Shown piece after piece: positions 1-64,000 of a stretch of DNA of 64,000 bases (its first letter is position 1; each line of letters starts with the position of its first letter). Below the pieces are notes generated by a model that saw nothing but the letters and a program-made list of their open reading frames with translations, searched no databases and was not told the origin of the DNA. The position numbers and the translations under genes are program-made. The stretch comes from Kyrpidia tusciae DSM 2912 (GTDB taxonomy: Bacteria > Bacillota > Bacilli > Kyrpidiales > Kyrpidiaceae), in the NCBI RefSeq assembly GCF_000092905.1, contig NC_014098.1, positions 496,001 through 560,000 of the forward strand. Direction: 5' to 3'.

Positions 1-23
1 GCTTTGGGAAAGAGGTGACCGAG

Positions 24-443
24 TTGTTTCTCGATCGTTCCTGGGTTCGCGCCCGCCTGGAATTGATGAGTTCCTATGCCGAGGGCGTTAAAGAGGTCAA
101 GGGCCGCGGGCGGTCGGCGTTTGATAGCGATCCTTTGATTCGCATGGCCGCCGAACGCAGTTTGCATATGTCCATCGAATGCCTGATCGATGGCTGCAAC
201 CACATCATCGACGGGTACGCCATGCGGGACCCCGTCAGCTATCAAGACATTTTGCAGATTATGATGGAAGAAGGTATTTTCGACCGGTCCTTCGGGGAAT
301 CGTTTCTGCCGGTGGCGGATCTCCGCCGGCTTTTGGCCAAGGATTACGATCGGTTGACCCCGGAGCAGGTCTGGGACGCGGTGGAAAAATATGCAGACGC
401 CTTTGATGAAGCGCGTCGATCTCTTGAGAAGTTTCTGGGTTGA
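24..443 (+). CDS. DUF86 / HepT-like protein (YutE-type), degenerate active site
   Basis: Small all-helical protein of 139 residues matching the DUF86 pattern: a basic-hydrophobic first helix, then an ERSLHMSIE helix and an IDGCNHIID helix, then a PVSYQDIL segment. Toxic HepT members carry an R-x4-H-x-Y motif near the C-terminus. Here the equivalent stretch reads RRLLAKDY, so the histidine is replaced by lysine, and no antitoxin nucleotidyltransferase gene is seen nearby. It is therefore probably a housekeeping homologue like B. subtilis YutE rather than a toxin. The TTG at 24 is preferred because an AAAGAGG-type ribosome site sits 5-6 bases before it; a GTG at 15 overlaps that site. The cellular role is not known from the sequence. 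Confidence 0.7.
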   Translation: MFLDRSWVRARLELMSSYAEGVKEVKGRGRSAFDSDPLIRMAAERSLHMSIECLIDGCNHIIDGYAMRDPVSYQDILQIMMEEGIFDRSFGESFLPVADLRRLLAKDYDRLTPEQVWDAVEKYADAFDEARRSLEKFLG

Positions 444-563
444 CACGGGGCCGGGCGGGAAAATGATTCCGGACCCTTTCGCCGGCCGGGTCGGAATAAT
501 GGGCGAAATGTCCGTCATGTATCGTTGTTCTTCGCAACGTTACGATTTTGTACAGCCATAGAC

Positions 564-574
564 GATGTGACACA
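564..574 (+). promoter_or_regulatory. GATGTGACACA element before the deacetylase gene
   Basis: An 11-base element about 50 bases before the deacetylase start. It differs by one base from elements in the same orientation ahead of both ECF sigma-factor genes (42595-42606 and the complement of 50641-50652). Whether it is part of a promoter or an operator cannot be decided by eye. Confidence 0.3.
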
Positions 575-625
575 TTTCACGGTAAGATGATAGAGGGGGC
601 TTCTCGCTGTAGGAGGCAGGACATC

Positions 626-1930
626 ATGGCGTGGTTGACGGTTGCTCTTCTCGTGATGGTGGGGTATACCGTGGTACCCACTTTTCTCGGAAGGACGATG
701 GGGATTGGATGCATCAAGCGCTTACCACCCGGGATGAAGTTGGCGGCCCTTACCTTTGACGATGGACCGAGCCCGGAGTACACCCCCAAGATCCTCGAAA
801 TTCTACGGGCGGAGAGCGTCCGAGCCACCTTTTTCGTCTTGGCGGAAAAGGCGCTTCGTCACCCCGATCTCATCAGGATGATGGTGGGCGAAGGACACGA
901 TGTGGCGATCCACGGCCTGACCCACCGGCCCCTGTGGCTCCTCGGGCCCGGGAAGACCAGACAGGAAGTGGTTGAGGCGGCAAGGTGCTTGGAAGATACT
1001 TTTGGCGTGCAGATCCGCTGGTACAGGCCCCCGTGGGGGTTGTTGAACCTGCCGGCGTACATCTGGTCACTGCGTCAGCACATCCGGCCCGTCCTGTGGA
1101 GCCATATGAGTTGGGACTGGGCGGCAAAGGGGTCTCCGGCCGAACTCGCCCGCAGAATGATCCGGACAATGAAAGACGGGGCCATTGTTCTTCTCCACGA
1201 TTCGGGGGACACTTTTGGGGCTCGCCGGGATGCCCCGGCGGTGGTGGTTGAGGCTCTGCCCCTGTTTGTGGAATGGGCCAAAGAGGACGGATGGCGGTTG
1301 GTGAAATTGTCGGAGGTGCCAAGGCGAACCTTCCGAGAACGGCTCTGGAACTGGGTGGATCGCTTAGGCGCTCGGTTGATGCATTCTCAACCCCTGGGAG
1401 GGCCGGGGGAGTGTCTCTTCCGCCTCGGGCGAAGGCGCTATTGGGGCTGGCCGATCACCCTGAAGAACGGAACTCGGTTGCGGTTTGGGGATCCGGTGGC
1501 GGAGATTCATTTTGACAATACACTTTTAGAATCACTGATGAAAGACGCGAAGAATGAGTGGCAATTGTCCCTTCGTTATATGCAGATCGGGCGCCGGTCT
1601 CTCCCGATCCTGGCCCGGGCGGTGGAGGAGGATCCGCGATGGCGCGGGGTAAAAGTGGTGTACGGCCTGAGCGTACTGAGCCGGGGAACCGACCGGGCGG
1701 GGTTTATCGTCTCCCCCCTTCGGCCAAGGTGGTTAAGGCGTCTGGTTTCCCGTTATCTTCAGGGTGTGCTCCTCGCGCACCATCCGGAGGGTCGAGACAG
1801 GTTGTCCCAAGGCCTTCAGACCCTGCAAGCGGATTGGATCTACATTTCACCGGAGACGTTGATTCAGCTTTACGGTTCTCGGCGGGGAGAGAAGCCCCCC
1901 GGCGCGGGTTCCGCCGATGACCGGGGATGA
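626..1930 (+). CDS. polysaccharide deacetylase with C-terminal YkoP-like domain
   Basis: A 434-residue protein that probably removes acetyl groups from a cell-wall or surface glycan outside the membrane. A hydrophobic N-terminal segment acts as a membrane anchor. The NodB/CE4 domain follows: TFDDGP at about residues 43-48 (catalytic base and metal Asp), HGLTH near 95 (metal histidines), RPPWG near 133 and LLHD near 189. After residue 250 comes a roughly 180-residue region that is not part of the deacetylase fold; from memory it resembles the YkoP-type domain of Bacillus, which I could not verify. The ATG at 626 follows an AGGAGG ribosome site. The stop overlaps the start of the next gene (ATGA), so the two are probably translated together as a cell-envelope operon. 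Confidence 0.85.
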   Translation: MAWLTVALLVMVGYTVVPTFLGRTMGIGCIKRLPPGMKLAALTFDDGPSPEYTPKILEILRAESVRATFFVLAEKALRHPDLIRMMVGEGHDVAIHGLTHRPLWLLGPGKTRQEVVEAARCLEDTFGVQIRWYRPPWGLLNLPAYIWSLRQHIRPVLWSHMSWDWAAKGSPAELARRMIRTMKDGAIVLLHDSGDTFGARRDAPAVVVEALPLFVEWAKEDGWRLVKLSEVPRRTFRERLWNWVDRLGARLMHSQPLGGPGECLFRLGRRRYWGWPITLKNGTRLRFGDPVAEIHFDNTLLESLMKDAKNEWQLSLRYMQIGRRSLPILARAVEEDPRWRGVKVVYGLSVLSRGTDRAGFIVSPLRPRWLRRLVSRYLQGVLLAHHPEGRDRLSQGLQTLQADWIYISPETLIQLYGSRRGEKPPGAGSADDRG

Positions 1931-3096
1931 CGATGCCCGCCGCACCTGCCAGGTGTGGGCTGCGGGAGGGAGTTGAGGGATTGGGACGGGGGATTCTGCT
2001 TACGGATGATTTTGGCAGCGGCCACACCCTGGCGGCTGTAGCCGTAGCGGAGGCGTGGAATCGACGACACCCGGACGAACGGGTGGAAGTCGTGCGAAGT
2101 CTTGAGCGGTCTCATCCAATGTTGACCCACATGGTGATCGGCACATACCTGATGTTGCTGCGGAGATGGCCCAGTGCTTACCGCTGGATGTACCAGGCCA
2201 CCGAAGGGCAACCCAGACTGCACATCGGTGCTTCGGGACTTGTGGGGGTGATCTACGCCCGTTCGTTCATGATGTGGATGACCCGGCAGAACGTGGATTG
2301 GGCGATGACGACCCACCCTTTCTCCTTGGCTCTGTTGGAGCGTTTTCGCCAAAATGGGTGGCGGGGGAAGTTCGGGACGTTGGTCACCGACTTTCATGTG
2401 CATCGCTTCTGGTGGAGTCCGGAGGCGGACTGGTACTGTGTGCCGTTTCCCTGGATGAGGGATGAATTGATCGACTTGGGATATCCCCGGGAACGGGTGC
2501 ATGTCACGGGTTTTCCGCTGCGGCCGGCCTTCAGCCAGGCGATCCCCAAAGCCCAGGCTCTGGCCCGGCTGGGCTGGGAGGATGTACCCCGGGTGCTGTG
2601 CATGGGCGGAGGGCTGGGCCTGGGGAATGTGAGAGAATGGTTAGGCTGGTTGGATGAGTCTCCGGCGGATTTTGAAATGGTGGTGGTGGCGGGCCGGAAT
2701 CGCCGCCTGCACAAGGAGCTGGCCCAGCGGGCGGCCGGATGGAGGCATGCCTTGCGAATTCTGGGGTATCGCGACGATATCCAAGATGTCTTTGCCGCCA
2801 GCGACGTCTTGGTGACCAAACCGGGGACGGCCACGGTGGTGGAGGCGGCGGCGATGGGGTTGCCGATGGTCTGCGCTGTGCCACTGCCCGGCCATGAGGA
2901 GGACAACGCCCGGGCGTTGGCTAAACTCGGGGTGATCTCCGGGCCGACGAAAGGGGTCGAGATGCGCCAAGCGGTGGAACGCTTGTTGCTGGATGAAGAA
3001 GTGCGTCGTCGCGTGAAGGATCGGTTGCGAAGGCTGGTTCAACAGGGAGCTGCCGATTTGGTGGCCGATGTCCTGGGGAGTGAACAATGGAAATGA
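1927..3096 (+). CDS. MGDG synthase-family glycosyltransferase (UgtP/YkoN-like)
   Basis: Predicted GT28-type glycosyltransferase of 389 residues. It has an N-terminal acceptor domain with the ILLTDDFGSGH loop (about residues 24-33) and a C-terminal nucleotide-sugar site with VTKPGTATVVEAAAMGLP (about 297-314), the typical PG(T/G)xTxxEA motif. Family members add glucose or galactose from UDP-sugars to diacylglycerol on the cytoplasmic face of the membrane, or transfer GlcNAc as MurG does. The coupling to a polysaccharide deacetylase (4-base overlap) and a divergent PAP2 gene (10-base overlap downstream) supports a role in glycolipid or surface-glycan synthesis. The exact sugar and acceptor cannot be read from the sequence. 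Confidence 0.85.
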   Translation: MTMPAAPARCGLREGVEGLGRGILLTDDFGSGHTLAAVAVAEAWNRRHPDERVEVVRSLERSHPMLTHMVIGTYLMLLRRWPSAYRWMYQATEGQPRLHIGASGLVGVIYARSFMMWMTRQNVDWAMTTHPFSLALLERFRQNGWRGKFGTLVTDFHVHRFWWSPEADWYCVPFPWMRDELIDLGYPRERVHVTGFPLRPAFSQAIPKAQALARLGWEDVPRVLCMGGGLGLGNVREWLGWLDESPADFEMVVVAGRNRRLHKELAQRAAGWRHALRILGYRDDIQDVFAASDVLVTKPGTATVVEAAAMGLPMVCAVPLPGHEEDNARALAKLGVISGPTKGVEMRQAVERLLLDEEVRRRVKDRLRRLVQQGAADLVADVLGSEQWK

Positions 3097-3554
3097 ACAC
3101 TTCGTGGAATTTGCCGTTATTGTCTGCACTGGCGTCCATGTTAGTGGCTCAAGGCATCAAGATTCCTTTTCAGCGATGGCGGGAAAAGGCGTGGAATTGG
3201 CGATTGGCGTTCTGCAGTGGAGGCATGCCCAGTTCTCATGCGGCGGTCGTGAGCGCGTTGGCGGTGGCGATGGGGTTATCTTATGGTTGGAATTCGCCCT
3301 GGTTCGCTGTGTCATCCGTCTTTGCCACCGTGGTGCTATACGACGCCGTGGGCGTGCGCCGCCAGGCCGGGCAACAGGCCGTGGTGCTGTACGAATTAAT
3401 CAACCGGGCCCAAGAGGCGGGGATTGATTTGTCGGGCGTGGCAGCGGCCCAGGCCCGAAGGTGGGTGCACCGGGGCCATACGCCCCTGGAGGTGGCGGGT
3501 GGAGTGACGCTCGGCACCAGTATCGCCTGCTTGGTGTATCTCATGGCTCACTGA
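3087..3554 (+). CDS. divergent PAP2 family membrane protein (YuiD-like, DUF212)
   Basis: A 155-residue membrane protein. It keeps the divergent PAP2 signature GGMPSSHAA (residues about 48-56), then a VLYDAVGVRRQAGQQA segment and HTPLEVAGG, the counterpart of the second PAP2 histidine region. Several hydrophobic stretches fit four or five membrane helices. Family members are presumed to be lipid-phosphate phosphatases, but biochemical proof is scarce. It is translationally coupled to the glycosyltransferase, which suggests work on a lipid-linked substrate or product of that pathway. Confidence 0.85.
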   Translation: MEMNTSWNLPLLSALASMLVAQGIKIPFQRWREKAWNWRLAFCSGGMPSSHAAVVSALAVAMGLSYGWNSPWFAVSSVFATVVLYDAVGVRRQAGQQAVVLYELINRAQEAGIDLSGVAAAQARRWVHRGHTPLEVAGGVTLGTSIACLVYLMAH

Positions 3555-3742
3555 CGGAGATTGGCGCGAGCGGGCCATGGGTTCGGCCGTCCGGGGGCGC
3601 CCCCGGTGATCCCGGGGCATGAGGGAGCCGGCCACCTCGCTCCCCCGTGGGCCTGTAGGGTACGAGACCCGCGCAAAGCTTCTAATGTCGAGCGCTTCAG
3701 GGGCGAGACCCAGATAGGCCTGGGCTCCGTCTCGCTGATGGC

Positions 3743-4639
3743 TCACGGCACGGCGGAGAAGACGGTTTGGTCCGTCCACCGCCGGAGTTCTTCGTCGGTC
3801 CAAGTTACCTGATGGAGGGGGACGGGTGTGCCAGTGTCCACGGCGCGGGTCACCCGTCCTTCTTCTTCCAGTTTAACGAGGTGTCCCAAGAGGGTGCGCT
3901 CCGCCACCCAGCGGGCGGCAGGCGGAATTTGCCCTTCATAGATGGCCGATACCAGGTCGGCGATCCGCCGGGGATGTTTGTCGATCAGGGACATGATCTG
4001 CTCTTCCCGTTCCTGACGGTGGGAAAGATAGTAGCGAATCTGGCCCGCCGGATCCTGCACAAGCGGTCCGTGGGCGGGACCTGCGATGTCGGCGGGATAG
4101 GTCAACAGTTTTCGGAGGGTATTGAGATAGGTTCGAAGGTGTCCGTCCGGCGGGCCGATCCAGGTCGTCCCGGCTCCGAGAACGGCGTCTCCGGTGAACA
4201 AGACCTTTGCCGTCGGCTCCCAGAAACAGAGGTGTCCCGGCGTGTGACCCGGAGTTTCCAGGGCGACCAAGCGGACTTCGCCGACCTGCCGAGTGGTGCC
4301 CTCCACGAGGTCCGGTCGGAGGCGGGGTTCTGGGACGTACTGTCGTACCGCCTCCGCATCGGCCGGGTGGACGTGCACGGGGCAATCCCACAGTTCGGCC
4401 AAATATCCCGCTCCCGCTGCGTGGTCCGGGTGGTGGTGAGTCAACAGTATGCCGGTGATGTGCAGGTTGCGTTCCCGGACGGCATCCGTCAAGGGTCGCA
4501 GAGCTTCCGGGTCTGAGTAGCCGGCGTCGATGACGAGGCCTTCGCCCCCGTCGGATACCAGGAACAGGTTTGTCCCGGTGGCCGGCGGTAACGTGGGGGT
4601 CCTGGCGGCGACGAGAGTCACCCATTGCGGCAGATTCAT
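3743..4639 (-). CDS. MBL-fold metallohydrolase
   Basis: A 298-residue metallo-beta-lactamase-fold protein. The zinc-binding motif THHHPDHAAGAG lies at about residues 67-78, followed by an ETPGHTPGHLCFW segment and LFTGDAVLG, which supply the further metal ligands. The C-terminal third (DLVSAIYEG, ERTLLGHLVKLEEEGRV) is a winged-helix-like module found in the LACTB2/RNase-Z-related hydrolase subgroup. The start at 4639 has GGAAGGAGC upstream; the longer reading frame beyond it has no ribosome site. The substrate is unknown; thioesters, lactones and RNA are all possible in this family. It is transcribed divergently from the cobalamin adenosyltransferase gene. Confidence 0.8.
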   Translation of the reverse strand: MNLPQWVTLVAARTPTLPPATGTNLFLVSDGGEGLVIDAGYSDPEALRPLTDAVRERNLHITGILLTHHHPDHAAGAGYLAELWDCPVHVHPADAEAVRQYVPEPRLRPDLVEGTTRQVGEVRLVALETPGHTPGHLCFWEPTAKVLFTGDAVLGAGTTWIGPPDGHLRTYLNTLRKLLTYPADIAGPAHGPLVQDPAGQIRYYLSHRQEREEQIMSLIDKHPRRIADLVSAIYEGQIPPAARWVAERTLLGHLVKLEEEGRVTRAVDTGTPVPLHQVTWTDEELRRWTDQTVFSAVP

Positions 4640-4719
4640 GAGTCTGCTCCTTCCCTGGGTAGTTGAGTTATTCTCATAGTAGAGCCAAAATGTTCGGTTG
4701 TCCACAAGGGGGGCTGGTT

Positions 4720-5283
4720 GTGCGCATATATACCCGGTCGGGAGATGACGGGAAGACCAGTTTGGTGTTTGGCCGGCGCATCGGAAAGGATTCCTTACGC
4801 GTGGACACGTATGGAACGGTCGATGAGGCGAATTCCGCCGTCGGTGCGGCTGTGGCCCTGCTCCGCGGGCGATCGGCGGGCAACTGGGGGGACGTGATCG
4901 CCGCCTTGGAGCGGGTGCAGCGGGAGTTATTCGACGTGGGCCGTGAGCTGGCCACGCCCGAGGAGAAGCGCGAAGGCAGTTTTGTCACCGATAAACACGT
5001 TTTGGGGTTGGAGAAAAATATCGACCGGTGGGAGGACGAATTGCCTCCTCTGACTCGGTTTATTTTGCCGGGCGGGGACCCGGCAGCGGCGATGTTGCAC
5101 CTCGCGCGAACGATTTGCCGGCGGGCCGAACGCCGGGTCGTGGCCCTTGCCCAGGAAGAGCCGGTGGCGGATTCGGTGCGTCGGTACCTCAACCGCCTGT
5201 CCGACTTTCTGTTTGTCGCGGCCAGGGTCGTCAACCACCGCCTAGGCATTCAGGAGCCAGCCGTCGATTTTCAACAGGGATAA
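4720..5283 (+). CDS. PduO-type cob(I)alamin adenosyltransferase
   Basis: ATP:corrinoid adenosyltransferase that transfers the adenosyl group of ATP to cob(I)alamin, giving adenosylcobalamin in the cytoplasm. Family motifs are all present: IYTRSGDDGKTSL right at the N-terminus (ATP binding), VDTYGTVDEANSAVG, FILPGG, RTICRRAERRVV and a C-terminal YLNRLSDFLFVAAR. The length of 187 residues is normal. The GTG at 4720 follows AAGGGGGG and begins exactly at the conserved N-terminal motif, so the longer upstream frame is rejected. Its presence suggests B12-dependent enzymes in the cell, although none are in this window. Confidence 0.92.
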   Translation: MRIYTRSGDDGKTSLVFGRRIGKDSLRVDTYGTVDEANSAVGAAVALLRGRSAGNWGDVIAALERVQRELFDVGRELATPEEKREGSFVTDKHVLGLEKNIDRWEDELPPLTRFILPGGDPAAAMLHLARTICRRAERRVVALAQEEPVADSVRRYLNRLSDFLFVAARVVNHRLGIQEPAVDFQQG

Positions 5284-5300
5284 GGAGTGCGGGGTGTAGA

Positions 5301-6092
5301 ATGAGCAAAAACCTTCACGAGAAACGCGGAGTGATTGTCGATCTCGATGGCACGTTGTACCGGGGGGACCGGGCCATTCCCAGTGCTGTGTCCTGGTATC
5401 AAACAATCAGCCGCTCTACCGACGTGGTCTTCGTCACGAACAACTCCATGTATTCGCCGGAACGCGTGGCGTCTCGGCTCCGGAACATGGGGTTTCCCGC
5501 AGACAAACAGCGGGTCCTGACCTCGGCGGTTGCCGCGGCGGCCTACGCCGCCGAGGTCTGGAAGCACGAGCCGATTCTCGTTCTTGGAGAAGAAGGGCTG
5601 TGGCAAGCTGTGTCTTCGGCCGGGCTCCGCGCATTCCGGCCTGGAGAGATCGTTCCAGCCGAGGCCGCGGCGGTGCTGCAAGGGATTCACACCCACTGCA
5701 CCTACAACGATCTGGCTGAACTATGCTTGGCCATCCGGGCCGGTGCCGCCTATGTGCTCACCAACCCGGACCGAGCCCTGCCGCACACGAGGGGACTGAT
5801 TCCCGGCGCCGGATCGATCGGAGCGCTCATTGAAACGGCCACCGGCGTCGCGCCTCTTGTGATTGGGAAACCCCAAGGGCGCATGATGGAACAAGCCCTC
5901 GGCCTGCTCGGTCTTCCTAAAGAAGAGGTGGTCGTGGTGGGGGACAACTTGGACACCGACATTCTGGCCGGCCACAGGGCTGGCCTTGACACCGTTCTCG
6001 TGTTGACCGGGTATTCCCGCCGAGAAGATCTTGCGTCTGCCGCCGTTTCCCCCACCTGGGTACTGGACGATCTCACTCAATGGTTTGCGTAG
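5301..6092 (+). CDS. HAD-IIA family hydrolase (NagD/AraL-like phosphatase)
   Basis: A 263-residue cytoplasmic sugar- or nucleotide-phosphatase of the NagD subfamily. HAD motif I is IVDLDGTLYRG (about residues 12-22) with both catalytic aspartates, motif II is the VFVTNNS stretch (about 45-51), the lysine motif is VIGKPQG, and motif IV is VVVGDNLDTDILAG. The cap domain between motifs II and III is of the C2 type. The natural substrate cannot be assigned. It starts 17 bases after the adenosyltransferase stop, so the two may share a transcript. Its 3' end overlaps the convergent MarR gene by 16 bases. Confidence 0.88.
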   Translation: MSKNLHEKRGVIVDLDGTLYRGDRAIPSAVSWYQTISRSTDVVFVTNNSMYSPERVASRLRNMGFPADKQRVLTSAVAAAAYAAEVWKHEPILVLGEEGLWQAVSSAGLRAFRPGEIVPAEAAAVLQGIHTHCTYNDLAELCLAIRAGAAYVLTNPDRALPHTRGLIPGAGSIGALIETATGVAPLVIGKPQGRMMEQALGLLGLPKEEVVVVGDNLDTDILAGHRAGLDTVLVLTGYSRREDLASAAVSPTWVLDDLTQWFA

Positions 6093-6622
6093 ACGGTGTG
6101 AGTCATCTTTTCCACGTCTTCAGGATTGTCGGTTTGCTTCCACTGCGCGGTGGAGCGGAGCAGCCATTGGGTAAAATCCCGCCCGGACAGGGCCTCGCAT
6201 AGGAAAAGGCCGATCTGAACCGGGAGTTCCTGTTGGCCGCCCATGTGTTCTTGCAGTTTTTGAATCGCTTGAATCACTCGGGACTGTTCAATTTCTGCAC
6301 TCACGGCGTCGAACAACCGGCGCCCTTCTTCCGTCAGGTGCACCTCGGTGACCCGTTCGTCTTCTTGATTCGACCGAGTGGTCACAAGCCCCAATTGTTC
6401 TAATTTCGCAACATTGTGGAAAGCGCTCGAAATGTGCCAAAGTCCGCGCTGGGCGATGGTGGATATGGAAACCCCATCTTCCTGATACAACAGACTCAGC
6501 AAATGAAGCTGGGATCCCGTCAGGTGATAGGGTCGTGCAATGCGGCGCAGGTCGTCGTCCAACGCCTTGGATAAGCTTCGGATCAGGTTAAACGTCAGAT
6601 GGACATCGGCCCATCGGTGCAT
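6077..6622 (-). CDS. MarR family transcriptional regulator
   Basis: A 181-residue winged-helix regulator. The helix-turn-helix region is SISTIAQRGLWHISSAFHNVAKLEQLGLV, followed by a wing ending in VTEVHLTEEGRRLFDAV, the typical MarR order. The C-terminal tail of about 60 residues is longer than in small MarR proteins and resembles the Hpr/ScoC type, which is an inference. ATG at 6622 is preferred: GGAGG lies nine bases upstream. Its targets are not evident, but it stands divergently from the GmhB-like gene across a 140-base gap. Confidence 0.8.
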   Translation of the reverse strand: MHRWADVHLTFNLIRSLSKALDDDLRRIARPYHLTGSQLHLLSLLYQEDGVSISTIAQRGLWHISSAFHNVAKLEQLGLVTTRSNQEDERVTEVHLTEEGRRLFDAVSAEIEQSRVIQAIQKLQEHMGGQQELPVQIGLFLCEALSGRDFTQWLLRSTAQWKQTDNPEDVEKMTHTVYANH

Positions 6623-6762
6623 GAACAAGCACCTCCTCGTGAAATCTACACCTGTGCGATCGTTTCTGAGGCAAAGGGTCTTTCCATATCAATCTATGCT
6701 CTCATAGCAATTCGAGATGTCTTTCGTTTTTAAGCCCGTACCTCGATGAAAGGATTGAGGCT

Positions 6763-7302
6763 GTGAGACCCGCTGTGTTCCTCGACCGCGATGGCGTGAT
6801 CAACCCATATGTAGCCCATATTCATCGCGTCGGGGAATTTCCCCTGCTCCCGGGGGTCGGTGCGGCCATCCGGCGCCTCAACGATGCCGGCTTATGGGTG
6901 TTTGTGGTGACGAATCAGGGCGGCGTCGGATTGGGGTATATGGACGAAAAGGATGTGCGCAGCGTGCACCGCTGGATGCGCCAGCGCCTCACCGCCGAAA
7001 AAGCGCGGATCGACGCCATTCGGTTTTGCCCCCATGCGCCGCAGAGCGGGTGTTCTTGCCGAAAGCCGGCCCCTGGGATGCTGCTGGACCTGATGCGCGC
7101 CTACCCCGTGGACCCGGAGCTGAGCTTTATCGTCGGGGACCGAGAATCGGACGTGGAGGCGGGACATCGCGCCGGGATTCGCGCGGTCCGCATCGGCGAC
7201 GGACCGACTCGGGCGGAATTTCGAGCTCCCGACCTCCCCGCGGCCGTTAACCTTATTTTAACGTATCATCTTGTAAAACGGGAAATGAAAATCAAGAGAT
7301 GA
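6763..7302 (+). CDS. HisB-N/GmhB-type HAD phosphatase
   Basis: A 179-residue HAD phosphatase similar to D-glycero-D-manno-heptose 1,7-bisphosphate phosphatase. Visible motifs are FLDRDGVINPYV (motif I, residues 5-16), VVTNQGGVGLGY (motif II), a zinc loop CPHAPQSGCSCRKPAPG (Cys/His cluster of GmhB and HisB-N) and VGDRESDVEAGHRAG (motif IV). The heptose pathway has S-layer and surface-glycan roles in Gram-positives, but no other heptose genes are in this window, so the substrate is uncertain. The start is a GTG after AAAGGATTGAGG. It is followed at 48 bases by fumC. Confidence 0.85.
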   Translation: MRPAVFLDRDGVINPYVAHIHRVGEFPLLPGVGAAIRRLNDAGLWVFVVTNQGGVGLGYMDEKDVRSVHRWMRQRLTAEKARIDAIRFCPHAPQSGCSCRKPAPGMLLDLMRAYPVDPELSFIVGDRESDVEAGHRAGIRAVRIGDGPTRAEFRAPDLPAAVNLILTYHLVKREMKIKR

Positions 7303-7350
7303 TTGATCGGTAAAATGTGGTATATCCAACCGTCAAGGAGCGTGAAAAAT

Positions 7351-8736
<1,386 letters not shown>

Positions 8737-8890
8737 GAAACGAAAAATCGGCGGGCGGCGGAACGAACCGTTCTCCGTGGATGGTTTTTGGCGCCGGGAC
8801 CCGGTGAGCCCACTTCTGGACTCTCCGGACCCTGTCGGCGGTTCTCTCATAGACTGGTGTTGAACGTCACCAGCCCAGGAGGGAGAACCG

Positions 8891-9919
8891 ATGGAGGACC
8901 AACGGAGCGCGAAGGACAACGAGGGTCAGAAGAATCAAAGTGCTGAGGAGTGGCTCGGGGGATCTCCCGCTCCCGTACCGATGCCCGCCGCCTGGACAGA
9001 GCCGGTGGAATCCGAGACGCCGATGTGGCGGCATGGATATGGGTTCGACGGGGATCAAGGGGCCAGCTATCCGTCTCCTGGACTGCCGGGTCAGGTGCCG
9101 GATGAGTTGCTTTACGGGGGGCCGGGGCCGGGGGATGAGTGCGGCGCCTGTCGGCAGATGTACGTCCCGCCGGCGGGGACGCCTGGGGCACCTGGCGCCC
9201 CCTGGGCCCCGTATGGGACGGCGGGCATGTTGCCCGGCATTCTTCCGCCGTTAGTGGAGTCAGTGCTCCCGGGCCAGGTGTCTCCCGGGGGTACCGGCGC
9301 TCCCATGCCCGGGCAGCCCGGTTATGTCCCCGGTGCCCCGGGTGCGCCGTCCGGAATGCCGGGAGGTCCAGGAGGATACCCCGGGTTGCCAGGGACCGGA
9401 TACCCAGGGGCAGCGGGCTATCCCGGGGGAGGCGCGCCCATGGGCGGCCTGCCGATTCCTCCGATCATACCGGGGTTGCCAAGCGGTGTGCCCGGAATGC
9501 CGGGGGCTCCCGGTGCCGGGGTGCCAAGCGCTGGAGCGCCTGGAGTGGGGGCGCCGGGGATGCCCGGTGTTGGCACGCCCGGGATTCCGGGGATGCCCGG
9601 GGGCGGGATGATGCCGTATATGTTCGGGGGACCGGGAATGGGCATGCCGGGGGCGCCCGGTGTCGGTATGCCGCCCGGGGGGCCGGGGGCAGGGACACCC
9701 GGAATGTCCGGGACCGGGAGCCCGTCTCCGGACGGTTGGGGATTTCCTCCCCTTGAAACGGGCTGGGTCCCTCGAGAACCTCTTGGTTACCTCGAACAAT
9801 ACCCCGTACCCGGCGCCCGGCCGGAAGACTTGCGGGCATATGACCCGCCGGCCTTGCCCGAAGATACCTCAGAAGGCGCTGACACGATGGAGGGAGGACG
9901 GGAACAGGAATCCTCTTGA
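8891..9919 (+). CDS. collagen-like Gly-X-Y repeat protein
   Basis: A 342-residue protein with a charged N-terminal part (about residues 1-75, with a CGAC motif soon after) and a central region from about residue 95 to 275 made almost wholly of G-x-y triplets such as GAPGVGAPGMPG and GIPGMPGGGMMP. The repeats are rich in proline at the first variable position. No signal peptide or membrane segment is visible, so it may be a spore-surface or exosporium-type protein rather than a classical secreted one. The C-terminal tail (about 276-342) is acidic and non-repetitive. A GGAGGGAGA ribosome site precedes the ATG. Codon use is very GC-rich, and long frames seen in other readings here are by-products of the repeat. 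The function is unknown. Confidence 0.8.
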   Translation: MEDQRSAKDNEGQKNQSAEEWLGGSPAPVPMPAAWTEPVESETPMWRHGYGFDGDQGASYPSPGLPGQVPDELLYGGPGPGDECGACRQMYVPPAGTPGAPGAPWAPYGTAGMLPGILPPLVESVLPGQVSPGGTGAPMPGQPGYVPGAPGAPSGMPGGPGGYPGLPGTGYPGAAGYPGGGAPMGGLPIPPIIPGLPSGVPGMPGAPGAGVPSAGAPGVGAPGMPGVGTPGIPGMPGGGMMPYMFGGPGMGMPGAPGVGMPPGGPGAGTPGMSGTGSPSPDGWGFPPLETGWVPREPLGYLEQYPVPGARPEDLRAYDPPALPEDTSEGADTMEGGREQESS

Positions 9920-9982
9920 CCCCGACACCCGGCCCTGCTGCCACGCAGAGATCCCACCCCTTTTCGTCTGTCCCCCGCAGTC

Positions 9983-10006
9983 GAGGCGCCCCGTTTGGGG
10001 CGCCTC
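9983..10006. terminator. strong hairpin after the collagen-like gene
   Basis: A perfect 10-base-pair stem (GAGGCGCCCC with its complement) and a GTTT loop, 64 bases after the collagen-like stop codon. No clear run of T follows, so it may act as a weak terminator or as an mRNA-end stabiliser. Confidence 0.55.
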
Positions 10007-10078
10007 TCCCAGACTTTGCATGACCCGGCGACTGGACGATTAGAATAGGGATGACCTGCCGTTCAGGGGAAGGGGGAG

Positions 10079-11632
10079 ATGTTCGTGCTGGTGGATTTTC
10101 GCAACGAACCACTGACCAATTTTCAAGATCCGGCGTTCCACCGTGCGATGAAAGACGCCCTGGAAGACGTGCGTCGGGGGTTCGGCCGGGAATACCCCAT
10201 GCGCATCGACGGAAGGGACCGGTTCAGCGGGCACTGGATCCGTTCGGCGGACCCGTCTCGACCGAAGGAGTTGGTCGGCCAGGTCGCGGCGGCGACCCGG
10301 GAAGATGCCATGGATGCCGTGGAGGGGGCTTGGTCCGCCTTCAAAAGCTGGTCTCGGGTGCCGGCCGAAGCCAGGGCCCGGTGTCTGTTTAAGGCGGCGG
10401 CGATCATGCGACGGCGCAAATTTCACCTGGCCGCCCTCATGTGTTTCGAGGTGGGCAAAACGTGGTCAGAAGCGGATGCCGATGTTGCCGAGGCCATCGA
10501 TTTCCTGGAGTTTTACGGCCGGGAGATGATCCGCCTGGCCCGCCCTCATCCCTTGACCCGCATCCAGGGCGAAGATAATGAAGTGACTTATGAGCCCCTC
10601 GGGGTCGGGGTCGTCATTCCGCCCTGGAATTTTCCCCTCGCCATTCTCACGGGGATGACGGTGTCTTCGGTGGTGGCGGGCAACGCCGTGGTGTTAAAAC
10701 CGGCCAGCGCAAGTCCGGTCATTGCCGCGGAGTTCGCCAAGATCATGGAGGAGGCGGGCATTCCCCCGGGTGTTATCCAGTTTCTTCCCGGTTCTGGCGG
10801 GGAGATCGGCGATGTGTTGGTGTCTCATCCCCAGGTGAGGTTTGTCACTTTCACCGGTTCCCGGGATGTGGGGGTTCACATCTATGAACTGGCGGCCAAA
10901 GTGCAGCCGGGGCAGAAATGGTTAAAGCGCGTCATTGCGGAGATGGGGGGCAAGGACGCCATCATTGTGGACAGTGACGCCGATCTCGACGATGCGGCGG
11001 CGGGGATCGTCACTTCGGCGTTTGGATTCGCCGGGCAAAAATGTTCCGCCTGTTCCCGAGTGATCGCCCTGGATGACGTGTACGAGCCCATTTTGGAACG
11101 GGTCAGGGCACTCACGGAGCGACTCAAGGTGGCACCGGCGGATTTGGAAGAGGCGTCCTACGGGCCGGTGGTGGACCGGGCGGCGTATGACAAAGTGCTT
11201 CAATACATCGAGATTGGGCAAACCGAGGGGCAACTGGTGACCGGAGGTGGTCCCGCCGAGGGGGACGGGTATTTTATCAAGCCGACGATCTTTCGCGATG
11301 TTCCCCCCGAGGCCAGGATTGCCCAGGAGGAAATCTTCGGTCCTGTGCTGGCCTTTTTAAAAGCGAAGGATTTCGACGAGGCCCTCCGGATTGCGAACGG
11401 AACCCAGTACGGCCTGACTGGAGGGGTGTATTCTCGAAATCGCGCCCATCTTGAACAGGCCAGGCGGGAATTCGAAGTCGGCAATCTCTATTTTAATCGC
11501 AAAATCACCGGGGCCTTGGTGGGGGCGCACCCTTTCGGAGGTTTTCACATGTCCGGCACCGATTCAAAAGCCGGAGGCCAGGACTATCTGCTCCTCCTCA
11601 CCCAGGCCAAAGTGGTGTCTGAACGGTTCTGA
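10079..11632 (+). CDS. rocA: L-glutamate gamma-semialdehyde (P5C) dehydrogenase
   Basis: NAD-dependent oxidation of glutamate semialdehyde to glutamate, the last step of proline and arginine breakdown. The 517-residue length and N-terminal NEPLTNF segment fit the RocA/PruA group. The catalytic glutamate lies in EMGGKDA (about residue 287) and the catalytic cysteine in GQKCSACS (about residue 322). PWNFPLAI and the GSRDVG stretch form the NAD site, and the C-terminal GGFHMSGTDSKAGG is typical of this subfamily. The ATG at 10079 has GGGGGAG directly upstream. No proline dehydrogenase gene is adjacent, and a hairpin terminator follows, so it is probably transcribed alone. Confidence 0.92.
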   Translation: MFVLVDFRNEPLTNFQDPAFHRAMKDALEDVRRGFGREYPMRIDGRDRFSGHWIRSADPSRPKELVGQVAAATREDAMDAVEGAWSAFKSWSRVPAEARARCLFKAAAIMRRRKFHLAALMCFEVGKTWSEADADVAEAIDFLEFYGREMIRLARPHPLTRIQGEDNEVTYEPLGVGVVIPPWNFPLAILTGMTVSSVVAGNAVVLKPASASPVIAAEFAKIMEEAGIPPGVIQFLPGSGGEIGDVLVSHPQVRFVTFTGSRDVGVHIYELAAKVQPGQKWLKRVIAEMGGKDAIIVDSDADLDDAAAGIVTSAFGFAGQKCSACSRVIALDDVYEPILERVRALTERLKVAPADLEEASYGPVVDRAAYDKVLQYIEIGQTEGQLVTGGGPAEGDGYFIKPTIFRDVPPEARIAQEEIFGPVLAFLKAKDFDEALRIANGTQYGLTGGVYSRNRAHLEQARREFEVGNLYFNRKITGALVGAHPFGGFHMSGTDSKAGGQDYLLLLTQAKVVSERF

Positions 11633-11638
11633 CCACAG

Positions 11639-11670
11639 AAAACCGGGGGCGTGGGATCGCTCCCGGTTTT
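11639..11670. terminator. bidirectional rho-independent terminator
   Basis: The stem AAAACCGGGGGC pairs with GCTCCCGGTTTT around an 8-base loop, and the T/A-rich ends allow termination on both strands. It lies between the convergent P5C dehydrogenase gene and the small membrane-protein gene. Confidence 0.8.
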
Positions 11671-11683
11671 GCTTAGTGGCGGT

Positions 11684-11986
11684 TCAGGAAGCCTGGGACC
11701 GCTGATCCTTGTGCGCTTTTTCCTCTTCCAGGCGACGGACCGCGGCCGGGGTGGAGTGATGTTTATAGTACCCGAAATTCAAATTGTTCGTCCGGTACCG
11801 GCCGTCCCGGCGAAAATCCACCCGATCCGCGGTCAGGCCGAAAATGATGTAAAGAACCAATGCGACGAGCACGGTCCACCCGATGGCCCCGTACATCTGT
11901 TGGGACAGAAAATACGCGCTCAAGCAAAAGGCGACAAAAGCCACGCCCAAGGTGGCGCCGAAAAGTCCGTACAGTTTATTCATCAT
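11684..11986 (-). CDS. small two-helix membrane protein
   Basis: A 100-residue protein with two hydrophobic segments: the first from about residue 4 to 27 (GLFGATLGVAFVAFCLSAYF) and the second from about 34 to 51. A positively charged, hydrophilic tail follows (RRDGRYRTNNLNFGYYKHH, then a Lys/Glu-rich end). The start at 11986 is preceded by AAGGGGGGATG. I do not recognise a family with certainty. It lies on the same strand as mqnE, 134 bases downstream, and might belong to its transcript. Confidence 0.65.
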   Translation of the reverse strand: MMNKLYGLFGATLGVAFVAFCLSAYFLSQQMYGAIGWTVLVALVLYIIFGLTADRVDFRRDGRYRTNNLNFGYYKHHSTPAAVRRLEEEKAHKDQRSQAS

Positions 11987-12119
11987 GGCACATCCCCCCT
12001 TGCGCAATCTCGGCGCAATCAAGCGTCGCCATTCGCCGGCCGCTGGTGACCATCCGGCCGGTCGGGCGGGAATCGTTCCGGCATCGCACGTCGCCTTTGA
12101 CGGTGCGGACCGTGACGAG

Positions 12120-13226
12120 TCAATAGATCTTAATCTTATTATACAGCGTATCCCGCTGAACGGGAATCCGACCGGCCTCCCGGATCATGCGAATAAACTG
12201 TTCTTTCGGAGCCATTTGGGCCGTCTCGGCGCCGGCGGCGTGGACAATCTGTTCCTCCATGACGGTGCCGTCCAGGTCATCCACCCCGAAGGCCAGGGAC
12301 ACCTGAGCCATTTTTTCGCCGATCATCATCCAGAAAGCCCGGATATGGTCAAAGTTGTCGAGCAATAGCCGGGCGGCGGCCAGGATGCGCAAATCATAAT
12401 ACCCTGAGGTGGTGTCTTGAATCCCATACTCCTCCGCCAGGGCGGTGTTGGCCGGGTGGAAGGCGAAGGGGAAAAAGCAAGAGAACCCGCCGGTCTCATC
12501 CTGAAGTTCCCGAAGGCGCAACAAATGGTCCACCACGTGTTCCGGCCGCTCGATGTGACCGTAGAGAATAGAGGCGTTGGTGCGGATGCCCATCTGGTGA
12601 GCGGCGCGGTGGACGGCAAACCACCGGTCGGCGCTGGTTTTGTGCCCGGCGATGATCCGTCGCACTTCCGGGTCGAACACTTCAGCCCCGCCCCCGAGGA
12701 TCGAATCGAGCCCCGCCTCCCGGAGCCGCTCAAGAACGGTTTCCACCGGGAGCTTGGCGACGCGGGCCATGTAATCGATCTCCACCGCCGTAAAGGCTTG
12801 CACGTGAACCCCGGGCAATAGGCGTTTCGCCAGGCGCATCATCTCTTCGTAGTACGAGAGGGGCAAAGAGGCGTTGACGCCCCCGACGATGTGCAGTTCG
12901 GTGAAACCCCGCCCGGCGATCTCTTTCATCTTCGCTTCCAATTGTTCGAGGCTGAGGGCATAGGCCCCGGGTTGATCCGGTTTTATCCCAAAGGCGCACA
13001 GTTTACAACTGAGATGACAGATGTTGGTGTAATTGAGGTGGGTGTTGACGATAAAATATGCGTCATCGCCATTTTTCTGTCGCCGAACTTCGTCGGCCAT
13101 CGCCCCGATCCGAAGAAGGTCCGGGGACTGAAGCAACGCCAAGCCATCCTCAAAATCGAGGCGCTCGCCGGCGGCGAATTTTCGTTCCACGGCGGCCAAG
13201 GCCAAGTGGGTGGACGTGGAGAACAA
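12120..13226 (-). CDS. mqnE: aminofutalosine synthase
   Basis: Radical SAM enzyme of the futalosine route to menaquinone. MqnE joins 3-[(1-carboxyvinyl)oxy]benzoate and the adenosyl moiety of SAM to give 6-amino-6-deoxyfutalosine. The cluster motif CHLSCKLC is at residues 70-77 in the CX3CX2C form, preceded by NTHLNYTNI, and is followed by HIVGGVNASLP and ILGGGAEVFDPEVR, which match the MqnE/MqnC/CofH branch. The 368-residue length fits MqnE. CofH-like activity is unlikely without F420 genes nearby. It probably starts with TTG after GGAGAAAC. No other mqn genes lie next to it, so the pathway genes are dispersed. Confidence 0.87.
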   Translation of the reverse strand: MFSTSTHLALAAVERKFAAGERLDFEDGLALLQSPDLLRIGAMADEVRRQKNGDDAYFIVNTHLNYTNICHLSCKLCAFGIKPDQPGAYALSLEQLEAKMKEIAGRGFTELHIVGGVNASLPLSYYEEMMRLAKRLLPGVHVQAFTAVEIDYMARVAKLPVETVLERLREAGLDSILGGGAEVFDPEVRRIIAGHKTSADRWFAVHRAAHQMGIRTNASILYGHIERPEHVVDHLLRLRELQDETGGFSCFFPFAFHPANTALAEEYGIQDTTSGYYDLRILAAARLLLDNFDHIRAFWMMIGEKMAQVSLAFGVDDLDGTVMEEQIVHAAGAETAQMAPKEQFIRMIREAGRIPVQRDTLYNKIKIY

Positions 13227-13354
13227 GGCCGTTTCTCCTTTCCATATCGGGATCGGATCTATTCTACCATACTCGGTGGGCTCACTGGCGCGGTTTTCGC
13301 GATTTCCCCGCTCCCGGCCGTTCTGTTAAAATAGAAAGAACGGGGGTGTTGTCG

Positions 13355-15217
13355 TTGCGTTATTACACGGCACCGGACTGGGGGGAGGGAAAAGGGGGGC
13401 GGGGATTTCGAGATGTGCCCTGGCGGCGGATTGCCGGGTATTTTCGGCCGTATGCCCTCCCGCTCGCCGGGGTGATCGGCTCCATCGTCCTGGGCAGCCT
13501 CCTCGGACTGGTCCAGCCTTTATTGATTCGGGGAATCATCGACCGGGCGATTCCCCGGCGTGATATGGTCCTCCTCAGTGAGTTGGCCGGGCTGATCGTG
13601 GCCACCGCCCTGGCGTCGGCGGCGGTGGGCGTGCTTCAGGGTTATTTGAACGCACGCATTGGCCAAGGCGTGATGTTCGACCTGCGCAACCAAATGTATC
13701 GACACCTGGTCCGCATGCCTCTGCAATTTTTCACCAATACAAAAACCGGGGAGATCATGTCCCGGGTCAACAACGATGTAAACAGTCTCCAAATGGTGGT
13801 CAGCGACACCGTGGCCAACTCTCTGCGCAATGTCATCAGCGTGGTCATCACCGTGGCGACGATGTTTGCCCTCAACTGGCAATTGGCCCTGTTGTCGCTG
13901 GTGATCCTGCCCCTTTTTATTGTTCCTACCCGCCGAGTGGGGCGGATGAATTACGACCTGCGAAAGCGAAGTCAGGAGAAGTTGGCCGATCTCAGCGCGT
14001 TGATGCAGGAGACGCTGGGGGTCAGCGGGATACTTCTGGTGAAGACGTTTAATAAAGAGCGGAGTGAAGTGGAACGGTTTGAGGCGAAAAACCGAGAGCT
14101 CATGGAGGCGCAGATGCGCCAGAGCCTGGTGGGCCGCTGGTTTTTCATGATGCTCACCACCATCTCCACGGCGGGGCCGGCGATCATCTACTGGTATGGG
14201 GGGCGCCTGGTCATGGGGGACGCCATGACCCTGGGCACGGTGGTGGCCTTTACCGCTTATTTGGGGCAACTGTACGGTCCCGTGTCCGCCTTGGCGAATA
14301 TTCACGTCAATGTGATGGGGTCGGCGGCGCTGTTCAGCCGACTGTTCGAGTATCTGGATAAACCCGTGGAGATTGAGGACCGTCCCGGGGCGGTGGATGT
14401 GGGGCGGGTTCGGGGCCAGATCCAGTTTGAAAATGTATATTTTCGCTACCGGCCTGGAGGGGAGTGGGTGTTGCGGGGGATCGACCTGACCATCGAACCC
14501 GGGCAGTTGGTGGCCTTGGTGGGGCCGAGCGGGGCGGGGAAGACGACCCTGAGTTATTTGATTCCCCGGTTGTACGACCCCGAGGTGGGCCGGGTGACGT
14601 TGGATGGGCACGACCTTCGGGACGTGACATTATCGTCGCTGCACGGGCAGATTGGCGTGGTCACCCAGGAGACATTTTTATTCCACGCCTCGCTCCGGGA
14701 CAATCTTCTCTACGCCAAGCCCGACGCCACCGAGGAGGAAATGGAGGTGGCGGCGAAAGCGGCTTACATCCACGACATGATCCAGGGGCTGCCGGACGGG
14801 TACGATACGGTAGTGGGGGAGCGGGGGTATAAGCTTTCCGGGGGCGAAAAGCAGCGCATCGCCCTGGCCCGGGTGATTCTCAAAAATCCCCGGATCTTGA
14901 TCTTGGATGAGGCGACCTCGGCCCTGGATTCCCACTCCGAGCGCTATATCCAAGCCGCCCTTCAGCCCCTTTTCCAGGGGAGAACGTCCATTGTCATCGC
15001 CCATCGGCTGTCGACGATCCTGCGAGCGGACCAAATTGTGGTGATCGACGGCGGCCGGGTGGTGGAGAAGGGCACGCATCGGGAGCTGTTGGCCCGGGGT
15101 GGGTTGTACGCCCGGCTGTACGCCGAACAGTTTGCCGATCAGGAGGTGGGGCGGCCGGGGGATGGGCAAGGCGCGCTTGGGCGGGATCTGAACGTCGCCG
15201 GAGGCGGGCGAGGCTGA
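13355..15217 (+). CDS. ABC transporter, fused permease and ATPase (exporter)
   Basis: A 620-residue half-transporter that works as a dimer in the cytoplasmic membrane. An N-terminal soluble part of about 25 residues leads into six predicted membrane helices (roughly residues 35-330). The nucleotide-binding domain has Walker A GPSGAGKTT near residue 388, the signature LSGGEKQRIALARV near 494, Walker B LILDEATSALD, and the H-loop IAHRLST. The fold is of the type B lipid/drug exporter class (MsbA/BmrA-like). The substrate is unknown. TTG at 13355 has GGGGG eight bases upstream; a much longer open frame starts at 13058 but overlaps the divergent mqnE and lacks a ribosome site. Confidence 0.88.
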   Translation: MRYYTAPDWGEGKGGRGFRDVPWRRIAGYFRPYALPLAGVIGSIVLGSLLGLVQPLLIRGIIDRAIPRRDMVLLSELAGLIVATALASAAVGVLQGYLNARIGQGVMFDLRNQMYRHLVRMPLQFFTNTKTGEIMSRVNNDVNSLQMVVSDTVANSLRNVISVVITVATMFALNWQLALLSLVILPLFIVPTRRVGRMNYDLRKRSQEKLADLSALMQETLGVSGILLVKTFNKERSEVERFEAKNRELMEAQMRQSLVGRWFFMMLTTISTAGPAIIYWYGGRLVMGDAMTLGTVVAFTAYLGQLYGPVSALANIHVNVMGSAALFSRLFEYLDKPVEIEDRPGAVDVGRVRGQIQFENVYFRYRPGGEWVLRGIDLTIEPGQLVALVGPSGAGKTTLSYLIPRLYDPEVGRVTLDGHDLRDVTLSSLHGQIGVVTQETFLFHASLRDNLLYAKPDATEEEMEVAAKAAYIHDMIQGLPDGYDTVVGERGYKLSGGEKQRIALARVILKNPRILILDEATSALDSHSERYIQAALQPLFQGRTSIVIAHRLSTILRADQIVVIDGGRVVEKGTHRELLARGGLYARLYAEQFADQEVGRPGDGQGALGRDLNVAGGGRG

Positions 15218-15283
15218 ACGGCAGGTCGGATTCTTCTGCATGGAATCGGTGTTGGACATGGAATTGTCGGAGGAGGTGCGGCG

Positions 15284-15925
15284 GTGGCTGAAGAGGGACG
15301 TATTCCCCCGGGTCAATTTGTCACGGAGCGCTGGCCCATTCTGCATGCCGGCCGGGTGCCGGAGATTGACCTGGAGAGTTGGAGACTGGAACTGTTCGGG
15401 CGGGTGGAGGAACCGGTTCAGTTCACCTATTCTGAACTCATGGCCCTGCCCCAGACTTCGTACCGGTGCGACATTCACTGTGTGACCACGTGGTCCAAAT
15501 ACGACAACCTGTTTGAGGGCGTTGCTGTTCGGGAGGTGCTGCGGCGGGTGCGGCTTTTGCCGGACGCCCGGTACGTGCTGGTGCACGCCTACGGGGGATG
15601 GACCACGAATTTGCCCCTGGAGGAGCTGCTCAAAGAGGGGGTCCTTTTGGCCCACTCCCATGGCGGAAAATCCCTGACCCCGAAACACGGCTGGCCCCTG
15701 CGCCTGGTGGTGCCCCATTTATATTTTTGGAAATCGGCCAAATGGGTGCGGGGACTCGAGTTTTTGGCGGAGGATGTGCCGGGATATTGGGAGGAGCGCG
15801 GGTATCACATGCTCGGGGACCCCTGGCGCTCCCAGCGGTACAGGGATGATCCGGAGTGGGTGAATGGTGATCTGCAAAGGGCGCAACGAGGGGTATTCAG
15901 GTGGTATGTCGACGGGGAAAGGTGA
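15284..15925 (+). CDS. sulfite oxidase-like molybdopterin protein (YuiH-like)
   Basis: A 213-residue protein of the oxidoreductase molybdopterin-binding family. The CDIHCVTTWSKYDN segment (about residues 62-75) carries the cysteine expected to bind molybdenum, and PKHGWPLRLVVPHLYFWKSAKWV closely follows the family pattern. There is no Tat signal or haem domain, so it is a small cytoplasmic single-domain member like B. subtilis YuiH. The electron acceptor and substrate are not known. The GTG start lies after GGAGGAGG. The 66-base gap to the ABC exporter and 10-base gap to the next gene suggest a shared transcript. Confidence 0.85.
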   Translation: MAEEGRIPPGQFVTERWPILHAGRVPEIDLESWRLELFGRVEEPVQFTYSELMALPQTSYRCDIHCVTTWSKYDNLFEGVAVREVLRRVRLLPDARYVLVHAYGGWTTNLPLEELLKEGVLLAHSHGGKSLTPKHGWPLRLVVPHLYFWKSAKWVRGLEFLAEDVPGYWEERGYHMLGDPWRSQRYRDDPEWVNGDLQRAQRGVFRWYVDGER

Positions 15926-15935
15926 GAAGGGACCG

Positions 15936-16313
15936 ATGGTTCGCGTGTTTGTGTACGGAACGCTTTTGGTGGGGGAGGCAAATCACGGGGTGGCCGCTCC
16001 CTATCTACTCAGCGTTCGCCCGGGCCGGGTGCGGGGGCGGTTGTACGACGTGGGGGCGTACCCGGCGCTGGTGTTGGACGAGGCGGCGGGGGAAGTGGAA
16101 GGCGAGTGGTTCGAGGTGACGCCGGAGGGGCTTCGGGCCATGGATGACCTGGAAGAATACCGGGGCCCGGGTCAGAAAAATGCCTATGAGCGGGTGTGGG
16201 TCCGGGACGCCCGGGAGGAGCGGTCCGGATGGGTGTACGTGTGGTTGGATTCCCGGGGGTATCCGGAGATTCCAGCGGGGTCATGGCGGGAATGGGTCGG
16301 TCGGGGGAGGTAG
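15936..16313 (+). CDS. gamma-glutamylcyclotransferase-like protein
   Basis: A 125-residue AIG2/GGCT-fold protein. The hallmark VFVYGTLLVGEANHG sits at residues 3-17, followed by GRLYDVGAYPALVLDE, and the acidic VEGEWFEV and DDLEEYRGP stretches supply the conserved Glu. Family members release 5-oxoproline from gamma-glutamyl amino acids or gamma-glutamylamines. The exact substrate here is not known. ATG 15936 is used because AGAAGGGAC lies just before it; an upstream in-frame ATG at 15906 overlaps the previous gene. Confidence 0.8.
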   Translation: MVRVFVYGTLLVGEANHGVAAPYLLSVRPGRVRGRLYDVGAYPALVLDEAAGEVEGEWFEVTPEGLRAMDDLEEYRGPGQKNAYERVWVRDAREERSGWVYVWLDSRGYPEIPAGSWREWVGRGR

Positions 16314-16423
16314 GGGGGTGTTGCCTTTGGACGTGAAACGACGGCCTGATGGTTCTTGGGTACGTCTCGGAGCCCGTGCGACGAAGGTGGAATTCGGTTT
16401 TATGGTAGCTAATTAGTAGTTAC

Positions 16424-16453
16424 TTGACAAAAGAAAGATTGGAGTGGTACTAT
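16424..16453 (+). promoter_or_regulatory. sigma-A promoter for the DoxX gene
   Basis: TTGACA at 16424-16429 and TACTAT at 16448-16453 with 18 bases between them. A small inverted repeat, TATAG-TG-CTATA, overlaps the -10 box and could be an operator. The local sequence is clearly AT-richer than the flanking genes. Confidence 0.7.
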
Positions 16454-16502
16454 AGTGCTATAAAAACCATTTTCATCATAAGAGCGAAAGGTGGAGGTTG
16501 GT

Positions 16503-16886
16503 ATGACCTGGCTGTGGTTGGTGGGGCGAGTTGTATTTGGAGTTTATTTCATTCTGGATGGTATTCTTCATTTTACTCGATTTGAAAGCACAAAACAGTA
16601 CGCTGCCTATAAAGGGATCCCTGTGCCGGGATTTTCAGTCGCTGTAACCGGCCTATTGTTGCTGGCCGGGGGGTTGAGTATTTTGACGGGTTACTGGGTT
16701 CAACCCCTTTTAATCCTGTTGGCCATTTTTCTGGTGGCTGCGGCGGTGTGGGTGCACAACTTTTGGACCGTGGAAGATGCTCAAGGGAAAGCCACGGAAA
16801 TGGCTCATTTTACCAAAAATATTGCCCTTGCTTCCGCGGCGCTGATGATGTTGGCGATTTCCCAATGGTCTTGGACGACTTTTTAA
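16503..16886 (+). CDS. DoxX family membrane protein
   Basis: A 127-residue protein with four predicted membrane helices, starting at VGRVVFGVYFILDG, and the typical DoxX features: a small-residue-rich GLLLLAGGLSILTGYW helix and a C-terminal helix after HFTKNIALASAALM. DoxX proteins take part in thiol redox homeostasis in several bacteria, but the exact role differs by member. GGTGGAGG precedes the ATG. It has its own promoter and lies upstream of the nos genes, with a 478-base gap between them. Confidence 0.8.
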   Translation: MTWLWLVGRVVFGVYFILDGILHFTRFESTKQYAAYKGIPVPGFSVAVTGLLLLAGGLSILTGYWVQPLLILLAIFLVAAAVWVHNFWTVEDAQGKATEMAHFTKNIALASAALMMLAISQWSWTTF

Positions 16887-17364
16887 GGGAAGTCACCTGT
16901 GAATGAGTGAGTTCAGGGATCCAATTGTGGATCAATCTTCGGGACGGCATATCCATCAAAGACGGTCCACGTATCGGTTGTGACCCCGTTGCATCTTGTT
17001 TTCTTTGCCGGAGAGCCGCTTGGCGAACAGCCCGCATTTCGAGGCAGTTTTGTGGACTGATCCAGTGAACAGATGCCGGCACGGCGCCATGGCGGAAGTG
17101 GACCGGGCGGGGCCGGGTTTGGAACGATGGTGTCGGTGCGGGTGGATGGGTGGGGACTGTTTCATAAATGGATCGGCCATGGAGTTGAATCGGGTGGCGG
17201 TTCCGATGGGCTGATGTTTTTCTGGCCCACTTCGGAGTACCGCCACCCTTTTGTCACATAAATAGCCTGAAAGGGCTACGGGCAAATATTGCGTGATGCG
17301 TTACGGTGAAGGCAGGGGGAAGGCCGGGTCGGGCACGGCGGGGTTGCCGCACAGCAGGGAGGAG
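16887..17364. other. spacer without a convincing gene
   Basis: No frame in either direction has family motifs plus a ribosome site. A minus-strand frame of 109 codons (16956-17285) has basic, His-rich composition and could be a degraded gene, but I cannot name it. A short hairpin (TAGCC/GGCTA) is near 17265. Confidence 0.4.
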
Positions 17365-18717
17365 GTGTCGCTGATTGGTCAGGGAAGAGTTTCCATCCCG
17401 TGGCGGGCTTTGCTGGTGATGTTCGGGCTGTTGGTATGGAGCGTGCCGGTGTACGCCGAAGAGGGTTCCGACAGTCTTCAGGCCGTAATCGACCGGGCAC
17501 CGCCCGGATCCACGGTGAAGATCGCCCCGGGGACGTATGCCGGTCCCATCACCCTGGCAAAGCCCATCACCCTTTTTGGAGGTCCGGGGGTGCGAATCGT
17601 AAACGGGGGCGGGGGTTCGGAAGACCGGCCGCTGCTCTTGTTGCAAACAAGCGGAGCGAACGTCCAGGGGGTGCGGCTAGAAGACAAACTCAGTCTGCCG
17701 AAGCACGCCACTGTGGAGGTTCGCGGCGACAACAACGTATTGTCCGACCTGACGATAGCCACTGCCGGTATCGGGATCCGGCTTCAGGGTGCCGATGGCA
17801 ACAAGATCCGGGGGGTGCATATCCAGGGAACGGGGGTCGGGCGATCCGGCGGGACGGTGTTCACCGTCGGGAACGGCATTGAACTGTGGAATTCTAACGA
17901 CAACCGGGTGGAGAATTGTCGAATCGCCAAGGTTCAGGACGGGGTGTATCTCGATACCAGCCGCCGAAACCAGGTGCTCAATAATGTCGTTCAGGACTCT
18001 CACTACGCGGTACACCTCATGTTCACCGGTGAGAGTGACATCTCGGGCAATCGCTTCGCGCGAAACATCACCGGGGTCATGGTCATGGGGGACGACGGCA
18101 GCCGGGTCATCGGCAATCACATCGAGAAACAAGCCGCCAATGTACAGGCCCAAGGGATTCTGGTGTATGATTCCCACCACTGCCTGATTGCCGAGAACCA
18201 CGTCATCGGCAACCGCATCGGGTTCTATGTGGATCAGGCCAGCCAGAATCGTTTTGTCGACAATACGATTGCGCAAAATTTCTTGGGACTCTATATGACA
18301 GCGTCCCGTGACAACGATTTTAATCGCAACTTGTGGGTCGGGAATGTCGTTCAGGCCCAGGCGATCTCCAGTCGGGACAATCGCATGGCGGGTAATTACT
18401 GGGATGACCTGCAGGGACTCGATGCGGACGGAGATGGGCGGTCTGACCTTCCTTACCAGGCCTCTCCTTTCCTGTTAGCGCTCACCCGGGCCGTTCCCGC
18501 TTACCAGATCTTCTTCCAGGCACCGGGGACCTTCGTGTTGGAGCAGTTGTTTGCCGGTGATACCAGGCGCTGGCTCACGGACACGGCTCCCTTGATGAAG
18601 CCACCGGACACCGCAACCGCGTCGGCACCGCCGATGGACAAAACCGTTCCGCTTGTGTCGTTTTTCCTTCTCGGACTGGGACTTTATCCATTCTTACACC
18701 ATCGACCAGGGGTGTGA
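17365..18717 (+). CDS. nosD: NosD-like periplasmic beta-helix protein
   Basis: A roughly 450-residue exported protein with a right-handed beta-helix made of CASH/NosD repeats. Repeating NxV and GNRI units such as GNGIELWNSNDNRVENC, NQVLNNVV and GNRIGFYVDQASQNRF are visible through the middle. A signal peptide (basic start, then ALLVMFGLLVWSVPVYAEE) begins soon after the start, and a hydrophobic segment at the C-terminus (VSFFLLGLGLYPFL) probably anchors it. NosD acts with NosF and NosY in copper-site maturation of nitrous-oxide reductase. The start is uncertain: GTG 17365 overlaps the GGGAGGAGG ribosome site, and non-canonical starts shortly after it are possible. It forms an operon with nosL, nosY and nosF. 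Confidence 0.85.
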   Translation: MSLIGQGRVSIPWRALLVMFGLLVWSVPVYAEEGSDSLQAVIDRAPPGSTVKIAPGTYAGPITLAKPITLFGGPGVRIVNGGGGSEDRPLLLLQTSGANVQGVRLEDKLSLPKHATVEVRGDNNVLSDLTIATAGIGIRLQGADGNKIRGVHIQGTGVGRSGGTVFTVGNGIELWNSNDNRVENCRIAKVQDGVYLDTSRRNQVLNNVVQDSHYAVHLMFTGESDISGNRFARNITGVMVMGDDGSRVIGNHIEKQAANVQAQGILVYDSHHCLIAENHVIGNRIGFYVDQASQNRFVDNTIAQNFLGLYMTASRDNDFNRNLWVGNVVQAQAISSRDNRMAGNYWDDLQGLDADGDGRSDLPYQASPFLLALTRAVPAYQIFFQAPGTFVLEQLFAGDTRRWLTDTAPLMKPPDTATASAPPMDKTVPLVSFFLLGLGLYPFLHHRPGV

Positions 18718-18721
18718 AAGC

Positions 18722-19291
18722 ATGAAAATCAAACGGATGATCGGGATGCTGGCGGCGACCGCCGCCCTCAGTCTTGCTCTCGCGGGCTGCGGGAAACAAG
18801 CCGCCCAACCGGCGGCCATCGACCCCGCCGTGGACAAGTGTGCCGTTTGCCACATGACAGTCAAAGATGATCATTTTGCCACGGAGATCATTCTCGCCGA
18901 TGGCCAGGCGCTTAAATTTGACGACCTCGGCTGCATGAACAAGTGGACCCAGCAAAATGGCACTTCTCAGGTTGCCCAGCGATTTGTCCGGGATTACAAC
19001 AGCAGTCAATGGCTCAAATTCGAAGACGCCACTTATGTCTACGACCCGAATATCGTGACTCCCATGGCCTATAATGTCGTTTCCTTCCAGAATAAGGCCG
19101 ATGCGGAAAACTTCCTGAAACAGTACCCGGGGGGAAAGCTGTTTGCGGCGGATCAGTTGGGGAGCCATAACTGGGCCCGCAATATGGAAATGATGAAAAA
19201 AATGAAAGAACAGATGAACATGAACAGCGGCAGCATGAGCGGCGGCAGCATGAACGGAGGTAATATGAGCGGCGCGGAAATGGGGCACTGA
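18722..19291 (+). CDS. nosL: NosL copper chaperone lipoprotein with Met-rich tail
   Basis: A 189-residue lipoprotein: a basic start, a hydrophobic stretch, and lipobox LALAGC with the acylated Cys at 23. The NosL copper site CAVCHM is at residues 40-45, followed by FDDLGCM and a VRDYNSSQW stretch, then TPMAYNVVSF, all in normal order. NosL binds Cu(I) and delivers it to nitrous-oxide reductase. The C-terminal 40 residues are unusual: a Met/Asn/Gly/Ser-rich tail (repeats of SMSGGSMNGG type, ending MGH) that could bind further copper. It begins four bases after nosD. Confidence 0.9.
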   Translation: MKIKRMIGMLAATAALSLALAGCGKQAAQPAAIDPAVDKCAVCHMTVKDDHFATEIILADGQALKFDDLGCMNKWTQQNGTSQVAQRFVRDYNSSQWLKFEDATYVYDPNIVTPMAYNVVSFQNKADAENFLKQYPGGKLFAADQLGSHNWARNMEMMKKMKEQMNMNSGSMSGGSMNGGNMSGAEMGH

Positions 19292-19296
19292 GCCAA

Positions 19297-20124
19297 GTGA
19301 GCGCTGCCTGGATCATTGCCAAGCGGGAAATGAAGCTGGGGTACCGGAATCCCTGGGCATACTCGTTTCTCGCTCTGTTCAGCGTGTTTAGCCTGGCTCT
19401 GGTTTTGATTCAGTCGAACCGGGCGGCCGGGCTACCGGCGTATACTCATGCCACGGCGACGATGATGAACCTGATCCTCTATCTGCTGCCGATGATGACG
19501 CTGCTCTTGGGTGCTTTTTCCGTGACGGCCGAAAAGGAGGACGGCACCCGGGATCTGCTTTCGACTTATACCCTGTCTTCCTGGGCGTACATGGCGGGGA
19601 AATTTGTAGGTTTGGTTGTCGTTTTGGCGTCGATACTGGCTGTGGGGTTCGGGCTGTTCGGTCTGGTCGGGGCCTGGGTGGGGCAGGGGGTGACCCTGGC
19701 GGATCTGGCTCTGTTCTCGGGTTTTTCAGCGGCCATCCTGTTGTTGTACCTCGGGATTGCCCTCCTGATCGGGGCGCTTGCGGCCAATCGCTGGCAGGCG
19801 CTGACCATGGGGGTCGGGGTGTGGTTTGTGACGGTGCTCGCCTGGCCGACCCTTCTCATTGCCTCTTTAAATCTCATGCCCCACAGCGCCGTAAAACCGA
19901 TGTTGACCCTTCTCACGTTCTGTAATCCTGCCGAATTGGTCCGTCTGTTCACCGTCATCCAGCTCGGGGCCGGATCGATCCTCGGTCCGGCCTATGTCCA
20001 GATGGTGGAAGGGGCGTCGGGGCCTTGGGGACCGGTGGTGATGGCGGGATTCGGACTGCTGTGGTTGGCGGTTTTTCAAACACTCGCTGTGTGGGTCTGG
20101 GAGAGGGGGCGACGCCGTGGGTGA
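19297..20124 (+). CDS. nosY: NosY-type ABC transporter permease
   Basis: A 275-residue permease with six predicted membrane helices of the ABC-2 type. It begins with the amphipathic IIAKREMKLGYRNPWAYSF typical of NosY. The EKEDGTRDLLSTY segment after the second helix is conserved in the family. It is expected to pair with the following ATPase and NosD to supply a sulfur species or energise copper-site assembly outside the membrane. The GTG start is five bases after the nosL stop and the 3' end overlaps nosF by 8 bases, so translation is coupled. Confidence 0.87.
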   Translation: MSAAWIIAKREMKLGYRNPWAYSFLALFSVFSLALVLIQSNRAAGLPAYTHATATMMNLILYLLPMMTLLLGAFSVTAEKEDGTRDLLSTYTLSSWAYMAGKFVGLVVVLASILAVGFGLFGLVGAWVGQGVTLADLALFSGFSAAILLLYLGIALLIGALAANRWQALTMGVGVWFVTVLAWPTLLIASLNLMPHSAVKPMLTLLTFCNPAELVRLFTVIQLGAGSILGPAYVQMVEGASGPWGPVVMAGFGLLWLAVFQTLAVWVWERGRRRG

Positions 20125-20890
20125 GATGGGCCTGGAGTGGGAAAATATCTCAAAAACGATCCGCGGCAATAGGGTGGTCCACCCTTTCAGCTTTCGGCTA
20201 CCTCCCGGACGGGTGTTGGCCCTTGCGGGCGGCAACGGGGCTGGCAAAAGTACGATCCTGCGGATGACGGTGGGCCTCCTGCGGCCGACGAGCGGGGTCA
20301 TTCGAGTCAATGGGATTGAAACGGGTCGACGGATCCGGGATTATGTCGAACAGATCGGCTACATGCCGGATAATTTTTCCTTCTCCCCGGGTTTGACCGC
20401 CTGGGAGACGATTACTTTTTTCGCGGGGCTCAAAGGCCTGGATCAGCAAAGAGCCAGGGATGTTTTGGAAATCGTAGGACTTGGGGCGGAGCGGGACAAG
20501 CGGGTTGGCCACTTTTCTAAGGGCATGCAGCAGCGACTGCTCTTCGCCCAAGCGATCCTGGCGGACCCTCCCCTCTTGGTGCTGGACGAACCGACCAACG
20601 GACTGGATCCGTACTGGGTGGATATCCTGGCAGAGCTCCTCGTCGGGGTCAAAAGGAGCGGGAGGTCTGTGGTGTTCTCGACGCACCAGCTCGATGTGGC
20701 CGAACAGGTGGCGGATGAGGTGATTTTTCTGAATCGGGGACGGGTGATTAGTTCGGACGCGGTGGAATCTTTCCGCACCCGATACGGGGCCGGCGGTTTG
20801 ATGGCCGCCTTTGCCGAATTGATTCGGAAAGAAACGGGCACCCGGGCGGCTTCGGAAGGGAGGGGACCACGGCGCGGCGGTTCGGGGTGA
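20117..20890 (+). CDS. nosF: NosF-type ABC transporter ATPase
   Basis: A 257-residue ATP-binding subunit. Walker A GGNGAGKST is near residue 37, the signature is the FSKGMQQRLL form, Walker B is LLVLDEPTNGLD, and FSTHQLD carries the H-loop histidine. The C-terminal 60 residues are an accessory region. It overlaps nosY by 8 bases and ends the nosDLYF operon. A hairpin follows at 20926-20953. No nosZ, nosR or nosB lies within 20 kb on either side in this window. Confidence 0.88.
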   Translation: MGEMGLEWENISKTIRGNRVVHPFSFRLPPGRVLALAGGNGAGKSTILRMTVGLLRPTSGVIRVNGIETGRRIRDYVEQIGYMPDNFSFSPGLTAWETITFFAGLKGLDQQRARDVLEIVGLGAERDKRVGHFSKGMQQRLLFAQAILADPPLLVLDEPTNGLDPYWVDILAELLVGVKRSGRSVVFSTHQLDVAEQVADEVIFLNRGRVISSDAVESFRTRYGAGGLMAAFAELIRKETGTRAASEGRGPRRGGSG

Positions 20891-20925
20891 CGAACTGTTC
20901 GTAGCAATGAGGAGAGAATAAAGGG

Positions 20926-20953
20926 AGGGCCTCCGGTGGACGGGACGGCCCTC
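20926..20953. terminator. hairpin between the nos operon and the phosphoesterase gene
   Basis: AGGGCC pairs with GGCCCT across a 15-base loop, between convergent genes. The minus-strand side continues into CCCTTTATT, so it may terminate the phosphoesterase transcript. The stem is short. Confidence 0.45.
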
Positions 20954-20971
20954 AACCTTTATCCGGAGGGA

Positions 20972-23473
20972 TTAATCGGCTGCTTCGGCAGCGCCGGCGC
21001 TGCCGGTGGCCGCATTGGGGCCCCCGTCTGCCTCACTTTTTTTCGGATACGGTTGTCCCGGATGAGTCGCTGCCCACAGGACTTCATCCAATTTCTTGGG
21101 CGAGGCCACGTCTTCCTGGCTCCAGTCCATCTGTTCGGACACCATGGCCATGGGGGCATTTTGGCCGTTGCGGGCGTCGAGGGGATAGGTCGGGGGCACG
21201 GCGTCGTAGGGCGCAAAATCCGGATGGGTGGTGAAGGCGTTGATCATCGGCAGGGCCGCGGCGTCGTACTGGGTCATCGGCTTCATGCCGAGAATCAGTT
21301 CGATGGTCTTCAACATGGAGGCCGTATCGTAAAAAGTGCTGTCCACGGCGCCGCCCCGTTGGGTGTACGGGCTGATCACCAGCGCTTCGGTCCGATGGGC
21401 GTCCACGTGGTCCAAGCCGTCCTGGGAATCGTCCTCGATCACGAAAATGGCCGTGTTTTTCCAATAGGGAGAATGGCTCACCGCATCGACGAGTTTTCCG
21501 AGGGCGTAGTCATTCTGGGCCACATAGGCCTGGGGTGTGAGGGCTCCGGGTTTGGTGCCCATGGTGTGGTCGTTGGGCAATCGAACGATCTCGAACTGAG
21601 GAAGATTTCCGTTTTTCACGTATTGTTGAAATTCCTCATTCCACCGGTCGAAGCGGGTCAGGTCGGAGATGTTCAAATCCCAACCGGGATAATCGGGATC
21701 ATAGTTTTGCCCGATGCTGGGGTCGGTGGGAGCCCATTTGCCTGTCTTGGGGTCTTTCTCCACGAACTCCCCATAGTCCCGGAACGACACCCCCGACTTC
21801 GTTGCGTCATTCCAGATGAATCCATTTTGTGGGTAGGTCGCGGGGTTTGTGCCCTCGAAATCATATCCCCGGTTCCGGCCGCTGTAATTGGCCAGCCAGT
21901 TTTTCTCGACGTAGTCATTGGCTTCGGCGGCGGTGGACCAGTTGTGCCCGTCTGCGCTGACCTCGGCGTCGGTGTAGGTGTTGTCGAGGAGCACGAACTG
22001 GTTGGCCAACTTGTGAAGGTTCGGGGTGATGTCCTCGCCGAATTCGGTCAGGGACGGGTCACTGTTGCCTTTGCCCATGTCGCCGAACACCTGGTCGTAG
22101 GTGCGATTTTCTTTGATGACGTAGATCACGTGCTTGATCGGGGAATCCTGGCCGAGGAATCGGGGGATGGGAAACCGGTCCGTCGAGCCGTTACCAGGGC
22201 GCCCGCCGGACTCAGGCCCAGAGGCGGGTTGATTGTTGCGCTTCACTTGCTCGGTGTAACGCCGGAGTTCGCCTGGGTTCGGGGCGTCAATGATGGAAAG
22301 AGTGCCGCTTATCATATTCCCGATGTACTGCCCTTGAGTGTTGGGTCCGGCCCCGAGACCTTTGGCGTTAAGGACCAGGATCTGGTTTCCTCTGTCGGCT
22401 GTGTATACTCCAGTGGGGTACCAACCGGTGGGGATAAGACCTTTGACATCAGCCCGGGCGGTGGGGGACCCATTGCCGAGATCGACGACGGCGATGTCGT
22501 TGTTTCCGGCATTGGCCACGTAGAGGGTGCGGCCATCCGGGCTCACGGTGAGGGCATCCGGTTGGCTTCCGGGCAGGGCGCCGCGATAGGGAGCGAGGGA
22601 AATGGTCTGAACGACCTTTTGCCGGGAGGGGTCGATCACCGAGAGGGTATCGCTGTCGGAGTTGGCCACATAGATCGCGCCGGTGCGGGGGTTCAGGGCC
22701 AGGGCATTCGGGTGGAGGCCGACCTCGATGGTGGCCCGGGTCTGTAAGGTGTCCGGATCCAGAGCGGTCACCGTGTCTTCGCCCCAGTTGGTGACGTAAA
22801 GGGTTTTTCCGTCTTGGGAGAGCAGAGCGGTGTACGGGTATTGGCCGACATTCCCCTGGGCCACCACCTTGCCCGTGGAGGTGTCGATTTTGACCACGGT
22901 ATTATACAGGTTATTGACGACATACAAGAAGCCGCCGTCTGGGGAAACGGTCAGTCCAGCGGGATAGGCATTTCCCTTTTGGTTACTGGCCTTAGGCCCC
23001 GGGGTTAGACCGATGAGCGCAATGGGGGATTGCTCGGACAATTGGCCGTCGCGAAACTGGAACACGCGGATCTTGTTGTTACCGCCTGCCGAGGCGTACA
23101 GCGTCTTTCCGTCCGGGCTGAAAGCCACGCCGAGATAAAGGGCTTCCGGAGACTTGTAGGGTATGGTCTGAATGACCTTTTGCTGTGCGAGGTCGATGAC
23201 TTGAAGGGACTGGGTGCCTTGCCCGTCGTTCGAGACCACCAGGTATCGGCCGTCTCGGCTGAGGGCGCCCCCCATGGGGAAATCTCCCAGGGTGACCTGC
23301 TTCCCAGCGGGGGTCACGACCCAGTCGTAGGAGGTGACCGCGGTGCCATTGGATTGAGGCCCGGCCTCCCGGGCCCACGCCGATCCCGGTGCTAAGCCGG
23401 TCCCTAAGAGGAGCCCGGCCATGGCCGCACCCGCCACCCACCTTTTTCGTGCAATCCTCCTCCGCTTCTTCAT
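20972..23473 (-). CDS. YVTN beta-propeller and phosphoesterase fusion, secreted
   Basis: An 833-residue exported protein with two domains. A basic start plus a hydrophobic AGAAMAGLLLGTGLAPGSAWA stretch is a signal peptide. Residues about 40-430 form a YVTN/NHL-type beta-propeller with repeated units such as SPDGKTLYVTN, VSPDGRTLYVANAGNNDI and NPRTGAIYVANSDSD. Residues about 450-800 resemble the phospholipase C/acid phosphatase branch of the alkaline phosphatase superfamily: HVIYVIKENRTYDQVFGDM, AEVSADGHNWSTAAEAND, FVIEDDSQDGLDHVDAHRT. The metal-binding residues look intact. It probably hydrolyses a phosphate ester outside the cell; substrate unknown. ATG 23473 follows GGAGGAAAGG. A very long antisense frame across this gene is a coding shadow. 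Confidence 0.88.
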   Translation of the reverse strand: MKKRRRIARKRWVAGAAMAGLLLGTGLAPGSAWAREAGPQSNGTAVTSYDWVVTPAGKQVTLGDFPMGGALSRDGRYLVVSNDGQGTQSLQVIDLAQQKVIQTIPYKSPEALYLGVAFSPDGKTLYASAGGNNKIRVFQFRDGQLSEQSPIALIGLTPGPKASNQKGNAYPAGLTVSPDGGFLYVVNNLYNTVVKIDTSTGKVVAQGNVGQYPYTALLSQDGKTLYVTNWGEDTVTALDPDTLQTRATIEVGLHPNALALNPRTGAIYVANSDSDTLSVIDPSRQKVVQTISLAPYRGALPGSQPDALTVSPDGRTLYVANAGNNDIAVVDLGNGSPTARADVKGLIPTGWYPTGVYTADRGNQILVLNAKGLGAGPNTQGQYIGNMISGTLSIIDAPNPGELRRYTEQVKRNNQPASGPESGGRPGNGSTDRFPIPRFLGQDSPIKHVIYVIKENRTYDQVFGDMGKGNSDPSLTEFGEDITPNLHKLANQFVLLDNTYTDAEVSADGHNWSTAAEANDYVEKNWLANYSGRNRGYDFEGTNPATYPQNGFIWNDATKSGVSFRDYGEFVEKDPKTGKWAPTDPSIGQNYDPDYPGWDLNISDLTRFDRWNEEFQQYVKNGNLPQFEIVRLPNDHTMGTKPGALTPQAYVAQNDYALGKLVDAVSHSPYWKNTAIFVIEDDSQDGLDHVDAHRTEALVISPYTQRGGAVDSTFYDTASMLKTIELILGMKPMTQYDAAALPMINAFTTHPDFAPYDAVPPTYPLDARNGQNAPMAMVSEQMDWSQEDVASPKKLDEVLWAATHPGQPYPKKSEADGGPNAATGSAGAAEAAD

Positions 23474-23646
23474 GCGCCTTTCCTCCTCGTTGTGTTGATT
23501 CTTCCGACGCCCGGCCATCACCGGACATGTCCCATGATAGATTGGGCATGTAAAGATATGAACGTCATAAATCTGAAGATTGCGTAATATTTGCGGGTGA
23601 TAGTAGTGGGACAGAAAATCTCGGCGCTACGCTTTGCTCGCGAAGG

Positions 23647-24645
23647 CTAATCGGGGAAGGGCTGTCCCGCTGAACGCAGCGCTTCGGACCGGTACGGATC
23701 ATATCGGCTCAACACCTCGAGCAGTCCCTGGCCAGTAAGGGTTGGTGTTCCCGCATCAATCCGGTCGAAAAGTGTGCGGTGCGGAGGGTTGATCCCGGGC
23801 TTGACAGTGAAAAAGAGCTGGATTCCCAAGGATTCCGCGACTTTGATCACCGTATCGTTGTACGCCCCAAAAGGGAATGCCAGCGCTTTGGGCTGTTCGC
23901 CGAGTTCGGCGTCGAGGCGCGACTGGGCCAAGGCCAGATCGCGGCGGATGCGCTCCTCATATTCCCGGTTGGTTTCTGTCCTGCCCTTGTCCGGCAAAAA
24001 TATCTCATGGGCAAGGGCGGGTTTGCGGTGGCCTGCGGCATCCACCACCGCGAGCCCGTGGAGATTGTACGTATGATTGCAAAAGGTCATCCCGTCTTTC
24101 TTCATCTGCATCATCTCGGCCCATGTCAGGTGCGGAATGCTCCCGGGAGCCGGGGAATCGGTGGATTTGACAATGATAAAGTTGGTCGCGGGGTAGTGAT
24201 GTTCTTTTAGCCGAGGATAGGCGTACTGGTAAAAACTCCTGTAACCGTCATCGAAGGTGATGACCACGGCGTTGTCGGGCACCGGATTTCCATACAATGC
24301 AAAACGAAGGAGCTTGTCCAACCCGATGACGTGATAGCCGGCCCTCTGAAGGGCGTTCATATGGTCTGCAAATCGCTCGGGGGAAATGGTCATATCGCTT
24401 TCGTGTGGATCGATGTGGTGATACATCAGAACCAACACGCGGTTACGGTAGTGCTCCATTGGTTCAATCGTCGGGGAGAGCAACTCGACCGTGCGAGGGC
24501 CGGAGGAAGGGATGGGCCGCACCGAAGGGGAAAGAGAAAGCATTGTATAATGACGGAAAAGGATCGCGGTCGGGAGGATCAGAACCAAAAGGCCGGCGAC
24601 CAGCCAAGTGATGAAGCGCAGATCGAAACGGTTTCCTTTCTTCAT
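23647..24645 (-). CDS. membrane-anchored polysaccharide deacetylase
   Basis: A 332-residue protein with a single N-terminal membrane segment (FITWLVAGLLVLILPTAILF, about residues 11-30) and a CE4/NodB domain outside. Motifs: VLMYHHID (about 71-78), VITFDDGY (the catalytic Asp and metal Asp), FCNHTYNLHG (metal His), and FPFGAYN near the C-terminus. The YHHID opening is typical of the PgaB/YadE/IcaB branch, which de-N-acetylates poly-GlcNAc or peptidoglycan. The start has no strong ribosome site and longer in-frame extensions lack motifs, so the start is moderately secure. It is divergent from the thiolase gene. Confidence 0.85.
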   Translation of the reverse strand: MKKGNRFDLRFITWLVAGLLVLILPTAILFRHYTMLSLSPSVRPIPSSGPRTVELLSPTIEPMEHYRNRVLVLMYHHIDPHESDMTISPERFADHMNALQRAGYHVIGLDKLLRFALYGNPVPDNAVVITFDDGYRSFYQYAYPRLKEHHYPATNFIIVKSTDSPAPGSIPHLTWAEMMQMKKDGMTFCNHTYNLHGLAVVDAAGHRKPALAHEIFLPDKGRTETNREYEERIRRDLALAQSRLDAELGEQPKALAFPFGAYNDTVIKVAESLGIQLFFTVKPGINPPHRTLFDRIDAGTPTLTGQGLLEVLSRYDPYRSEALRSAGQPFPD

Positions 24646-24812
24646 ATCGAACCAATACAAAAGGAAAATCTTGTCGAAGACGAACGACTGGTCGTCTCCT
24701 GGGGAAAAATGCGGTATGATAGAGTTGGGCCGGTCGGTTTTGGCAGGTGTACTGTCCGACTTCTCGAAATAAATATGAGGGTGTTTGAAAATGTCATGAG
24801 GAGGAATCGGTG

Positions 24813-26000
24813 ATGCGCGAAGCGGTGATCGTTGATGCAATCCGCACCCCCATCGGCCGGAGGAGGGGGAGTCTGGCCCAGGTCCATCCCGTGGACCTTT
24901 TGGCCGGGGTGTTGAAAGAGTTGATCCGTCGCAGTGGGCTCGACGCCGCGGTGGTGGACGATGTGATCGTCGGTTGCGTGGATCAGGTGGGGGAACAATC
25001 GGTTAACATCGGGCGCAATGCCTGGCTGTCCGCGGGGTTGCCCGAGTCGGTGCCGGCGGTGACCATCGACCGCCAGTGCGGGTCGAGCCTGCAGGCGCTG
25101 CATTTTGCCGCCCAGGGCGTCATGGCGGGGGTGTATGATATCGCCATCGCCGCCGGGGTGGAGTCCATGACCCGGGTTCCCATGATGAGCACCATCGGGG
25201 TGCACGGGGTCCCCATGACCCGGGACCTCCAGGAGCGGTACCGCATGGACCGTTGGAACCGGCAATTTTTTGACCAGGCCTTGGGAGCCGAGATGATCGC
25301 CAAACAGTGGGGATTCACCCGGGAAGATCTCGACCGGTTTGGACTCCGGAGTCATGAGTTGGCGACAAAGGCCCGGCAAAAGGGGTGTTTTGCCCGGGAG
25401 ATCGTGCCGGTTCAAGTCCCGGTGCCCGATGCCCCGGGCGAATACAGGACTTTTGCGGAGGACGAGGGGATCCGTCCGGATACGAGCTTGGAGAAGATGC
25501 TGGCCCTCCCGCCGGCCTTTGAGGATCTGGAACTGATTACTGCGGGTAACGCTAGCCAGATCTCGGACGGGGCGAGCGCGGCGCTTGTCATGAGCCGCGA
25601 GACGGCGGAGCGCCTCGGGCTCCGTCCCAGGGCTCGGTTTGTCGCCTTTGCGGCGGTGGGGGTGGATCCGGTGACGATGCTGACCGGACCGATACCGGCG
25701 ACCCAGAAGGTGCTGGAGCGGGCTGGCCTGAAGGTGGAGGATATCGATCTGTTCGAAGTAAACGAGGCTTTTGCATCGGTGGTCCTGGCTTGGCAGAAAG
25801 AGATCGGAGCGCCTTGGGACAAGGTCAACGTCCACGGGGGGGCGGTAGCTATTGGCCATCCCCTCGGAGCCACGGGGACCAGGATCACCGCCACGCTGCT
25901 CAACGGGCTGGAGGAGCGCAAAGGGCGCTACGGCCTCATGGCGATTTGTGAAGGCGGCGGGATGGCCAACGCCACGATTATCGAGCGTATTCCGGAGTGA
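24813..26000 (+). CDS. thiolase family acetyl-CoA acetyltransferase
   Basis: A 395-residue thiolase that condenses two acyl-CoA molecules or cleaves 3-ketoacyl-CoA. The acyl-accepting cysteine is in DRQCGSSLQALHFAA (about residue 89), the catalytic histidine in NVHGGAVAIGHPLGATG, and the second cysteine in CEGGGMANATI. The start at 24813 has AGGAGG about ten bases upstream. The long-chain versus acetoacetyl specificity is not clear. It stands directly upstream of the broken acyl-CoA ligase gene, so the two may have belonged to one fatty-acid or aromatic-acid degradation operon. Confidence 0.9.
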   Translation: MREAVIVDAIRTPIGRRRGSLAQVHPVDLLAGVLKELIRRSGLDAAVVDDVIVGCVDQVGEQSVNIGRNAWLSAGLPESVPAVTIDRQCGSSLQALHFAAQGVMAGVYDIAIAAGVESMTRVPMMSTIGVHGVPMTRDLQERYRMDRWNRQFFDQALGAEMIAKQWGFTREDLDRFGLRSHELATKARQKGCFAREIVPVQVPVPDAPGEYRTFAEDEGIRPDTSLEKMLALPPAFEDLELITAGNASQISDGASAALVMSRETAERLGLRPRARFVAFAAVGVDPVTMLTGPIPATQKVLERAGLKVEDIDLFEVNEAFASVVLAWQKEIGAPWDKVNVHGGAVAIGHPLGATGTRITATLLNGLEERKGRYGLMAICEGGGMANATIIERIPE

Positions 26001-26315
26001 TCGGAGCTGCGGGGCCGGTGGACGCCGGCTGTGGACTTGAGTGACTGGTTCGGGAGGCCCGGGATGGGACCGCCAGGCCCCGGTTGTCACCCGGGGGCCA
26101 GGCGCGGGAGGTTCGGGACCTCGGAGCGGCAGTCCCCGGCGCCGGCCCTGGGCTCTACCGGGTCGCTGTTCCGGGATGTGGCGAGGCTACCGCTCGTGGC
26201 TGCTCCCGGCGCCGCTCCCGGGGTGCCGGCTCAAGTTTGTTCCGGGGGCGCCGGCCCAGGAGTGCACCCCAGGCCTGGCGTTTTGCGATATTGTCGTCAA
26301 AATGGAGGGAAAGTC
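26001..26315. other. GC-rich spacer between thiolase and ligase genes
   Basis: No gene seen. The ligase frame stays open leftward to 26031, but the translated stretch (many Gly, Pro, Arg) has no ligase motifs and the ribosome site AATGGAGGG lies at its right end. Non-coding is the better reading. Confidence 0.6.
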
Positions 26316-27496
26316 GTGATTCTCGCATCACCGGAACGAATTCGCGAATATACGGCGGAGGGGTACTGGGGCACGGAGACCCTCTGGGACCGATTCTGCC
26401 AGTACGCCCGGGCCCACCCGGACCGGGTGGCCTTGGTGGACCCGCCCAACAAAGAAGAATTGGTGGGTCTTTCCCCGGAGAGGCTGACGTATCGGGAGTT
26501 GGAGCAGGCCGTGGGGGCCGTGGCCCAAGCTTTGGTGGACCGGGGCTTGCGGAAAGACGATGTGGTGATGGTTCAGCTTCCGAACGTGTGGGAGTTGGCG
26601 ATGCTTTATTTGGCCGTCGCCCGGGCCGGGGGTGTGATCGCCCCGCTTCCCGTTCAGTGGCGGGCCAAGGAGTTCAGCTATATCGCCGGGCTCACCGAAG
26701 CCGCCATGTTCATCACCACCCGCCGGTTTCGCGGCTTCAGCGGCTTGGACATGGCCCGGCAACTTCAAGGGCAGTTGCCCGCCCTGCGGGAGATTCTGAC
26801 CCTGGAAGACGTTCGGGAGATGGCTCGGGGCGCGTATGATGAAGAGCGGCTGGGCGCCATCCCGATGGATGCGAACGATATTTTCACCATCTGTTGGACC
26901 TCGGGCACCGAGGCGGAGCCAAAGGGCTGTCCCCTCAGCCACAACAACTGGTTGTTTCAGGCCCGAATGCTATCCAAGGCCACGGGCTTTGGGCCACACC
27001 AGACCCAGTTGTGTGTCGCACCTTTGGTGAACATGACGGCGGTGGGTGTGAATTTTATCCCCTGGCTGACCTTTGGCGGAACTTTCGTGTTACACCATCC
27101 TTTTGACGCTGAGATTTTTATCGGCCAAATGGTGCAGGAGCAGGTTAATTTCACCATCTTGGTTCCGGCGGTTATCAATATGATCGCCAAGCACCCCAAT
27201 GTGGATCAGTTTGACCTCCGGGCGGTGCGGACCATCACCACGGGGTCGGCGCCGCCGTCGCTATGGGCGATGCAGGAGTTCAAACGGCGATGGGGCATCG
27301 AGATCGTGAACATCTGGGGACAGAACGAGGGGACGGGGCTGGTGGCCGGGCCGGTGGATGTGCCGGATCTGGCGCGCCGGGCGGACCGGTTCCCGGATTG
27401 GGGAAAGTCCGGCGTGGACTGGGTGGTCCAGGGAGTGCGGACGAAACTGGTGGATCCCGTCACCAAGGAGGTGCTCACCGAAGTCGGCGCCGTGGG
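26316..27496 (+). pseudogene. acyl-CoA ligase (AMP-binding), 5' part, interrupted by IS607-type element
   Basis: N-terminal two thirds of an adenylate-forming ligase of the class that activates carboxylic acids as CoA thioesters, similar to the aryl/acyl-CoA ligase branch. Visible motifs: LTYRELEQAVGAVAQAL, the AMP-binding loop TICWTSGTEAEPKGCPLSH (about residues 189-207), TTGSAPPS and NIWGQNEGTGL. The GTG start at 26316 has GGAGGG upstream. The reading frame meets the element after codons GCC GTG GG and then stops 18 bases further on inside element sequence, giving a truncated product without the C-terminal lid domain. The rest of the gene resumes at 29617. Confidence 0.9.
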
Positions 27497-27564
27497 GCTC
27501 GCAACTGCTAAATAAAACTTTGATATATCTTGATATTCTTACTCATTTTGTGTAGAATTTAACC

Positions 27565-28206
27565 ATGAAGGTTTCCATTGGAAAAACCGCCAAAGAGTTG
27601 GGAGTATCGCCAGAGACGTTGCGCCGCTGGGAAGCGGAAGGAAAGATCCGGGTCGAGCGGACACCGGGCGGGCACCGCCGGTATGACCTGGCCAGCCTTC
27701 GCGGATGGTCCCGCAGGGAGCCGGAGCCCAAAGAGCGGATCACTCTCGCCTATGCCCGGGTCTCCAGCCACGACCCGAAAGCGGATTTGGAGAGGCAGGT
27801 GGAGTTGCTGGAGACCTTTTGTGCCGCGAACGGATGGCGGTACGAAGTGATCCGCGACCTGGGTTCTGGGCTCAACTACAACAAAAGGGGCCTGCGGGAG
27901 CTGATCCTCCGGATCTGTTCCGGCGAGGTGGGCCGGTTGGTGATCACCCACAAGGACCGCCTGCTTCGTTTCGGGTCGGAGTTGGTGTTCTCGCTCTGCG
28001 AGCATTTCGGCACGGAGGTGGTCATCAGGGGTGCCTCGGAAGAGGCGACCTTCGAGGAAGAGTTGGTGCAGGACGTGCTGGAGATCATCACGGTGTTTTC
28101 GGCCCGGCTGTACGGGAGCCGGAGCCGATCGATTAGAGACATCATGAAGACGTTGAGGGAGGCGGCCGATGCCATCCGTCCTGAAAATGCTTCTGGAAGT
28201 GGATGA
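27565..28206 (+). CDS. tnpA: IS607 family serine recombinase TnpA
   Basis: A 213-residue transposase of the IS607 type. The N-terminal MerR-like helix-turn-helix is IGKTAKELGVSPETLRRWEAEGK, followed by RTPGGHRRY. The resolvase-like catalytic domain begins AYARVSSHDPKADLERQ (catalytic serine near residue 66) and continues with RDLGSGLNYNKRGL and THKDRLLRFG, then YGSRSRSIRDIMKTL. The order of DNA-binding domain first, catalytic domain second is the hallmark of the family. It overlaps tnpB by 38 bases. The length is normal and no defect is seen. Confidence 0.93.
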   Translation: MKVSIGKTAKELGVSPETLRRWEAEGKIRVERTPGGHRRYDLASLRGWSRREPEPKERITLAYARVSSHDPKADLERQVELLETFCAANGWRYEVIRDLGSGLNYNKRGLRELILRICSGEVGRLVITHKDRLLRFGSELVFSLCEHFGTEVVIRGASEEATFEEELVQDVLEIITVFSARLYGSRSRSIRDIMKTLREAADAIRPENASGSG

Positions 28207-29560
28207 ACACACGGCGGCGATTCTGGACGGGCAGTCGCGAATCGCCAACTGGCTGTACAACCGCCTGCTGGAGGAAGCGAACGAACTGCGCCGGCGGTTC
28301 CGGCAGACCCAGGACCCGGCTGTGGGAAAGGTGCTGTACACCGAACGCGGCCTGCGGGACCGGGTTCCGGCGCTGAAGAAGGAGCGCCCGTTCCTGCGGA
28401 CGGTGTATTCGTCGGTGCTGAAGAACGCGGCCCTGCGGCTGAGCGGAGCGATCCGGAAATACCAGAAGGCCCGCCGCGAAAAGGGGGCATCGAGCGTCGG
28501 CTGGCCGAAGTTCCGGTCGTGGAAGCGGGAATGGTTCTCCCTGCAATACGACGAGCCGTGGAAGGGGTACCGGTTGGAGGGCCGGAAGCTGGAGTTGTCT
28601 CTGGGGAAGGTGCTGGACGAAGGAACGGGCAAAGAGAAGCAAGCCCAGGTGACGGCCCGGCTGGCGGAACCCTTGCCCGATTGGTTCGAGGCGGGAATGG
28701 TTCGCCAGCTTCGGATTGTCAAGGAAGGGAAGCTGTTTTACGCGGTCTTCACGGTCAGGCGGCCTGTGCCGTCCCGGCGATCTGTGGGGCGGGTGATCGC
28801 GATTGACCCGAACCACAAGAACCTGGGCTACGGAGTGGGGACTGACGGGGTGGCGACGGAAATCCAAAACCCGTGGTTTCTCAAGATCCTGGACCGGCGA
28901 ATCGACGAGCTAAAGTCCCTTCGGGACCGGTGCAAGCGGAAGTCGGTTCGGGTGGTGAGGGAAGACGGGACGGAGGCGTGGCTGCCTTCGCGGCGGTGGC
29001 GGAAGCTGAACGAGCGGCTGGAAGAGCTGTGGCGGGTACGCCGAGAACAGACGAAGACGTACCTGCGGACGGTGGCCAACCGGCTGTACCGGGAGTACGA
29101 CGGGGTGTTCGTGGGGGACTATACGCCGCAGGGCGGGGGAATCAGCCGGGGGATGCGCCGGGCGATGAACAACCAGTCGCTGATCGGCAGATTCAAGAAA
29201 ACCTTGAAGTGGACAGCAACCCGATCCGGGAAAGTGTACGGCGAGTGGGACGAAGACGGGTCCACCCGGACCTGCCACGTATGCGACTACAAAGTGCCGG
29301 AGGGGATTCCGCCGGAGGTTCGGGAGTGGACCTGTCCGGAGTGCGGGACGCACCACATCCGGGACGAGAATTCGTCGATCAACGGACTGGAACAAGTGCT
29401 GAAAAACTTGGAGGTGCCTGGCTCGGGCCGTCTGGGAGACAAAATAGTCGTTACGACCAGGCGGGCTTGGCGGTTCGACGGTCTAGGGATCCATGAGATG
29501 CCGGGGATTGTCGGCGGGCGGGTGGGAGATCACGCCGCTGGCCGCCAAGAAATCAAATGA
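28169..29560 (+). CDS. tnpB: TnpB-family protein with altered RuvC-II motif
   Basis: A 463-residue accessory protein of the TnpB superfamily, ancestral to Cas12 nucleases. RuvC-I is AIDPNHKNLGYG (Asp near residue 211), RuvC-III is IRDENSSING (Asp near residue 398), and the zinc ribbon is CHVCDY followed by CPECG. The RuvC-II site usually reads (V/C)xEDL; here it is VFVGDYTPQGGG (about residue 314), with no glutamate at the canonical place. A neighbouring Asp is present and might substitute. Cleavage activity is therefore uncertain. The gene overlaps tnpA, and its 3' end lies 56 bases from the element's right end, so any guide RNA would overlap the coding end. Confidence 0.9.
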   Translation: MPSVLKMLLEVDEHTAAILDGQSRIANWLYNRLLEEANELRRRFRQTQDPAVGKVLYTERGLRDRVPALKKERPFLRTVYSSVLKNAALRLSGAIRKYQKARREKGASSVGWPKFRSWKREWFSLQYDEPWKGYRLEGRKLELSLGKVLDEGTGKEKQAQVTARLAEPLPDWFEAGMVRQLRIVKEGKLFYAVFTVRRPVPSRRSVGRVIAIDPNHKNLGYGVGTDGVATEIQNPWFLKILDRRIDELKSLRDRCKRKSVRVVREDGTEAWLPSRRWRKLNERLEELWRVRREQTKTYLRTVANRLYREYDGVFVGDYTPQGGGISRGMRRAMNNQSLIGRFKKTLKWTATRSGKVYGEWDEDGSTRTCHVCDYKVPEGIPPEVREWTCPECGTHHIRDENSSINGLEQVLKNLEVPGSGRLGDKIVVTTRRAWRFDGLGIHEMPGIVGGRVGDHAAGRQEIK

Positions 29561-29616
29561 GGGACATGACAGTCCCGAACCCAAATTCTGCGCAAAGTGA
29601 GATTTGTGTAGGTTTG

Positions 29617-30150
29617 GGAGAGCGGGAACTGGCCTACCGGGGGCCCAACGTGATGGCCGGGTATTACCGGCGGCCGGAGCTCACCGCCAAGGCCTTTGAC
29701 GAGGACGGATATTTTTATACGGGCGACCTGTTCCAGCGCAAAGAAGAGAATTTTATCGGATTTTTTGATCGAAAAAAGGATATTATCATCCGCGGCGGGT
29801 TCAACATCAGTGCCCAAGAGGTGGAAAATACCCTTCTTGGTCACCAGAAGGTGGCGGATGTGGCGGCGGTGGCGATGCCCGATCCGGTGCTCGGCGAACG
29901 CACCTGCGTGTACGTGGTGCCCCGGGCAAAGGAGGATCCCCCGACCTTGGAGGAACTGGTGGAGTTCATGAAGGGCCTCTGAGTCGCTGTCTACAAGTGG
30001 CCGGAGCGATTGGAATTGGTCGACGCCATCCCGCGAAATCCGGTGGGAAAGATTTTGAAGAAGGAGCTCCGAGAGGATCTACGGGCGAAGATGGGGACGG
30101 GCGACGAGAGTTCATCCGTGCCTCTGGCGGGGACCGAGGGTGAAACCTAG
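29617..30150 (+). pseudogene. acyl-CoA ligase, 3' part, with an internal stop codon
   Basis: C-terminal part of the gene begun at 26316. It opens GERELAYRGPNVMAGYY, then GYFYTGDLF (the conserved TGD), FFDRKKDIIIRGG (hinge) and the lid domain. An in-frame TGA at 29980-29982 breaks the frame at LVEFMKGL. Beyond it the same frame continues VAVYKWPERLELVDAIPR and NPVGKILKKELRE, the normal family C-terminus with its catalytic lysine, to a TAG at 30148-30150. So the gene suffered both the insertion and a nonsense mutation. An apparent ATG at 29557 lies in element sequence and is not a natural start. Confidence 0.88.
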
Positions 30151-30193
30151 AGAGCGTCAGAAGAGTTTAGGAGATTCGGACCCTTTTAATCTC

Positions 30194-30556
30194 ATGGCTC
30201 ATCTCGCCTGCGCCCGCTTCAAAAGCGGTAATGAGACCTATGCCGTGCAAGCAGTGGGCATGTCGGAAACGGTGCGGGATTACAGGGCGACTTTCCTCAC
30301 TTCGTTGGATGACATCCAGGAGTTAAAACCCGAGGACGTCCGGTTTGTATTCGATGATTCCCCGAATTACCGCCGGTCCCGGCTGTTCCTTCATGCCCTC
30401 ATAGCCCGCGCGCCGCTGACGGAATCCGGGATCACCACCCGGGGTCAGGCGGTCATGGCGGATAATGAATACCAATATGTCCCGGCCCAGATGGCTCTTC
30501 ATGCCCTACGGCCGCGAATTCTGATCGCCGACGGGGTGGGTCTCGGCAAGACGATT
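30194..30556 (+). pseudogene. SNF2-like helicase, N-terminal fragment
   Basis: About 120 codons of a large helicase. DDSPNYRRSRLFLHALI, TRGQAVMADNEYQYVPAQ and then Walker A in ADGVGLGKTI are characteristic of the SNF2/DEAD-type helicases found in bacterial defence islands, for example DISARM-like or standalone helicase-methylase systems. It stops being helicase-like straight after the Walker A threonine; the following bases are the antisense of a truncated MerR gene. The full protein would have about 900 further residues. ATG 30194 is the likely start; an upstream GTG at 30140 overlaps the ligase remnant. Confidence 0.78.
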
Positions 30557-30658
30557 CAGCAAGCCGATCTCGTCGTAATAATGCAGCGTCCGGATTGAAG
30601 TGCCGGTGATTTTGGAAAACTCCCCGATCGAATACTTTTTTTCCTTTCCATCGTCCAT
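30557..30658 (-). pseudogene. MerR family regulator, N-terminal fragment
   Basis: Reading on the minus strand from ATG 30658: KKYSIGEFSKITGTSIRTLHYYDEIGLL, a classic MerR helix-turn-helix start. The homology ends at GLL where the helicase fragment begins on the other strand; normal members continue PxxRxxxGYRxY and another 80-200 residues. The junction lies at about 30556/30557. The upstream frame to 30805 shows no family features, so 30658 is the likely start. Confidence 0.8.
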
Positions 30659-30889
30659 CTCCTCCGAAGCACGTCCGGAATTTTGGATCGCGAGCTGCCC
30701 GAATCCGATGATACATCCTGACGTAACCGGAGATGCAAGATCAATTTTTGTGTAGAAAGCCTGTTTCATGAATCCCGGGATCGTGGCAGGAGTTATCTTT
30801 CCCATCTAGAAGAGGAGGGATGAACGGTTCGTTCCCGGAGTCGTGGCCGGGCGCTTTCCAAAGAATTTCGGCAAACAGGCTCGTCCCCG

Positions 30890-31399
30890 CTACAGCCGGT
30901 CCTTCACATCATACAAATAAAACACATAGTCCGTCGGGGTCCCGGCATATCCCAACTGCCGCAGCATGGCCGTGATATTGCCGCGGTGATACGTTCCGTG
31001 GTTGACGACATGCTGCACGATGTCGCCGTACCGGGCGTTGAGCGTCCCGTAACGGGGATGCGTGTAAGAAGAAACGGCCTCCAGATCGACCGTGCCGAGG
31101 AACGCCTTGTACCGCTCGGATAATTGGATGAACATCGTCTGCAGTTCCCCGACGCCTTTCCCTTTGGTCTCCTCCGCAATCCTGTCCGCCGACGGCACGA
31201 TTTCGTCCAATCTCCCGGACATCGCCAGCAGCCAGGTGTTGTCCACCCGGTACATGTGGACCAGCGCGTCGAACAGGGACGGAAAAACGCTCGGAATCTC
31301 TTTGTGAACAATCTCCTTGGGAAGTTCTTTCAGGTGCCGGAACACTTTTTCATTGGCCCACACGTGATAATCATACAATTGCAGCGCGCGATGCCTCAC
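30890..31399 (-). CDS. DinB family protein
   Basis: A 169-residue four-helix-bundle protein with the three metal-binding histidines of the DinB/YfiT superfamily: LVHMYRVDNTWLL (about residues 46-58) and HVVNHGTYHRGNI (about 129-141). It starts LYDYHVWANEKVF, typical of the group. Some relatives are mycothiol- or bacillithiol-dependent transferases; the reaction here is unknown. It lies 100 bases after a WYL regulator on the same strand, with a terminator between them, so partial readthrough or an own promoter is needed. GGAGGGATCCCC precedes the start. Confidence 0.85.
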   Translation of the reverse strand: MRHRALQLYDYHVWANEKVFRHLKELPKEIVHKEIPSVFPSLFDALVHMYRVDNTWLLAMSGRLDEIVPSADRIAEETKGKGVGELQTMFIQLSERYKAFLGTVDLEAVSSYTHPRYGTLNARYGDIVQHVVNHGTYHRGNITAMLRQLGYAGTPTDYVFYLYDVKDRL

Positions 31400-31490
31400 C
31401 GGGGATCCCTCCTTTGTGCCCTACCATGCGGATTGGCCGGCATTGCGGCGGCGGACTCAAAATCTGAATTTGCCGGCTTGAATTCATGAT

Positions 31491-31525
31491 AAAAAACCTT
31501 CACTGACACTCGCGGTCAGTGAAGG
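31491..31525 (-). terminator. rho-independent terminator of the WYL gene
   Basis: On the minus strand CCTTCACTGAC pairs perfectly with GTCAGTGAAGG around a 7-base loop and is followed by six T. The stem includes the stop codon of the WYL gene. Confidence 0.88.
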
Positions 31526-32486
31526 GAACACATCGGTAGTGATCCAGCAATTCCGAAGCGACCTCCACCAATCTTTCCTGCAGGAGGGACGGCTCCAGCA
31601 CCCGGATCGATGTTCCGTACGTCAGGAGGAAATAAGGCACATACGTGCGAATCGCCCGCTCATCGACCCCGAACCACGCTTCATTCCCCGAGCGTTTCAC
31701 CAGAACGTGCCCGAACAACCATTGCCGGCACAAATCCTGGACGGCCTCTTCTTTTCCCCGGATGTGGATGACAACGGGCTGCTCGGAATTGACTGTGTCG
31801 GGAAGCATGCGTTGGAGAAAGAACTGACGGGCGGAAAACTCGGGTGGCCGTTGGAACACGGAATCCGTGAGGGAGAAAGCCCGGATGCGATCCGCGCGGA
31901 AACAGCGGATTTCACGGCGAAAATGGCAGTGGGCGACAACATACCATCTGCCTTTCCAATACACGAGCCCGTAGGGATCGATGTGTCGGGATCGAACCGT
32001 TCCATCCCCTTTTTGATATTCGATGAACAGGGTGCGGCCGTCCGCCACCGACCTTTCCAATTCTTTGAGGAGCGCTTCCGGGGAAGAATCGGACGGCGGA
32101 ATGATGACGTCGAAGCCGGCGACATGGCGGTTGATGTGTGCCAACTGTTCCTCATTGGCGTATCTTTTTAACTTGTCGATGGCCCGGTTCAACGCCTCGC
32201 CGAAGGGATACCCCGCCTCCCGGGCAAAGATGGCCGCATGCATGAGCGCTTTCTGCTCATCCGGGTCAAAAAACAGCGGAGCTTCGGCGAAAGATTCCAG
32301 CAAGCTGTACCCGCCATGATGCCCGGATTCGGACCGAATCGGGACTCCGCTGGCGCACAGGGCGTCGATACACCGGTAAACGGTCCGGACATGAATCTCC
32401 AATTCCTCCGCCAATTCCCTCGCCGTCATCCGCTTTCGCGATTTCAGCAGCCACAGGATGGCCAGCATATGGGCCGCTTTCGGCAT
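31500..32486 (-). CDS. WYL-domain transcriptional regulator (YafY-like)
   Basis: A 328-residue regulator. The N-terminal helix-turn-helix is RKRMTARELAEELEIHVRTVYRCIDALCASGVPI, followed by a wing (ESGHHGGYSL). The WYL domain covers about residues 140-225 with TLFIEYQKGDG, RHIDPYGLVYWKGRWYVVAHC and RCFRADRIRAF, and a WCX C-terminal extension follows. WYL domains sense ligands such as nucleotides and often regulate defence or DNA-damage genes. The neighbouring DinB protein may be a target. Confidence 0.88.
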   Translation of the reverse strand: MPKAAHMLAILWLLKSRKRMTARELAEELEIHVRTVYRCIDALCASGVPIRSESGHHGGYSLLESFAEAPLFFDPDEQKALMHAAIFAREAGYPFGEALNRAIDKLKRYANEEQLAHINRHVAGFDVIIPPSDSSPEALLKELERSVADGRTLFIEYQKGDGTVRSRHIDPYGLVYWKGRWYVVAHCHFRREIRCFRADRIRAFSLTDSVFQRPPEFSARQFFLQRMLPDTVNSEQPVVIHIRGKEEAVQDLCRQWLFGHVLVKRSGNEAWFGVDERAIRTYVPYFLLTYGTSIRVLEPSLLQERLVEVASELLDHYRCVPFTDRECQ

Positions 32487-33066
32487 GCTCCCGTGCTCCT
32501 TTCAGAGATGCAGTGGATCCGTCCATGCGCCGCATCCGGAAAGATGCCGATGATTCGGCGACCAATTATTCGCCAATGACGATCACTTTGCTCTTGTTTT
32601 CTTCCAGTATCTTGATCATCACAATCTGTTTCATTTTTGCTATCACCTTCTATCAAACATTGACAGACTTGACAGCAAAACAGTTTACGCTCTCCGAGAG
32701 GCTGGCTGCTCCCCGAAGACCCGATTGGCGAGGCCCTGGGGCCAAGCATCTGGAGTCCCGCCCGAAACAGTACCATCAGGCCGTCCGCCGACCAGCGCCC
32801 GACACCGACAGTTTCCAAACGGCGGAGTGGTCCCTCGACGCTTGCGCGTCTCCCACCGGCAGGACAGGGATCGCTTTCGCCAACCCGGAAGGCCGTTTGG
32901 CCGAACCCCCCAGGATCAGCCACCCGGCGGCGCTCCGCTTGCGCCTCATCGTCAAAGCCGTGTTCCGTGCGGCCTTCGCCAACCCCCGCACGCCCTCACG
33001 GTCTTTCTCCCGCCAGGCCTGTCCCTGTCCCGTCCTCCCGGGAACATCCCGGGAACTCTGATTCAT
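32487..33066. other. spacer downstream of the second tnpB; possible element 3' end
   Basis: The left half (32487-32690) is AT-rich and shows no gene. The right half (32690-33066) is very GC-rich and lies just past the stop of the minus-strand tnpB, where a TnpB guide RNA and element end would be expected. A minus-strand frame at 32776-33066 (96 codons) has no known motif. The element boundary could not be placed. Confidence 0.4.
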
Positions 33067-34500
33067 TCATGCGTGGTTCTCCCAGTAGCGCTTCAGCAAA
33101 ATTCTTTTGACTTCTTTGTGTGGGGTGTACTTTGTGATCTCTTGGTCGCGAAGACGCCCCTTCACATTGGTCGCCGCCACATGGTCCGCATCTCCTTCAT
33201 ATCCGCACTTTTGGCATCGGAACGAATCGCCGTTGCGGTTCTTGCCGTCCACCCACCCGCATCCGGGACAGGGACAGGTCTGGCTCGTATATGCGGCGTT
33301 CACCGGTCCCGGATCGGTTATGGAATAAACATGGCACAAGTATTCCAGTCGCTCCCGGATCGCCTGCCGTTGCCACTGGCTCACCTTGCGGGACAGCCCC
33401 TTGTTCCTCGCCTTCCCCCGCAGGTGGGACAAATCTTCGCAGGCGATCACCCTCGGCCGGCGTTCCCGAAAAAACGCCCGAAACGCCCGGTTGATCTCGT
33501 TCTCGCACCACGCCCGGTACCGCCTGTGTCGCTTGTGCTGTTTCACCAGCCCCAGGTTGTGCCGACGAATTCGCCTGGCCTTTCCCGGGTCCCGCTCCCG
33601 GTTTTTGCGATACAACGCCCACAGCTTCTGGCGTTTCCGTCCTTTGTCCAGCACGTGGTCCGACATCTCTTGCAGGGCCTGGCCGTACTCCGGCCGATAC
33701 TTCTTCCCCGAGTCGTCCGTCAGAACTTCGGTGACTCCCAGGTCGATTCCCGCCTCTTCCTCCCCGGCCGGGTAGGTCTTCGGTTCCCGGCTCATATGAA
33801 TCTCCACCGCCTGTTCGTCCGGCAGCAGAACCACCCGCAGATTGCCCCTCAGCTTGTGAATCCCAGAAAGGGGGATCACGATCCTTTTTCTCGGGGACAA
33901 CCCCATCACCGCCACATACTGCCGGTTGCCCACCATGAACACTCGGTACATCTGCTGATCCACAACAAAACTCCGGGCTTTCTTGACCCGCGGCCTCTTT
34001 CCCAGGACCCGGCGAAACAGCCGCTTCAGTCCGTGGCGGATCTTCTTCCGCCCGGCCGGCTCCAATTCGGTCTTTTTCCCCGCCAGATCCTCATCCCGAA
34101 AAATCGCCTCAATCTTTCTCCAATCCCGGGGGCTGTCCCCGAACTTGTCCAGCAACCAGAAGGCGTAATCCCGTTCCTTCGGGGTTAACCCCTCGTTGCG
34201 GTGAAGACGGTCCCGCACCTCGGCAATCGCCGCTTCCCACTGTCGCTCCAAGGTCCATAAGGCGTCTTCCAAAGCCAGCTTCCACTGCCGGGCCTGAAGA
34301 CCAAAGGGACTCACAAACCCGGCGGCCACCCGTTCATCCCGAATTCTCCGTTTATACCCCAGATCCTTGAGGGACTTCACCTGCGCGTACTCCACCAAGA
34401 AGGCGTCCTTCTGCCGGGAATACGCCTCGGCCACTTCGACGATCTGCCTCCATTTCTCACGATTCAGCGGCAGGCTCTTTTGTCGGATCGTCTGTCGCAC
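33067..34500 (-). CDS. tnpB: TnpB-family RNA-guided nuclease, catalytic residues intact
   Basis: A 477-residue TnpB protein. RuvC-I is GIDLGVTEVLT, RuvC-II is RVIACEDLSHLRG with the expected Glu, and RuvC-III is GDADHVAATNV with the final Asp. The zinc ribbon is CPCPGCG followed by CQKCGYEG. TnpB proteins of IS200/IS605 and IS607 elements are guided by an RNA from the element's 3' end to cut the empty target site, which favours element retention. Its 5' end overlaps the broken recombinase gene by 44 bases. The long N-terminal part (about 200 residues) before RuvC-I is larger than usual. Confidence 0.9.
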   Translation of the reverse strand: MRQTIRQKSLPLNREKWRQIVEVAEAYSRQKDAFLVEYAQVKSLKDLGYKRRIRDERVAAGFVSPFGLQARQWKLALEDALWTLERQWEAAIAEVRDRLHRNEGLTPKERDYAFWLLDKFGDSPRDWRKIEAIFRDEDLAGKKTELEPAGRKKIRHGLKRLFRRVLGKRPRVKKARSFVVDQQMYRVFMVGNRQYVAVMGLSPRKRIVIPLSGIHKLRGNLRVVLLPDEQAVEIHMSREPKTYPAGEEEAGIDLGVTEVLTDDSGKKYRPEYGQALQEMSDHVLDKGRKRQKLWALYRKNRERDPGKARRIRRHNLGLVKQHKRHRRYRAWCENEINRAFRAFFRERRPRVIACEDLSHLRGKARNKGLSRKVSQWQRQAIRERLEYLCHVYSITDPGPVNAAYTSQTCPCPGCGWVDGKNRNGDSFRCQKCGYEGDADHVAATNVKGRLRDQEITKYTPHKEVKRILLKRYWENHA

Positions 34501-34883
34501 CGGCCAACTCCTCCCGAACCGCTTTGGTCAGTTTCCGCGCCCTGTAGGTTCGTGACCCGTAGAGTTTTGCCGCAAAATGCCGGACAATGCTTATTAGATC
34601 TTCGGCCAGTTCCTGGGCCGGTGACATGTCCTCGGCCTTGTTGACCACCAGAATCTCGCAACCGAACCGTGCAAACAGGTCCTCCAAGAAATCAAACCCA
34701 AACCGGACCAGCCGGTCCTTATGAGCCACTTCCTAACGCTTGATAAAACATATCCTCGGTGTATCTGCGCTTGTTGGTAGGAGTTCGCAAAGGCACCAGC
34801 TTGCCTTCCCTGTCCCACGCTCGAAGTGTGGAGACGCTGACGCCGAGTTTCTCCGCAAACTCTCGAATCGAATAGAGCTTCAC
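34457..34883 (-). pseudogene. tnpA: IS607 tnpA remnant with internal deletion
   Basis: The N-terminal part reads VKLYSIREFAEKLGVSVST and LRAWDREGKLVPLRTP from a GTG near 34883, a normal helix-turn-helix. It soon meets a stop (near 34720). The C-terminal part resumes in another frame as HKDRLVRFGFDFLEDLF through YGSRTYRARKLTKAV. Compared with the intact TnpA at 27565, about 75 residues are missing, including the RVSS catalytic-serine region. The deletion is also out of frame, so no recombinase can be made. Confidence 0.85.
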
Positions 34884-34890
34884 CTGAACA

Positions 34891-35277
34891 TCACCCTATA
34901 TCAGATTCTATCAGGTGACGTTGATTTTCGGCACTTCTCTTCTTCGCAGAAGGCCAAAAGCTGTATTCAATCTCCTTTATATCAGGCAACAATTCCACAA
35001 TCACCGTATCTTTGAGAATAAACCTCACAACTCCGGCCATGCTTTGTTCAAACATATCGTAGATCCGTCCTGCGCTGCGGCATCCTCGGGGAACGGTATG
35101 CGGGCTGTTGGCCACGTACCCCACCTTGCCGATCGGTGGAATTTCAGCTCGAATCGCTTCAGCATCATGGGAATTATCCGGTTCTTTGGTCAAAACGATG
35201 ATTTGGTTCAATTGAAAAACTTGCGGGCCGAAATAATGATGAATTCCCGTTACAGCAATGTACACTTTTTCCTCCAT
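34891..35277 (-). CDS. HIRAN-domain protein
   Basis: A 128-residue protein made almost entirely of a HIRAN domain: VTGIHHYFGPQVF, then VLTKEPDNSHDAEAIR (the hallmark EPDNxxDxxAI) and IGKVGYVANSPHTV. HIRAN domains bind 3' DNA ends and are often fused to SNF2 helicases (HLTF, Rad5) or occur alone near phage-defence genes. The C-terminus (after about residue 105) runs into the end of the IS607-type element, so the last residues may not be original. A MEEKVYIAVTG start after GGGGGAGAAAGAGATG looks natural. Confidence 0.82.
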   Translation of the reverse strand: MEEKVYIAVTGIHHYFGPQVFQLNQIIVLTKEPDNSHDAEAIRAEIPPIGKVGYVANSPHTVPRGCRSAGRIYDMFEQSMAGVVRFILKDTVIVELLPDIKEIEYSFWPSAKKRSAENQRHLIESDIG

Positions 35278-35346
35278 CTCTTTCTCCCCCGGTTTTATCT
35301 GTATTCTCTCATAAATATAATAACCAACCGCAGAGACAACAGGTTG

Positions 35347-35691
35347 TCAGGGAACAATCTTCATCTGCTCCCTGTGCATGAATCCCCAATCGCACATTTT
35401 CTTTAAGACCTCTCCCAGCGTCTTTCCATGTTCGGAAAGGGAATACTCCACCCGCGGCGGGATCTCCTGATGGACAACCCGGGTCACCAGTCCGTCCCGC
35501 TCCAGTTCCCGGAGTTGCTTCGTCAGCATTCCCTGCTTCACTTCGGGCAGAAGACGCCGCAATTCCCCGAATCGCTTGGTGCCTTCATGCAGCAAAATGA
35601 ACAAAATCAATGGTTTCCATTTTCCCCCGATCGCGCGAAGTGTCGTCACAATTCCTTCTGTCGTATAGACATGGCGGGCTGAATCCGACAT
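35347..35691 (-). CDS. HxlR family transcriptional regulator
   Basis: A 114-residue winged-helix regulator. It shows [49 protein letters not shown] (recognition helix), a wing [15 protein letters not shown] and a C-terminal VLKKMCDWG. Unlike redox-sensing relatives such as HypR or YodB, no cysteine precedes the first helix; the only one is near the C-terminus. It is divergent from the SDR-MFS gene pair, and a palindrome lies between them, so it most likely represses that pair in response to an electrophile or drug. Confidence 0.9.
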
Positions 35692-35777
35692 GACTCCCCA
35701 TCCTCCTCTCCCCGGTCATCCGGTACGGTTATTATCAACCAATATCACGGAAAATGAAAGTACTCCTGTTTTTCGTA

Positions 35778-35800
35778 CTTGGTATGAAAAACGTACCAAG
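35778..35800. promoter_or_regulatory. palindromic operator for the HxlR regulator
   Basis: CTTGGTA and TACCAAG form perfect 7-base arms with nine bases between. It sits in the divergent gap between HxlR and SDR genes; a second related half (ATGTACCAATA) follows near 35820. Such GTAC-containing inverted repeats are typical HxlR sites. Confidence 0.6.
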
Positions 35801-35913
35801 GTCCGTTTCTCCGCACTATGTACCAATAAAATGCGTACTTTAAAAAAATCGGAAATTCATTCATCATGTTCGTCAGGATGAATCTTGCATCATCAAAAAA
35901 GGAGATGGTTTTC

Positions 35914-36666
35914 ATGCACATTTCGTTGGCGGGCAGGGTTGCCATTGTTTCCGGGGCAAGCCGCGGTATCGGACTGGCGGTGGCGAGGGCCCTGTCCGAA
36001 TCGGGAGCGCGGGTGGTCGCCTCCACGCGGACACCCTCCCGGGAATTGGAGGAGCTTGCCGCGACGGGACGCGTTTTTCCGGCGGCGTTGAACGCCGCTA
36101 CGGCGGAAGGAGCCCAACTCCTGGCGGATGAAGTGAACTCCCGGTTCGGCAAGGCGGATATCCTGGTCAACAACATCGGCGCGACCGATCCCCGCAGGGG
36201 AGCGGGTTTCCTGGATATCACGGACGAGGAATGGAGGGAGATGATCGAAGTCAACCTGATGAGTGTGGTGCGGGTGACCCGCGCCGCGCTCCCCCTGCTC
36301 ATGAAGCAAGGCGGAACCATCGTCAACATCTCCACGATGAACGCCATGATGCCGGCTCCCCCCATCCCCGCCTACAGCGCGGCCAAAGCGGCGGTCACCA
36401 ATCTGACCAAAAGTCTGGCGGAAGAATTCGGTCCGAAAGGGATCCGCGCCAATGCCGTCGCACCGGGACCCACGAGGACGGCCATGTGGGAAGGTGTGCC
36501 CGCCGATCTGCACGAACTGGCGGCGAGTTTCGGCATCACCCTCGGACGATTTGCAGAACCGCACGAAGTCGCCCATCTCGTCGTCTTCCTGGCCTCGGAC
36601 CGGGCGTCGATGATCACGGGCGCCAATTACGTGATCGACGGCGGATTGGTCAAAACGATCCATTGA
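35914..36666 (+). CDS. SDR family oxidoreductase
   Basis: A 250-residue short-chain dehydrogenase/reductase. The cofactor motif is VSGASRGIG (about residues 12-20), NNIG follows near 83, the catalytic serine is in NISTMNAM, and the YSAAK tetrad lysine/tyrosine segment is near 155. VAPGPTRTAMW matches the NNAG/PG-motif pattern of classical SDRs. NADP(H) use is likely but not certain. ATG 35914 follows AAAAAAGGAG; the frame open before it lacks motifs. It begins an operon with the MFS transporter 24 bases downstream. Confidence 0.88.
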   Translation: MHISLAGRVAIVSGASRGIGLAVARALSESGARVVASTRTPSRELEELAATGRVFPAALNAATAEGAQLLADEVNSRFGKADILVNNIGATDPRRGAGFLDITDEEWREMIEVNLMSVVRVTRAALPLLMKQGGTIVNISTMNAMMPAPPIPAYSAAKAAVTNLTKSLAEEFGPKGIRANAVAPGPTRTAMWEGVPADLHELAASFGITLGRFAEPHEVAHLVVFLASDRASMITGANYVIDGGLVKTIH

Positions 36667-36689
36667 GCGTGCGGAAAGGAAGGAAAGCC

Positions 36690-38123
36690 GTGGCCACAAT
36701 CCGCAGCTCCGTTTGCAACAGCGTTCTTTTTGTCCTGTGCGCGGCACAGCTGACGATCCTTCTGGACACGTCGATCGTTCATGTGGCGCTTCCCGCCATC
36801 CAGGCGGACATCCATATCCCCACCCATCAGCTTCAATGGGTCGTTACGGCATATGCTCTGTCGTTTGGCGGATTTCTGCTCCTCGGGGGGCGAATGGGAG
36901 ACCTCTTTGGGCGGCGACGCATGCTGATGGCCGGCATGGCCCTGTTTACCGCAGCCTCGGCGGCCGGAGGTCTCGCTTCCGGGACCGGTCTCCTGATCGC
37001 CGCCCGGGCGTTGCAAGGGCTGGGGGCGGCGATGATCGCGCCCGCCGTCCTGTCACTCCTGGCCATGGCCTTTCCGGAAGGAGAGGAGCGAAATCGAGCG
37101 TTGGGTGTCCTGGGCACCGTATCCGCCGCAGGATTCACCGTCGGTCTGATCTTGGGCGGCATCTTGACCGGAGCGTTCGGGTGGAGATGGATCTTTTATG
37201 TAAACATCCCGATCGGGATCCTGGTGATCGCCCTGGCGCCCCGTCTGCTTCGGGAAAGCGAACGCCTTCGGCAGCCCGTCGACGTCCCCGGTTCGGTTGT
37301 GGCGACGGCGGGGCTGACGTTGCTGGTTTACGCCTGCTCGGCGGCCGGAACATCCGGACTGTTTTCCGTTCGAACATGGAGTTTTTTCCTGCCGGCTCTC
37401 TTCCTTCTGCTGGTTTTTCTTTTCATCGAATCGCGGATCGGAAATCCCTTGATCCCATTGGAAATCTTCCGGAACCGAACGTTTGTCGGCGCATGGATGG
37501 CCGGAGGCGTCTTCGGTTCGGTCATGGGGCCGACGATTTTCATGCTCACGCTCTATCTGCAAAACGTGCTGGGTTTCGGCCCTTTGGCCACCGGATTTGC
37601 CTTTCTCCCGCAAGAGATCACGGTTCTCGTTGCCGCCAATCTGATCGGCAGGTACGTATCGAGGGTCGGAGTGAAGGCGGTCTTGTCCGGAGGAATGCTC
37701 GGTTTCGGAGCAGGGGTGCTGATGTTGGCCCGGATTTCGACAGAAGGAAGTTACTGGAGTGTGGTTCTCCCCGGTATGATGCTCATCGGTTTTGGCGTCT
37801 CGTGCGTCATTGTGGCGGGAGCCATTGCGGCCACCGCAGGAATGGCCCCGCAGGAACAAGGTCTGGCCTCGGGCCTATGGAACACCGCACCGCAGATCGG
37901 GGCGGCGCTGGGATTGGCCGTGCTGGTGACGGTGGCCAACGCCTTTTCGGATGGCGCACTCCGGCATGAGCCGGGCCTTTCAACCCCGGTTTCTGCGGCA
38001 GGGGTAACCGGATTCAAAGCGGCCTTCTTCGCCTCCATCGGTTTTGTGGCTGTCGGATTATGGAGCGTGCTGGCCTTGATACGGAAAACGAATCCCTTCG
38101 AAAAACCGGACCATAATGATTAA
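36690..38123 (+). CDS. MFS drug/H+ antiporter, DHA2 (14-helix, EmrB/QacA-like)
   Basis: A 477-residue inner-membrane transporter with about 14 hydrophobic segments. Signature stretches: LDTSIVHVALPAIQADI (motif D1), WVVTAYALSFGGFLLLGGRMGD with LFGRRRML (motif A), and GLGAAMIAPAVLSLLAMAF (motif B). It probably exports a toxic hydrophobic compound in exchange for protons. The GTG start follows GGAAGGAAAG. It is controlled with the SDR by the HxlR regulator; such pairs often detoxify quinones, aldehydes or antibiotics. Confidence 0.9.
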   Translation: MATIRSSVCNSVLFVLCAAQLTILLDTSIVHVALPAIQADIHIPTHQLQWVVTAYALSFGGFLLLGGRMGDLFGRRRMLMAGMALFTAASAAGGLASGTGLLIAARALQGLGAAMIAPAVLSLLAMAFPEGEERNRALGVLGTVSAAGFTVGLILGGILTGAFGWRWIFYVNIPIGILVIALAPRLLRESERLRQPVDVPGSVVATAGLTLLVYACSAAGTSGLFSVRTWSFFLPALFLLLVFLFIESRIGNPLIPLEIFRNRTFVGAWMAGGVFGSVMGPTIFMLTLYLQNVLGFGPLATGFAFLPQEITVLVAANLIGRYVSRVGVKAVLSGGMLGFGAGVLMLARISTEGSYWSVVLPGMMLIGFGVSCVIVAGAIAATAGMAPQEQGLASGLWNTAPQIGAALGLAVLVTVANAFSDGALRHEPGLSTPVSAAGVTGFKAAFFASIGFVAVGLWSVLALIRKTNPFEKPDHND

Positions 38124-38238
38124 GATGAAACTGATCAGCGCAAAGAGGAAAGACCATATCACTCCCCATATGATGAACCCGTTTTGTCTCTTCTCCGCAT
38201 GTGGCGAACGGAACAATGATTTTTCCTTCCAATTTCCA

Positions 38239-38424
38239 TTATTTCTCCGAAAAATTCCTCAACCTTCGATCGATTTGTTCCAGCAGAAAGTTGCATTCCT
38301 CTACCTCAAACCGGTTCTTGTCCCTGAGAAAGAACTCTTTGCACCGGAGGACGTGTTTCTTCCATTCCTCCAAATCCTCCCGGCCGCATTGTTCAATTTT
38401 CTCCAGTACCTTTCTTCTGTCCAT
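38239..38424 (-). CDS. small helical hypothetical protein
   Basis: A 61-residue protein, highly charged (about 40% Lys, Arg, Glu, Asp) and probably all helical: DRRKVLEKIEQCGREDLEEW at the start and LLEQIDRRLRNFSEK at the end. The ATG at 38424 has AGCGGAGG seven bases upstream, which favours it over the longer frame to 38547. I do not recognise a family. It lies between the MFS and PadR gene groups on the opposite strand. Confidence 0.5.
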   Translation of the reverse strand: MDRRKVLEKIEQCGREDLEEWKKHVLRCKEFFLRDKNRFEVEECNFLLEQIDRRLRNFSEK

Positions 38425-38655
38425 GGCAAGACCTCCGCTATATCCTTCTAAAGTCAACCGCAGTTGTTCATTGTATACTACATTAGCTTTGGCATGTTCG
38501 AAAGTTTTACCGAGCAACTTCGCCAAGTCGTAATCGACCGTGAGCAACTTCGCATTCAGCCTCGTATTTGCCGTTCGCTTTGTGGAGCCGATGAGCGACC
38601 GTTATCATGCGAAGACCCATTGAACCGCGTTCTTCAATGAGGCTCCAAACCCTTG

Positions 38656-38684
38656 TTGACATTTATATCGCCACGGCCTATCAT
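38656..38684 (+). promoter_or_regulatory. sigma-A promoter and repeats before the PadR gene
   Basis: TTGACA at 38656-38661 and TATCAT at 38679-38684 with 17 bases between. Two CGATAT repeats at about 38695 and 38710, just downstream, could form an autoregulatory site for PadR. Confidence 0.75.
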
Positions 38685-38730
38685 TTAGGTCGTAGCGATA
38701 TGTCGAAACGATATATGGAGCGGGGTTGGA

Positions 38731-39273
38731 ATGTACGAATTGTTTGTCTTGGGCGAGTTGATGACGGGGGACAAACACGGCTACCGGCTTCAAGAGAGCC
38801 TTAAACATGCGGTTGGGCCCATTCGGCAAATCAGTTCGGGAACTCTGTATCCGCTCATCTCCCGGCTGGTGAAGAGAGGCTGGATCCGTCCCCGGCCCGA
38901 AGGGCCACAACAGGGGGGGAGATTGCGAAAAATGTACGAAGTGACGGAAGCCGGCCGTGAGCGCTTTCAAGAACTGATGAGGGAACCGTTGGAGTACAAC
39001 ATGGAGACGGAACTTATTTTTCTCTTTAAGATGGCTTACTTCCAGCATGTCACGAAAGACGTTCGGATTGCGTGTCTGGAACAGTATCGAGAGTACCTTC
39101 GATACAACCTGGAGTACGTGAAATCCGAATCAGAGGTCATTTCCCAAAAAGAGATTCCGGAGAACAAGCGCATTCAGTTGTTGCGAATGTTCGATTACCG
39201 AAAACATGTCGGATTGACTGCTGTCCAATGGGTGACGGAGGAGATCGAGCGAATTCGGGCTGCCGAGGAATGA
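38731..39273 (+). CDS. PadR family transcriptional regulator
   Basis: A 180-residue regulator. The winged helix is LVLGELMTGDKHGYRLQESL then SSGTLYPLISRLVKRGWI, with a wing ending RKMYEVTEAGRERFQEL. The C-terminal part is helical (about residues 105-175) and forms the dimerisation domain of the larger PadR subfamily. The stop overlaps the region of the MFS start, so the two genes are one operon and the regulator probably responds to a substrate of that pump. Confidence 0.9.
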   Translation: MYELFVLGELMTGDKHGYRLQESLKHAVGPIRQISSGTLYPLISRLVKRGWIRPRPEGPQQGGRLRKMYEVTEAGRERFQELMREPLEYNMETELIFLFKMAYFQHVTKDVRIACLEQYREYLRYNLEYVKSESEVISQKEIPENKRIQLLRMFDYRKHVGLTAVQWVTEEIERIRAAEE

Positions 39274-39287
39274 CGGGAGGAATGAGC

Positions 39288-40436
39288 GTGGATCGCCTGT
39301 GGACGAAACCCTTTATACAAATGACCGTGGGGATGCTTTTTCTGTTTACGGGATTTTATTTACTGCTTCCGACATTCCCGCTTTTTATCAAACAGTTGGG
39401 GGGCAGCGAGTCGCAGGTGGGACTGGCGGTGGGCGTGTTCACGCTGTCCGCCGTGATGTTTCGTCCGGTCGTCGGAGGACTGCTGGATCGCTACGGCAGG
39501 CGGCCATTTTTGGTCTGGGGGCTGGTTTTCTTCGCCTTGTCGGTATTCTTATATGACTGGGTGGGCGGCATCGCGATGTTGATCGCATTGAGGATTGTGC
39601 ACGGGATGAGCTGGGCTGTCTCCACCACCGCCGCAGGCACGGCCATTACAGATATGATTCCGGTCGCTCGCCGCGGTGAGGGCATGGGGTGGTACGGTAT
39701 GGCCATGACCGTGGCCATGGCGATCGGCCCATGGCTTGGAACTTGGGTCATGCAGCACCATTCGTTTCACGGCCTGTTCCTGTTTTCCACCGGCCTTTCG
39801 GTTATGGCGTTGTTTCTGGCCGTTGCCACAACCATGCCCTTTCAACCCAAAGCCACAGCGGGGAGAATCGCATTCTTTGAACGATCGGTTCTCCCCGTCA
39901 TGGCGGCGATCTTTTTTCTGACCGTCTCTTATGGGGGAATTACCACATTTTTGCCGCTTTTTGCCGAATCGATCAAAGTCAATTCCGGCGCGTTCTTTCT
40001 GGTATACGCCGTCGCTCTTACCCTGGTCCGGCCCGTTGCGGGGAAACTTTCGGACCGGCTCGGCGAGATCTTTGTGATTGTGCCGGCCCTGCTGGTCACG
40101 ATTTCGGCTTTGCTGGTATTGAGCTTCTCGGACGGGTTGATGGGCGTAATGGCTTCAGCCGTTCTGTATGGCATCGGATTCGGTTCAGCGCAGCCGGCCC
40201 TTCAATCGGCAATCTTGCGCCTGGCCCGCCCGGACCGGAAAGGGGTGGCCAATGCTTCGTTTTTTACCGCATTTGATTTGGGAATCGGGCTCGGGTCGAT
40301 CATACTCGGTTGGGTTTCCCAATACACGGGATATCCGGTCTTGTTCACTGTCAGCGCCGCTTCGGTAGGGGTTTCCATGTTGATCTTTGCCGTCTTGGCG
40401 AGACGATTGTCAAGAGATCGAGTGCCCGCCGGATAA
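39288..40436 (+). CDS. MFS transporter (12-helix, DHA1-like)
   Basis: A 382-residue membrane transporter with 12 predicted helices. The first helix is MLFLFTGFYLLLPTFPLF; motif A is GGLLDRYGRRPFLVWG, and a second KLSDRLGEIFV follows helix 8. It resembles the YwoG/YfkF-like group of Bacillus drug pumps. GTG 39288 is chosen because GGGAGG lies seven bases upstream; ATG 39282 and ATG 39270 are in frame and possible. It is co-transcribed with the PadR regulator. Confidence 0.87.
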   Translation: MDRLWTKPFIQMTVGMLFLFTGFYLLLPTFPLFIKQLGGSESQVGLAVGVFTLSAVMFRPVVGGLLDRYGRRPFLVWGLVFFALSVFLYDWVGGIAMLIALRIVHGMSWAVSTTAAGTAITDMIPVARRGEGMGWYGMAMTVAMAIGPWLGTWVMQHHSFHGLFLFSTGLSVMALFLAVATTMPFQPKATAGRIAFFERSVLPVMAAIFFLTVSYGGITTFLPLFAESIKVNSGAFFLVYAVALTLVRPVAGKLSDRLGEIFVIVPALLVTISALLVLSFSDGLMGVMASAVLYGIGFGSAQPALQSAILRLARPDRKGVANASFFTAFDLGIGLGSIILGWVSQYTGYPVLFTVSAASVGVSMLIFAVLARRLSRDRVPAG

Positions 40437-40754
40437 TGGTTCAGTCGGGAATCGGCGATGAAGCATGGCCAGGGTCAACCAGCCGTGATCATTCTTGGAG
40501 TGGAATGCTGAACAGTCCTGAAACGGGTGCATCAAATCCTTTTCATGATCTTTTTGGTCGGCGCAGTGGTTCATGGCGCTGCATGGTTGACGCCGCCGTT
40601 CGGCTGAGAAGAAGGCAAGGAATCTAGCCTGTTATGTCCAACTCTGACAACATGCTTCCGATTTTGCCCTGATCGCTAAAGCGCGTGTGGTACAAACTTG
40701 AGCCGACGAACCCGCGTCAAATCAAGGGTACTGTCAAACTTGAGTTATAGGCGA
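40437..40754. other. intergenic remnant sequence
   Basis: No intact gene. Two copies of CAAACTTGAG (40693-40702 and 40735-40744) occur near the right end, next to the break in the MerR gene, and may mark the end of a lost insertion element. Confidence 0.4.
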
Positions 40755-40917
40755 GGATGCGGTGAAGGCGGAACAATTGATCTGCTGTATAATAGCGGTA
40801 ACCCGTGACATCGTCCGTGCGGGCAGGCCTGAGCAGTCCCAAGCGGTCATAATAACGCAACGTCTTGACGGATACCCGGATGATTTTGGAAAACTCGCTG
40901 ATTTTGAACATGTCCAT
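40755..40917 (-). pseudogene. MerR family regulator, N-terminal fragment
   Basis: From ATG 40917 the frame reads FKISEFSKIIRVSVKTLRYYDRLGLLRP, then GYRYYTADQLFRLHRILA, a perfect MerR DNA-binding domain. Homology stops after ILA (about residue 54) and a foreign 12-residue tail leads to a stop at 40717. The ligand-binding part is missing. ATATTCC-GGAGG lies before the start, so a bare DNA-binding domain could still be made. Confidence 0.82.
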
Positions 40918-41230
40918 ATTCCCTCCTCACATGCCTGCAGATTGAGACCTCGATATCAAGGGTACACCTTCCCGTGGAGGGGAAAGTCAAGAGGAAAAGT
41001 CCCGGAGCACGTTCTTCAAACCGTTGGAAGGAGCTTGGTTCATGCGCAATGAGGTGGAGCGGCGGTCTGAGAAATGGCATCACCTTTCTGTCGAGGCATA
41101 CATTGAGAAGATAAACGGTGCGCCAACCGAGACCGAACCGACAATCCTGACATCATGTTGTCAGTGAACATGGTGTATGCTGATGTTGGGCCGCCGACCC
41201 AGCAGGATAAACCATGAGGGAGGAATGGCC

Positions 41231-41704
41231 ATGTTTGCGACCATTCGAGATTTTGCGGAGGAGTGGAGCCACGAGTCGGCCGCCACCCAGCGGGTGCTTG
41301 AGGCGTTGACCGACGAGTCCCTGGCCAGGCAGGTGGCCCCGGGACACCGCACACTGGGCGAGATCGCCTGGCACCTGGTCACCTCGGTCCACGAGATATT
41401 GTCCCACGCCGGGCTGCAGTTCGAATCGCTTGGAGACGACCGTCGGGTTCCCGATTCGGCCGGGACGATCGCCGAAGCGTACCAAAAAACTTCACTGGCG
41501 GCGCTGGAAGCGGCGCAAACCCAGTGGAGCGACGAGACGCTGCGGGAAACGAGGAACATGTACGGTGAGCCGTGGACTGTCGCCTTTACACTGCGCATCC
41601 TGATTCAGCACCAAACCCATCATCGGGGACAAATGACCGTGTTGATGCGCCAGGCCGGACTGCGCGTTCCCGGCGTGTACGGCCCTTCAAAAGAGGAACG
41701 GTAG
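41231..41704 (+). CDS. DinB family protein (damage-inducible DinB-like)
   Basis: A 157-residue metal-binding four-helix bundle. Histidines in LGEIAWHLVTSVHEIL (first metal His) and LIQHQTHHRGQMTVLMRQAG (the HxxxH pair) are present. The start FATIRDFAEEWSHESAATQRVL is typical. GAGGGAGG precedes ATG 41231 by seven bases. It is only distantly like the DinB protein at 30890. The function is not known. Confidence 0.85.
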   Translation: MFATIRDFAEEWSHESAATQRVLEALTDESLARQVAPGHRTLGEIAWHLVTSVHEILSHAGLQFESLGDDRRVPDSAGTIAEAYQKTSLAALEAAQTQWSDETLRETRNMYGEPWTVAFTLRILIQHQTHHRGQMTVLMRQAGLRVPGVYGPSKEER

Positions 41705-42009
41705 TCTGTGAATCGGCCGCCCTCCACCAGGTGACGTTCCCGCTCCCCGGCGGGGGGCAAGCCGGCTCGCCGTCTGCGGCCGTGGCGAAATCGTCCGGGC
41801 ATACGGGAAAAAGCCGTGAAGAAAACAGGGCAAACAACATTTGTCGGATGATCCTTGGAGAAACGCCAGAGGATTTAAAGAAATGAATGATATCGCTTCT
41901 GATGTTAAAGCCGGCTCTGGAAATTCTCCAGCGCTGCTCCAGCAGTTCCGGACCTACTGGAAATTCAACGAAAGGGAACTTGTGCTACTATCATACGAGC
42001 GGAGAATTG
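41705..42009. other. spacer without a recognisable gene
   Basis: I see no motif-bearing frame. Base composition shifts from GC-rich to AT-rich near 41820. Confidence 0.4.
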
Positions 42010-42207
42010 TTAAGTGATGTCTCCGATTTCCTGAATGGCCTTCTCCCAAACAATGCTTTCATCGATCCCGAAATACTCATGAATAAGAATATTCTTTAGT
42101 CCAATCATCTTCTTCCATGGAATCTCCGGATATTTGCCGCGTATTTCATCGGAAACATTTTTTGACGCTTCACCAATCACTTCCAGATTACGAATAACCT
42201 GCTTTCC
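42010..42207 (-). pseudogene. HepT (HEPN) toxin, C-terminal fragment
   Basis: A 65-codon minus-strand frame without a start codon reads VIRNLEVIGEASKNVSDE, then IPWKKMIGLKNILIHEYFGID and ends at TAA (42010). This is the C-terminal half of a DUF86/HepT toxin; the usual catalytic motif R-x4-H-x-Y appears as KNILIHEY, with Lys for Arg. A stop codon in frame at 42208 and no homology upstream show that the N-terminal half is gone. No intact MntA-type antitoxin gene is seen next to it. Confidence 0.78.
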
Positions 42208-42672
42208 TTATTCAACATTATATCAAAACCGTCCTGTTCTTAAAGCTGAAATGCCCGCCTAGAATTTTTCGAAACCAAGTGCATGTATCGGACACAAGCC
42301 TCGCTTGCCCGAAAAAAAGAGGACACAGGGAAAGAATCGGGAATTTGCTTGCCGAGTCCGTCAATAACTTTTTTCTGGCCGTTGTCTCAAGTTCCAATAT
42401 CCTGAGCAGCAAGACAGCCGGCTCTGCCCGGGTGCCGCTATGCCCTTCAGACCATCGCGGCATTTCGCTCCCTGGATGAATTGTGGGAGGCATTCTCCCC
42501 CGCAGGAGGCTGTCTTCAGGCGGGACTTATGGAACTTTGCTCGATGACGTTGGAGAGGCCACGTTTCTCCACTTCCACTGCCGCGGGTTGTACGAGATGT
42601 GATACATTTACCCTTCGTGGGACGTCTTCCTCATGAAGTGCCCCCCATCGACGCACGGGAGGAGGTGGCAAG
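42208..42672. other. leader region upstream of the first ECF sigma gene
   Basis: No gene found. AT-rich on the left, GC-rich near 42480. The element AGATGTGATACA (42595-42606) sits 67 bases before the sigma-factor start. Confidence 0.5.
42595..42606 (+). promoter_or_regulatory. AGATGTGATACA element before ECF sigma gene 1
   Basis: The exact 12-base sequence recurs in the same orientation before the second ECF sigma gene (complement of 50641-50652). It may be part of a shared promoter or operator. Confidence 0.4.
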
Positions 42673-43233
42673 TTGGCTGACGAAATCCCCGCCGATTTTC
42701 AGGAGCTATTCCGGCTTCATTATCCCCGGGTGGTGCGCACCCTCCGCTCCCTGATCGCAGCCCCGGATGCGGTGGAGGATTTGGCCCAGGAGGTGTTCGT
42801 TCGCCTGTACCGGCATCCTCCGGATGATCCGTCCAAAGTGGCCCCGTGGCTGCACCGGACCTGCACCCGGATGGCCTACGATTATCTTCGGGCCGTGCAC
42901 CGGCACAGACGAACTTTGGAGCAGATGGAGCACGCCGAGGGAACGGAGGAGGCAACTCCCTCCAGCGAGCATGTGGTTCTTCAAGATTGGGAGCGAACCC
43001 GGGTGCAGGGGGTGTTGCGCCAGATGTCGGAGCGGGATCGCAAGGCCCTCTGGCTGCGCCATTCGGGTTACAGCTATCGGGAGATCGCGGATTATTTGCA
43101 GGTTCCGAAGGAGCAGGTGGGTACGCTGTTGATCCGTGCGGCCGCCCGTTTCAAAAAATTATACCAAGAAGGAGGTCCCGCCCGTGGAGAAGAATCGTCC
43201 GTGCGACCCATCCGCAGTTCAGGCATTGATTGA
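42673..43233 (+). CDS. ECF-type RNA polymerase sigma factor
   Basis: A 186-residue alternative sigma factor. Region 2 covers FRLHYPRVVRTLRSL and EDLAQEVFVRLYRHP; region 4 is RHSGYSYREIADYLQVPKEQVGTLLIRA with a clear helix-turn-helix. It directs RNA polymerase to stress or envelope genes when released from its anti-sigma factor. TTG 42673 follows GGGAGGAGG. The downstream gene begins inside its last 50 bases, so the sigma and anti-sigma factors are translated together. Confidence 0.92.
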   Translation: MADEIPADFQELFRLHYPRVVRTLRSLIAAPDAVEDLAQEVFVRLYRHPPDDPSKVAPWLHRTCTRMAYDYLRAVHRHRRTLEQMEHAEGTEEATPSSEHVVLQDWERTRVQGVLRQMSERDRKALWLRHSGYSYREIADYLQVPKEQVGTLLIRAAARFKKLYQEGGPARGEESSVRPIRSSGID

Positions 43234-44476
43234 CCGGGAGGGCACGAGGGAACAGCGCCTGCGGTGGTTGGAGCATGTCCTCCAGTGTTCCGATTGCCGG
43301 CAACAACTCCGGGAAGCCATCGACCTCACCCGTTTTGTGGAAAATCGCCTGGGGTTCCTGGAGGACACTCTTCCTGCCGCGAACGAGTCCGGCGGCAAAT
43401 CTCAAGTTCCGTCCCCGGAGATCGATCAGGCCTGGGAAAGATTTCAGAAACGGATTCAAGACGAACCGGCGGGTTTTGCCCGGATGACCCCGGCCGAGGC
43501 CCCGCAGCGCTCCCCGGGGCCGGCGGTGCAAACCCAGTCTCTTGCAACCGAGCCGGCGATCACGGGGCGGGCGTTCCTTCAGGAACCCGCCGATGACACG
43601 GCCCCGTCCCGGGGGCGTGCCGCCAAGCGGCGGAAAAAATGGATCGGGGCGGCGGGGTCGGCTGCGGCCGTCGCCGTCCTCGTGGTGGGCGCCCAAGCCC
43701 CCGGGGCGGGAAAGGCCTGGGCGGCGATGCTGCAGACCTTTCGGATCGAACACCTGGTGGCTCTGCAGCCCAACGACTTCACCCAGCTTCAAAATGCTCT
43801 TGAACAGGCCGGGGTGACGCATATTGATCTGAAACAGTATGGGCAGTTGGACCGCAAAGGGGGCGGGACCTATCAGGACGTGTCCTTCGCCGAGGCGCAG
43901 AAATTGGCCGGTTACCCGCTGAAAGCGCTCCCGGGCACATCGCCGAGTGATCAAGTCCACGTGCAGGGCGCCCAGGAGATCATCCTGCGGCCTCACGTGG
44001 CGAAGATCAACGAACTGATCCACCGCCTGGGCGGAAAAAGTGTCCTGCCGACCGAACTCGAAGGCCAGAGCATCGTGGTTCGCTTTCCGATGGTGGTCAG
44101 CCAGAGCTCTCATGGCAAGCAAGGTTCCATCAGTTTAACGCAGACGAAGTCGCCCTGGATCGAGGTCCCCCCGGGGGTGAACATGGAAGATGTGCGCCAA
44201 GTCCTGCTCGATCTGCCCTTTTTGCCCCAGGATATGCGCCAGCGTTTGAGCCAGTCGGAGAACTGGAAAAGTACCCTGTTTGTGCCCTCGGGCCCGGGAG
44301 GGGCGGTGAATACCACGGTGAACGGGCATGAGGCGGTGCTGATGCGGGATTCGGCGGCTCATTTCAGCACGATTCTCTGGTATAACAACGGGGTGCTCTA
44401 TAATCTGGACGGCACGGCGGCCGATTTTCCCACCGATGCCTCCTTGATACAGATGGCCGAGGCGATCGATCGATGA
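43184..44476 (+). CDS. anti-sigma factor with zinc-finger motif and large extracytoplasmic domain
   Basis: A 430-residue membrane protein. The N-terminal HVLQCSDC (about residues 29-36) has the H-x3-C-x2-C pattern of ZAS anti-sigma domains that hold an ECF factor. One membrane helix (WIGAAGSAAAVAVLVVGAQA) follows at about 162-181. The remaining 250 residues lie outside and have no motif that I recognise with certainty; RIEHLVALQPNDFTQLQ and later parts resemble the DUF4367-type sensor regions. It starts with GTG after AAGGAGG, inside the sigma gene, and its stop overlaps the start of the ABC ATPase gene. Confidence 0.8.
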   Translation: MEKNRPCDPSAVQALIDREGTREQRLRWLEHVLQCSDCRQQLREAIDLTRFVENRLGFLEDTLPAANESGGKSQVPSPEIDQAWERFQKRIQDEPAGFARMTPAEAPQRSPGPAVQTQSLATEPAITGRAFLQEPADDTAPSRGRAAKRRKKWIGAAGSAAAVAVLVVGAQAPGAGKAWAAMLQTFRIEHLVALQPNDFTQLQNALEQAGVTHIDLKQYGQLDRKGGGTYQDVSFAEAQKLAGYPLKALPGTSPSDQVHVQGAQEIILRPHVAKINELIHRLGGKSVLPTELEGQSIVVRFPMVVSQSSHGKQGSISLTQTKSPWIEVPPGVNMEDVRQVLLDLPFLPQDMRQRLSQSENWKSTLFVPSGPGGAVNTTVNGHEAVLMRDSAAHFSTILWYNNGVLYNLDGTAADFPTDASLIQMAEAIDR

Positions 44477-45453
44477 GCGTGGCCATCCAAACCCAGCGGC
44501 TGACAAAGGTGTACGGGTCGGGCGCCGGGTGCCGGGGGATCACCCTGTCGGTCAAGTCCGGCCAGATCTTCGGGTTTCTCGGCCCGAACGGAGCGGGGAA
44601 GAGCACCTTTGTCAAGATGCTTGTGGGTCTCATCCGGCCGGATGCGGGGCGGGCGGAGATTCTCGGCCTGCCCCTCGGCCACCGGGAGATCCGGCGCCAG
44701 ATCGGTTATTTGCCGGAGTTATTCCGGTACCAGGATTGGCTGACGGCGGAGGAGGTCCTTCGCTTTCACGCCCAACTCGGGGGCCTTAAGGGCGAGCGGC
44801 GGGAGAAGCGGATCAGCCAGGTGCTCACGGACGTGGGGCTGGAAGGGAGGGCCGGGGAGCGGGTCCGCCATTTTTCGAAGGGGATGCAGCAGCGCTTGGG
44901 ATGGGCCTGCGCCCTTCTGCTCGATCCGCCCCTTCTGTTTCTCGACGAGCCGTCGTCCGCCCTGGATCCCATGGGGCGTCACGACATGCGCCAGTTGTTG
45001 CTGCGACTGCGCCAGGAGGGCAAGACCATTTTTCTGAACACCCATTTATTAGAAGATGTCGAGTCGGTGTGCGACGAGGTGGCCTTCCTCATGAACGGGC
45101 GGGTTCGGGCCCAGGGGGCGGTGGAGGCGCTGTTGCACCCTGAGCTCAGGTGGGAGTTTGAAGTGGGAGGGTGGGAACCGGGCATTCTTCAGGGGCTCGT
45201 GGAGCCTGTCGGGATTTCCATCCAGGTGGTGGAGGCGGATGAGCGTGGCTTTGCCCGCCTTCAGGCCGTTTTGACGGATCGGGAGCAGGCGGGGTGGATC
45301 AACGCCTTGCTGGTGGAGCAGGGGATCGCGGTGTACGCGTCGGGCCCCGTGCAGACCCATCTGGAGGAGTGGTTTCTCGCCTTGGCGGATGGAGAGGGGG
45401 GAGAGATCCGTGGTTCCCGTGATGCTCTTGACCTGGCGAGAGATCCTGCGTAG
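44473..45453 (+). CDS. ABC transporter ATP-binding protein
   Basis: A 326-residue ATPase. Walker A is GPNGAGKST (about residues 37-45), signature RHFSKGMQQRLGWA, Walker B LLFLDEPSSALDPMG, and an H-loop in LNTHLLEDV. The C-terminal 90 residues form the extension common to multidrug/bacitracin-type CcmA-like proteins. It is part of the sigma/anti-sigma/ABC operon (4-base overlap upstream, 44-base overlap downstream), so it probably exports a compound that damages the envelope, or acts in envelope homeostasis. Confidence 0.9.
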   Translation: MSVAIQTQRLTKVYGSGAGCRGITLSVKSGQIFGFLGPNGAGKSTFVKMLVGLIRPDAGRAEILGLPLGHREIRRQIGYLPELFRYQDWLTAEEVLRFHAQLGGLKGERREKRISQVLTDVGLEGRAGERVRHFSKGMQQRLGWACALLLDPPLLFLDEPSSALDPMGRHDMRQLLLRLRQEGKTIFLNTHLLEDVESVCDEVAFLMNGRVRAQGAVEALLHPELRWEFEVGGWEPGILQGLVEPVGISIQVVEADERGFARLQAVLTDREQAGWINALLVEQGIAVYASGPVQTHLEEWFLALADGEGGEIRGSRDALDLARDPA

Positions 45454-46267
45454 ACGCGTGTTTTTGGTGACGGTGTTGCTCACCGGGGTGTTCCTGGGTC
45501 TGTACGGGTGGGGCCTTTCCTATATGGCCCGGGTCAGCGCACGGTCGCCGTCGGTGAGCAATTTGCTGGATCAGTATCTGCAGGGTGCGGGGTTGCTGGT
45601 GGCCGGGGTGTTTTTTGCCAACTTCATGGTGGCTTTTTTGGTCATTTTTTCGTCGGCCGGGACGATTTCCGGTGAGATCGAGAGCGGCATCCTTTATTCG
45701 ATCCTCCCCCGGCCGGTGGAGAGGTGGGAGGTGTATCTGGGAAAATGGGCCGGGCTGGCGATCTGGGGGTTGTTGTACGCCGGGGTCTTGTTCTGGGCTT
45801 TGGTGTCGATGGTGCACCTTTTCCTGGATTTTCCCCTGGATATCGCCTCCCTGCTCCGGGCCTTTTTTGCCTTGGAGCTGATGCCCTTGGCGCTCAGCGC
45901 CGTGACGCTGCTGGGGTCGGCGTATTTGCCGACTCTGGGCAATGGCGTGGCGGTCACTCTTTTGTACGGGCTGGGGATGTTGGGAGGGCTGATGGAGCAA
46001 TTCATGAGTCTCGGGTCCTCCAGTCAGGTGGGGGAGAAAATGGGGCTGGTGACCAGTCTTCTCATGCCTTCGGATGCCCTGTATCGCCGGATGGTGTACG
46101 AGGTGACGGCGGGAAGCGGAATTCCTGTCGGTGACAGTACCGCCCGGATGCTGGGGCCCTTTGCCAGCCTCAACGCGCCGAGCGATGCCTTTCTGGTGTA
46201 CGTGGGCGTTTATATTGTCGCGGTGCTCCTCTGGGGATGCTTTCGGTTTGCTCGGCGGGATATTTAA
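45410..46267 (+). CDS. ABC-2 type transporter permease
   Basis: A 285-residue permease with about six membrane helices, starting VVPVMLLTWREILRRRVFLVTVLLTG. The EIESGILYSILPRPVERWEVYLGKW stretch after helix 2 is conserved in the NosY/ABC-2 group. It starts with GTG inside the end of the ATPase gene (44-base overlap). The pair forms one transporter. The substrate is unknown. Confidence 0.87.
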   Translation: MVPVMLLTWREILRRRVFLVTVLLTGVFLGLYGWGLSYMARVSARSPSVSNLLDQYLQGAGLLVAGVFFANFMVAFLVIFSSAGTISGEIESGILYSILPRPVERWEVYLGKWAGLAIWGLLYAGVLFWALVSMVHLFLDFPLDIASLLRAFFALELMPLALSAVTLLGSAYLPTLGNGVAVTLLYGLGMLGGLMEQFMSLGSSSQVGEKMGLVTSLLMPSDALYRRMVYEVTAGSGIPVGDSTARMLGPFASLNAPSDAFLVYVGVYIVAVLLWGCFRFARRDI

Positions 46268-46382
46268 TGCTTTTTCATTTGGCGGAATTGGCCAAATTCG
46301 TTTATAGTGGATCATGGAGCGGGGACCCGAAGCCGGTGCTCGGGGATGGATCCAGTTTGTGTCGGGAAGGGGGAGCGGGGAG

Positions 46383-47171
46383 ATGGAATATATCACCTAT
46401 CGGGAATCGGGCAAGAAAGCCTATGTGACCTTGAACAACGACCGTCAGCGCAATGCGTTGTCCCGGGCGGTCCTGGAAGAGTTCAACCAGGTGCTCGGGG
46501 AGATCCGGCCGCGGCGGGATCTGAATGTGGTGATCATTCAGGCCGAAGGCAAAGTGTTCAGTTCCGGACACAATCTGCGGGAGATCGGCGGTCAGCCCTC
46601 GGATGAGGTGCTGGAGTTGTTCAACGTCTGCCAGACCTTTATGCTGGGTCTGCAGCGCCTGCCCCAGGTGACCTTGGCGAAGGTGCACGGGGTGGCCACG
46701 GCGGCGGGGTGCCAGTTGGTGGCGGCCTGCGATCTGGCGGTGGCCAGCAGGGACGCCAAGTTCGCAACCCCGGGGGTCAACATTGGCCTGTTTTGCAGCA
46801 CGCCGGCGGTATTTGTGAGCCGGAACGTGGGACGCAAAAAAGCGGCGGAGATGTTGTTCACCGGGGATTTTATCTCGGCCGAAGAGGCGCTGCTTCACGG
46901 GCTGGTCAATCGGGTGGTTCCGCCCGAGGAATTGGATGCGGCGGTGGAGGAGTTGGCTGACCGGGTCGCCCGGCACAGCTTGTCCACCCTGGAGATTGGC
47001 AAGCGAATGTTTTATAGGCAGCTTTCCATGGACGATGCGTCGGCCCTGGAGTATGCCAGCGGGGTCATCACACTCAACAGCGCCCATCCCGACGCCGTAG
47101 AAGGCATTCGCGCCTTTTTCGAGAAACGCCCGCCGAGTTGGCGTGCGGAAGAGGGCGTGAAACAATCTTAA
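46383..47171 (+). CDS. enoyl-CoA hydratase/isomerase family protein
   Basis: A 262-residue crotonase-fold protein. The oxyanion-hole segments are FSSGHNLREIGG (about residues 59-70) and HGVATAAGCQLVAACDLAVAS (about 103-123). The second catalytic Glu region TPGVNIGLFCSTPA has Gly-Leu-Phe instead of the common E, so the reaction may differ from simple hydration; ECHDC3-like proteins show this pattern. ATG 46383 follows GGGGAG; the longer frame before it lacks homology. A terminator follows it. Confidence 0.82.
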   Translation: MEYITYRESGKKAYVTLNNDRQRNALSRAVLEEFNQVLGEIRPRRDLNVVIIQAEGKVFSSGHNLREIGGQPSDEVLELFNVCQTFMLGLQRLPQVTLAKVHGVATAAGCQLVAACDLAVASRDAKFATPGVNIGLFCSTPAVFVSRNVGRKKAAEMLFTGDFISAEEALLHGLVNRVVPPEELDAAVEELADRVARHSLSTLEIGKRMFYRQLSMDDASALEYASGVITLNSAHPDAVEGIRAFFEKRPPSWRAEEGVKQS

Positions 47172-47204
47172 AACGGTTTGATGCTTGACGGCTCTTTCAC
47201 GCGA

Positions 47205-47243
47205 ATCCCTCCCTGGTCGAAAGGCACCGGGGAGGGATCTTTT
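47205..47243. terminator. bidirectional terminator between enoyl-CoA hydratase and cyanase genes
   Basis: ATCCCTCCC pairs with GGGAGGGAT (16-base loop) and is followed by CTTTT on the plus strand. It lies between convergent genes. Confidence 0.8.
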
Positions 47244-47268
47244 GGGGCAAGGAGGTTGAATACAGCTG

Positions 47269-47712
47269 TTACCATTTTCGATAGGGAAGGAATTTGCCGT
47301 TCATCACAACGTGCACCCGATCCCCTTTGGGATCTTCAACCCGGCGCACGCTCATTTCAAAATCGATGGCGGACATGATGCCGTCGCCGAATTTTTCGTG
47401 GATCAGCTCTTTGAGCGCCGGCCCGTAGACCAACAGGATCTCGTAAAATCGATACAGGACGGGATCCGTGGGGGGCATGGGGACCGTCGTTCCGCGGTAC
47501 GGGATGACCGTCAACGCCTGCACCACGTCTTCCGGGAGCTCCAGCAAACTGCCCACCTTTTGTGCTTCTTCCGGGGAAAGCGGTGCCTGACCGAGCAAGG
47601 CGGTGGCTGTCCACGCCTCGGACCGGCCGATCGCGCCGGCAATGTCCTTCCATTTTAGGCCTAACCGGCGCTTTGCTTCGATCACCTGCTGGGTGACCTC
47701 GGCTCTTTCCAT
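47269..47712 (-). CDS. cynS: cyanate hydratase (cyanase)
   Basis: Converts cyanate and bicarbonate to ammonia and carbon dioxide as a decamer in the cytoplasm. The 147-residue length is typical. The catalytic triad region is complete: YRFYEILLVYGPALKELI (Arg and Glu) and KFGDGIMSAIDF (Ser). The N-terminal helix-turn-helix-like bundle KWKDIAGAIGRSEAWTATALLGQ is as in E. coli CynS. ATG 47712 has AAGGAGTC upstream; an extra nine codons in frame before it are less likely. No cynT or cynX lies next to it. Confidence 0.94.
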   Translation of the reverse strand: MERAEVTQQVIEAKRRLGLKWKDIAGAIGRSEAWTATALLGQAPLSPEEAQKVGSLLELPEDVVQALTVIPYRGTTVPMPPTDPVLYRFYEILLVYGPALKELIHEKFGDGIMSAIDFEMSVRRVEDPKGDRVHVVMNGKFLPYRKW

Positions 47713-47958
47713 ATTGTTGACTCCTTTCCCTTCGGGCATGTCAACGATACGTAAAGTAATCTTAACAAGGCGGGGTTTCGTCAGACCGACTATGAGATAC
47801 GTGTTATATTATACGACGCAATAAACCGAAATCAATGGGCTCACGTAAACCACGCATGACATCTGTGAGGACGAAGTGCGACGTATATGAAAAGATTAGA
47901 AGGTTCTGGAAAACAGAGGGGGACCGGTATATCCGGCCCGGCCGGGGCCGCCCGGGAT

Positions 47959-48546
47959 TTAGCCCCGGGCATAGCGGCCAAAATGGAAGATCCGCAGTCC
48001 AATGCGGGTCAAAGAAAGAATGGGTGCACCGATTTTCCAAATGACGCGGCCGGCGAACACGCCGATCACCATTCCGGCCAACACGTCCGTCGGCCAGTGC
48101 ACCCCGGTGTACACCCGGGCGATCATCGTCAGGACCGCCAGGCCTGTCAATCCCGCAGCCACCCGGCGGTTGATTTTCCCCCAAGTTGCAGAGGCCAGAG
48201 CAAAGCTGCCCGATGCGTGGTCACTGGGGAACGAGGCGTCAGGTGTGTGGGGGATGACCTCGGTGAAGGTGCCCGCCGCCAGGACCGTGAACGGACGCGG
48301 GCGAAACCATATATGGGAGATGATAAGGTTCACCAGCAAGGCCAGGATGCCGGCGAAAACTGCCACCACCAAGGCGTGCCGGGGCCCTTCCTCCCGTTTG
48401 GGCAAGAGCAGCCACAGGGCGATAAAGGCGATGGCATAGATCTCGACGGAGTCCTGGGCGACGGAACTCATCAAACCGTCCAGCCAGGTGTGATGTCCTG
48501 CCTGGCTGTTCAAGACGTAAAATAACGCAACATCAAAGGTACTCAT
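47959..48546 (-). CDS. PAP2 phosphatase (undecaprenyl-diphosphatase-like)
   Basis: A 195-residue membrane phosphatase with about five helices. PAP2 motifs in order: IWFRPRPFT, FPSDHASGSFALA and RVYTGVHWPTDVLAG, covering the phosphate-binding Arg/Ser and the two histidines. It probably dephosphorylates undecaprenyl pyrophosphate or a related lipid outside the membrane (BcrC-like), giving bacitracin tolerance; this is inferred. The start at 48546 overlaps the end of the upstream membrane-protein gene by four bases. Confidence 0.87.
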   Translation of the reverse strand: MSTFDVALFYVLNSQAGHHTWLDGLMSSVAQDSVEIYAIAFIALWLLLPKREEGPRHALVVAVFAGILALLVNLIISHIWFRPRPFTVLAAGTFTEVIPHTPDASFPSDHASGSFALASATWGKINRRVAAGLTGLAVLTMIARVYTGVHWPTDVLAGMVIGVFAGRVIWKIGAPILSLTRIGLRIFHFGRYARG

Positions 48547-49424
48547 GGGTTCCTCCTTCTCCAACCGACCCGGCGGTTTGTCATCGTCGCGAGAACGGCG
48601 CCGATCCCGGCGCACCACGCCAGGGCGAGCAGCACCGGCCCCGCAGCGGGAATATTCGCGAATGCCATGACGAGAACCGCGCCGATCAGTCCTTGCAGGC
48701 CCGGGGAAGAAAGGGCGGGACCGTCACCTGTGGGTTGCAGCAGCCGGGCGGCCCAGACCGACACTGCCCCGAGGCCGATGAGTCCGGCGATCCCGTACGC
48801 GATCACAATCAGGGCGGCAATGGGGGCGCCGATCACCGTCGCGGCCAGGACCGCACTCAGGGCGACGACCGCCAAGGACCCCAGGGCTCCCACCAGGGTG
48901 GTGCGCCCAAAAGAGTCCTCAATATAGGACACGGTTCCGTCCATATGGCGGCGCAAAATGAGAACCGCCAAAGTGGGAAGAACGACCAAGAGCACACTCC
49001 CGGCCAGGCGCAAAGCCCAGAGGCCGGCGGCGAGGGCGGCTCCAAGGGCGACGCTGTCCAACCACCCGGCGTCGGTGGGAAAATGGTACAAGGCCTCCAC
49101 CCGGGCCCCGGGGTCGATGACCGTCCGTCCTCCCCAGGTGACCACGATCCCCGCCCGGGCCGTCGATTGCAGATGCAGGTCGCCCCGGGCGACGACCAAA
49201 AGATCCCGAACGGTGCCGGCCACGTCTGCCGGGTTTCCCACCACGAGAACGACTTCCGCCGTATCTCCGTACGGGATGGTGACCGGGTTCTGGGCGACGA
49301 TGGACCGATCCGGGACGGCGGCCAGCAGGCGCTGGGGAGCCGAATCGGCGAAAAAAAGGGTCAACAAGGCGGAAAGGAACACCGCCGACAGAAGCGTTTT
49401 CTGTTTGACTTCCACGTGCTGCAT
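48543..49424 (-). CDS. multi-pass membrane protein of unknown function
   Basis: A 293-residue protein. It opens with a signal-like segment (LLSAVFLSALLTLFFADSA), then an outside region of about 90 residues that is beta-rich (VAQNPVTIPYGDTAEVVLVVGNPADVAGTV, ARGDLHL, IVVTWGGRTVIDPGARVEALYHFP), which resembles the repeats of bactofilin-like or polymer-forming proteins. Five or more membrane helices follow. I cannot assign a family with confidence. It lies between an ECF sigma/anti-sigma pair and a PAP2 phosphatase, so it may belong to an envelope-stress operon. ATG is preceded by GAGGAGG. Confidence 0.6.
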   Translation of the reverse strand: MQHVEVKQKTLLSAVFLSALLTLFFADSAPQRLLAAVPDRSIVAQNPVTIPYGDTAEVVLVVGNPADVAGTVRDLLVVARGDLHLQSTARAGIVVTWGGRTVIDPGARVEALYHFPTDAGWLDSVALGAALAAGLWALRLAGSVLLVVLPTLAVLILRRHMDGTVSYIEDSFGRTTLVGALGSLAVVALSAVLAATVIGAPIAALIVIAYGIAGLIGLGAVSVWAARLLQPTGDGPALSSPGLQGLIGAVLVMAFANIPAAGPVLLALAWCAGIGAVLATMTNRRVGWRRRNP

Positions 49425-49455
49425 CGTGCAGCCTCCTCGTCTCTGCGTGACTGCT

Positions 49456-49977
49456 TTACCCTGGTGTGGAGGAGGATCGCCAGGTTCTACGGATGATCTC
49501 CCAGGCCGCGACCCAGGACACCAGGGCTATCCCGATCCCCATTGCGGCCGCGGCCGGTTCCCCGATGACCGTGGAACTCCACCACAGTCCGAGCAAAATC
49601 CTCGCGCTCCGGAGAAGGTGACCGATCAGCCCAACGAAGATGCGGTCGATGGGGTGGGCGATCACCGGGGCGAAGGCGGCCATGAGGGCGAGAAGCCCGG
49701 TGGCGACCAGGGCGACGATTCCGGTGTGAAACCGTTGTTTAGCCCGGCGGAGAGCCGCGATGCGCCGGTTTACCGCATGTTCAAATTCTGGCGGGGCGCT
49801 CCATGCCGCGAGGGCTCCGCGAATGCCTGCGGACACCGACCGCAACTCTCCCAGGCGGCTCCTGCAAGCCCGGCAATGGGCCAGATGTGTCGTTACGGCC
49901 GTCTCCTCTTCCTCTGGGAGCTCTCCGTCGAGATGGGCGGAGAGGCGCTCCTGGACTTCCCGGCATTCCACGACCAT
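49456..49977 (-). CDS. anti-sigma factor with zinc-finger motif
   Basis: A 173-residue membrane protein. The ZAS motif reads HLAHCRAC (about residues 31-38), preceded by CREVQERLSAHLDGELPEEEE, the standard zf-HC2 start. Two membrane helices are predicted (about 84-106 and 139-160). The start at 49977 lies 85 bases inside the sigma gene, so expression is coupled. It should hold the ECF sigma factor at the membrane until an envelope signal triggers release. Confidence 0.9.
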   Translation of the reverse strand: MVVECREVQERLSAHLDGELPEEEETAVTTHLAHCRACRSRLGELRSVSAGIRGALAAWSAPPEFEHAVNRRIAALRRAKQRFHTGIVALVATGLLALMAAFAPVIAHPIDRIFVGLIGHLLRSARILLGLWWSSTVIGEPAAAAMGIGIALVSWVAAWEIIRRTWRSSSTPG

Positions 49978-50522
49978 TCCTCCTCGGGTGAGTCGTTGAT
50001 GAACAAGCGACGAAGCTGCAGACGGGCGTGATGGAGCCTTGAACGAACCGTTCCCACGGGAATGCCCACGATGTCCGCAATCTCTTGATATTGAAATCCA
50101 TGAACCTCGTGCAGCACCAGGACTGCCCGGTGTTCCGGGCTCAGTTGAGCCAGGGCGTCGAGCAGAACCGTCCGTCCCTCCGGGTCCTGGGCGAAGGCGT
50201 TGCCAGTGGCTCCCCCTTCCCCCTGCTCGGCGGCGGAACGGATTTGCTCCCTTTCTCTGACGCGATTTTTCACCGCATTCAGGGCTTGCCGGGTGGCGAT
50301 TCTGGCCAGCCACCCCGGGAAGGCGCCATCATCTTTGAGGGAGCGAAGAGAGACAAAAGCCCGGACGAAGGATTCCTGGGCGACATCCGCCGCTTCCTCG
50401 GGGTTCCGCACGATGGCCAGGGCGGTGCGGAAAGCCATATTCTGGTATCGGCGCACGAGCGCGGAGAATGCCTTCCGGTTCCCGGCTTTGGCCAGTCGAA
50501 CGAGCTGCACGTCGTCGTCCAA
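49893..50522 (-). CDS. ECF-type sigma factor (SigW-like)
   Basis: A 209-residue sigma factor. Region 2 is FSALVRRYQNMAFRTALAIVR and EEAADVAQESFVRAF; region 4 is FQYQEIADIVGIPVGTVRSRLHHARLQLRRL. The overall pattern is like SigW/RpoE-type sigma factors. The C-terminal 30 residues are rich in Ser/Arg and overlap the anti-sigma gene in another frame. Transcription runs leftward through the anti-sigma factor and probably on to the membrane protein and PAP2 phosphatase. Confidence 0.92.
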   Translation of the reverse strand: MDDDVQLVRLAKAGNRKAFSALVRRYQNMAFRTALAIVRNPEEAADVAQESFVRAFVSLRSLKDDGAFPGWLARIATRQALNAVKNRVREREQIRSAAEQGEGGATGNAFAQDPEGRTVLLDALAQLSPEHRAVLVLHEVHGFQYQEIADIVGIPVGTVRSRLHHARLQLRRLFINDSPEEEWSWNAGKSRSASPPISTESSQRKRRRP

Positions 50523-50640
50523 GGAGCGCTCCTCCCTTGCCCTCTATACAAGAAGACTGTCTGGACAGTACAGAAGTTCATCGTGGATGAAGATTTTTTG
50601 CCACAATTTTTCCGAACCGATACAAAGTCTTCCTTCATGT

Positions 50641-50652
50641 TGTATCACATCT
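50641..50652 (-). promoter_or_regulatory. AGATGTGATACA element before ECF sigma gene 2
   Basis: Exact match of the 12-base element before ECF sigma gene 1, again in the orientation of transcription, about 120 bases before the start codon. Confidence 0.4.
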
Positions 50653-50752
50653 GGCACACCGCCATGCCGGGAGGGATCTGACCCAGGCTGTCGAATCATA
50701 TGGGATATGGGATGCGGCAGGCAGATTCCCAGTTTCCAGCGGGGGAGGATAG

Positions 50753-51997
50753 GTGGAGTTGGAGCCATCAATCGTCAAAGAAGAGATCCTTCGCCCGCGT
50801 CGGGGAATTCTCGCCCTGGTCTTGGGCGGTTTAACGGGGCTGGGCCCCTTTACTGTTGACATGTATCTGCCTTCGCTGCCGGTGTTGGCGGAGGATTTTC
50901 GTGTGGCGGCGTCGACGGCCCAGTTGAGCCTCATGGCGTGTCTGTTGGGACTGGCCCTGGGGCAACTGGTGGCGGGGCCTGTCAGCGATTCCCGGGGCCG
51001 TCGCGGCCCGGTCCTCGTCGGGCTGATGATCTACGCGCTGGCGTCGGTGATGGCAGCTTGGGTGGGGCGGATCGATGGGTTTATTGCTCTGCGGTTTGTG
51101 CAGGGGATGGCAGGCTCGGCGGGCATCGTGATCGCCCGGGCCATTGCCCGAGACTACTTCGAAGGGCCGGAATTGACGCGATTTTTCGCTCTGCTGATGG
51201 TGGTGAACGGCGCGGCTCCGGTGTTGGCGCCGGTGATCGGCGGTCAGCTCCTCCGGGTGACCTCCTGGCGCGGGGTGTTCCTGGTTCTCGGTGGGCTGGG
51301 CGTCCTTTTGTGGTTGGCGGTGTGGGGGTTGCTTTCGGAAACCCACCCGCCCCACCGGCGGGTGCGGGGCGGTGTCAGGACGACGATCGGGACACTGGGC
51401 ATGTTGCTCAAAAATCCGGAGTTCCTGGGCTATGTGTTGGCCCAGGGGTTTGCTTTTGCGGCCATGTTCAGTTATATCTCCGGTTCGTCCTTTGTTCTCC
51501 AACAGGAATACGGTGTGTCGGCCCAGGGGTTCAGCGCGGTTTTCGCCGTCAATGGGATTGGGATTGTCCTGTCCGGACAGATCGCCGCCCGGGCGGCGGG
51601 AAGATGGGGGGAGCGCCGGGTTCTGGGCGTTTCCCTGGTCGTGGCGGTGCTGGGCAGCCTCTTGCTTCTCGGCGGGGTGATGGCCCGGGCGGGGTTAGCG
51701 TTGGTACTTCCCGCGCTGTTCGTGGCGATCGCAGTGGTGGGGGCGATCAGCACCACGTGCAGTTCCCTGGCTCTGCAGAACCACGGGCGGGTCGCCGGCA
51801 GTGCGGCGGCTTGGCTTGGGGTGAGCGGCCAGTTGATCGGCGGTTTAGTCACCCCCCTGGTCGGGCTCGGGCCCGGCCGCATTGCTATCACCATGGCGGG
51901 TTTGATCATGACGTGTCACCTGCTTGCCGCCGTGGCGTACAGATTTCTGGCCGGTCGGTGGGCGGTGACGGATGAAACGGGGCAAGAGGGCGCTTAA
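50753..51997 (+). CDS. Bcr/CflA family multidrug efflux MFS transporter
   Basis: A 414-residue, 12-helix drug exporter. It opens with GLGPFTVDMYLPSLPVLAEDF, the hallmark of the Bcr/CflA subfamily, followed by motif A GPVSDSRGRRGPVLVG. The antiporter motif stretch with GSAGIVIARAIARDYFEG (motif B/C region) is intact. It probably exports drugs or toxic metabolites in exchange for protons. A GGGGGAGG ribosome site precedes the GTG start. A group II intron tail starts within five bases of its stop codon. Confidence 0.9.
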   Translation: MELEPSIVKEEILRPRRGILALVLGGLTGLGPFTVDMYLPSLPVLAEDFRVAASTAQLSLMACLLGLALGQLVAGPVSDSRGRRGPVLVGLMIYALASVMAAWVGRIDGFIALRFVQGMAGSAGIVIARAIARDYFEGPELTRFFALLMVVNGAAPVLAPVIGGQLLRVTSWRGVFLVLGGLGVLLWLAVWGLLSETHPPHRRVRGGVRTTIGTLGMLLKNPEFLGYVLAQGFAFAAMFSYISGSSFVLQQEYGVSAQGFSAVFAVNGIGIVLSGQIAARAAGRWGERRVLGVSLVVAVLGSLLLLGGVMARAGLALVLPALFVAIAVVGAISTTCSSLALQNHGRVAGSAAAWLGVSGQLIGGLVTPLVGLGPGRIAITMAGLIMTCHLLAAVAYRFLAGRWAVTDETGQEGA

Positions 51998-52000
51998 TGT

Positions 52001-52116
52001 ATGAGTTTAAGCGAACGTTACCGAGGGCTTCGTCAAACTTGATGAACCGCCGGACACGGACCCCCATGTCCGGTGGTGTGAGAGGACGGGGGCTAACCGC
52101 CCCCTCGGACTCGATT
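52001..52116 (+). mobile_element. group II intron 3' tail (domains V and VI only)
   Basis: The stretch GAACCGCCGGACACGG...CCGGTGGTGTGAGAGG and the hairpin GGGGGCTAACCGCCCCC, ending ACTCGATT, closely match the conserved end of bacterial group II introns of the type whose reverse-transcriptase gene lies upstream (recalled from similar introns in Bacillota). Domain V and the domain VI hairpin are visible. No reverse transcriptase or intron 5' half is present, so this is a remnant left after truncation. It lies between the pump gene and hicB. Confidence 0.72.
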
Positions 52117-52129
52117 CTGGAGAGGCAAC

Positions 52130-52558
52130 TTAATGTTTGTCAGTCAGTCCCAATTGCTGCTTAATCGCGTATTGCAAGAGTTGAGAGAAGTTTAACCCGG
52201 CCGCCTCTCCGGCGTCCCGGAGCCACTTCGGCAATGTGCAGTTTTTCGTCACCGTCTTGTTGGCGTCCTCATCCCGGTACGGAGGCATGAAGACTTCGAT
52301 GAAGACGATGCGGTCACTCGGGTCCAGCAGGTCAATCCCGGTCGGGTCGGAGGGCTTCGGAACGTCCTTCCCTTGCTCTTCCAAATCCAGGAGAATGTCA
52401 ATGAGCATTTCTTTCGCCCGTTTGATTCCGTCGGTGATGTCGGCGGCAAGGATGGCTGTGCCGGGGAAATCGGGGAAGTACATGCCAATCCCGTCGTCAT
52501 CGGCCTTTTCGACAACCACCGGGTAGATATAATGAGCAGGATAACGCACCTGTAACAC
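52130..52558 (-). CDS. hicB: HicB family antitoxin
   Basis: A 142-residue antitoxin. The N-terminal half is the HicB fold (YPVVVEKADDDGIGMYFPDFPG followed by ITDGIKRAKEMLIDIL). The C-terminal part TLPKWLRDAGEAAGLNFSQLLQYAIKQQL is a ribbon-helix-helix-type DNA-binding region. It neutralises HicA and represses the operon. The start is a GTG after AAGGAGTG, 39 bases behind the hicA stop. Confidence 0.88.
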   Translation of the reverse strand: MLQVRYPAHYIYPVVVEKADDDGIGMYFPDFPGTAILAADITDGIKRAKEMLIDILLDLEEQGKDVPKPSDPTGIDLLDPSDRIVFIEVFMPPYRDEDANKTVTKNCTLPKWLRDAGEAAGLNFSQLLQYAIKQQLGLTDKH

Positions 52559-52597
52559 TCCTTCCTTGGAGACAAGGATATTGAGCAGGGCAAGGAT

Positions 52598-52777
52598 TTA
52601 GAATTTCATCCGTGCGGTCCGTTCAATGTTGCGCAGCGTACCCTTTGGAATCACTTGACCGCTGCTGTGGTAGCTGATGTCCGCGAACCTCGTCGGATCG
52701 TCCTTGCGGACATACCGCCGGTGGCTTCCGTGGCCCTTATGGTTTGGGTCGGGGATAAAGCCTTCTTGCTTGCCCAA
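52598..52777 (-). CDS. hicA: HicA family mRNA interferase toxin
   Basis: A 59-residue double-stranded-RNA-binding-fold toxin that would cut mRNA in the absence of HicB. The family pattern KGHGSHRRYVR (catalytic His in the G-S-H motif, about residues 14-24) is followed by SSGQVIPKGTLRNIER. The start is a TTG (52777) after GGAGG; a long frame before it lacks homology and would place the promoter inside the gene. The usual first helix of HicA is shortened, so the protein is slightly smaller than average. Confidence 0.85.
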   Translation of the reverse strand: MGKQEGFIPDPNHKGHGSHRRYVRKDDPTRFADISYHSSGQVIPKGTLRNIERTARMKF

Positions 52778-52801
52778 TGTTGCCTGCCTCCATTCAGTTT
52801 T

Positions 52802-52831
52802 ATCATAACGCGCATAAAATATGCGTGTCAA
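52802..52831 (-). promoter_or_regulatory. hicAB promoter with palindromic operator
   Basis: On the minus strand TTGACA (52831-52826) and TATGAT (52807-52802) are separated by 18 bases. Between them lies the palindrome CGCATA-AAA-TATGCG read on the plus strand (52811-52825), placed where HicB could bind and repress. Confidence 0.78.
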
Positions 52832-53281
52832 TGATTTTGCACGTAGGGGCCCGGGATTGCTTCCGGACCTCTTTTGTTTTGGTAGGGGAGCGGTCGGCGT
52901 GGGAAGTTGGTATCCCGCCCCAGACCATTCCGAAATACGGACAAGAGGGTGGCCAATCGTGAACTGCAGACAAGACACGATGGTTCGTCGCGGGTTGGCC
53001 TCGTACGGGATTCTTGCCGTGAACATTCGGTTTTCTGGGGAACCCTACCGGCCTATCGGCCAGCGGTGGCGGGTCTGGCCGGGATTCTGGAAGCAACGTC
53101 TAAGCCCTGATAGACTTCGGAACCCAGGGCAGCTTCCTGGCTATGTTCGCGGTTCTGTTCGGATTCGTCAAAGATCGGGCCGGGAGCCGGTTTCGTGATA
53201 AATACAACAAACTGTCACACGCGGTCTCCCATCCCCCCTTTACCCCACAATCCAGACGAATAAAATCGATGGTGAGAAATA
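52832..53281. other. spacer upstream of the cytochrome genes
   Basis: Several short open frames but none with motifs, start and ribosome site together. GC-rich to about 53170, then AT-rich. Confidence 0.45.
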
Positions 53282-53306
53282 TGTTATTTTATAACGATAA
53301 ATAACA
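53282..53306. promoter_or_regulatory. inverted repeat before the cytochrome operon
   Basis: TGTTATTT and AAATAACA are perfect 8-base arms with nine bases between, about 77 bases before the first gene. It is AT-rich and could be a repressor or activator site near the promoter. Confidence 0.55.
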
Positions 53307-53382
53307 ATCGGGGGTGGTGACCGCGAAAAGGAGTGCGTAACTTTATCGTCTTTGTCCAGCCTGTACCTGGAGGTGACGTGGA

Positions 53383-54765
53383 TTGGAATTTCCTGTATTC
53401 ACCCTGGACCAGTTCGGATCGGGGAGCTTGATTGCCCTGGTGGCCATTGTTCACGTACTGATCAGCCACGGGGCGGCCGTCGGTGGGTCGATCATGGTGG
53501 TGGCCCTTGAAACCTACGCCATGAAACACAAGGACCTGGAGATGGACGATTTTGCCCACCGGTTGTTAAAGTACTTCTTCGTGGTGACCACCGCCGTGGG
53601 GGCCCTTACAGGAGTGGGCATCTGGCTGACCACGGGGGTGGTCCAGCCGGCGGCCATCGGATCGATGCTGCGTGTCTTTTTCTGGTTCTGGTTCACCGAA
53701 TGGATTGTGTTTGTCTCCGAAGTGGTCCTCGTCGTCCTGTACTATTTCACCTGGCCGAAACTCACCGGAGCGAAAAAGGTGCTCCACCGGAACATCGGTA
53801 TTGCCTACGCGGTATCCTCGTGGTTGACCATGACTTTGATCACCGGGATTCTGGCCTTCATGCTGACTCCCGGGGCGTGGCTGGCGGACGGTTCCCGCTG
53901 GGAAGCCTTTTTCAATCCCACCTACTTGCCCTCTCTGGCTTTCCGCACCTTCTTGGCTTTGGCGTTGGCCTCGGGATTCACGATGCTCTATACCCAGATC
54001 ACGGTCCGCAAACCGGAGCTTCGGGCCCGGGTTCTGGGGGTGGCTTCGCGAGTGCTCGCCGGGGCCGGGGTGATGATGTTTCTCACCGGGTACTGGTATT
54101 ACCAGTCGGTTCCCGGAGGGGCCCGGGCGCTCATTCAGTGGGCCACGGCCTTGTCGCCCCAGCAATTTGACCTAATCAATTACGGCGGGATCTTTGTCGC
54201 CTTCCTGTTTGCCATGGTGGCGATCTTTTACCCGATGCGCCTGGCGGCTTCGGGGAGGATCAACCGGGTGATCGGGGTGACGGCTTCGCTTTTGGTCATG
54301 GCTTTGGCGGTGTTTTATGTCGGGGAAATCGAAATGGTCCGGGAATCGATCCGCAAGCCTTACGTGATTTCCGGTTACATGTATGCCAACGGGATACGGG
54401 TGTCGGATGTGGAGCGGCTCAATACGGAAGGAATTCTGCCCAACGCTCGGTTTTCGCCGATCCAACAGGTGACACCGGGACAGGAAATTGAGGCCGGTCG
54501 AGAGATTTTTCGGCTGGAATGTCAGAGTTGCCACGTTTTGCACAATTTTGCCCGCCAGCGCCGGGATCTCGCCTTTCGGTTGCAGGGATGGAATGAGACG
54601 ACCATTTACAATTACGTAAAAAATCTGCATCAAGCCAGGGCCTTTATGCCTCCCTTTGTGGGGACGGATCAAGAGCTGCGGGCGCTCAGCAAGTTCCTCG
54701 CCACGGTACCGACCCAGGGAACCACGGCGACGGCCGGATCCCCCGCCGGTGGGATCCATGAGTAG
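53383..54765 (+). CDS. cytochrome bd-superfamily-like subunit I fused to a c-type haem domain
   Basis: A 460-residue membrane protein. Nine or so helices form a CydA-like core: VAIVHVLISHGAAVGGS near the N-terminus supplies a candidate haem histidine, and WFTEWIVFVSEVVLVVLYY carries a pair of glutamates placed as in the proton/haem channel of bd oxidases. The long quinol-binding Q-loop of true CydA is short or absent. The C-terminal part is a cytochrome c domain with CQSCH at residues 380-384 and a likely Met ligand in FMPPF near residue 425. This fits a bd-superfamily member that would accept electrons from a cytochrome c rather than directly from quinol. TTG start after GGAGGTGA. Confidence 0.72.
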   Translation: MEFPVFTLDQFGSGSLIALVAIVHVLISHGAAVGGSIMVVALETYAMKHKDLEMDDFAHRLLKYFFVVTTAVGALTGVGIWLTTGVVQPAAIGSMLRVFFWFWFTEWIVFVSEVVLVVLYYFTWPKLTGAKKVLHRNIGIAYAVSSWLTMTLITGILAFMLTPGAWLADGSRWEAFFNPTYLPSLAFRTFLALALASGFTMLYTQITVRKPELRARVLGVASRVLAGAGVMMFLTGYWYYQSVPGGARALIQWATALSPQQFDLINYGGIFVAFLFAMVAIFYPMRLAASGRINRVIGVTASLLVMALAVFYVGEIEMVRESIRKPYVISGYMYANGIRVSDVERLNTEGILPNARFSPIQQVTPGQEIEAGREIFRLECQSCHVLHNFARQRRDLAFRLQGWNETTIYNYVKNLHQARAFMPPFVGTDQELRALSKFLATVPTQGTTATAGSPAGGIHE

Positions 54766-54793
54766 CGCGGGCAGAGTTGAAAAGGAGTGAAAG

Positions 54794-55909
54794 ATGATGT
54801 CTCCCGTACCTCAGGATTTGCCGATCTCGATCCCGGGTTCCATTCCTTTTTTTACGGTCCTGCTCGTGGTGGGATTCGTGCTGCATATCGTGTTCGTGCT
54901 GCTGACGGTGTCCGGGGCCGTCATGTCGGTGGTCACGGAAGCGGTGGGTCACGCGAAAAAAGATGGCCGTTACCTCGAGTTGGCCCAGCGGGTTCTCACG
55001 GCGACGTCCGTGAACAAGAGTCTGGCGGTGGTGCTCGGCGTGGCGCCGCTTTTGCTCGTCGGGGTCTTGTACACCCGGTTTTTCTATCCGCCCACTGTGA
55101 TTCTCGGCGGCACCTGGCTGTCGGTGATCTGGCTTTTGATTCTCGGTTTTCTCTTGTTGTATGCCTATAAATTCTCCTGGGAGCGCCTTCAGGCCCGCCC
55201 GGGGGTGCACCTGCTGCTCGGGGTTCTCGGGACCATTCCCTTTTTGGTTGTGCCGATGATTTTTGTCGTCGTCATGGGGCTGATGCGCCGCCCGGATTTG
55301 TGGATGCAAACCCACAGTTTTGTCCAGGCGATGTTTTATCCCACGGTATGGCCCCGGTATCTGCATTTTATGGCGGCGACGGCGGTGTTCGGGGGCTTGT
55401 TGCCCATCTGGATCGCCTGGCGGCAAGAGCGGAAGGCGTCCCGGGAGAAAGGCGGAGTGACGTGGACTTCGCCCGAGGCGTCGGTGGCCGGATCGGAGAC
55501 GGCGGCCGCCGCGGAAGCCCAGACCGGAGGTGGCCTTGAAGGGGCGCTGGATTCGCGATGGGCAACCGGCTACGGGCTGCGGTGGACGGGGGTTGCTTTA
55601 CTCATTGAGGTGGTGCTCGGGCTGGTGGTTTTATTCACCATGCCGGCGTCGGTGCGGGGTCATTTTTTGGGAGGGTCGGCCTTCTCGACCTTGGGGTTTG
55701 CGGTGGGCGCGGTGGCGGTGGCCGCTGCCCTGGGCGTGGTGTACGTGGCTCGCCGGCATCTTGACCCCGGGCGGGTGTTGCGAAATCTCGGCATCGCCCT
55801 TTTTGTGGTGGTGCTCGCCATGGCCACGGTTCGGCTCCAGATTCGGGATGTGGAGATTGCGCCCTATACGGCGGCCTCGGAGCCTTCGGGTCAAACCGCA
55901 GGTCCCTAA
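54794..55909 (+). CDS. membrane partner of the bd-like cytochrome
   Basis: A 371-residue protein with about eight or nine membrane helices. It starts IPFFTVLLVVGFVLHIVFVLLTVSGA; the first helix with a His resembles the first helix of CydA-like and related subunits. A second half begins after a charged, Ala/Glu/Gly-rich linker (about residues 220-252). No Cys-x2-Cys-His motif is present. The gap to the previous gene is 28 bases and AAAGGAGTG precedes the ATG, so the two form an operon and presumably one complex. Whether it binds haem is open. Confidence 0.65.
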   Translation: MMSPVPQDLPISIPGSIPFFTVLLVVGFVLHIVFVLLTVSGAVMSVVTEAVGHAKKDGRYLELAQRVLTATSVNKSLAVVLGVAPLLLVGVLYTRFFYPPTVILGGTWLSVIWLLILGFLLLYAYKFSWERLQARPGVHLLLGVLGTIPFLVVPMIFVVVMGLMRRPDLWMQTHSFVQAMFYPTVWPRYLHFMAATAVFGGLLPIWIAWRQERKASREKGGVTWTSPEASVAGSETAAAAEAQTGGGLEGALDSRWATGYGLRWTGVALLIEVVLGLVVLFTMPASVRGHFLGGSAFSTLGFAVGAVAVAAALGVVYVARRHLDPGRVLRNLGIALFVVVLAMATVRLQIRDVEIAPYTAASEPSGQTAGP

Positions 55910-55931
55910 TGAACCCCTGGGCTTCGTGGGT

Positions 55932-55973
55932 TTGTCCGGTGGTGTGATTTTGTGCTATACTTCACACAAAATC
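55932..55973 (+). promoter_or_regulatory. promoter with perfect palindrome before the DeoR-NosL regulator gene
   Basis: TTGTCC (55932-55937) and TATACT (55956-55961) are spaced 18 bases. GATTTTGTG (55946-55954) and CACAAAATC (55965-55973) form perfect 9-base arms, and the -10 box lies in the 10-base spacer between them. A protein bound there would block RNA polymerase, so autorepression is likely. Confidence 0.75.
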
Positions 55974-55996
55974 GCCTCAAGGGAGAGGAACGCCGG

Positions 55997-56599
55997 GTGC
56001 TGCCTGCGGAGCGTCAGAAAAAGATTCTGAGTTGGTTGCAACAGGAAGGGCATTTGAAGATCTCGGATCTGAGCCGTCGCCTTCAGGTGTCGGAGATGAC
56101 GGTGCACCGGGATGTTCGGGTGTTGGCGGATCAAGGGCGGGTGGTGAAGACCTACGGAGGGATCTCCTTGGCGAGCCCCCCGGCCGAGGTGCCGGGACGG
56201 GGCAATGACACTTGCGCCTATTGCCGCCGGCCGGTGGACGATCGCTTGTCGATGACGGCCAACCTCGCCGATGGAATTGTGGAAACGTACTGCTGTCCAC
56301 ACTGTGCACTATTGGCTTGTGCCCACCGCCCCTCCCAGCCGCGCAACTTGCTGGGCCGGGATTTTTTGCTCGGCCACACGGTGGGTGCGGCGGCGGGATG
56401 GTATGTGATGGGGGCGGACATGCCGACACTGTGTTGCGAGCCCCAAGTCCTGCTTTTCGGGGAACGGCGGGACGCCGAGCGGTTTGCGCGGGGATTCGGG
56501 GGTGAGATTTTTGATTTTGACGAGGCGACCCGGGAGATTCAGCTGAGGATGAATCGCCCGAATACCGCCAGTTGTCATCAGGAGGCGGGCCGGAAATAG
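55997..56599 (+). CDS. DeoR-type HTH regulator fused to a NosL-like metal-binding domain
   Basis: A 200-residue protein. Residues 1-57 are a DeoR helix-turn-helix (RQKKILSWLQQEGHLKISDL, VSEMTVHRDVRVLADQG). The C-terminal 130 residues follow the NosL pattern: CAYC (73-76), DDRLSMTANLADGIVETYCCPHC (81-103), HTVGAAAGWYVMGADMP (127-143), CC (146-147) and GERRDAERFARGFGGEIFDFDEA. Conserved Cys/Met/His could bind Cu(I) or another soft metal. Instead of a sugar-phosphate domain it has this metal module, so it is probably a metal-sensing repressor. GTG 55997 has GGGAGAGG upstream. It lies between the bd-like cytochrome genes and the FixH-like lipoprotein gene. Confidence 0.8.
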   Translation: MLPAERQKKILSWLQQEGHLKISDLSRRLQVSEMTVHRDVRVLADQGRVVKTYGGISLASPPAEVPGRGNDTCAYCRRPVDDRLSMTANLADGIVETYCCPHCALLACAHRPSQPRNLLGRDFLLGHTVGAAAGWYVMGADMPTLCCEPQVLLFGERRDAERFARGFGGEIFDFDEATREIQLRMNRPNTASCHQEAGRK

Positions 56600-56715
56600 T
56601 CGGCCTGCCTTTGGCGTTGTTCATACAGTTGCCACAAGTGTAGCTCGAATGGGCCAGTGATTGGAGGCTCGCGCTGTTGTATGATACCCGGGGTCAAGAT
56701 GAAAGGAAGAGGTGC

Positions 56716-57186
56716 ATGAGCATGCAACGTCGCTGGGTTTGGACGGGGGTGTCCCTTTCCGTTGCCGCCGGACTGCTGGCGGGCTGCGGCCAGACCGCCG
56801 CTCCGTCCCACACCGACCAGTCCCAGGGGAACCCGGGGACATCCGCTTCATCCACAGACATGACTATGGATTCGGGCATGAACATGGATCAACAGTTTGA
56901 CATCGCATTCTCCACAGATCCCCCCGGTCCCGTAAAGGCCAATCAGCCCGTGAAGCTGATTGAAAAGGTGAGCAAGAAGGGCACTCCCATCAGTGGAGCT
57001 TACATTAAATTAGAGATCTGGAAAGATGGGGACTCCAAGCACGAGATGGTGGATGTGGTGGAAGGTCCCAGCGGCACCTACACGGTGGAAAAAACCTTTG
57101 ACAAGCCCGGACTCTACCATGTCACCCTCCACACCACAGCCCTGGGATTCCACGAAATGCCGACCAAAAACATTGAAGTCCAGTAG
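56716..57186 (+). CDS. FixH/YtkA-like lipoprotein
   Basis: A 156-residue lipoprotein with a basic start and lipobox AGLLAGC (Cys near 22). Met-rich segments (TDMTMDSGMNMDQQ) follow, then a YtkA/FixH-type immunoglobulin-like domain: VKANQPVKLIEKVSKKGTPI, YIKLEIWKDGDSKHEMVDV, GTYTVEKTFDKPGLYHVTLH. Such proteins help copper delivery or assembly of haem-copper oxidases. The Met and His residues suggest a copper site. It lies in the cytochrome module downstream of the metal-sensing regulator. Confidence 0.75.
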   Translation: MSMQRRWVWTGVSLSVAAGLLAGCGQTAAPSHTDQSQGNPGTSASSTDMTMDSGMNMDQQFDIAFSTDPPGPVKANQPVKLIEKVSKKGTPISGAYIKLEIWKDGDSKHEMVDVVEGPSGTYTVEKTFDKPGLYHVTLHTTALGFHEMPTKNIEVQ

Positions 57187-57404
57187 CCCGCTCAGCAGCT
57201 TAGGGGAAGGACCACCAGATCCAGAGGAGCAGGGCGACGCAAAGTGGCGGCGGTCTGTTGGGAGCCGCCGGGCCATGGGGATTCGCCGGACACCGGTGGC
57301 CATTTGTGAAGAAATTCTGACAGGGGCATGTAAGGCGCTTGACCCCGCTGGGGTTTCCGGCCAGAATGAAGGTGACATGTCGAAGACGAAAGCGTGGGAG
57401 AAGA

Positions 57405-57866
57405 TTGACTGCAGAAAGCGTCGCCTATCTAAACGAAGCTTTCATGCTGGCCAGCGCCGGTTCGGCGGCCGTTGGGTGGTATTTGATTCGGCGAGGGCGC
57501 CGGGAGGCCCACCGAAGGGCCATGTTAACGAGCGTCTTGCTGGGTGCGGCATTTTTTCTGAGTTATGTGCTAAAGACAATACTCATCGGGGATACCAGCT
57601 TCGGAGGGCCTGCACAGTGGCGGGAGCCGTATCAAATTTTTCTCCAGGCCCACTCCGTTCTCGCGACGGTGGCCGCGGTGCTTGGGATCGTGACGTTGCG
57701 CTACGCCTTCAAAAGCCGATTTGCTTCCCATAAACGGATCGGCCCTTGGACGGTCACGATCTGGCTGATCACGGCGGCCACCGGCCTGATGGTCTTCTTA
57801 TTGTTGTATGTGATATACGAGCCGGGTCCCACGAGAAACATGTTTCGGACTTGGCTCGGATTCTAG
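57405..57866 (+). CDS. DUF420 membrane protein (CtaM-like)
   Basis: A 153-residue protein with four predicted membrane helices and conserved histidines of the DUF420 family: REAHRRAMLTSVLLGAAFFLSYVLK and ILQAH region FLQAHSVLATVA, then SHKRIGPWTVTIWLITAATGLMVFLLLY. The B. subtilis relative CtaM is needed for maturation of cytochrome caa3/aa3 oxidase. Start uncertain: TTG 57405 has GGGAG four bases upstream; an in-frame ATG at 57366 has no good site. It fits the respiratory context. Confidence 0.78.
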   Translation: MTAESVAYLNEAFMLASAGSAAVGWYLIRRGRREAHRRAMLTSVLLGAAFFLSYVLKTILIGDTSFGGPAQWREPYQIFLQAHSVLATVAAVLGIVTLRYAFKSRFASHKRIGPWTVTIWLITAATGLMVFLLLYVIYEPGPTRNMFRTWLGF

Positions 57867-57869
57867 GCG

Positions 57870-58448
57870 TCAGGGTCCGAACAACTGGTCGGCTCGGCCC
57901 GTCAGGGCGCTGAAGAGATCTTTGTTATCGGTCGCGATTTTCCACCCGTCCTTCGTTTTGACCAGGTTGATTTTGACATCAGATGTGGTGTTCGGGGCAT
58001 TCGGGTCGTTCATGGCGTTGATCAGGATTCTTTGTGCCATGGCTTCATTCTGCTGTTTGGCGGAGGGGTCGTTCGCAAAGGCCTGGGCGAGTGCCATGCT
58101 GAATAGGTCTTTCATTGAATTGGCGACAATCCGGCCCAGGTCCAACGTGGTGATTTTTGCGCTGACGGTGGCTTTGTCGCCACTTATGTTTTCTTCCCCA
58201 AGCTCGAAGGTCATCTTCGTGAGTAATGATTTCGCCATCTCTGTGGTGGTCGGGTCAGTGGGGTTCAACAGGCTGTTCTCGGTAGAATCCTGAGATTCCG
58301 TCCATTTTCTGGATTCCTCGGGGTCGAACTTTTGAACCGCAGTGAGGTAATTCTGGGCCACGTTTGTGGGGGATGCTCCAAACCATGCACATCCGGCCAG
58401 GAAAAAGGCGAGTCCCAGGGCTAGAAGGGGGAATCGGCGAACTTTCAA
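57870..58448 (-). CDS. lipoprotein with DUF4878-like domain
   Basis: A 192-residue lipoprotein: RRFPLLALGLAFFLAGC with the acylated Cys near residue 19. The mature part has the cystatin-like fold pattern seen in DUF4878 proteins (NVAQNYLTAVQKFDPEESRKW..., ISGDKATVSAKITTLDLGRIVANSM, KINLVKTKDGWKIATDNKDLFSALTG). TTG 58448 is chosen for AAAGGATG upstream and for the signal peptide. The function is unknown. It is convergent with the DUF420 gene. Confidence 0.75.
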   Translation of the reverse strand: MKVRRFPLLALGLAFFLAGCAWFGASPTNVAQNYLTAVQKFDPEESRKWTESQDSTENSLLNPTDPTTTEMAKSLLTKMTFELGEENISGDKATVSAKITTLDLGRIVANSMKDLFSMALAQAFANDPSAKQQNEAMAQRILINAMNDPNAPNTTSDVKINLVKTKDGWKIATDNKDLFSALTGRADQLFGP

Positions 58449-58602
58449 TTTTTCAACATCCTTTCGAGGTAGGGTGAGGGACCCTTTTATTATATAGAAT
58501 CGGTTCGGGGTTGCGGTAGCGAGGATTCGACCGGGTACCTGGTGGGGATCGCTTGGCCCCTCGGGGGACATCGGAAGAACTGCCGTGGAAGAGGGGAGTG
58601 GA

Positions 58603-59754
58603 ATGGGCCGTTTGGCAGTGCGGGGGAACCTCATCGTGGATCGGGAGGTGCGGGAAGACTGGATTTTAAGTTGTGAAGATGGGGTGATTGTGCACGCCGG
58701 GCCCTGGCGGGGGGAGGCGGTGGATGTTCGGGTGACGGGTGGGTACGTCGCTCCGGGGTACGTGGACGTTCACGTGCACGGCGCCGGGGGATGCGATGTA
58801 ATGGACGCCAGCGAAACCGCCTTGGCAAGAATCGCCCAAACCCTGGCCGCCCACGGTGTCACCGGGTTTCTCGCCACCACCCTCACCGCCGGTCTCCGCT
58901 CGTTAACAGAGGTGCTTCGGACGTGCCGCGTCTTTGCCCTGAGACCCAGCCCCGGCGCGGCCCTTCTGGGCGTTCATCTCGAAGGGCCTTGGATCGCCCC
59001 GGAGTACAAGGGGGCCCAGAACCCAGCTTTTATCGCAGATCCCACTGTGTTCGACGCCAGGGTCCTGTTGTGGGCAGCGGGAGGGTGGCTCCGCATCGTC
59101 ACCTTAGCTCCGGAACGCCCGGGTGCCAGGGAAGTTATCGCCTACCTTCGGTCCCGTGGGGTCCGGGTTTCTGCCGGCCATACCTCCGCGACTTGGGCGG
59201 AGATGAAGGCGGCGGCCGGATGGGGGGTGTCCCAGGTGACCCATTGTTTTAACGCCATGCGGGGATTTCACCACCGGGAGCCGGGCGTTGTGGGTGCGGC
59301 GATGATGCAGGGAGAATGGGAGGTGGAGCTGATTGCCGACGGGATTCACGTGCACCCCGGGGCGATGGGCCTCCTCTACCGCGTGAAGGGGGCGGATCAC
59401 ATCCTGCTCGTCAGCGATGCCATGAGGGCGGCGGGTATGCCCGATGGCGATTATAATCTCGGCGGTCTCGCGGTCACTGTCCGGGACGGGGCGGCCAGGC
59501 TTCCGGACGGTACTTTGGCCGGGGGTACGCTGATGTTGGATCGAGCGGTTCAGAATATGGTGCGGCTCTGCGGAGTCCCCGTGGGCGAGGCGGTGACGAT
59601 GGCTTCGGAGGTTCCCGCCCGGGCGGCGGGGTACGGGCACCGGAAGGGCCGCCTCGCGGTGGGGTATGATGCGGATTTCGTGGTCTTGGACAGGAATCTG
59701 AGGGTTCAGCAGACTTTTATCGCGGGAGTGGAGAGATGGCCGGTGGGTCGGTGA
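58603..59754 (+). CDS. nagA: N-acetylglucosamine-6-phosphate deacetylase
   Basis: Removes acetate from GlcNAc-6-phosphate for amino-sugar recycling or use. The amidohydrolase motifs are present: YVDVHVHGAGGCDVMDA (metal His pair), LLGVHLEGPWIAPEYKGAQNPAF (Glu metal ligand), SAGHTSATWAEM, HCFNAMRGFHHREPG and LVSDAMRAAGMPDG (catalytic Asp). The length of 383 residues is normal. The ATG at 58603 follows GAGGGGAG. No nagB or phosphotransferase gene is adjacent. Confidence 0.92.
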   Translation: MGRLAVRGNLIVDREVREDWILSCEDGVIVHAGPWRGEAVDVRVTGGYVAPGYVDVHVHGAGGCDVMDASETALARIAQTLAAHGVTGFLATTLTAGLRSLTEVLRTCRVFALRPSPGAALLGVHLEGPWIAPEYKGAQNPAFIADPTVFDARVLLWAAGGWLRIVTLAPERPGAREVIAYLRSRGVRVSAGHTSATWAEMKAAAGWGVSQVTHCFNAMRGFHHREPGVVGAAMMQGEWEVELIADGIHVHPGAMGLLYRVKGADHILLVSDAMRAAGMPDGDYNLGGLAVTVRDGAARLPDGTLAGGTLMLDRAVQNMVRLCGVPVGEAVTMASEVPARAAGYGHRKGRLAVGYDADFVVLDRNLRVQQTFIAGVERWPVGR

Positions 59755-59836
59755 AGTGACAGAACCTATGGTTCAAATGAATGACAGTGTTCCGGCACCG
59801 TCGCGACGGTGGCTCGGAGACTCGCAGCTGAATGGG

Positions 59837-59863
59837 AACCCGGGGGAATCCTCCGGTTTTTTT
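59837..59863 (+). terminator. terminator-like hairpin upstream of kdp
   Basis: AACCcGGGGG pairs with CTCCGGTT around a small loop, with a mismatch, and seven T follow. It may end the nagA transcript or act as an attenuator in the kdp leader. Confidence 0.65.
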
Positions 59864-60023
59864 ATGCTTTCTTGACCTTTTAGCGAGCAACTTTGACCCG
59901 CCTTTGACGGCGGCCGGCTTTATAATGCCTGTGTGCCCGGGGCACATTGCGCACAATACGGTTTAGACGGGCGGAGATACGACAACACGGACGAACGAGG
60001 TGAGGAGTGTGGTAGGGTGGTGG

Positions 60024-60098
60024 ATGCTCGGTGGGTTGGTTTCGTTGGCCATTCTCCTGTATCTGCTGTACGCACTGTTTCGGGTGGAGGATCTGTGA
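60024..60098 (+). CDS. kdpF: KdpF small subunit of the potassium pump
   Basis: A 24-residue single-helix peptide (GGLVSLAILLYLLYALFRVEDL) that stabilises the KdpABC complex in the membrane. The helix and the charged end RVEDL match the family. ATG 60024 is likely; a GTG 15 bases upstream would add five residues. The stop lies two bases before kdpA. Confidence 0.85.
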   Translation: MLGGLVSLAILLYLLYALFRVEDL

Positions 60099-60100
60099 TC

Positions 60101-61816
60101 ATGTCCGGAGTCGCGTCTGACGTGCTGCAGATGGTGTTGCTCTTGGCGGCGGTGCTGCTGGCCGCCTGGCCCTTGGGACGGTATATGGCCCGGGTATTCC
60201 AGGGCGAGCGCACGTTTCTCGATCCGGTGCTGCGGCCGCTGGAGCGCGGTCTCTACCGGCTGTTCGGCCTAAACGCAAGTCGGGAAATGTCCTGGAAGAC
60301 GTACGCCTGGGCGGTGATCGCGTTCAACGCCGTGGGGATGGCGGTGCTTTTCGTGCTCCAGTTGGTCCAGGGGTGGCTCCCGTTCAATCCCCAACATTTT
60401 TCAGCCGTTCGGTGGGACACGGCGCTCAATACGGCGGCCAGTTTTATCACAAACACGAACTGGCAGTCCTACAGCGGAGAATCCACCATGAGCTACTTCA
60501 CCCAGATGGCCGGCCTCACGGTGCAGAACTTCCTGTCGGGCGCCACGGGCGTGGCCGTGTTGATTGCCCTGATCCGGGGGCTGGTACGGCGCCGGGCATC
60601 GGCGATCGGGAATTTTTGGGTGGACATGACGCGCTGCACCCTGTGGGTGCTTCTGCCCCTGTCTCTGGTGGTGTCCCTGGTCTTGGTGTCCCAGGGGGTG
60701 ATTCAAAATCTTCACCCGTACGTGACCGTACAAACGGTGGAGGGGGTGAATCAAACCCTGGCGATGGGCCCGGTGGCTTCTCAGGAGGCCATCAAAATGC
60801 TCGGGACCAATGGCGGGGGGTTTTTCGGGGCCAATTCCGCCCACCCCTTTGAGAATCCCACGCCGCTCAGCGACCTGGTCGAAATCTGGTCCATCATCGT
60901 GATCCCGGCGGCCCTGGTGTTCACCTTCGGCCGCATGATCGGTAAACCGCGCCAGGGTGCCGCGATTCTCGGGGCGATGCTGTTCCTGCTCGTTGTGGCG
61001 TTGGCCGGGAATTACATTTCGGAACGGATGGGCAATCCGCTTCTCGCCCAGATGGGGGTGCAGGCGCCCACAGCGATGGAAGGCAAAGAGGTGCGGTTCG
61101 GCCTCGGGCAGTCCTCTCTGTTTAGCGTGGTCACCACGGCGGTGGCCTGCGGGGCCGTCAACAACATGCACGACAGCCTGACTCCGCTGGGCGGCATGGT
61201 GCCCATGCTTCTGATGATGCTCGGCGAGGTGGTGTTCGGCGGGGAGGGGTCCGGCCTGTACGGCATGCTGGTTTTCGCCATTCTGGCGGTGTTCCTCGTC
61301 GGCCTCATGGTCGGTCGGACGCCGGAGTTTCTGGGGAAAAAAATCGAGTCCCGGGAGGTCAAACTGGCCACTCTGGCCGGCGTGATCATTCCGTCCGCCA
61401 CCATTCTCATCGGTGCCGCGATCTCCGTGGTGACGCCGGCCGGACTGGCGTCTCTGGGCAATCCGGGGCCGCATGGGTTGAGCGAAGTGCTGTACGGTTT
61501 CGCTTCGGGCGTGGGAAACAACGGCAGCGCTTTTGCGGGATTAAACGCCAATACGCCCTATTATAATCTGATGATTGCCGCCGCCATGTTGATCGGGCGG
61601 TTTGGAGTGATCGTTCCGGTGTTGGGGATCGCGGGCAGTCTGGCGGAGAAAAACAAGGTGCCCGAAGGTCCCGGGACATTCCGGACCGATACCCCGTTGT
61701 TTTCCGTTCTTTTGTCCGTCACCATCGTTTTGGTGGTCGCCCTGACGTTCTTTCCTAGCCTGGCTCTCGGGCCGATCGTGGAACACATCATGATGTGGCA
61801 AGGTATGGCTGCATAG
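60101..61816 (+). CDS. kdpA: potassium-transporting ATPase subunit A
   Basis: The potassium-binding and translocating subunit of the high-affinity KdpFABC pump. A 571-residue protein with ten helices in the superfamily-of-K-transporters fold. Selectivity-filter-like segments: [48 protein letters not shown] and [12 protein letters not shown]. The ATG at 60101 follows GGTGGAGG; the longer frame to 59933 runs over kdpF in another frame and is not real. A long frame on the opposite strand is a shadow. Confidence 0.95.
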
Positions 61817-61830
61817 GAGGAGGATCAGCC

Positions 61831-63885
61831 GTGGCAAAAGGCATGAGCGGGACGGGTACCGCGGCGTCCGCCGGGACGTGGAGCAAGGAAGTGCTCAAAG
61901 AAGCGGTCCGGGAATCGCTGCGAAAACTGGATCCCCGGGTGCAGTGGCGCAATCCGGTGATGTTTGTGGTGGAGATCGGGGCGGCGCTCACCACGGCCGG
62001 GGTGGTGGTCGACGCGTTTACCGGGGGACCGTTCTGGTTCGATTTCCAATTGGCGGTGTGGCTGTGGTTGACGGTGGTGTTCTCCAATTTCGCAGAATCG
62101 CTGGCCGAGGGGCGGGGGAAAGCGCAGGCGGCGGCGCTCCGGCGGACGCGGTCCGAGACCATGGCGAAAAAGATCGTCGGAGACCGGATCGAAACGGTGC
62201 CGTCTACCGATCTTCGCAAAGGGGATATGGTCCTGGTGGAGGCCGGAGACATCATTCCCGGAGATGGAGAGGTGATCGAGGGTCTCGCTTCGGTGGATGA
62301 AAGTGCAGTGACCGGGGAGTCGGCGCCGGTGATTCGCGAGTCCGGCGGGGACCGCAGTTCGGTGACCGGAGGAACTCGGGTGCTCTCCGACTGGATCCGC
62401 GTAAAGATTACCGCAGACCCCGGAGAGACCTTCTTGGACCGGATGATTGGGTTGGTGGAAGGGGCCAAACGGCAAAAAACGCCCAACGAAATCGCCCTGA
62501 CGATTTTGTTGGTGGGGCTCACGATCATCCTGCTGCTGTCCGTCACGACCTTGGCGCCCTTTGCGCGTTATTCCGGTGCCGTGCCGTCGATTCCGGTGCT
62601 GGTGGCCCTGCTGGTCTGCCTGATTCCCACCACCATCGGAGGGCTGCTCAGCGCCATCGGCATCGCCGGGATGGACCGGTTGCTGCGGCGAAACGTCCTC
62701 GCGATGTCGGGCCGGGCGGTGGAGGCGGCCGGGGACGTGGATGTCCTGTTGCTCGACAAGACCGGGACCATCACCTTGGGAAATCGCATGGCGACGGAGT
62801 TGATCCCGGTCTCCGGGGTCACGCCGGACGAGTTGGCGGTGGCCGCCCATATGAGCTCCCAGGCGGACGAGACTCCCGAAGGCCGAAGCATCGTGCAGCT
62901 GGTCAAAGAAAAATTCCAACTGAAAGATCGGGATCTACAGTCTCTGGGCGCGACTTTTGTTCCCTTCAGTGCCCACACCCGGATGAGCGGGGTGGACGTG
63001 GGCAACTGGAAGATTCGAAAAGGGGCCCCCGATGCGGTCACCCAGTGGGTGCGGGGACAAGGGGGTCAGGTGCCTTCCGAGGTGGATGGGATCGTCGAGA
63101 GGATCGCAAAACAAGGGGGAACGCCCCTTCTCGTGGCCATGGACGATCGGATCCTGGGTGTCATTTATTTGAAGGATATCGTCAAGGGCGGGATCAAAGA
63201 GCGGTTTGCGATGTTGCGCCAAATGGGCATCAAAACGGTGATGATCACCGGGGACAACCCCTTAACCGCCGCCGCCATCGCCGCCGAAGCCGGTGTGGAT
63301 GATTTTCTCGCCGAGGCGACGCCGGAGACCAAATTAGCCCGGATTCGGGAATACCAGTCCCAAGGGCAGTTGGTGGCCATGACCGGGGACGGCACCAACG
63401 ACGCTCCGGCCCTGGCTCAGGCGGATGTCGGGGTGGCGATGAACAGCGGGACCCAGGCGGCCAAGGAAGCCGGCAATATGGTGGATCTGGACAGTGATCC
63501 GACAAAACTAATCGATGTGGTGGAAATCGGCAAGCAGCTCCTGATCACCCGGGGCGCCCTGACCACCTTCAGCATCGCCAATGACGTCGCTAAATATTTT
63601 GCGATCATCCCGGCGATGTTCTCGGTGACCTATCCGCAATTGAACGTTCTGAACATCATGCACCTGTCTACGCCGCACAACGCCATCCTGACGGCGGTGG
63701 TGTTCAACGCCCTGATCATCATCGCTCTGGTGCCGCTGGCTCTGCGGGGGGTGCGGTACCGGCCGAGTGGGGCCAATGCCCTTTTGCGGCGCAATCTATG
63801 GATCTACGGAGTGGGCGGGTTGATCGTGCCCTTTGTCGGCATAAAGTTGCTGGACGTCCTGTTCTCGGCGATCGGGATCCGATGA
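61831..63885 (+). CDS. kdpB: potassium-transporting ATPase ATP-binding subunit
   Basis: P-type ATPase subunit that energises K+ uptake, 684 residues. The phosphorylation site is DKTGTIT with Asp near residue 309. TGES (actuator loop), the KGAPDAV nucleotide region, and [20 protein letters not shown] (hinge) are complete. It starts with GTG after AGGAGGAGG, 15 bases behind kdpA. The length fits the family. Confidence 0.95.
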
Positions 63886-63908
63886 TAAAAGAAAGAGGAG
63901 TGACGGGC

Positions 63909-64000
63909 ATGGCGAGAACGTGGTGGACGGCGGTTCGCAGCGTTCTGGTCTTGACGGTTCTCACCGGGGTGGCGTACCCTCTGGTGGTGACGGGGCTGGC
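63909..64000 (+). CDS. kdpC: potassium-transporting ATPase subunit C (partial)
   Basis: Start of KdpC, cut by the window end after about 30 codons. ARTWWTAVRSVLVLTVLTG and YPLVVTGLA match the N-terminal membrane helix of KdpC, which couples the A and B subunits. AAAGAGGAG lies upstream of the ATG. The kdpD/kdpE sensor genes would be expected beyond the window. Confidence 0.88.
   Translation, partial: MARTWWTAVRSVLVLTVLTGVAYPLVVTGL

Follow-up and report, generated by a model that had tools for sequence, protein, structure and literature searches.

A YcnK-type DeoR-NosL regulator with predicted operators at its own promoter and at a bd-like oxygen reductase operon in Kyrpidia tusciae

Analysis of a 64,000-nucleotide stretch of the Kyrpidia tusciae DSM 2912 chromosome, which will be referred to as the window, identified a DeoR-NosL fusion protein that by sequence comparison is orthologous to YcnK, which in Bacillus represses ycnKJI in a copper-dependent manner, together with three predicted operators, one at its own promoter and two at the adjacent operon for a bd-like O2 reductase. 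We consider it likely that this protein acts as a YcnK-type copper repressor which, when loaded with copper, binds the three operators, and that copper scarcity frees a heme-only oxidase along with copper-delivery genes. The domain fusion, its fold, the orthology, the operator motif, the location of its three sites in the genome and the conservation of these sites across three genomes were computed here. We infer that copper bound to the Cys/His cluster would enable YcnK to bind TGTKA-N5-TGTTR-N5-T(A/C)ACA operators, of which the chromosome carries three. The operator lying over the ycnK -10 box would result in autorepression, and the pair at the adjacent OR-N/CydAA'-type operon in repression of the oxidase. 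When copper becomes scarce, YcnK would be released, and the putatively active heme-only oxidase as well as the copper-delivery proteins would be produced, the YtkA and DUF420 genes probably being transcribed in one unit with ycnK. The sign of regulation assumed for K. tusciae is that of B. subtilis YcnK, by analogy. With somewhat less confidence, we favour the view that YcnK has been retargeted in Kyrpidia from copper import to the bd-like O2 reductase, which would constitute a one-protein copper-sparing respiratory switch. To our knowledge, based on a limited literature search, no repressor has been described that senses copper and directly binds a bd-type oxidase promoter; a copper-sensing repressor acting directly on a bd-type operon would, if true, be the novel element, and the locus would represent a three-operator regulon by which copper limitation is connected with a bd-like enzyme that is still poorly characterised. 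The features of the locus are summarized in Table 1.

Table 1. Features of the ycnK locus (positions refer to the window)
Feature	Positions	Strand	Basis and remarks
Predicted operator bd1, TGTGACAGTTTGTTGTATTTATCACG	53194-53219	-	Promoter of the bd-like operon; top match of the window; counterpart in EA-1 and Bu37
Predicted operator bd2, TGTTATTTATCGTTATAAAATAACA	53282-53306	-	87 bp from bd1; motif and genome-wide pattern
Putative bd-like O2 reductase subunit, CydA-related, with C-terminal c-type cytochrome (CQSCH), OR-N-like	53383-54765	+	5doq_A, Cytochrome_CBB3
Second CydA-related subunit (CydA'-like)	54794-55909	+	PF01654, 34.9 bits; 5doq_A alignment
Predicted ycnK promoter, TTGTCC-18-TATACT, TGC ahead of -10	55932-55961	+	Consensus scan; TATACT at 55956-55961
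Predicted ycnK operator, TGTGA-TTTTG-TGCTA-TACT-TCACA	55943-55966	+	Overlaps -10; conserved in EA-1 and Bu37
9+9 palindrome of the first-pass annotation	55946-55973		Exact; not conserved as a palindrome
YcnK-type DeoR-NosL regulator (predicted)	55997-56599	+	GTG start, 200 aa
HTH_DeoR domain	56012-56173	+	Residues 6-59, Pfam
NosL-fold cysteine-rich lobe (model)	56213-56545	+	Residues 73-183; C73, C76, C99, C100, H102, C103, C146, C147
YtkA-domain lipoprotein (CtaK/YtkA-like)	56677-57186	+	PF13115, 43.2 bits; start more likely at ATG 56716
DUF420 membrane protein (CtaM-like)	57339-57866	+	PF04238, 123.3 bits; start uncertain

The first-pass annotation of this DNA had proposed a DeoR-type DNA-binding domain fused to a NosL-like metal module, and profile searches and structure prediction clearly confirmed this arrangement. 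HTH_DeoR was matched with 55.8 bits (Pfam cut-off 21) and NosL, at residues 127-180, with 24.9 bits, just over the cut-off of 24 and with the C-terminal half of the profile only. This low score is backed by the fold of the model and by the matches of the homologs. An AlphaFold model obtained with 64 homologs showed a mean pLDDT of 89.4, its best PDB match in Foldseek was NosL (7og7; E 4.1e-6, TM 0.70 on the target) with MerB structures ranking after the NosL structures, and Pfam NosL was matched in 60/64 homologs. Judged by the model, the C-terminal lobe thus has the fold of the NosL chaperone encoded in nos clusters; unlike that chaperone, it is fused to a helix-turn-helix and carries another cysteine set, and a separate nosL gene is present in the window. 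DeoR-family NCBIfam models covered just the first ~69 residues and a classical DeoR/GlpR C-terminal sugar-phosphate sensor domain was not found with these models, indicating that the sensor usual in DeoR proteins is absent from YcnK. The span originally given for the fusion (55932-56599) contains the gene, whose GTG start is preceded by AGGGAGAGG, but also takes in the promoter from the -35 hexamer onwards. The three motifs pointed out at that time, CxxC (CAYC, residues 73-76), CCPHC (99-103) and MGADMP (138-143), are all present; MGADMP, however, was not conserved among the YcnK homologs aligned. A CCxPQ motif not mentioned in the earlier annotation occurs as well, and the eight candidate ligands of the lobe were kept without exception in both ortholog alignments.

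K. tusciae YcnK shares 37-45% identity with its orthologs (43% with that of B. spizizenii). As is usual for the family, whose members measure about 190-200 aa, a single protein combines HTH_DeoR with a NosL-fold domain behind it, and the similarity to Bacillus YcnK extends over the full length and includes the common set of eight invariant Cys/His residues. The suggestion that the fusion might be undescribed could thus not be upheld, since it corresponds to YcnK, which is known in B. subtilis according to passages of PMC8424229, PMC12154828, PMC13344008 and PMC10991351, and is widespread in Bacilli, with ycnK homologs in 36 of 400 sampled genomes. A single-protein query against genome contigs yielded no YcnK match; an alignment-based search then gave 80 kept loci of named genomes, chiefly from Bacillaceae and their relatives. 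The survey of neighbouring genes that had been proposed for the fusion showed that ycnK is often adjoined by ycnJ/ycnI, ytkA, sco or PepSY-TM genes. In Bacillus genomes, ycnK is followed by genes encoding a CopC-CopD-YtkA protein (YcnJ) and a DUF1775 protein (YcnI). Outside Bacillus, YtkA, SCO1/SenC or PepSY-TM genes were frequently found, in some genomes also CtaG, all of which represent copper or heme-copper oxidase functions (for PepSY-TM proteins see PMC13038864); among the genomes compared, roughly one in three has a YtkA gene next to ycnK. Beside K. tusciae ycnK neither ycnJ nor ycnI was detected. As both are also missing beside many other orthologs, their adjacency appears typical of the Bacillus operon and not of the protein family. 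Orthologs of one family (f25; loci L064, L065 and L069, genomes G087, G073 and G045) were found without YcnJ or YtkA neighbours, and the gene clusters c19 and c35 near these loci were shared, possibly reflecting another regulon. A nearly full-length DeoR-NosL homolog with 38% identity was also observed on two plasmids of the Gram-negative Stenotrophomonas rhizophila (CP031730.1 and CP065518.1), which suggests horizontal spread.

The family operator was derived by an EM motif search in the upstream regions (at most 150 nt) of a non-redundant set of 61 ycnK genes, all from outside the Kyrpidia family. The resulting motif, TGTGAAaAaaTGTTgAA, consists of two half-sites 10 bp apart and reached a log-likelihood of 434 compared to 132 for shuffled input. 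Enrichment was also seen for an inverted half-site, T(A/C)ACA, which as the third one closes a 25-bp unit and was present in 28/56 aligned ycnK sites; as control offsets gave counts of 0-19, this number alone provides moderate support. The family consensus reads TGTKA-N5-TGTTR-N5-TAACA, the broader form ending in T(A/C)ACA, and it can be used to map YcnK regulons across Bacilli. Promoters of ycnK in the B. subtilis group carry an extra direct TGATA half-site. The YcnK site was reportedly given as a direct repeat by Hirooka in 2012. As a measure of background, 20 matches of at least 13 bits were obtained in 1.28 Mb of other Bacilli DNA.

Applied to the window (128,000 positions), the 25-bp motif placed bd1 (19.7), the ycnK operator (14.3) and bd2 (12.9) at the top, the next match scoring 8.6; the match at bd1 spans 53196-53219. 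With the held-out motif the ycnK promoter scored 10.2 bits. The 21-bp motif ranked the site at 53199-53219 first, the ycnK promoter third and the site at 53286-53306 fourth, and both oxidase sites possess the third half-site although it lies outside the 21-bp model. Rank 2 was taken by a match of 10.3 bits at 42207-42227 (minus strand), which precedes the gene for an ECF-type sigma factor (42673-43233), has no third half-site and probably represents chance. Dinucleotide shuffles of the same promoters attained the motif maxima in at most 0.1% of trials. In Bu37, a metagenome-assembled genome of the sister genus, the four best 21-bp matches of 19.5 kb fell into the same two promoters, those of ycnK and of the oxidase, and the spacing between bd1 and bd2 was kept across K. 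tusciae, Kyrpidia sp. EA-1 and Bu37. Comparing the oxidase and ycnK promoters of K. tusciae and Bu37, positions within sites were more conserved than their flanks (34/45 versus 79/174, p 4e-4), and a second comparison gave 20/24 versus 33/70 (p 0.002). The genome-wide pattern TGTKANNNNNYGNTRN{4,6}TMACR matched the K. tusciae genome (one contig, 3,384,766 bp) exactly three times, namely at bd1, bd2 and the ycnK operator. In EA-1 it matched the same three places, in Bu37 it matched four times, three of them at these places, and in reversed controls no match was obtained. Since the pattern was drawn so as to accept the family's own sites, these counts speak for specificity and not for discovery. 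A further genome of the genus (G002), which is only 86% complete, showed no match to the pattern and yielded no ycnK and no bd-like gene. The bd2 site is in addition an 8+8 dyad over TATAAC, the sixth pair of which is T-A in K. tusciae and G-C in Bu37, so that complementarity is kept.

It might be argued that YcnK is an ordinary member of its family in K. tusciae, controlling itself and copper-handling genes only, and that the oxidase matches belong to another regulator with a similar AT-rich site, the adjacency being due to chance. The motif does have look-alikes, since OR-N promoters of two genomes without YcnK scored 12-17 (G038, 16.9; G023, 11.9), and the copper-delivery genes YtkA and DUF420 lie directly 3' of ycnK. 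However, in all three genomes two full sites lie 87 bp apart, the third half-site is present although the 21-bp model does not include it, the sites form conserved islands and the K. tusciae genome contains no site beyond the three, all of which argues against this explanation. Moreover, no YcnK site above 7 bits (21-bp motif) was found at the CopD and heme-copper oxidase loci of K. tusciae, and in EA-1 no match for CopD itself was obtained. Overall, we regard autoregulation with copper-handling targets alone as unlikely, though as the most serious alternative to direct control of the oxidase operon by YcnK. That the fusion responds to copper and regulates genes for a terminal oxidase, as first suggested, is hence supported by conserved operators, but by a motif other than the palindrome originally put forward.

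Data from other genomes limit the proposed YcnK-oxidase connection to the Kyrpidia lineage. The idea that sites at OR-N promoters strictly accompany the presence of YcnK was rejected, given the matches in G038 and G023 and the lack of the motif at the distant OR-N genes of the YcnK-bearing genomes G073 and G087. Sites were mostly missing from the canonical cydA promoters of Bacilli that carry YcnK, apart from a few matches of 12-18, and control of canonical cydA by YcnK in other Bacilli was likewise discarded. The best lead outside the Kyrpidia family is G347, where YcnK is present and an OR-N gene lies unlinked to ycnK, at a distance of 1.8 Mb. The region upstream of this OR-N gene (L170) reads TGATA-GGTTT-TGATA-CAATA-TGATT-TAATT-TGTTA-CATAC-TAACA, in which four tandem 10-bp repeats (TGATA/TGATA/TGATT/TGTTA) are followed by TAACA, and the same wiring may exist in this genome. 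In two congeneric genomes without YcnK (G038 and G139; loci L166 and L171), the element TGTGAAGAAATGGxGA is conserved before the OR-N gene, possibly as the site of another regulator.

Both proteins of the operon at 53383-55909 aligned with subunit I of the Geobacillus bd oxidase (5doq_A). The first keeps both glutamates of FMETFAFFFE, whereas the second lacks them. Enzymes of the OR-N/CydAA' branch possess two CydA-related subunits and have been described as O2 reductases that putatively oxidise cytochrome c (PMC10839748). The K. tusciae operon resembles them in encoding two such subunits together, with the glutamates in one and missing from the other, and is most simply described as OR-N/CydAA'-like. 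It differs in the cytochrome c fused to its first subunit, and the likeness is one of subunit make-up. When copper is short, bacteria fall back on copper-free bd oxidases. Copper is absent from bd-type oxidases according to a passage of PMC8951039, and their importance under copper limitation has been reported for B. subtilis (in a passage of PMC13344008) and for M. tuberculosis (PMC12140626). The K. tusciae genome encodes five COX1-family proteins, possibly including a nitric oxide reductase, so heme-copper enzymes to switch from are present. The restriction of the predicted operators to ycnK and the oxidase genes suggests that Kyrpidia and its nearest relative swap their respiratory enzyme as copper runs short. 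The YtkA and DUF420 genes belong to families whose B. subtilis members CtaK and CtaM have been associated with supplying heme-copper oxidases with copper (a passage of PMC13344008). The motif scan of the window detected no operator ahead of these two genes; they would consequently be controlled by read-through from ycnK.

Regarding the signal, K. tusciae YcnK is probably a copper-responsive autoregulator. B. subtilis YcnK is described as a copper-dependent repressor, its operon being upregulated in copper starvation and downregulated with copper (PMC12154828, PMC8424229, PMC10991351). Nevertheless, one passage of PMC13344008 states that copper antagonises YcnK, and on this account the sign of regulation assumed here is tentative. 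There is a slim chance that zinc, mercury or thiol oxidation, and not copper, is what the lobe detects, and that the switch responds to redox state or another metal. NosL and MerB share a common fold that originated in duplicated TRASH-like treble-clef fingers (PMC4999995), MerB structures were the next Foldseek matches, and the seven invariant cysteines could be redox-active. On the other hand, the same ligand set is found in orthologs of the B. subtilis group, in which copper is the signal that YcnK responds to (PMC10991351, PMC12154828), and ycnK neighbours across Bacilli are genes for copper functions and heme-copper oxidase assembly, in line with copper as the signal.

A palindrome around the -10 box had been taken as the autorepression site, and an exact GATTTTGTG-N10-CACAAAATC repeat enclosing TATACT was indeed verified; its DNA is capable of hairpin folding (z -4.1). 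Arms of this length are in themselves no great rarity, as the 64 kb contain eight distinct places with perfect inverted repeats of 9+9 (loops of 3-20). The expected conservation in relatives was not borne out: 8/9 arm positions pair in EA-1, where one position is changed, and 6/9 in Bu37, as read off the alignment, so the palindrome is real but is not a conserved element. The exact palindrome is present in a single copy in the whole K. tusciae genome, no copy was found at the bd-like oxidase operon, and other copies with up to three mismatches resemble chance, for which reasons the palindrome was dismissed as a regulon marker. By comparison of the three genomes, the conserved element is the predicted three-half-site operator, which overlaps the palindrome but is differently centred. 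An even slimmer chance is left to the palindrome being an operator of NADH-sensing Rex or of another dyad-binding regulator that would place ycnK under redox control, because, although the genome encodes a Rex-type protein and TTGTGCTATACTTCACAC at 55950-55967 fits, by eye, 11/14 fixed positions of a Rex-type consensus (TTGTGAAnnnnTTCACAA), the sister genus reads TTATGTTATAATTCACGT, where this match is gone and the conserved bases follow the YcnK-family motif instead.

Compared to B. subtilis YcnK, the K. tusciae system shows the same two-domain protein, the invariant Cys/His set, an autoregulatory position and an upstream operator of the same family. It differs in that ycnK is not adjoined by ycnJ/ycnI, in that the unit of ycnK itself and the bd-like operon are the predicted targets, and in that the operator ends in an inverted half-site, whereas the B. 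subtilis group has three direct repeats. Archaeal HTH-TRASH metal regulators likewise follow a plan of winged helix plus metal module. With these regulators and MerB, YcnK shares the overall plan of a winged helix joined to a treble-clef-derived metal module (PMC4999995); the HTH families are different, however, and MerB is an enzyme, so the likeness is one of plan.

The neighbourhood had been described as a bd-like operon and copper-linked proteins with a distant true nosL, which our annotation corroborated. NosD (17293-18717) and the true NosL (18653-19291, 59.5 bits), both on the plus strand, are part of a cluster for nitrous oxide reductase, another copper-dependent respiratory enzyme of K. 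tusciae. Divergent from the bd-like operon, a HicB-like antitoxin (52130-52558) and a HicA-like ORF (52598-53026; 26.1 bits, just below the Pfam cut-off) are encoded on the minus strand, and EA-1 carries different genes at this position. In Bu37, an extra CydA'-like protein is encoded just 3' of ycnK (L035:10311-11312), besides the copy between the first subunit and ycnK.
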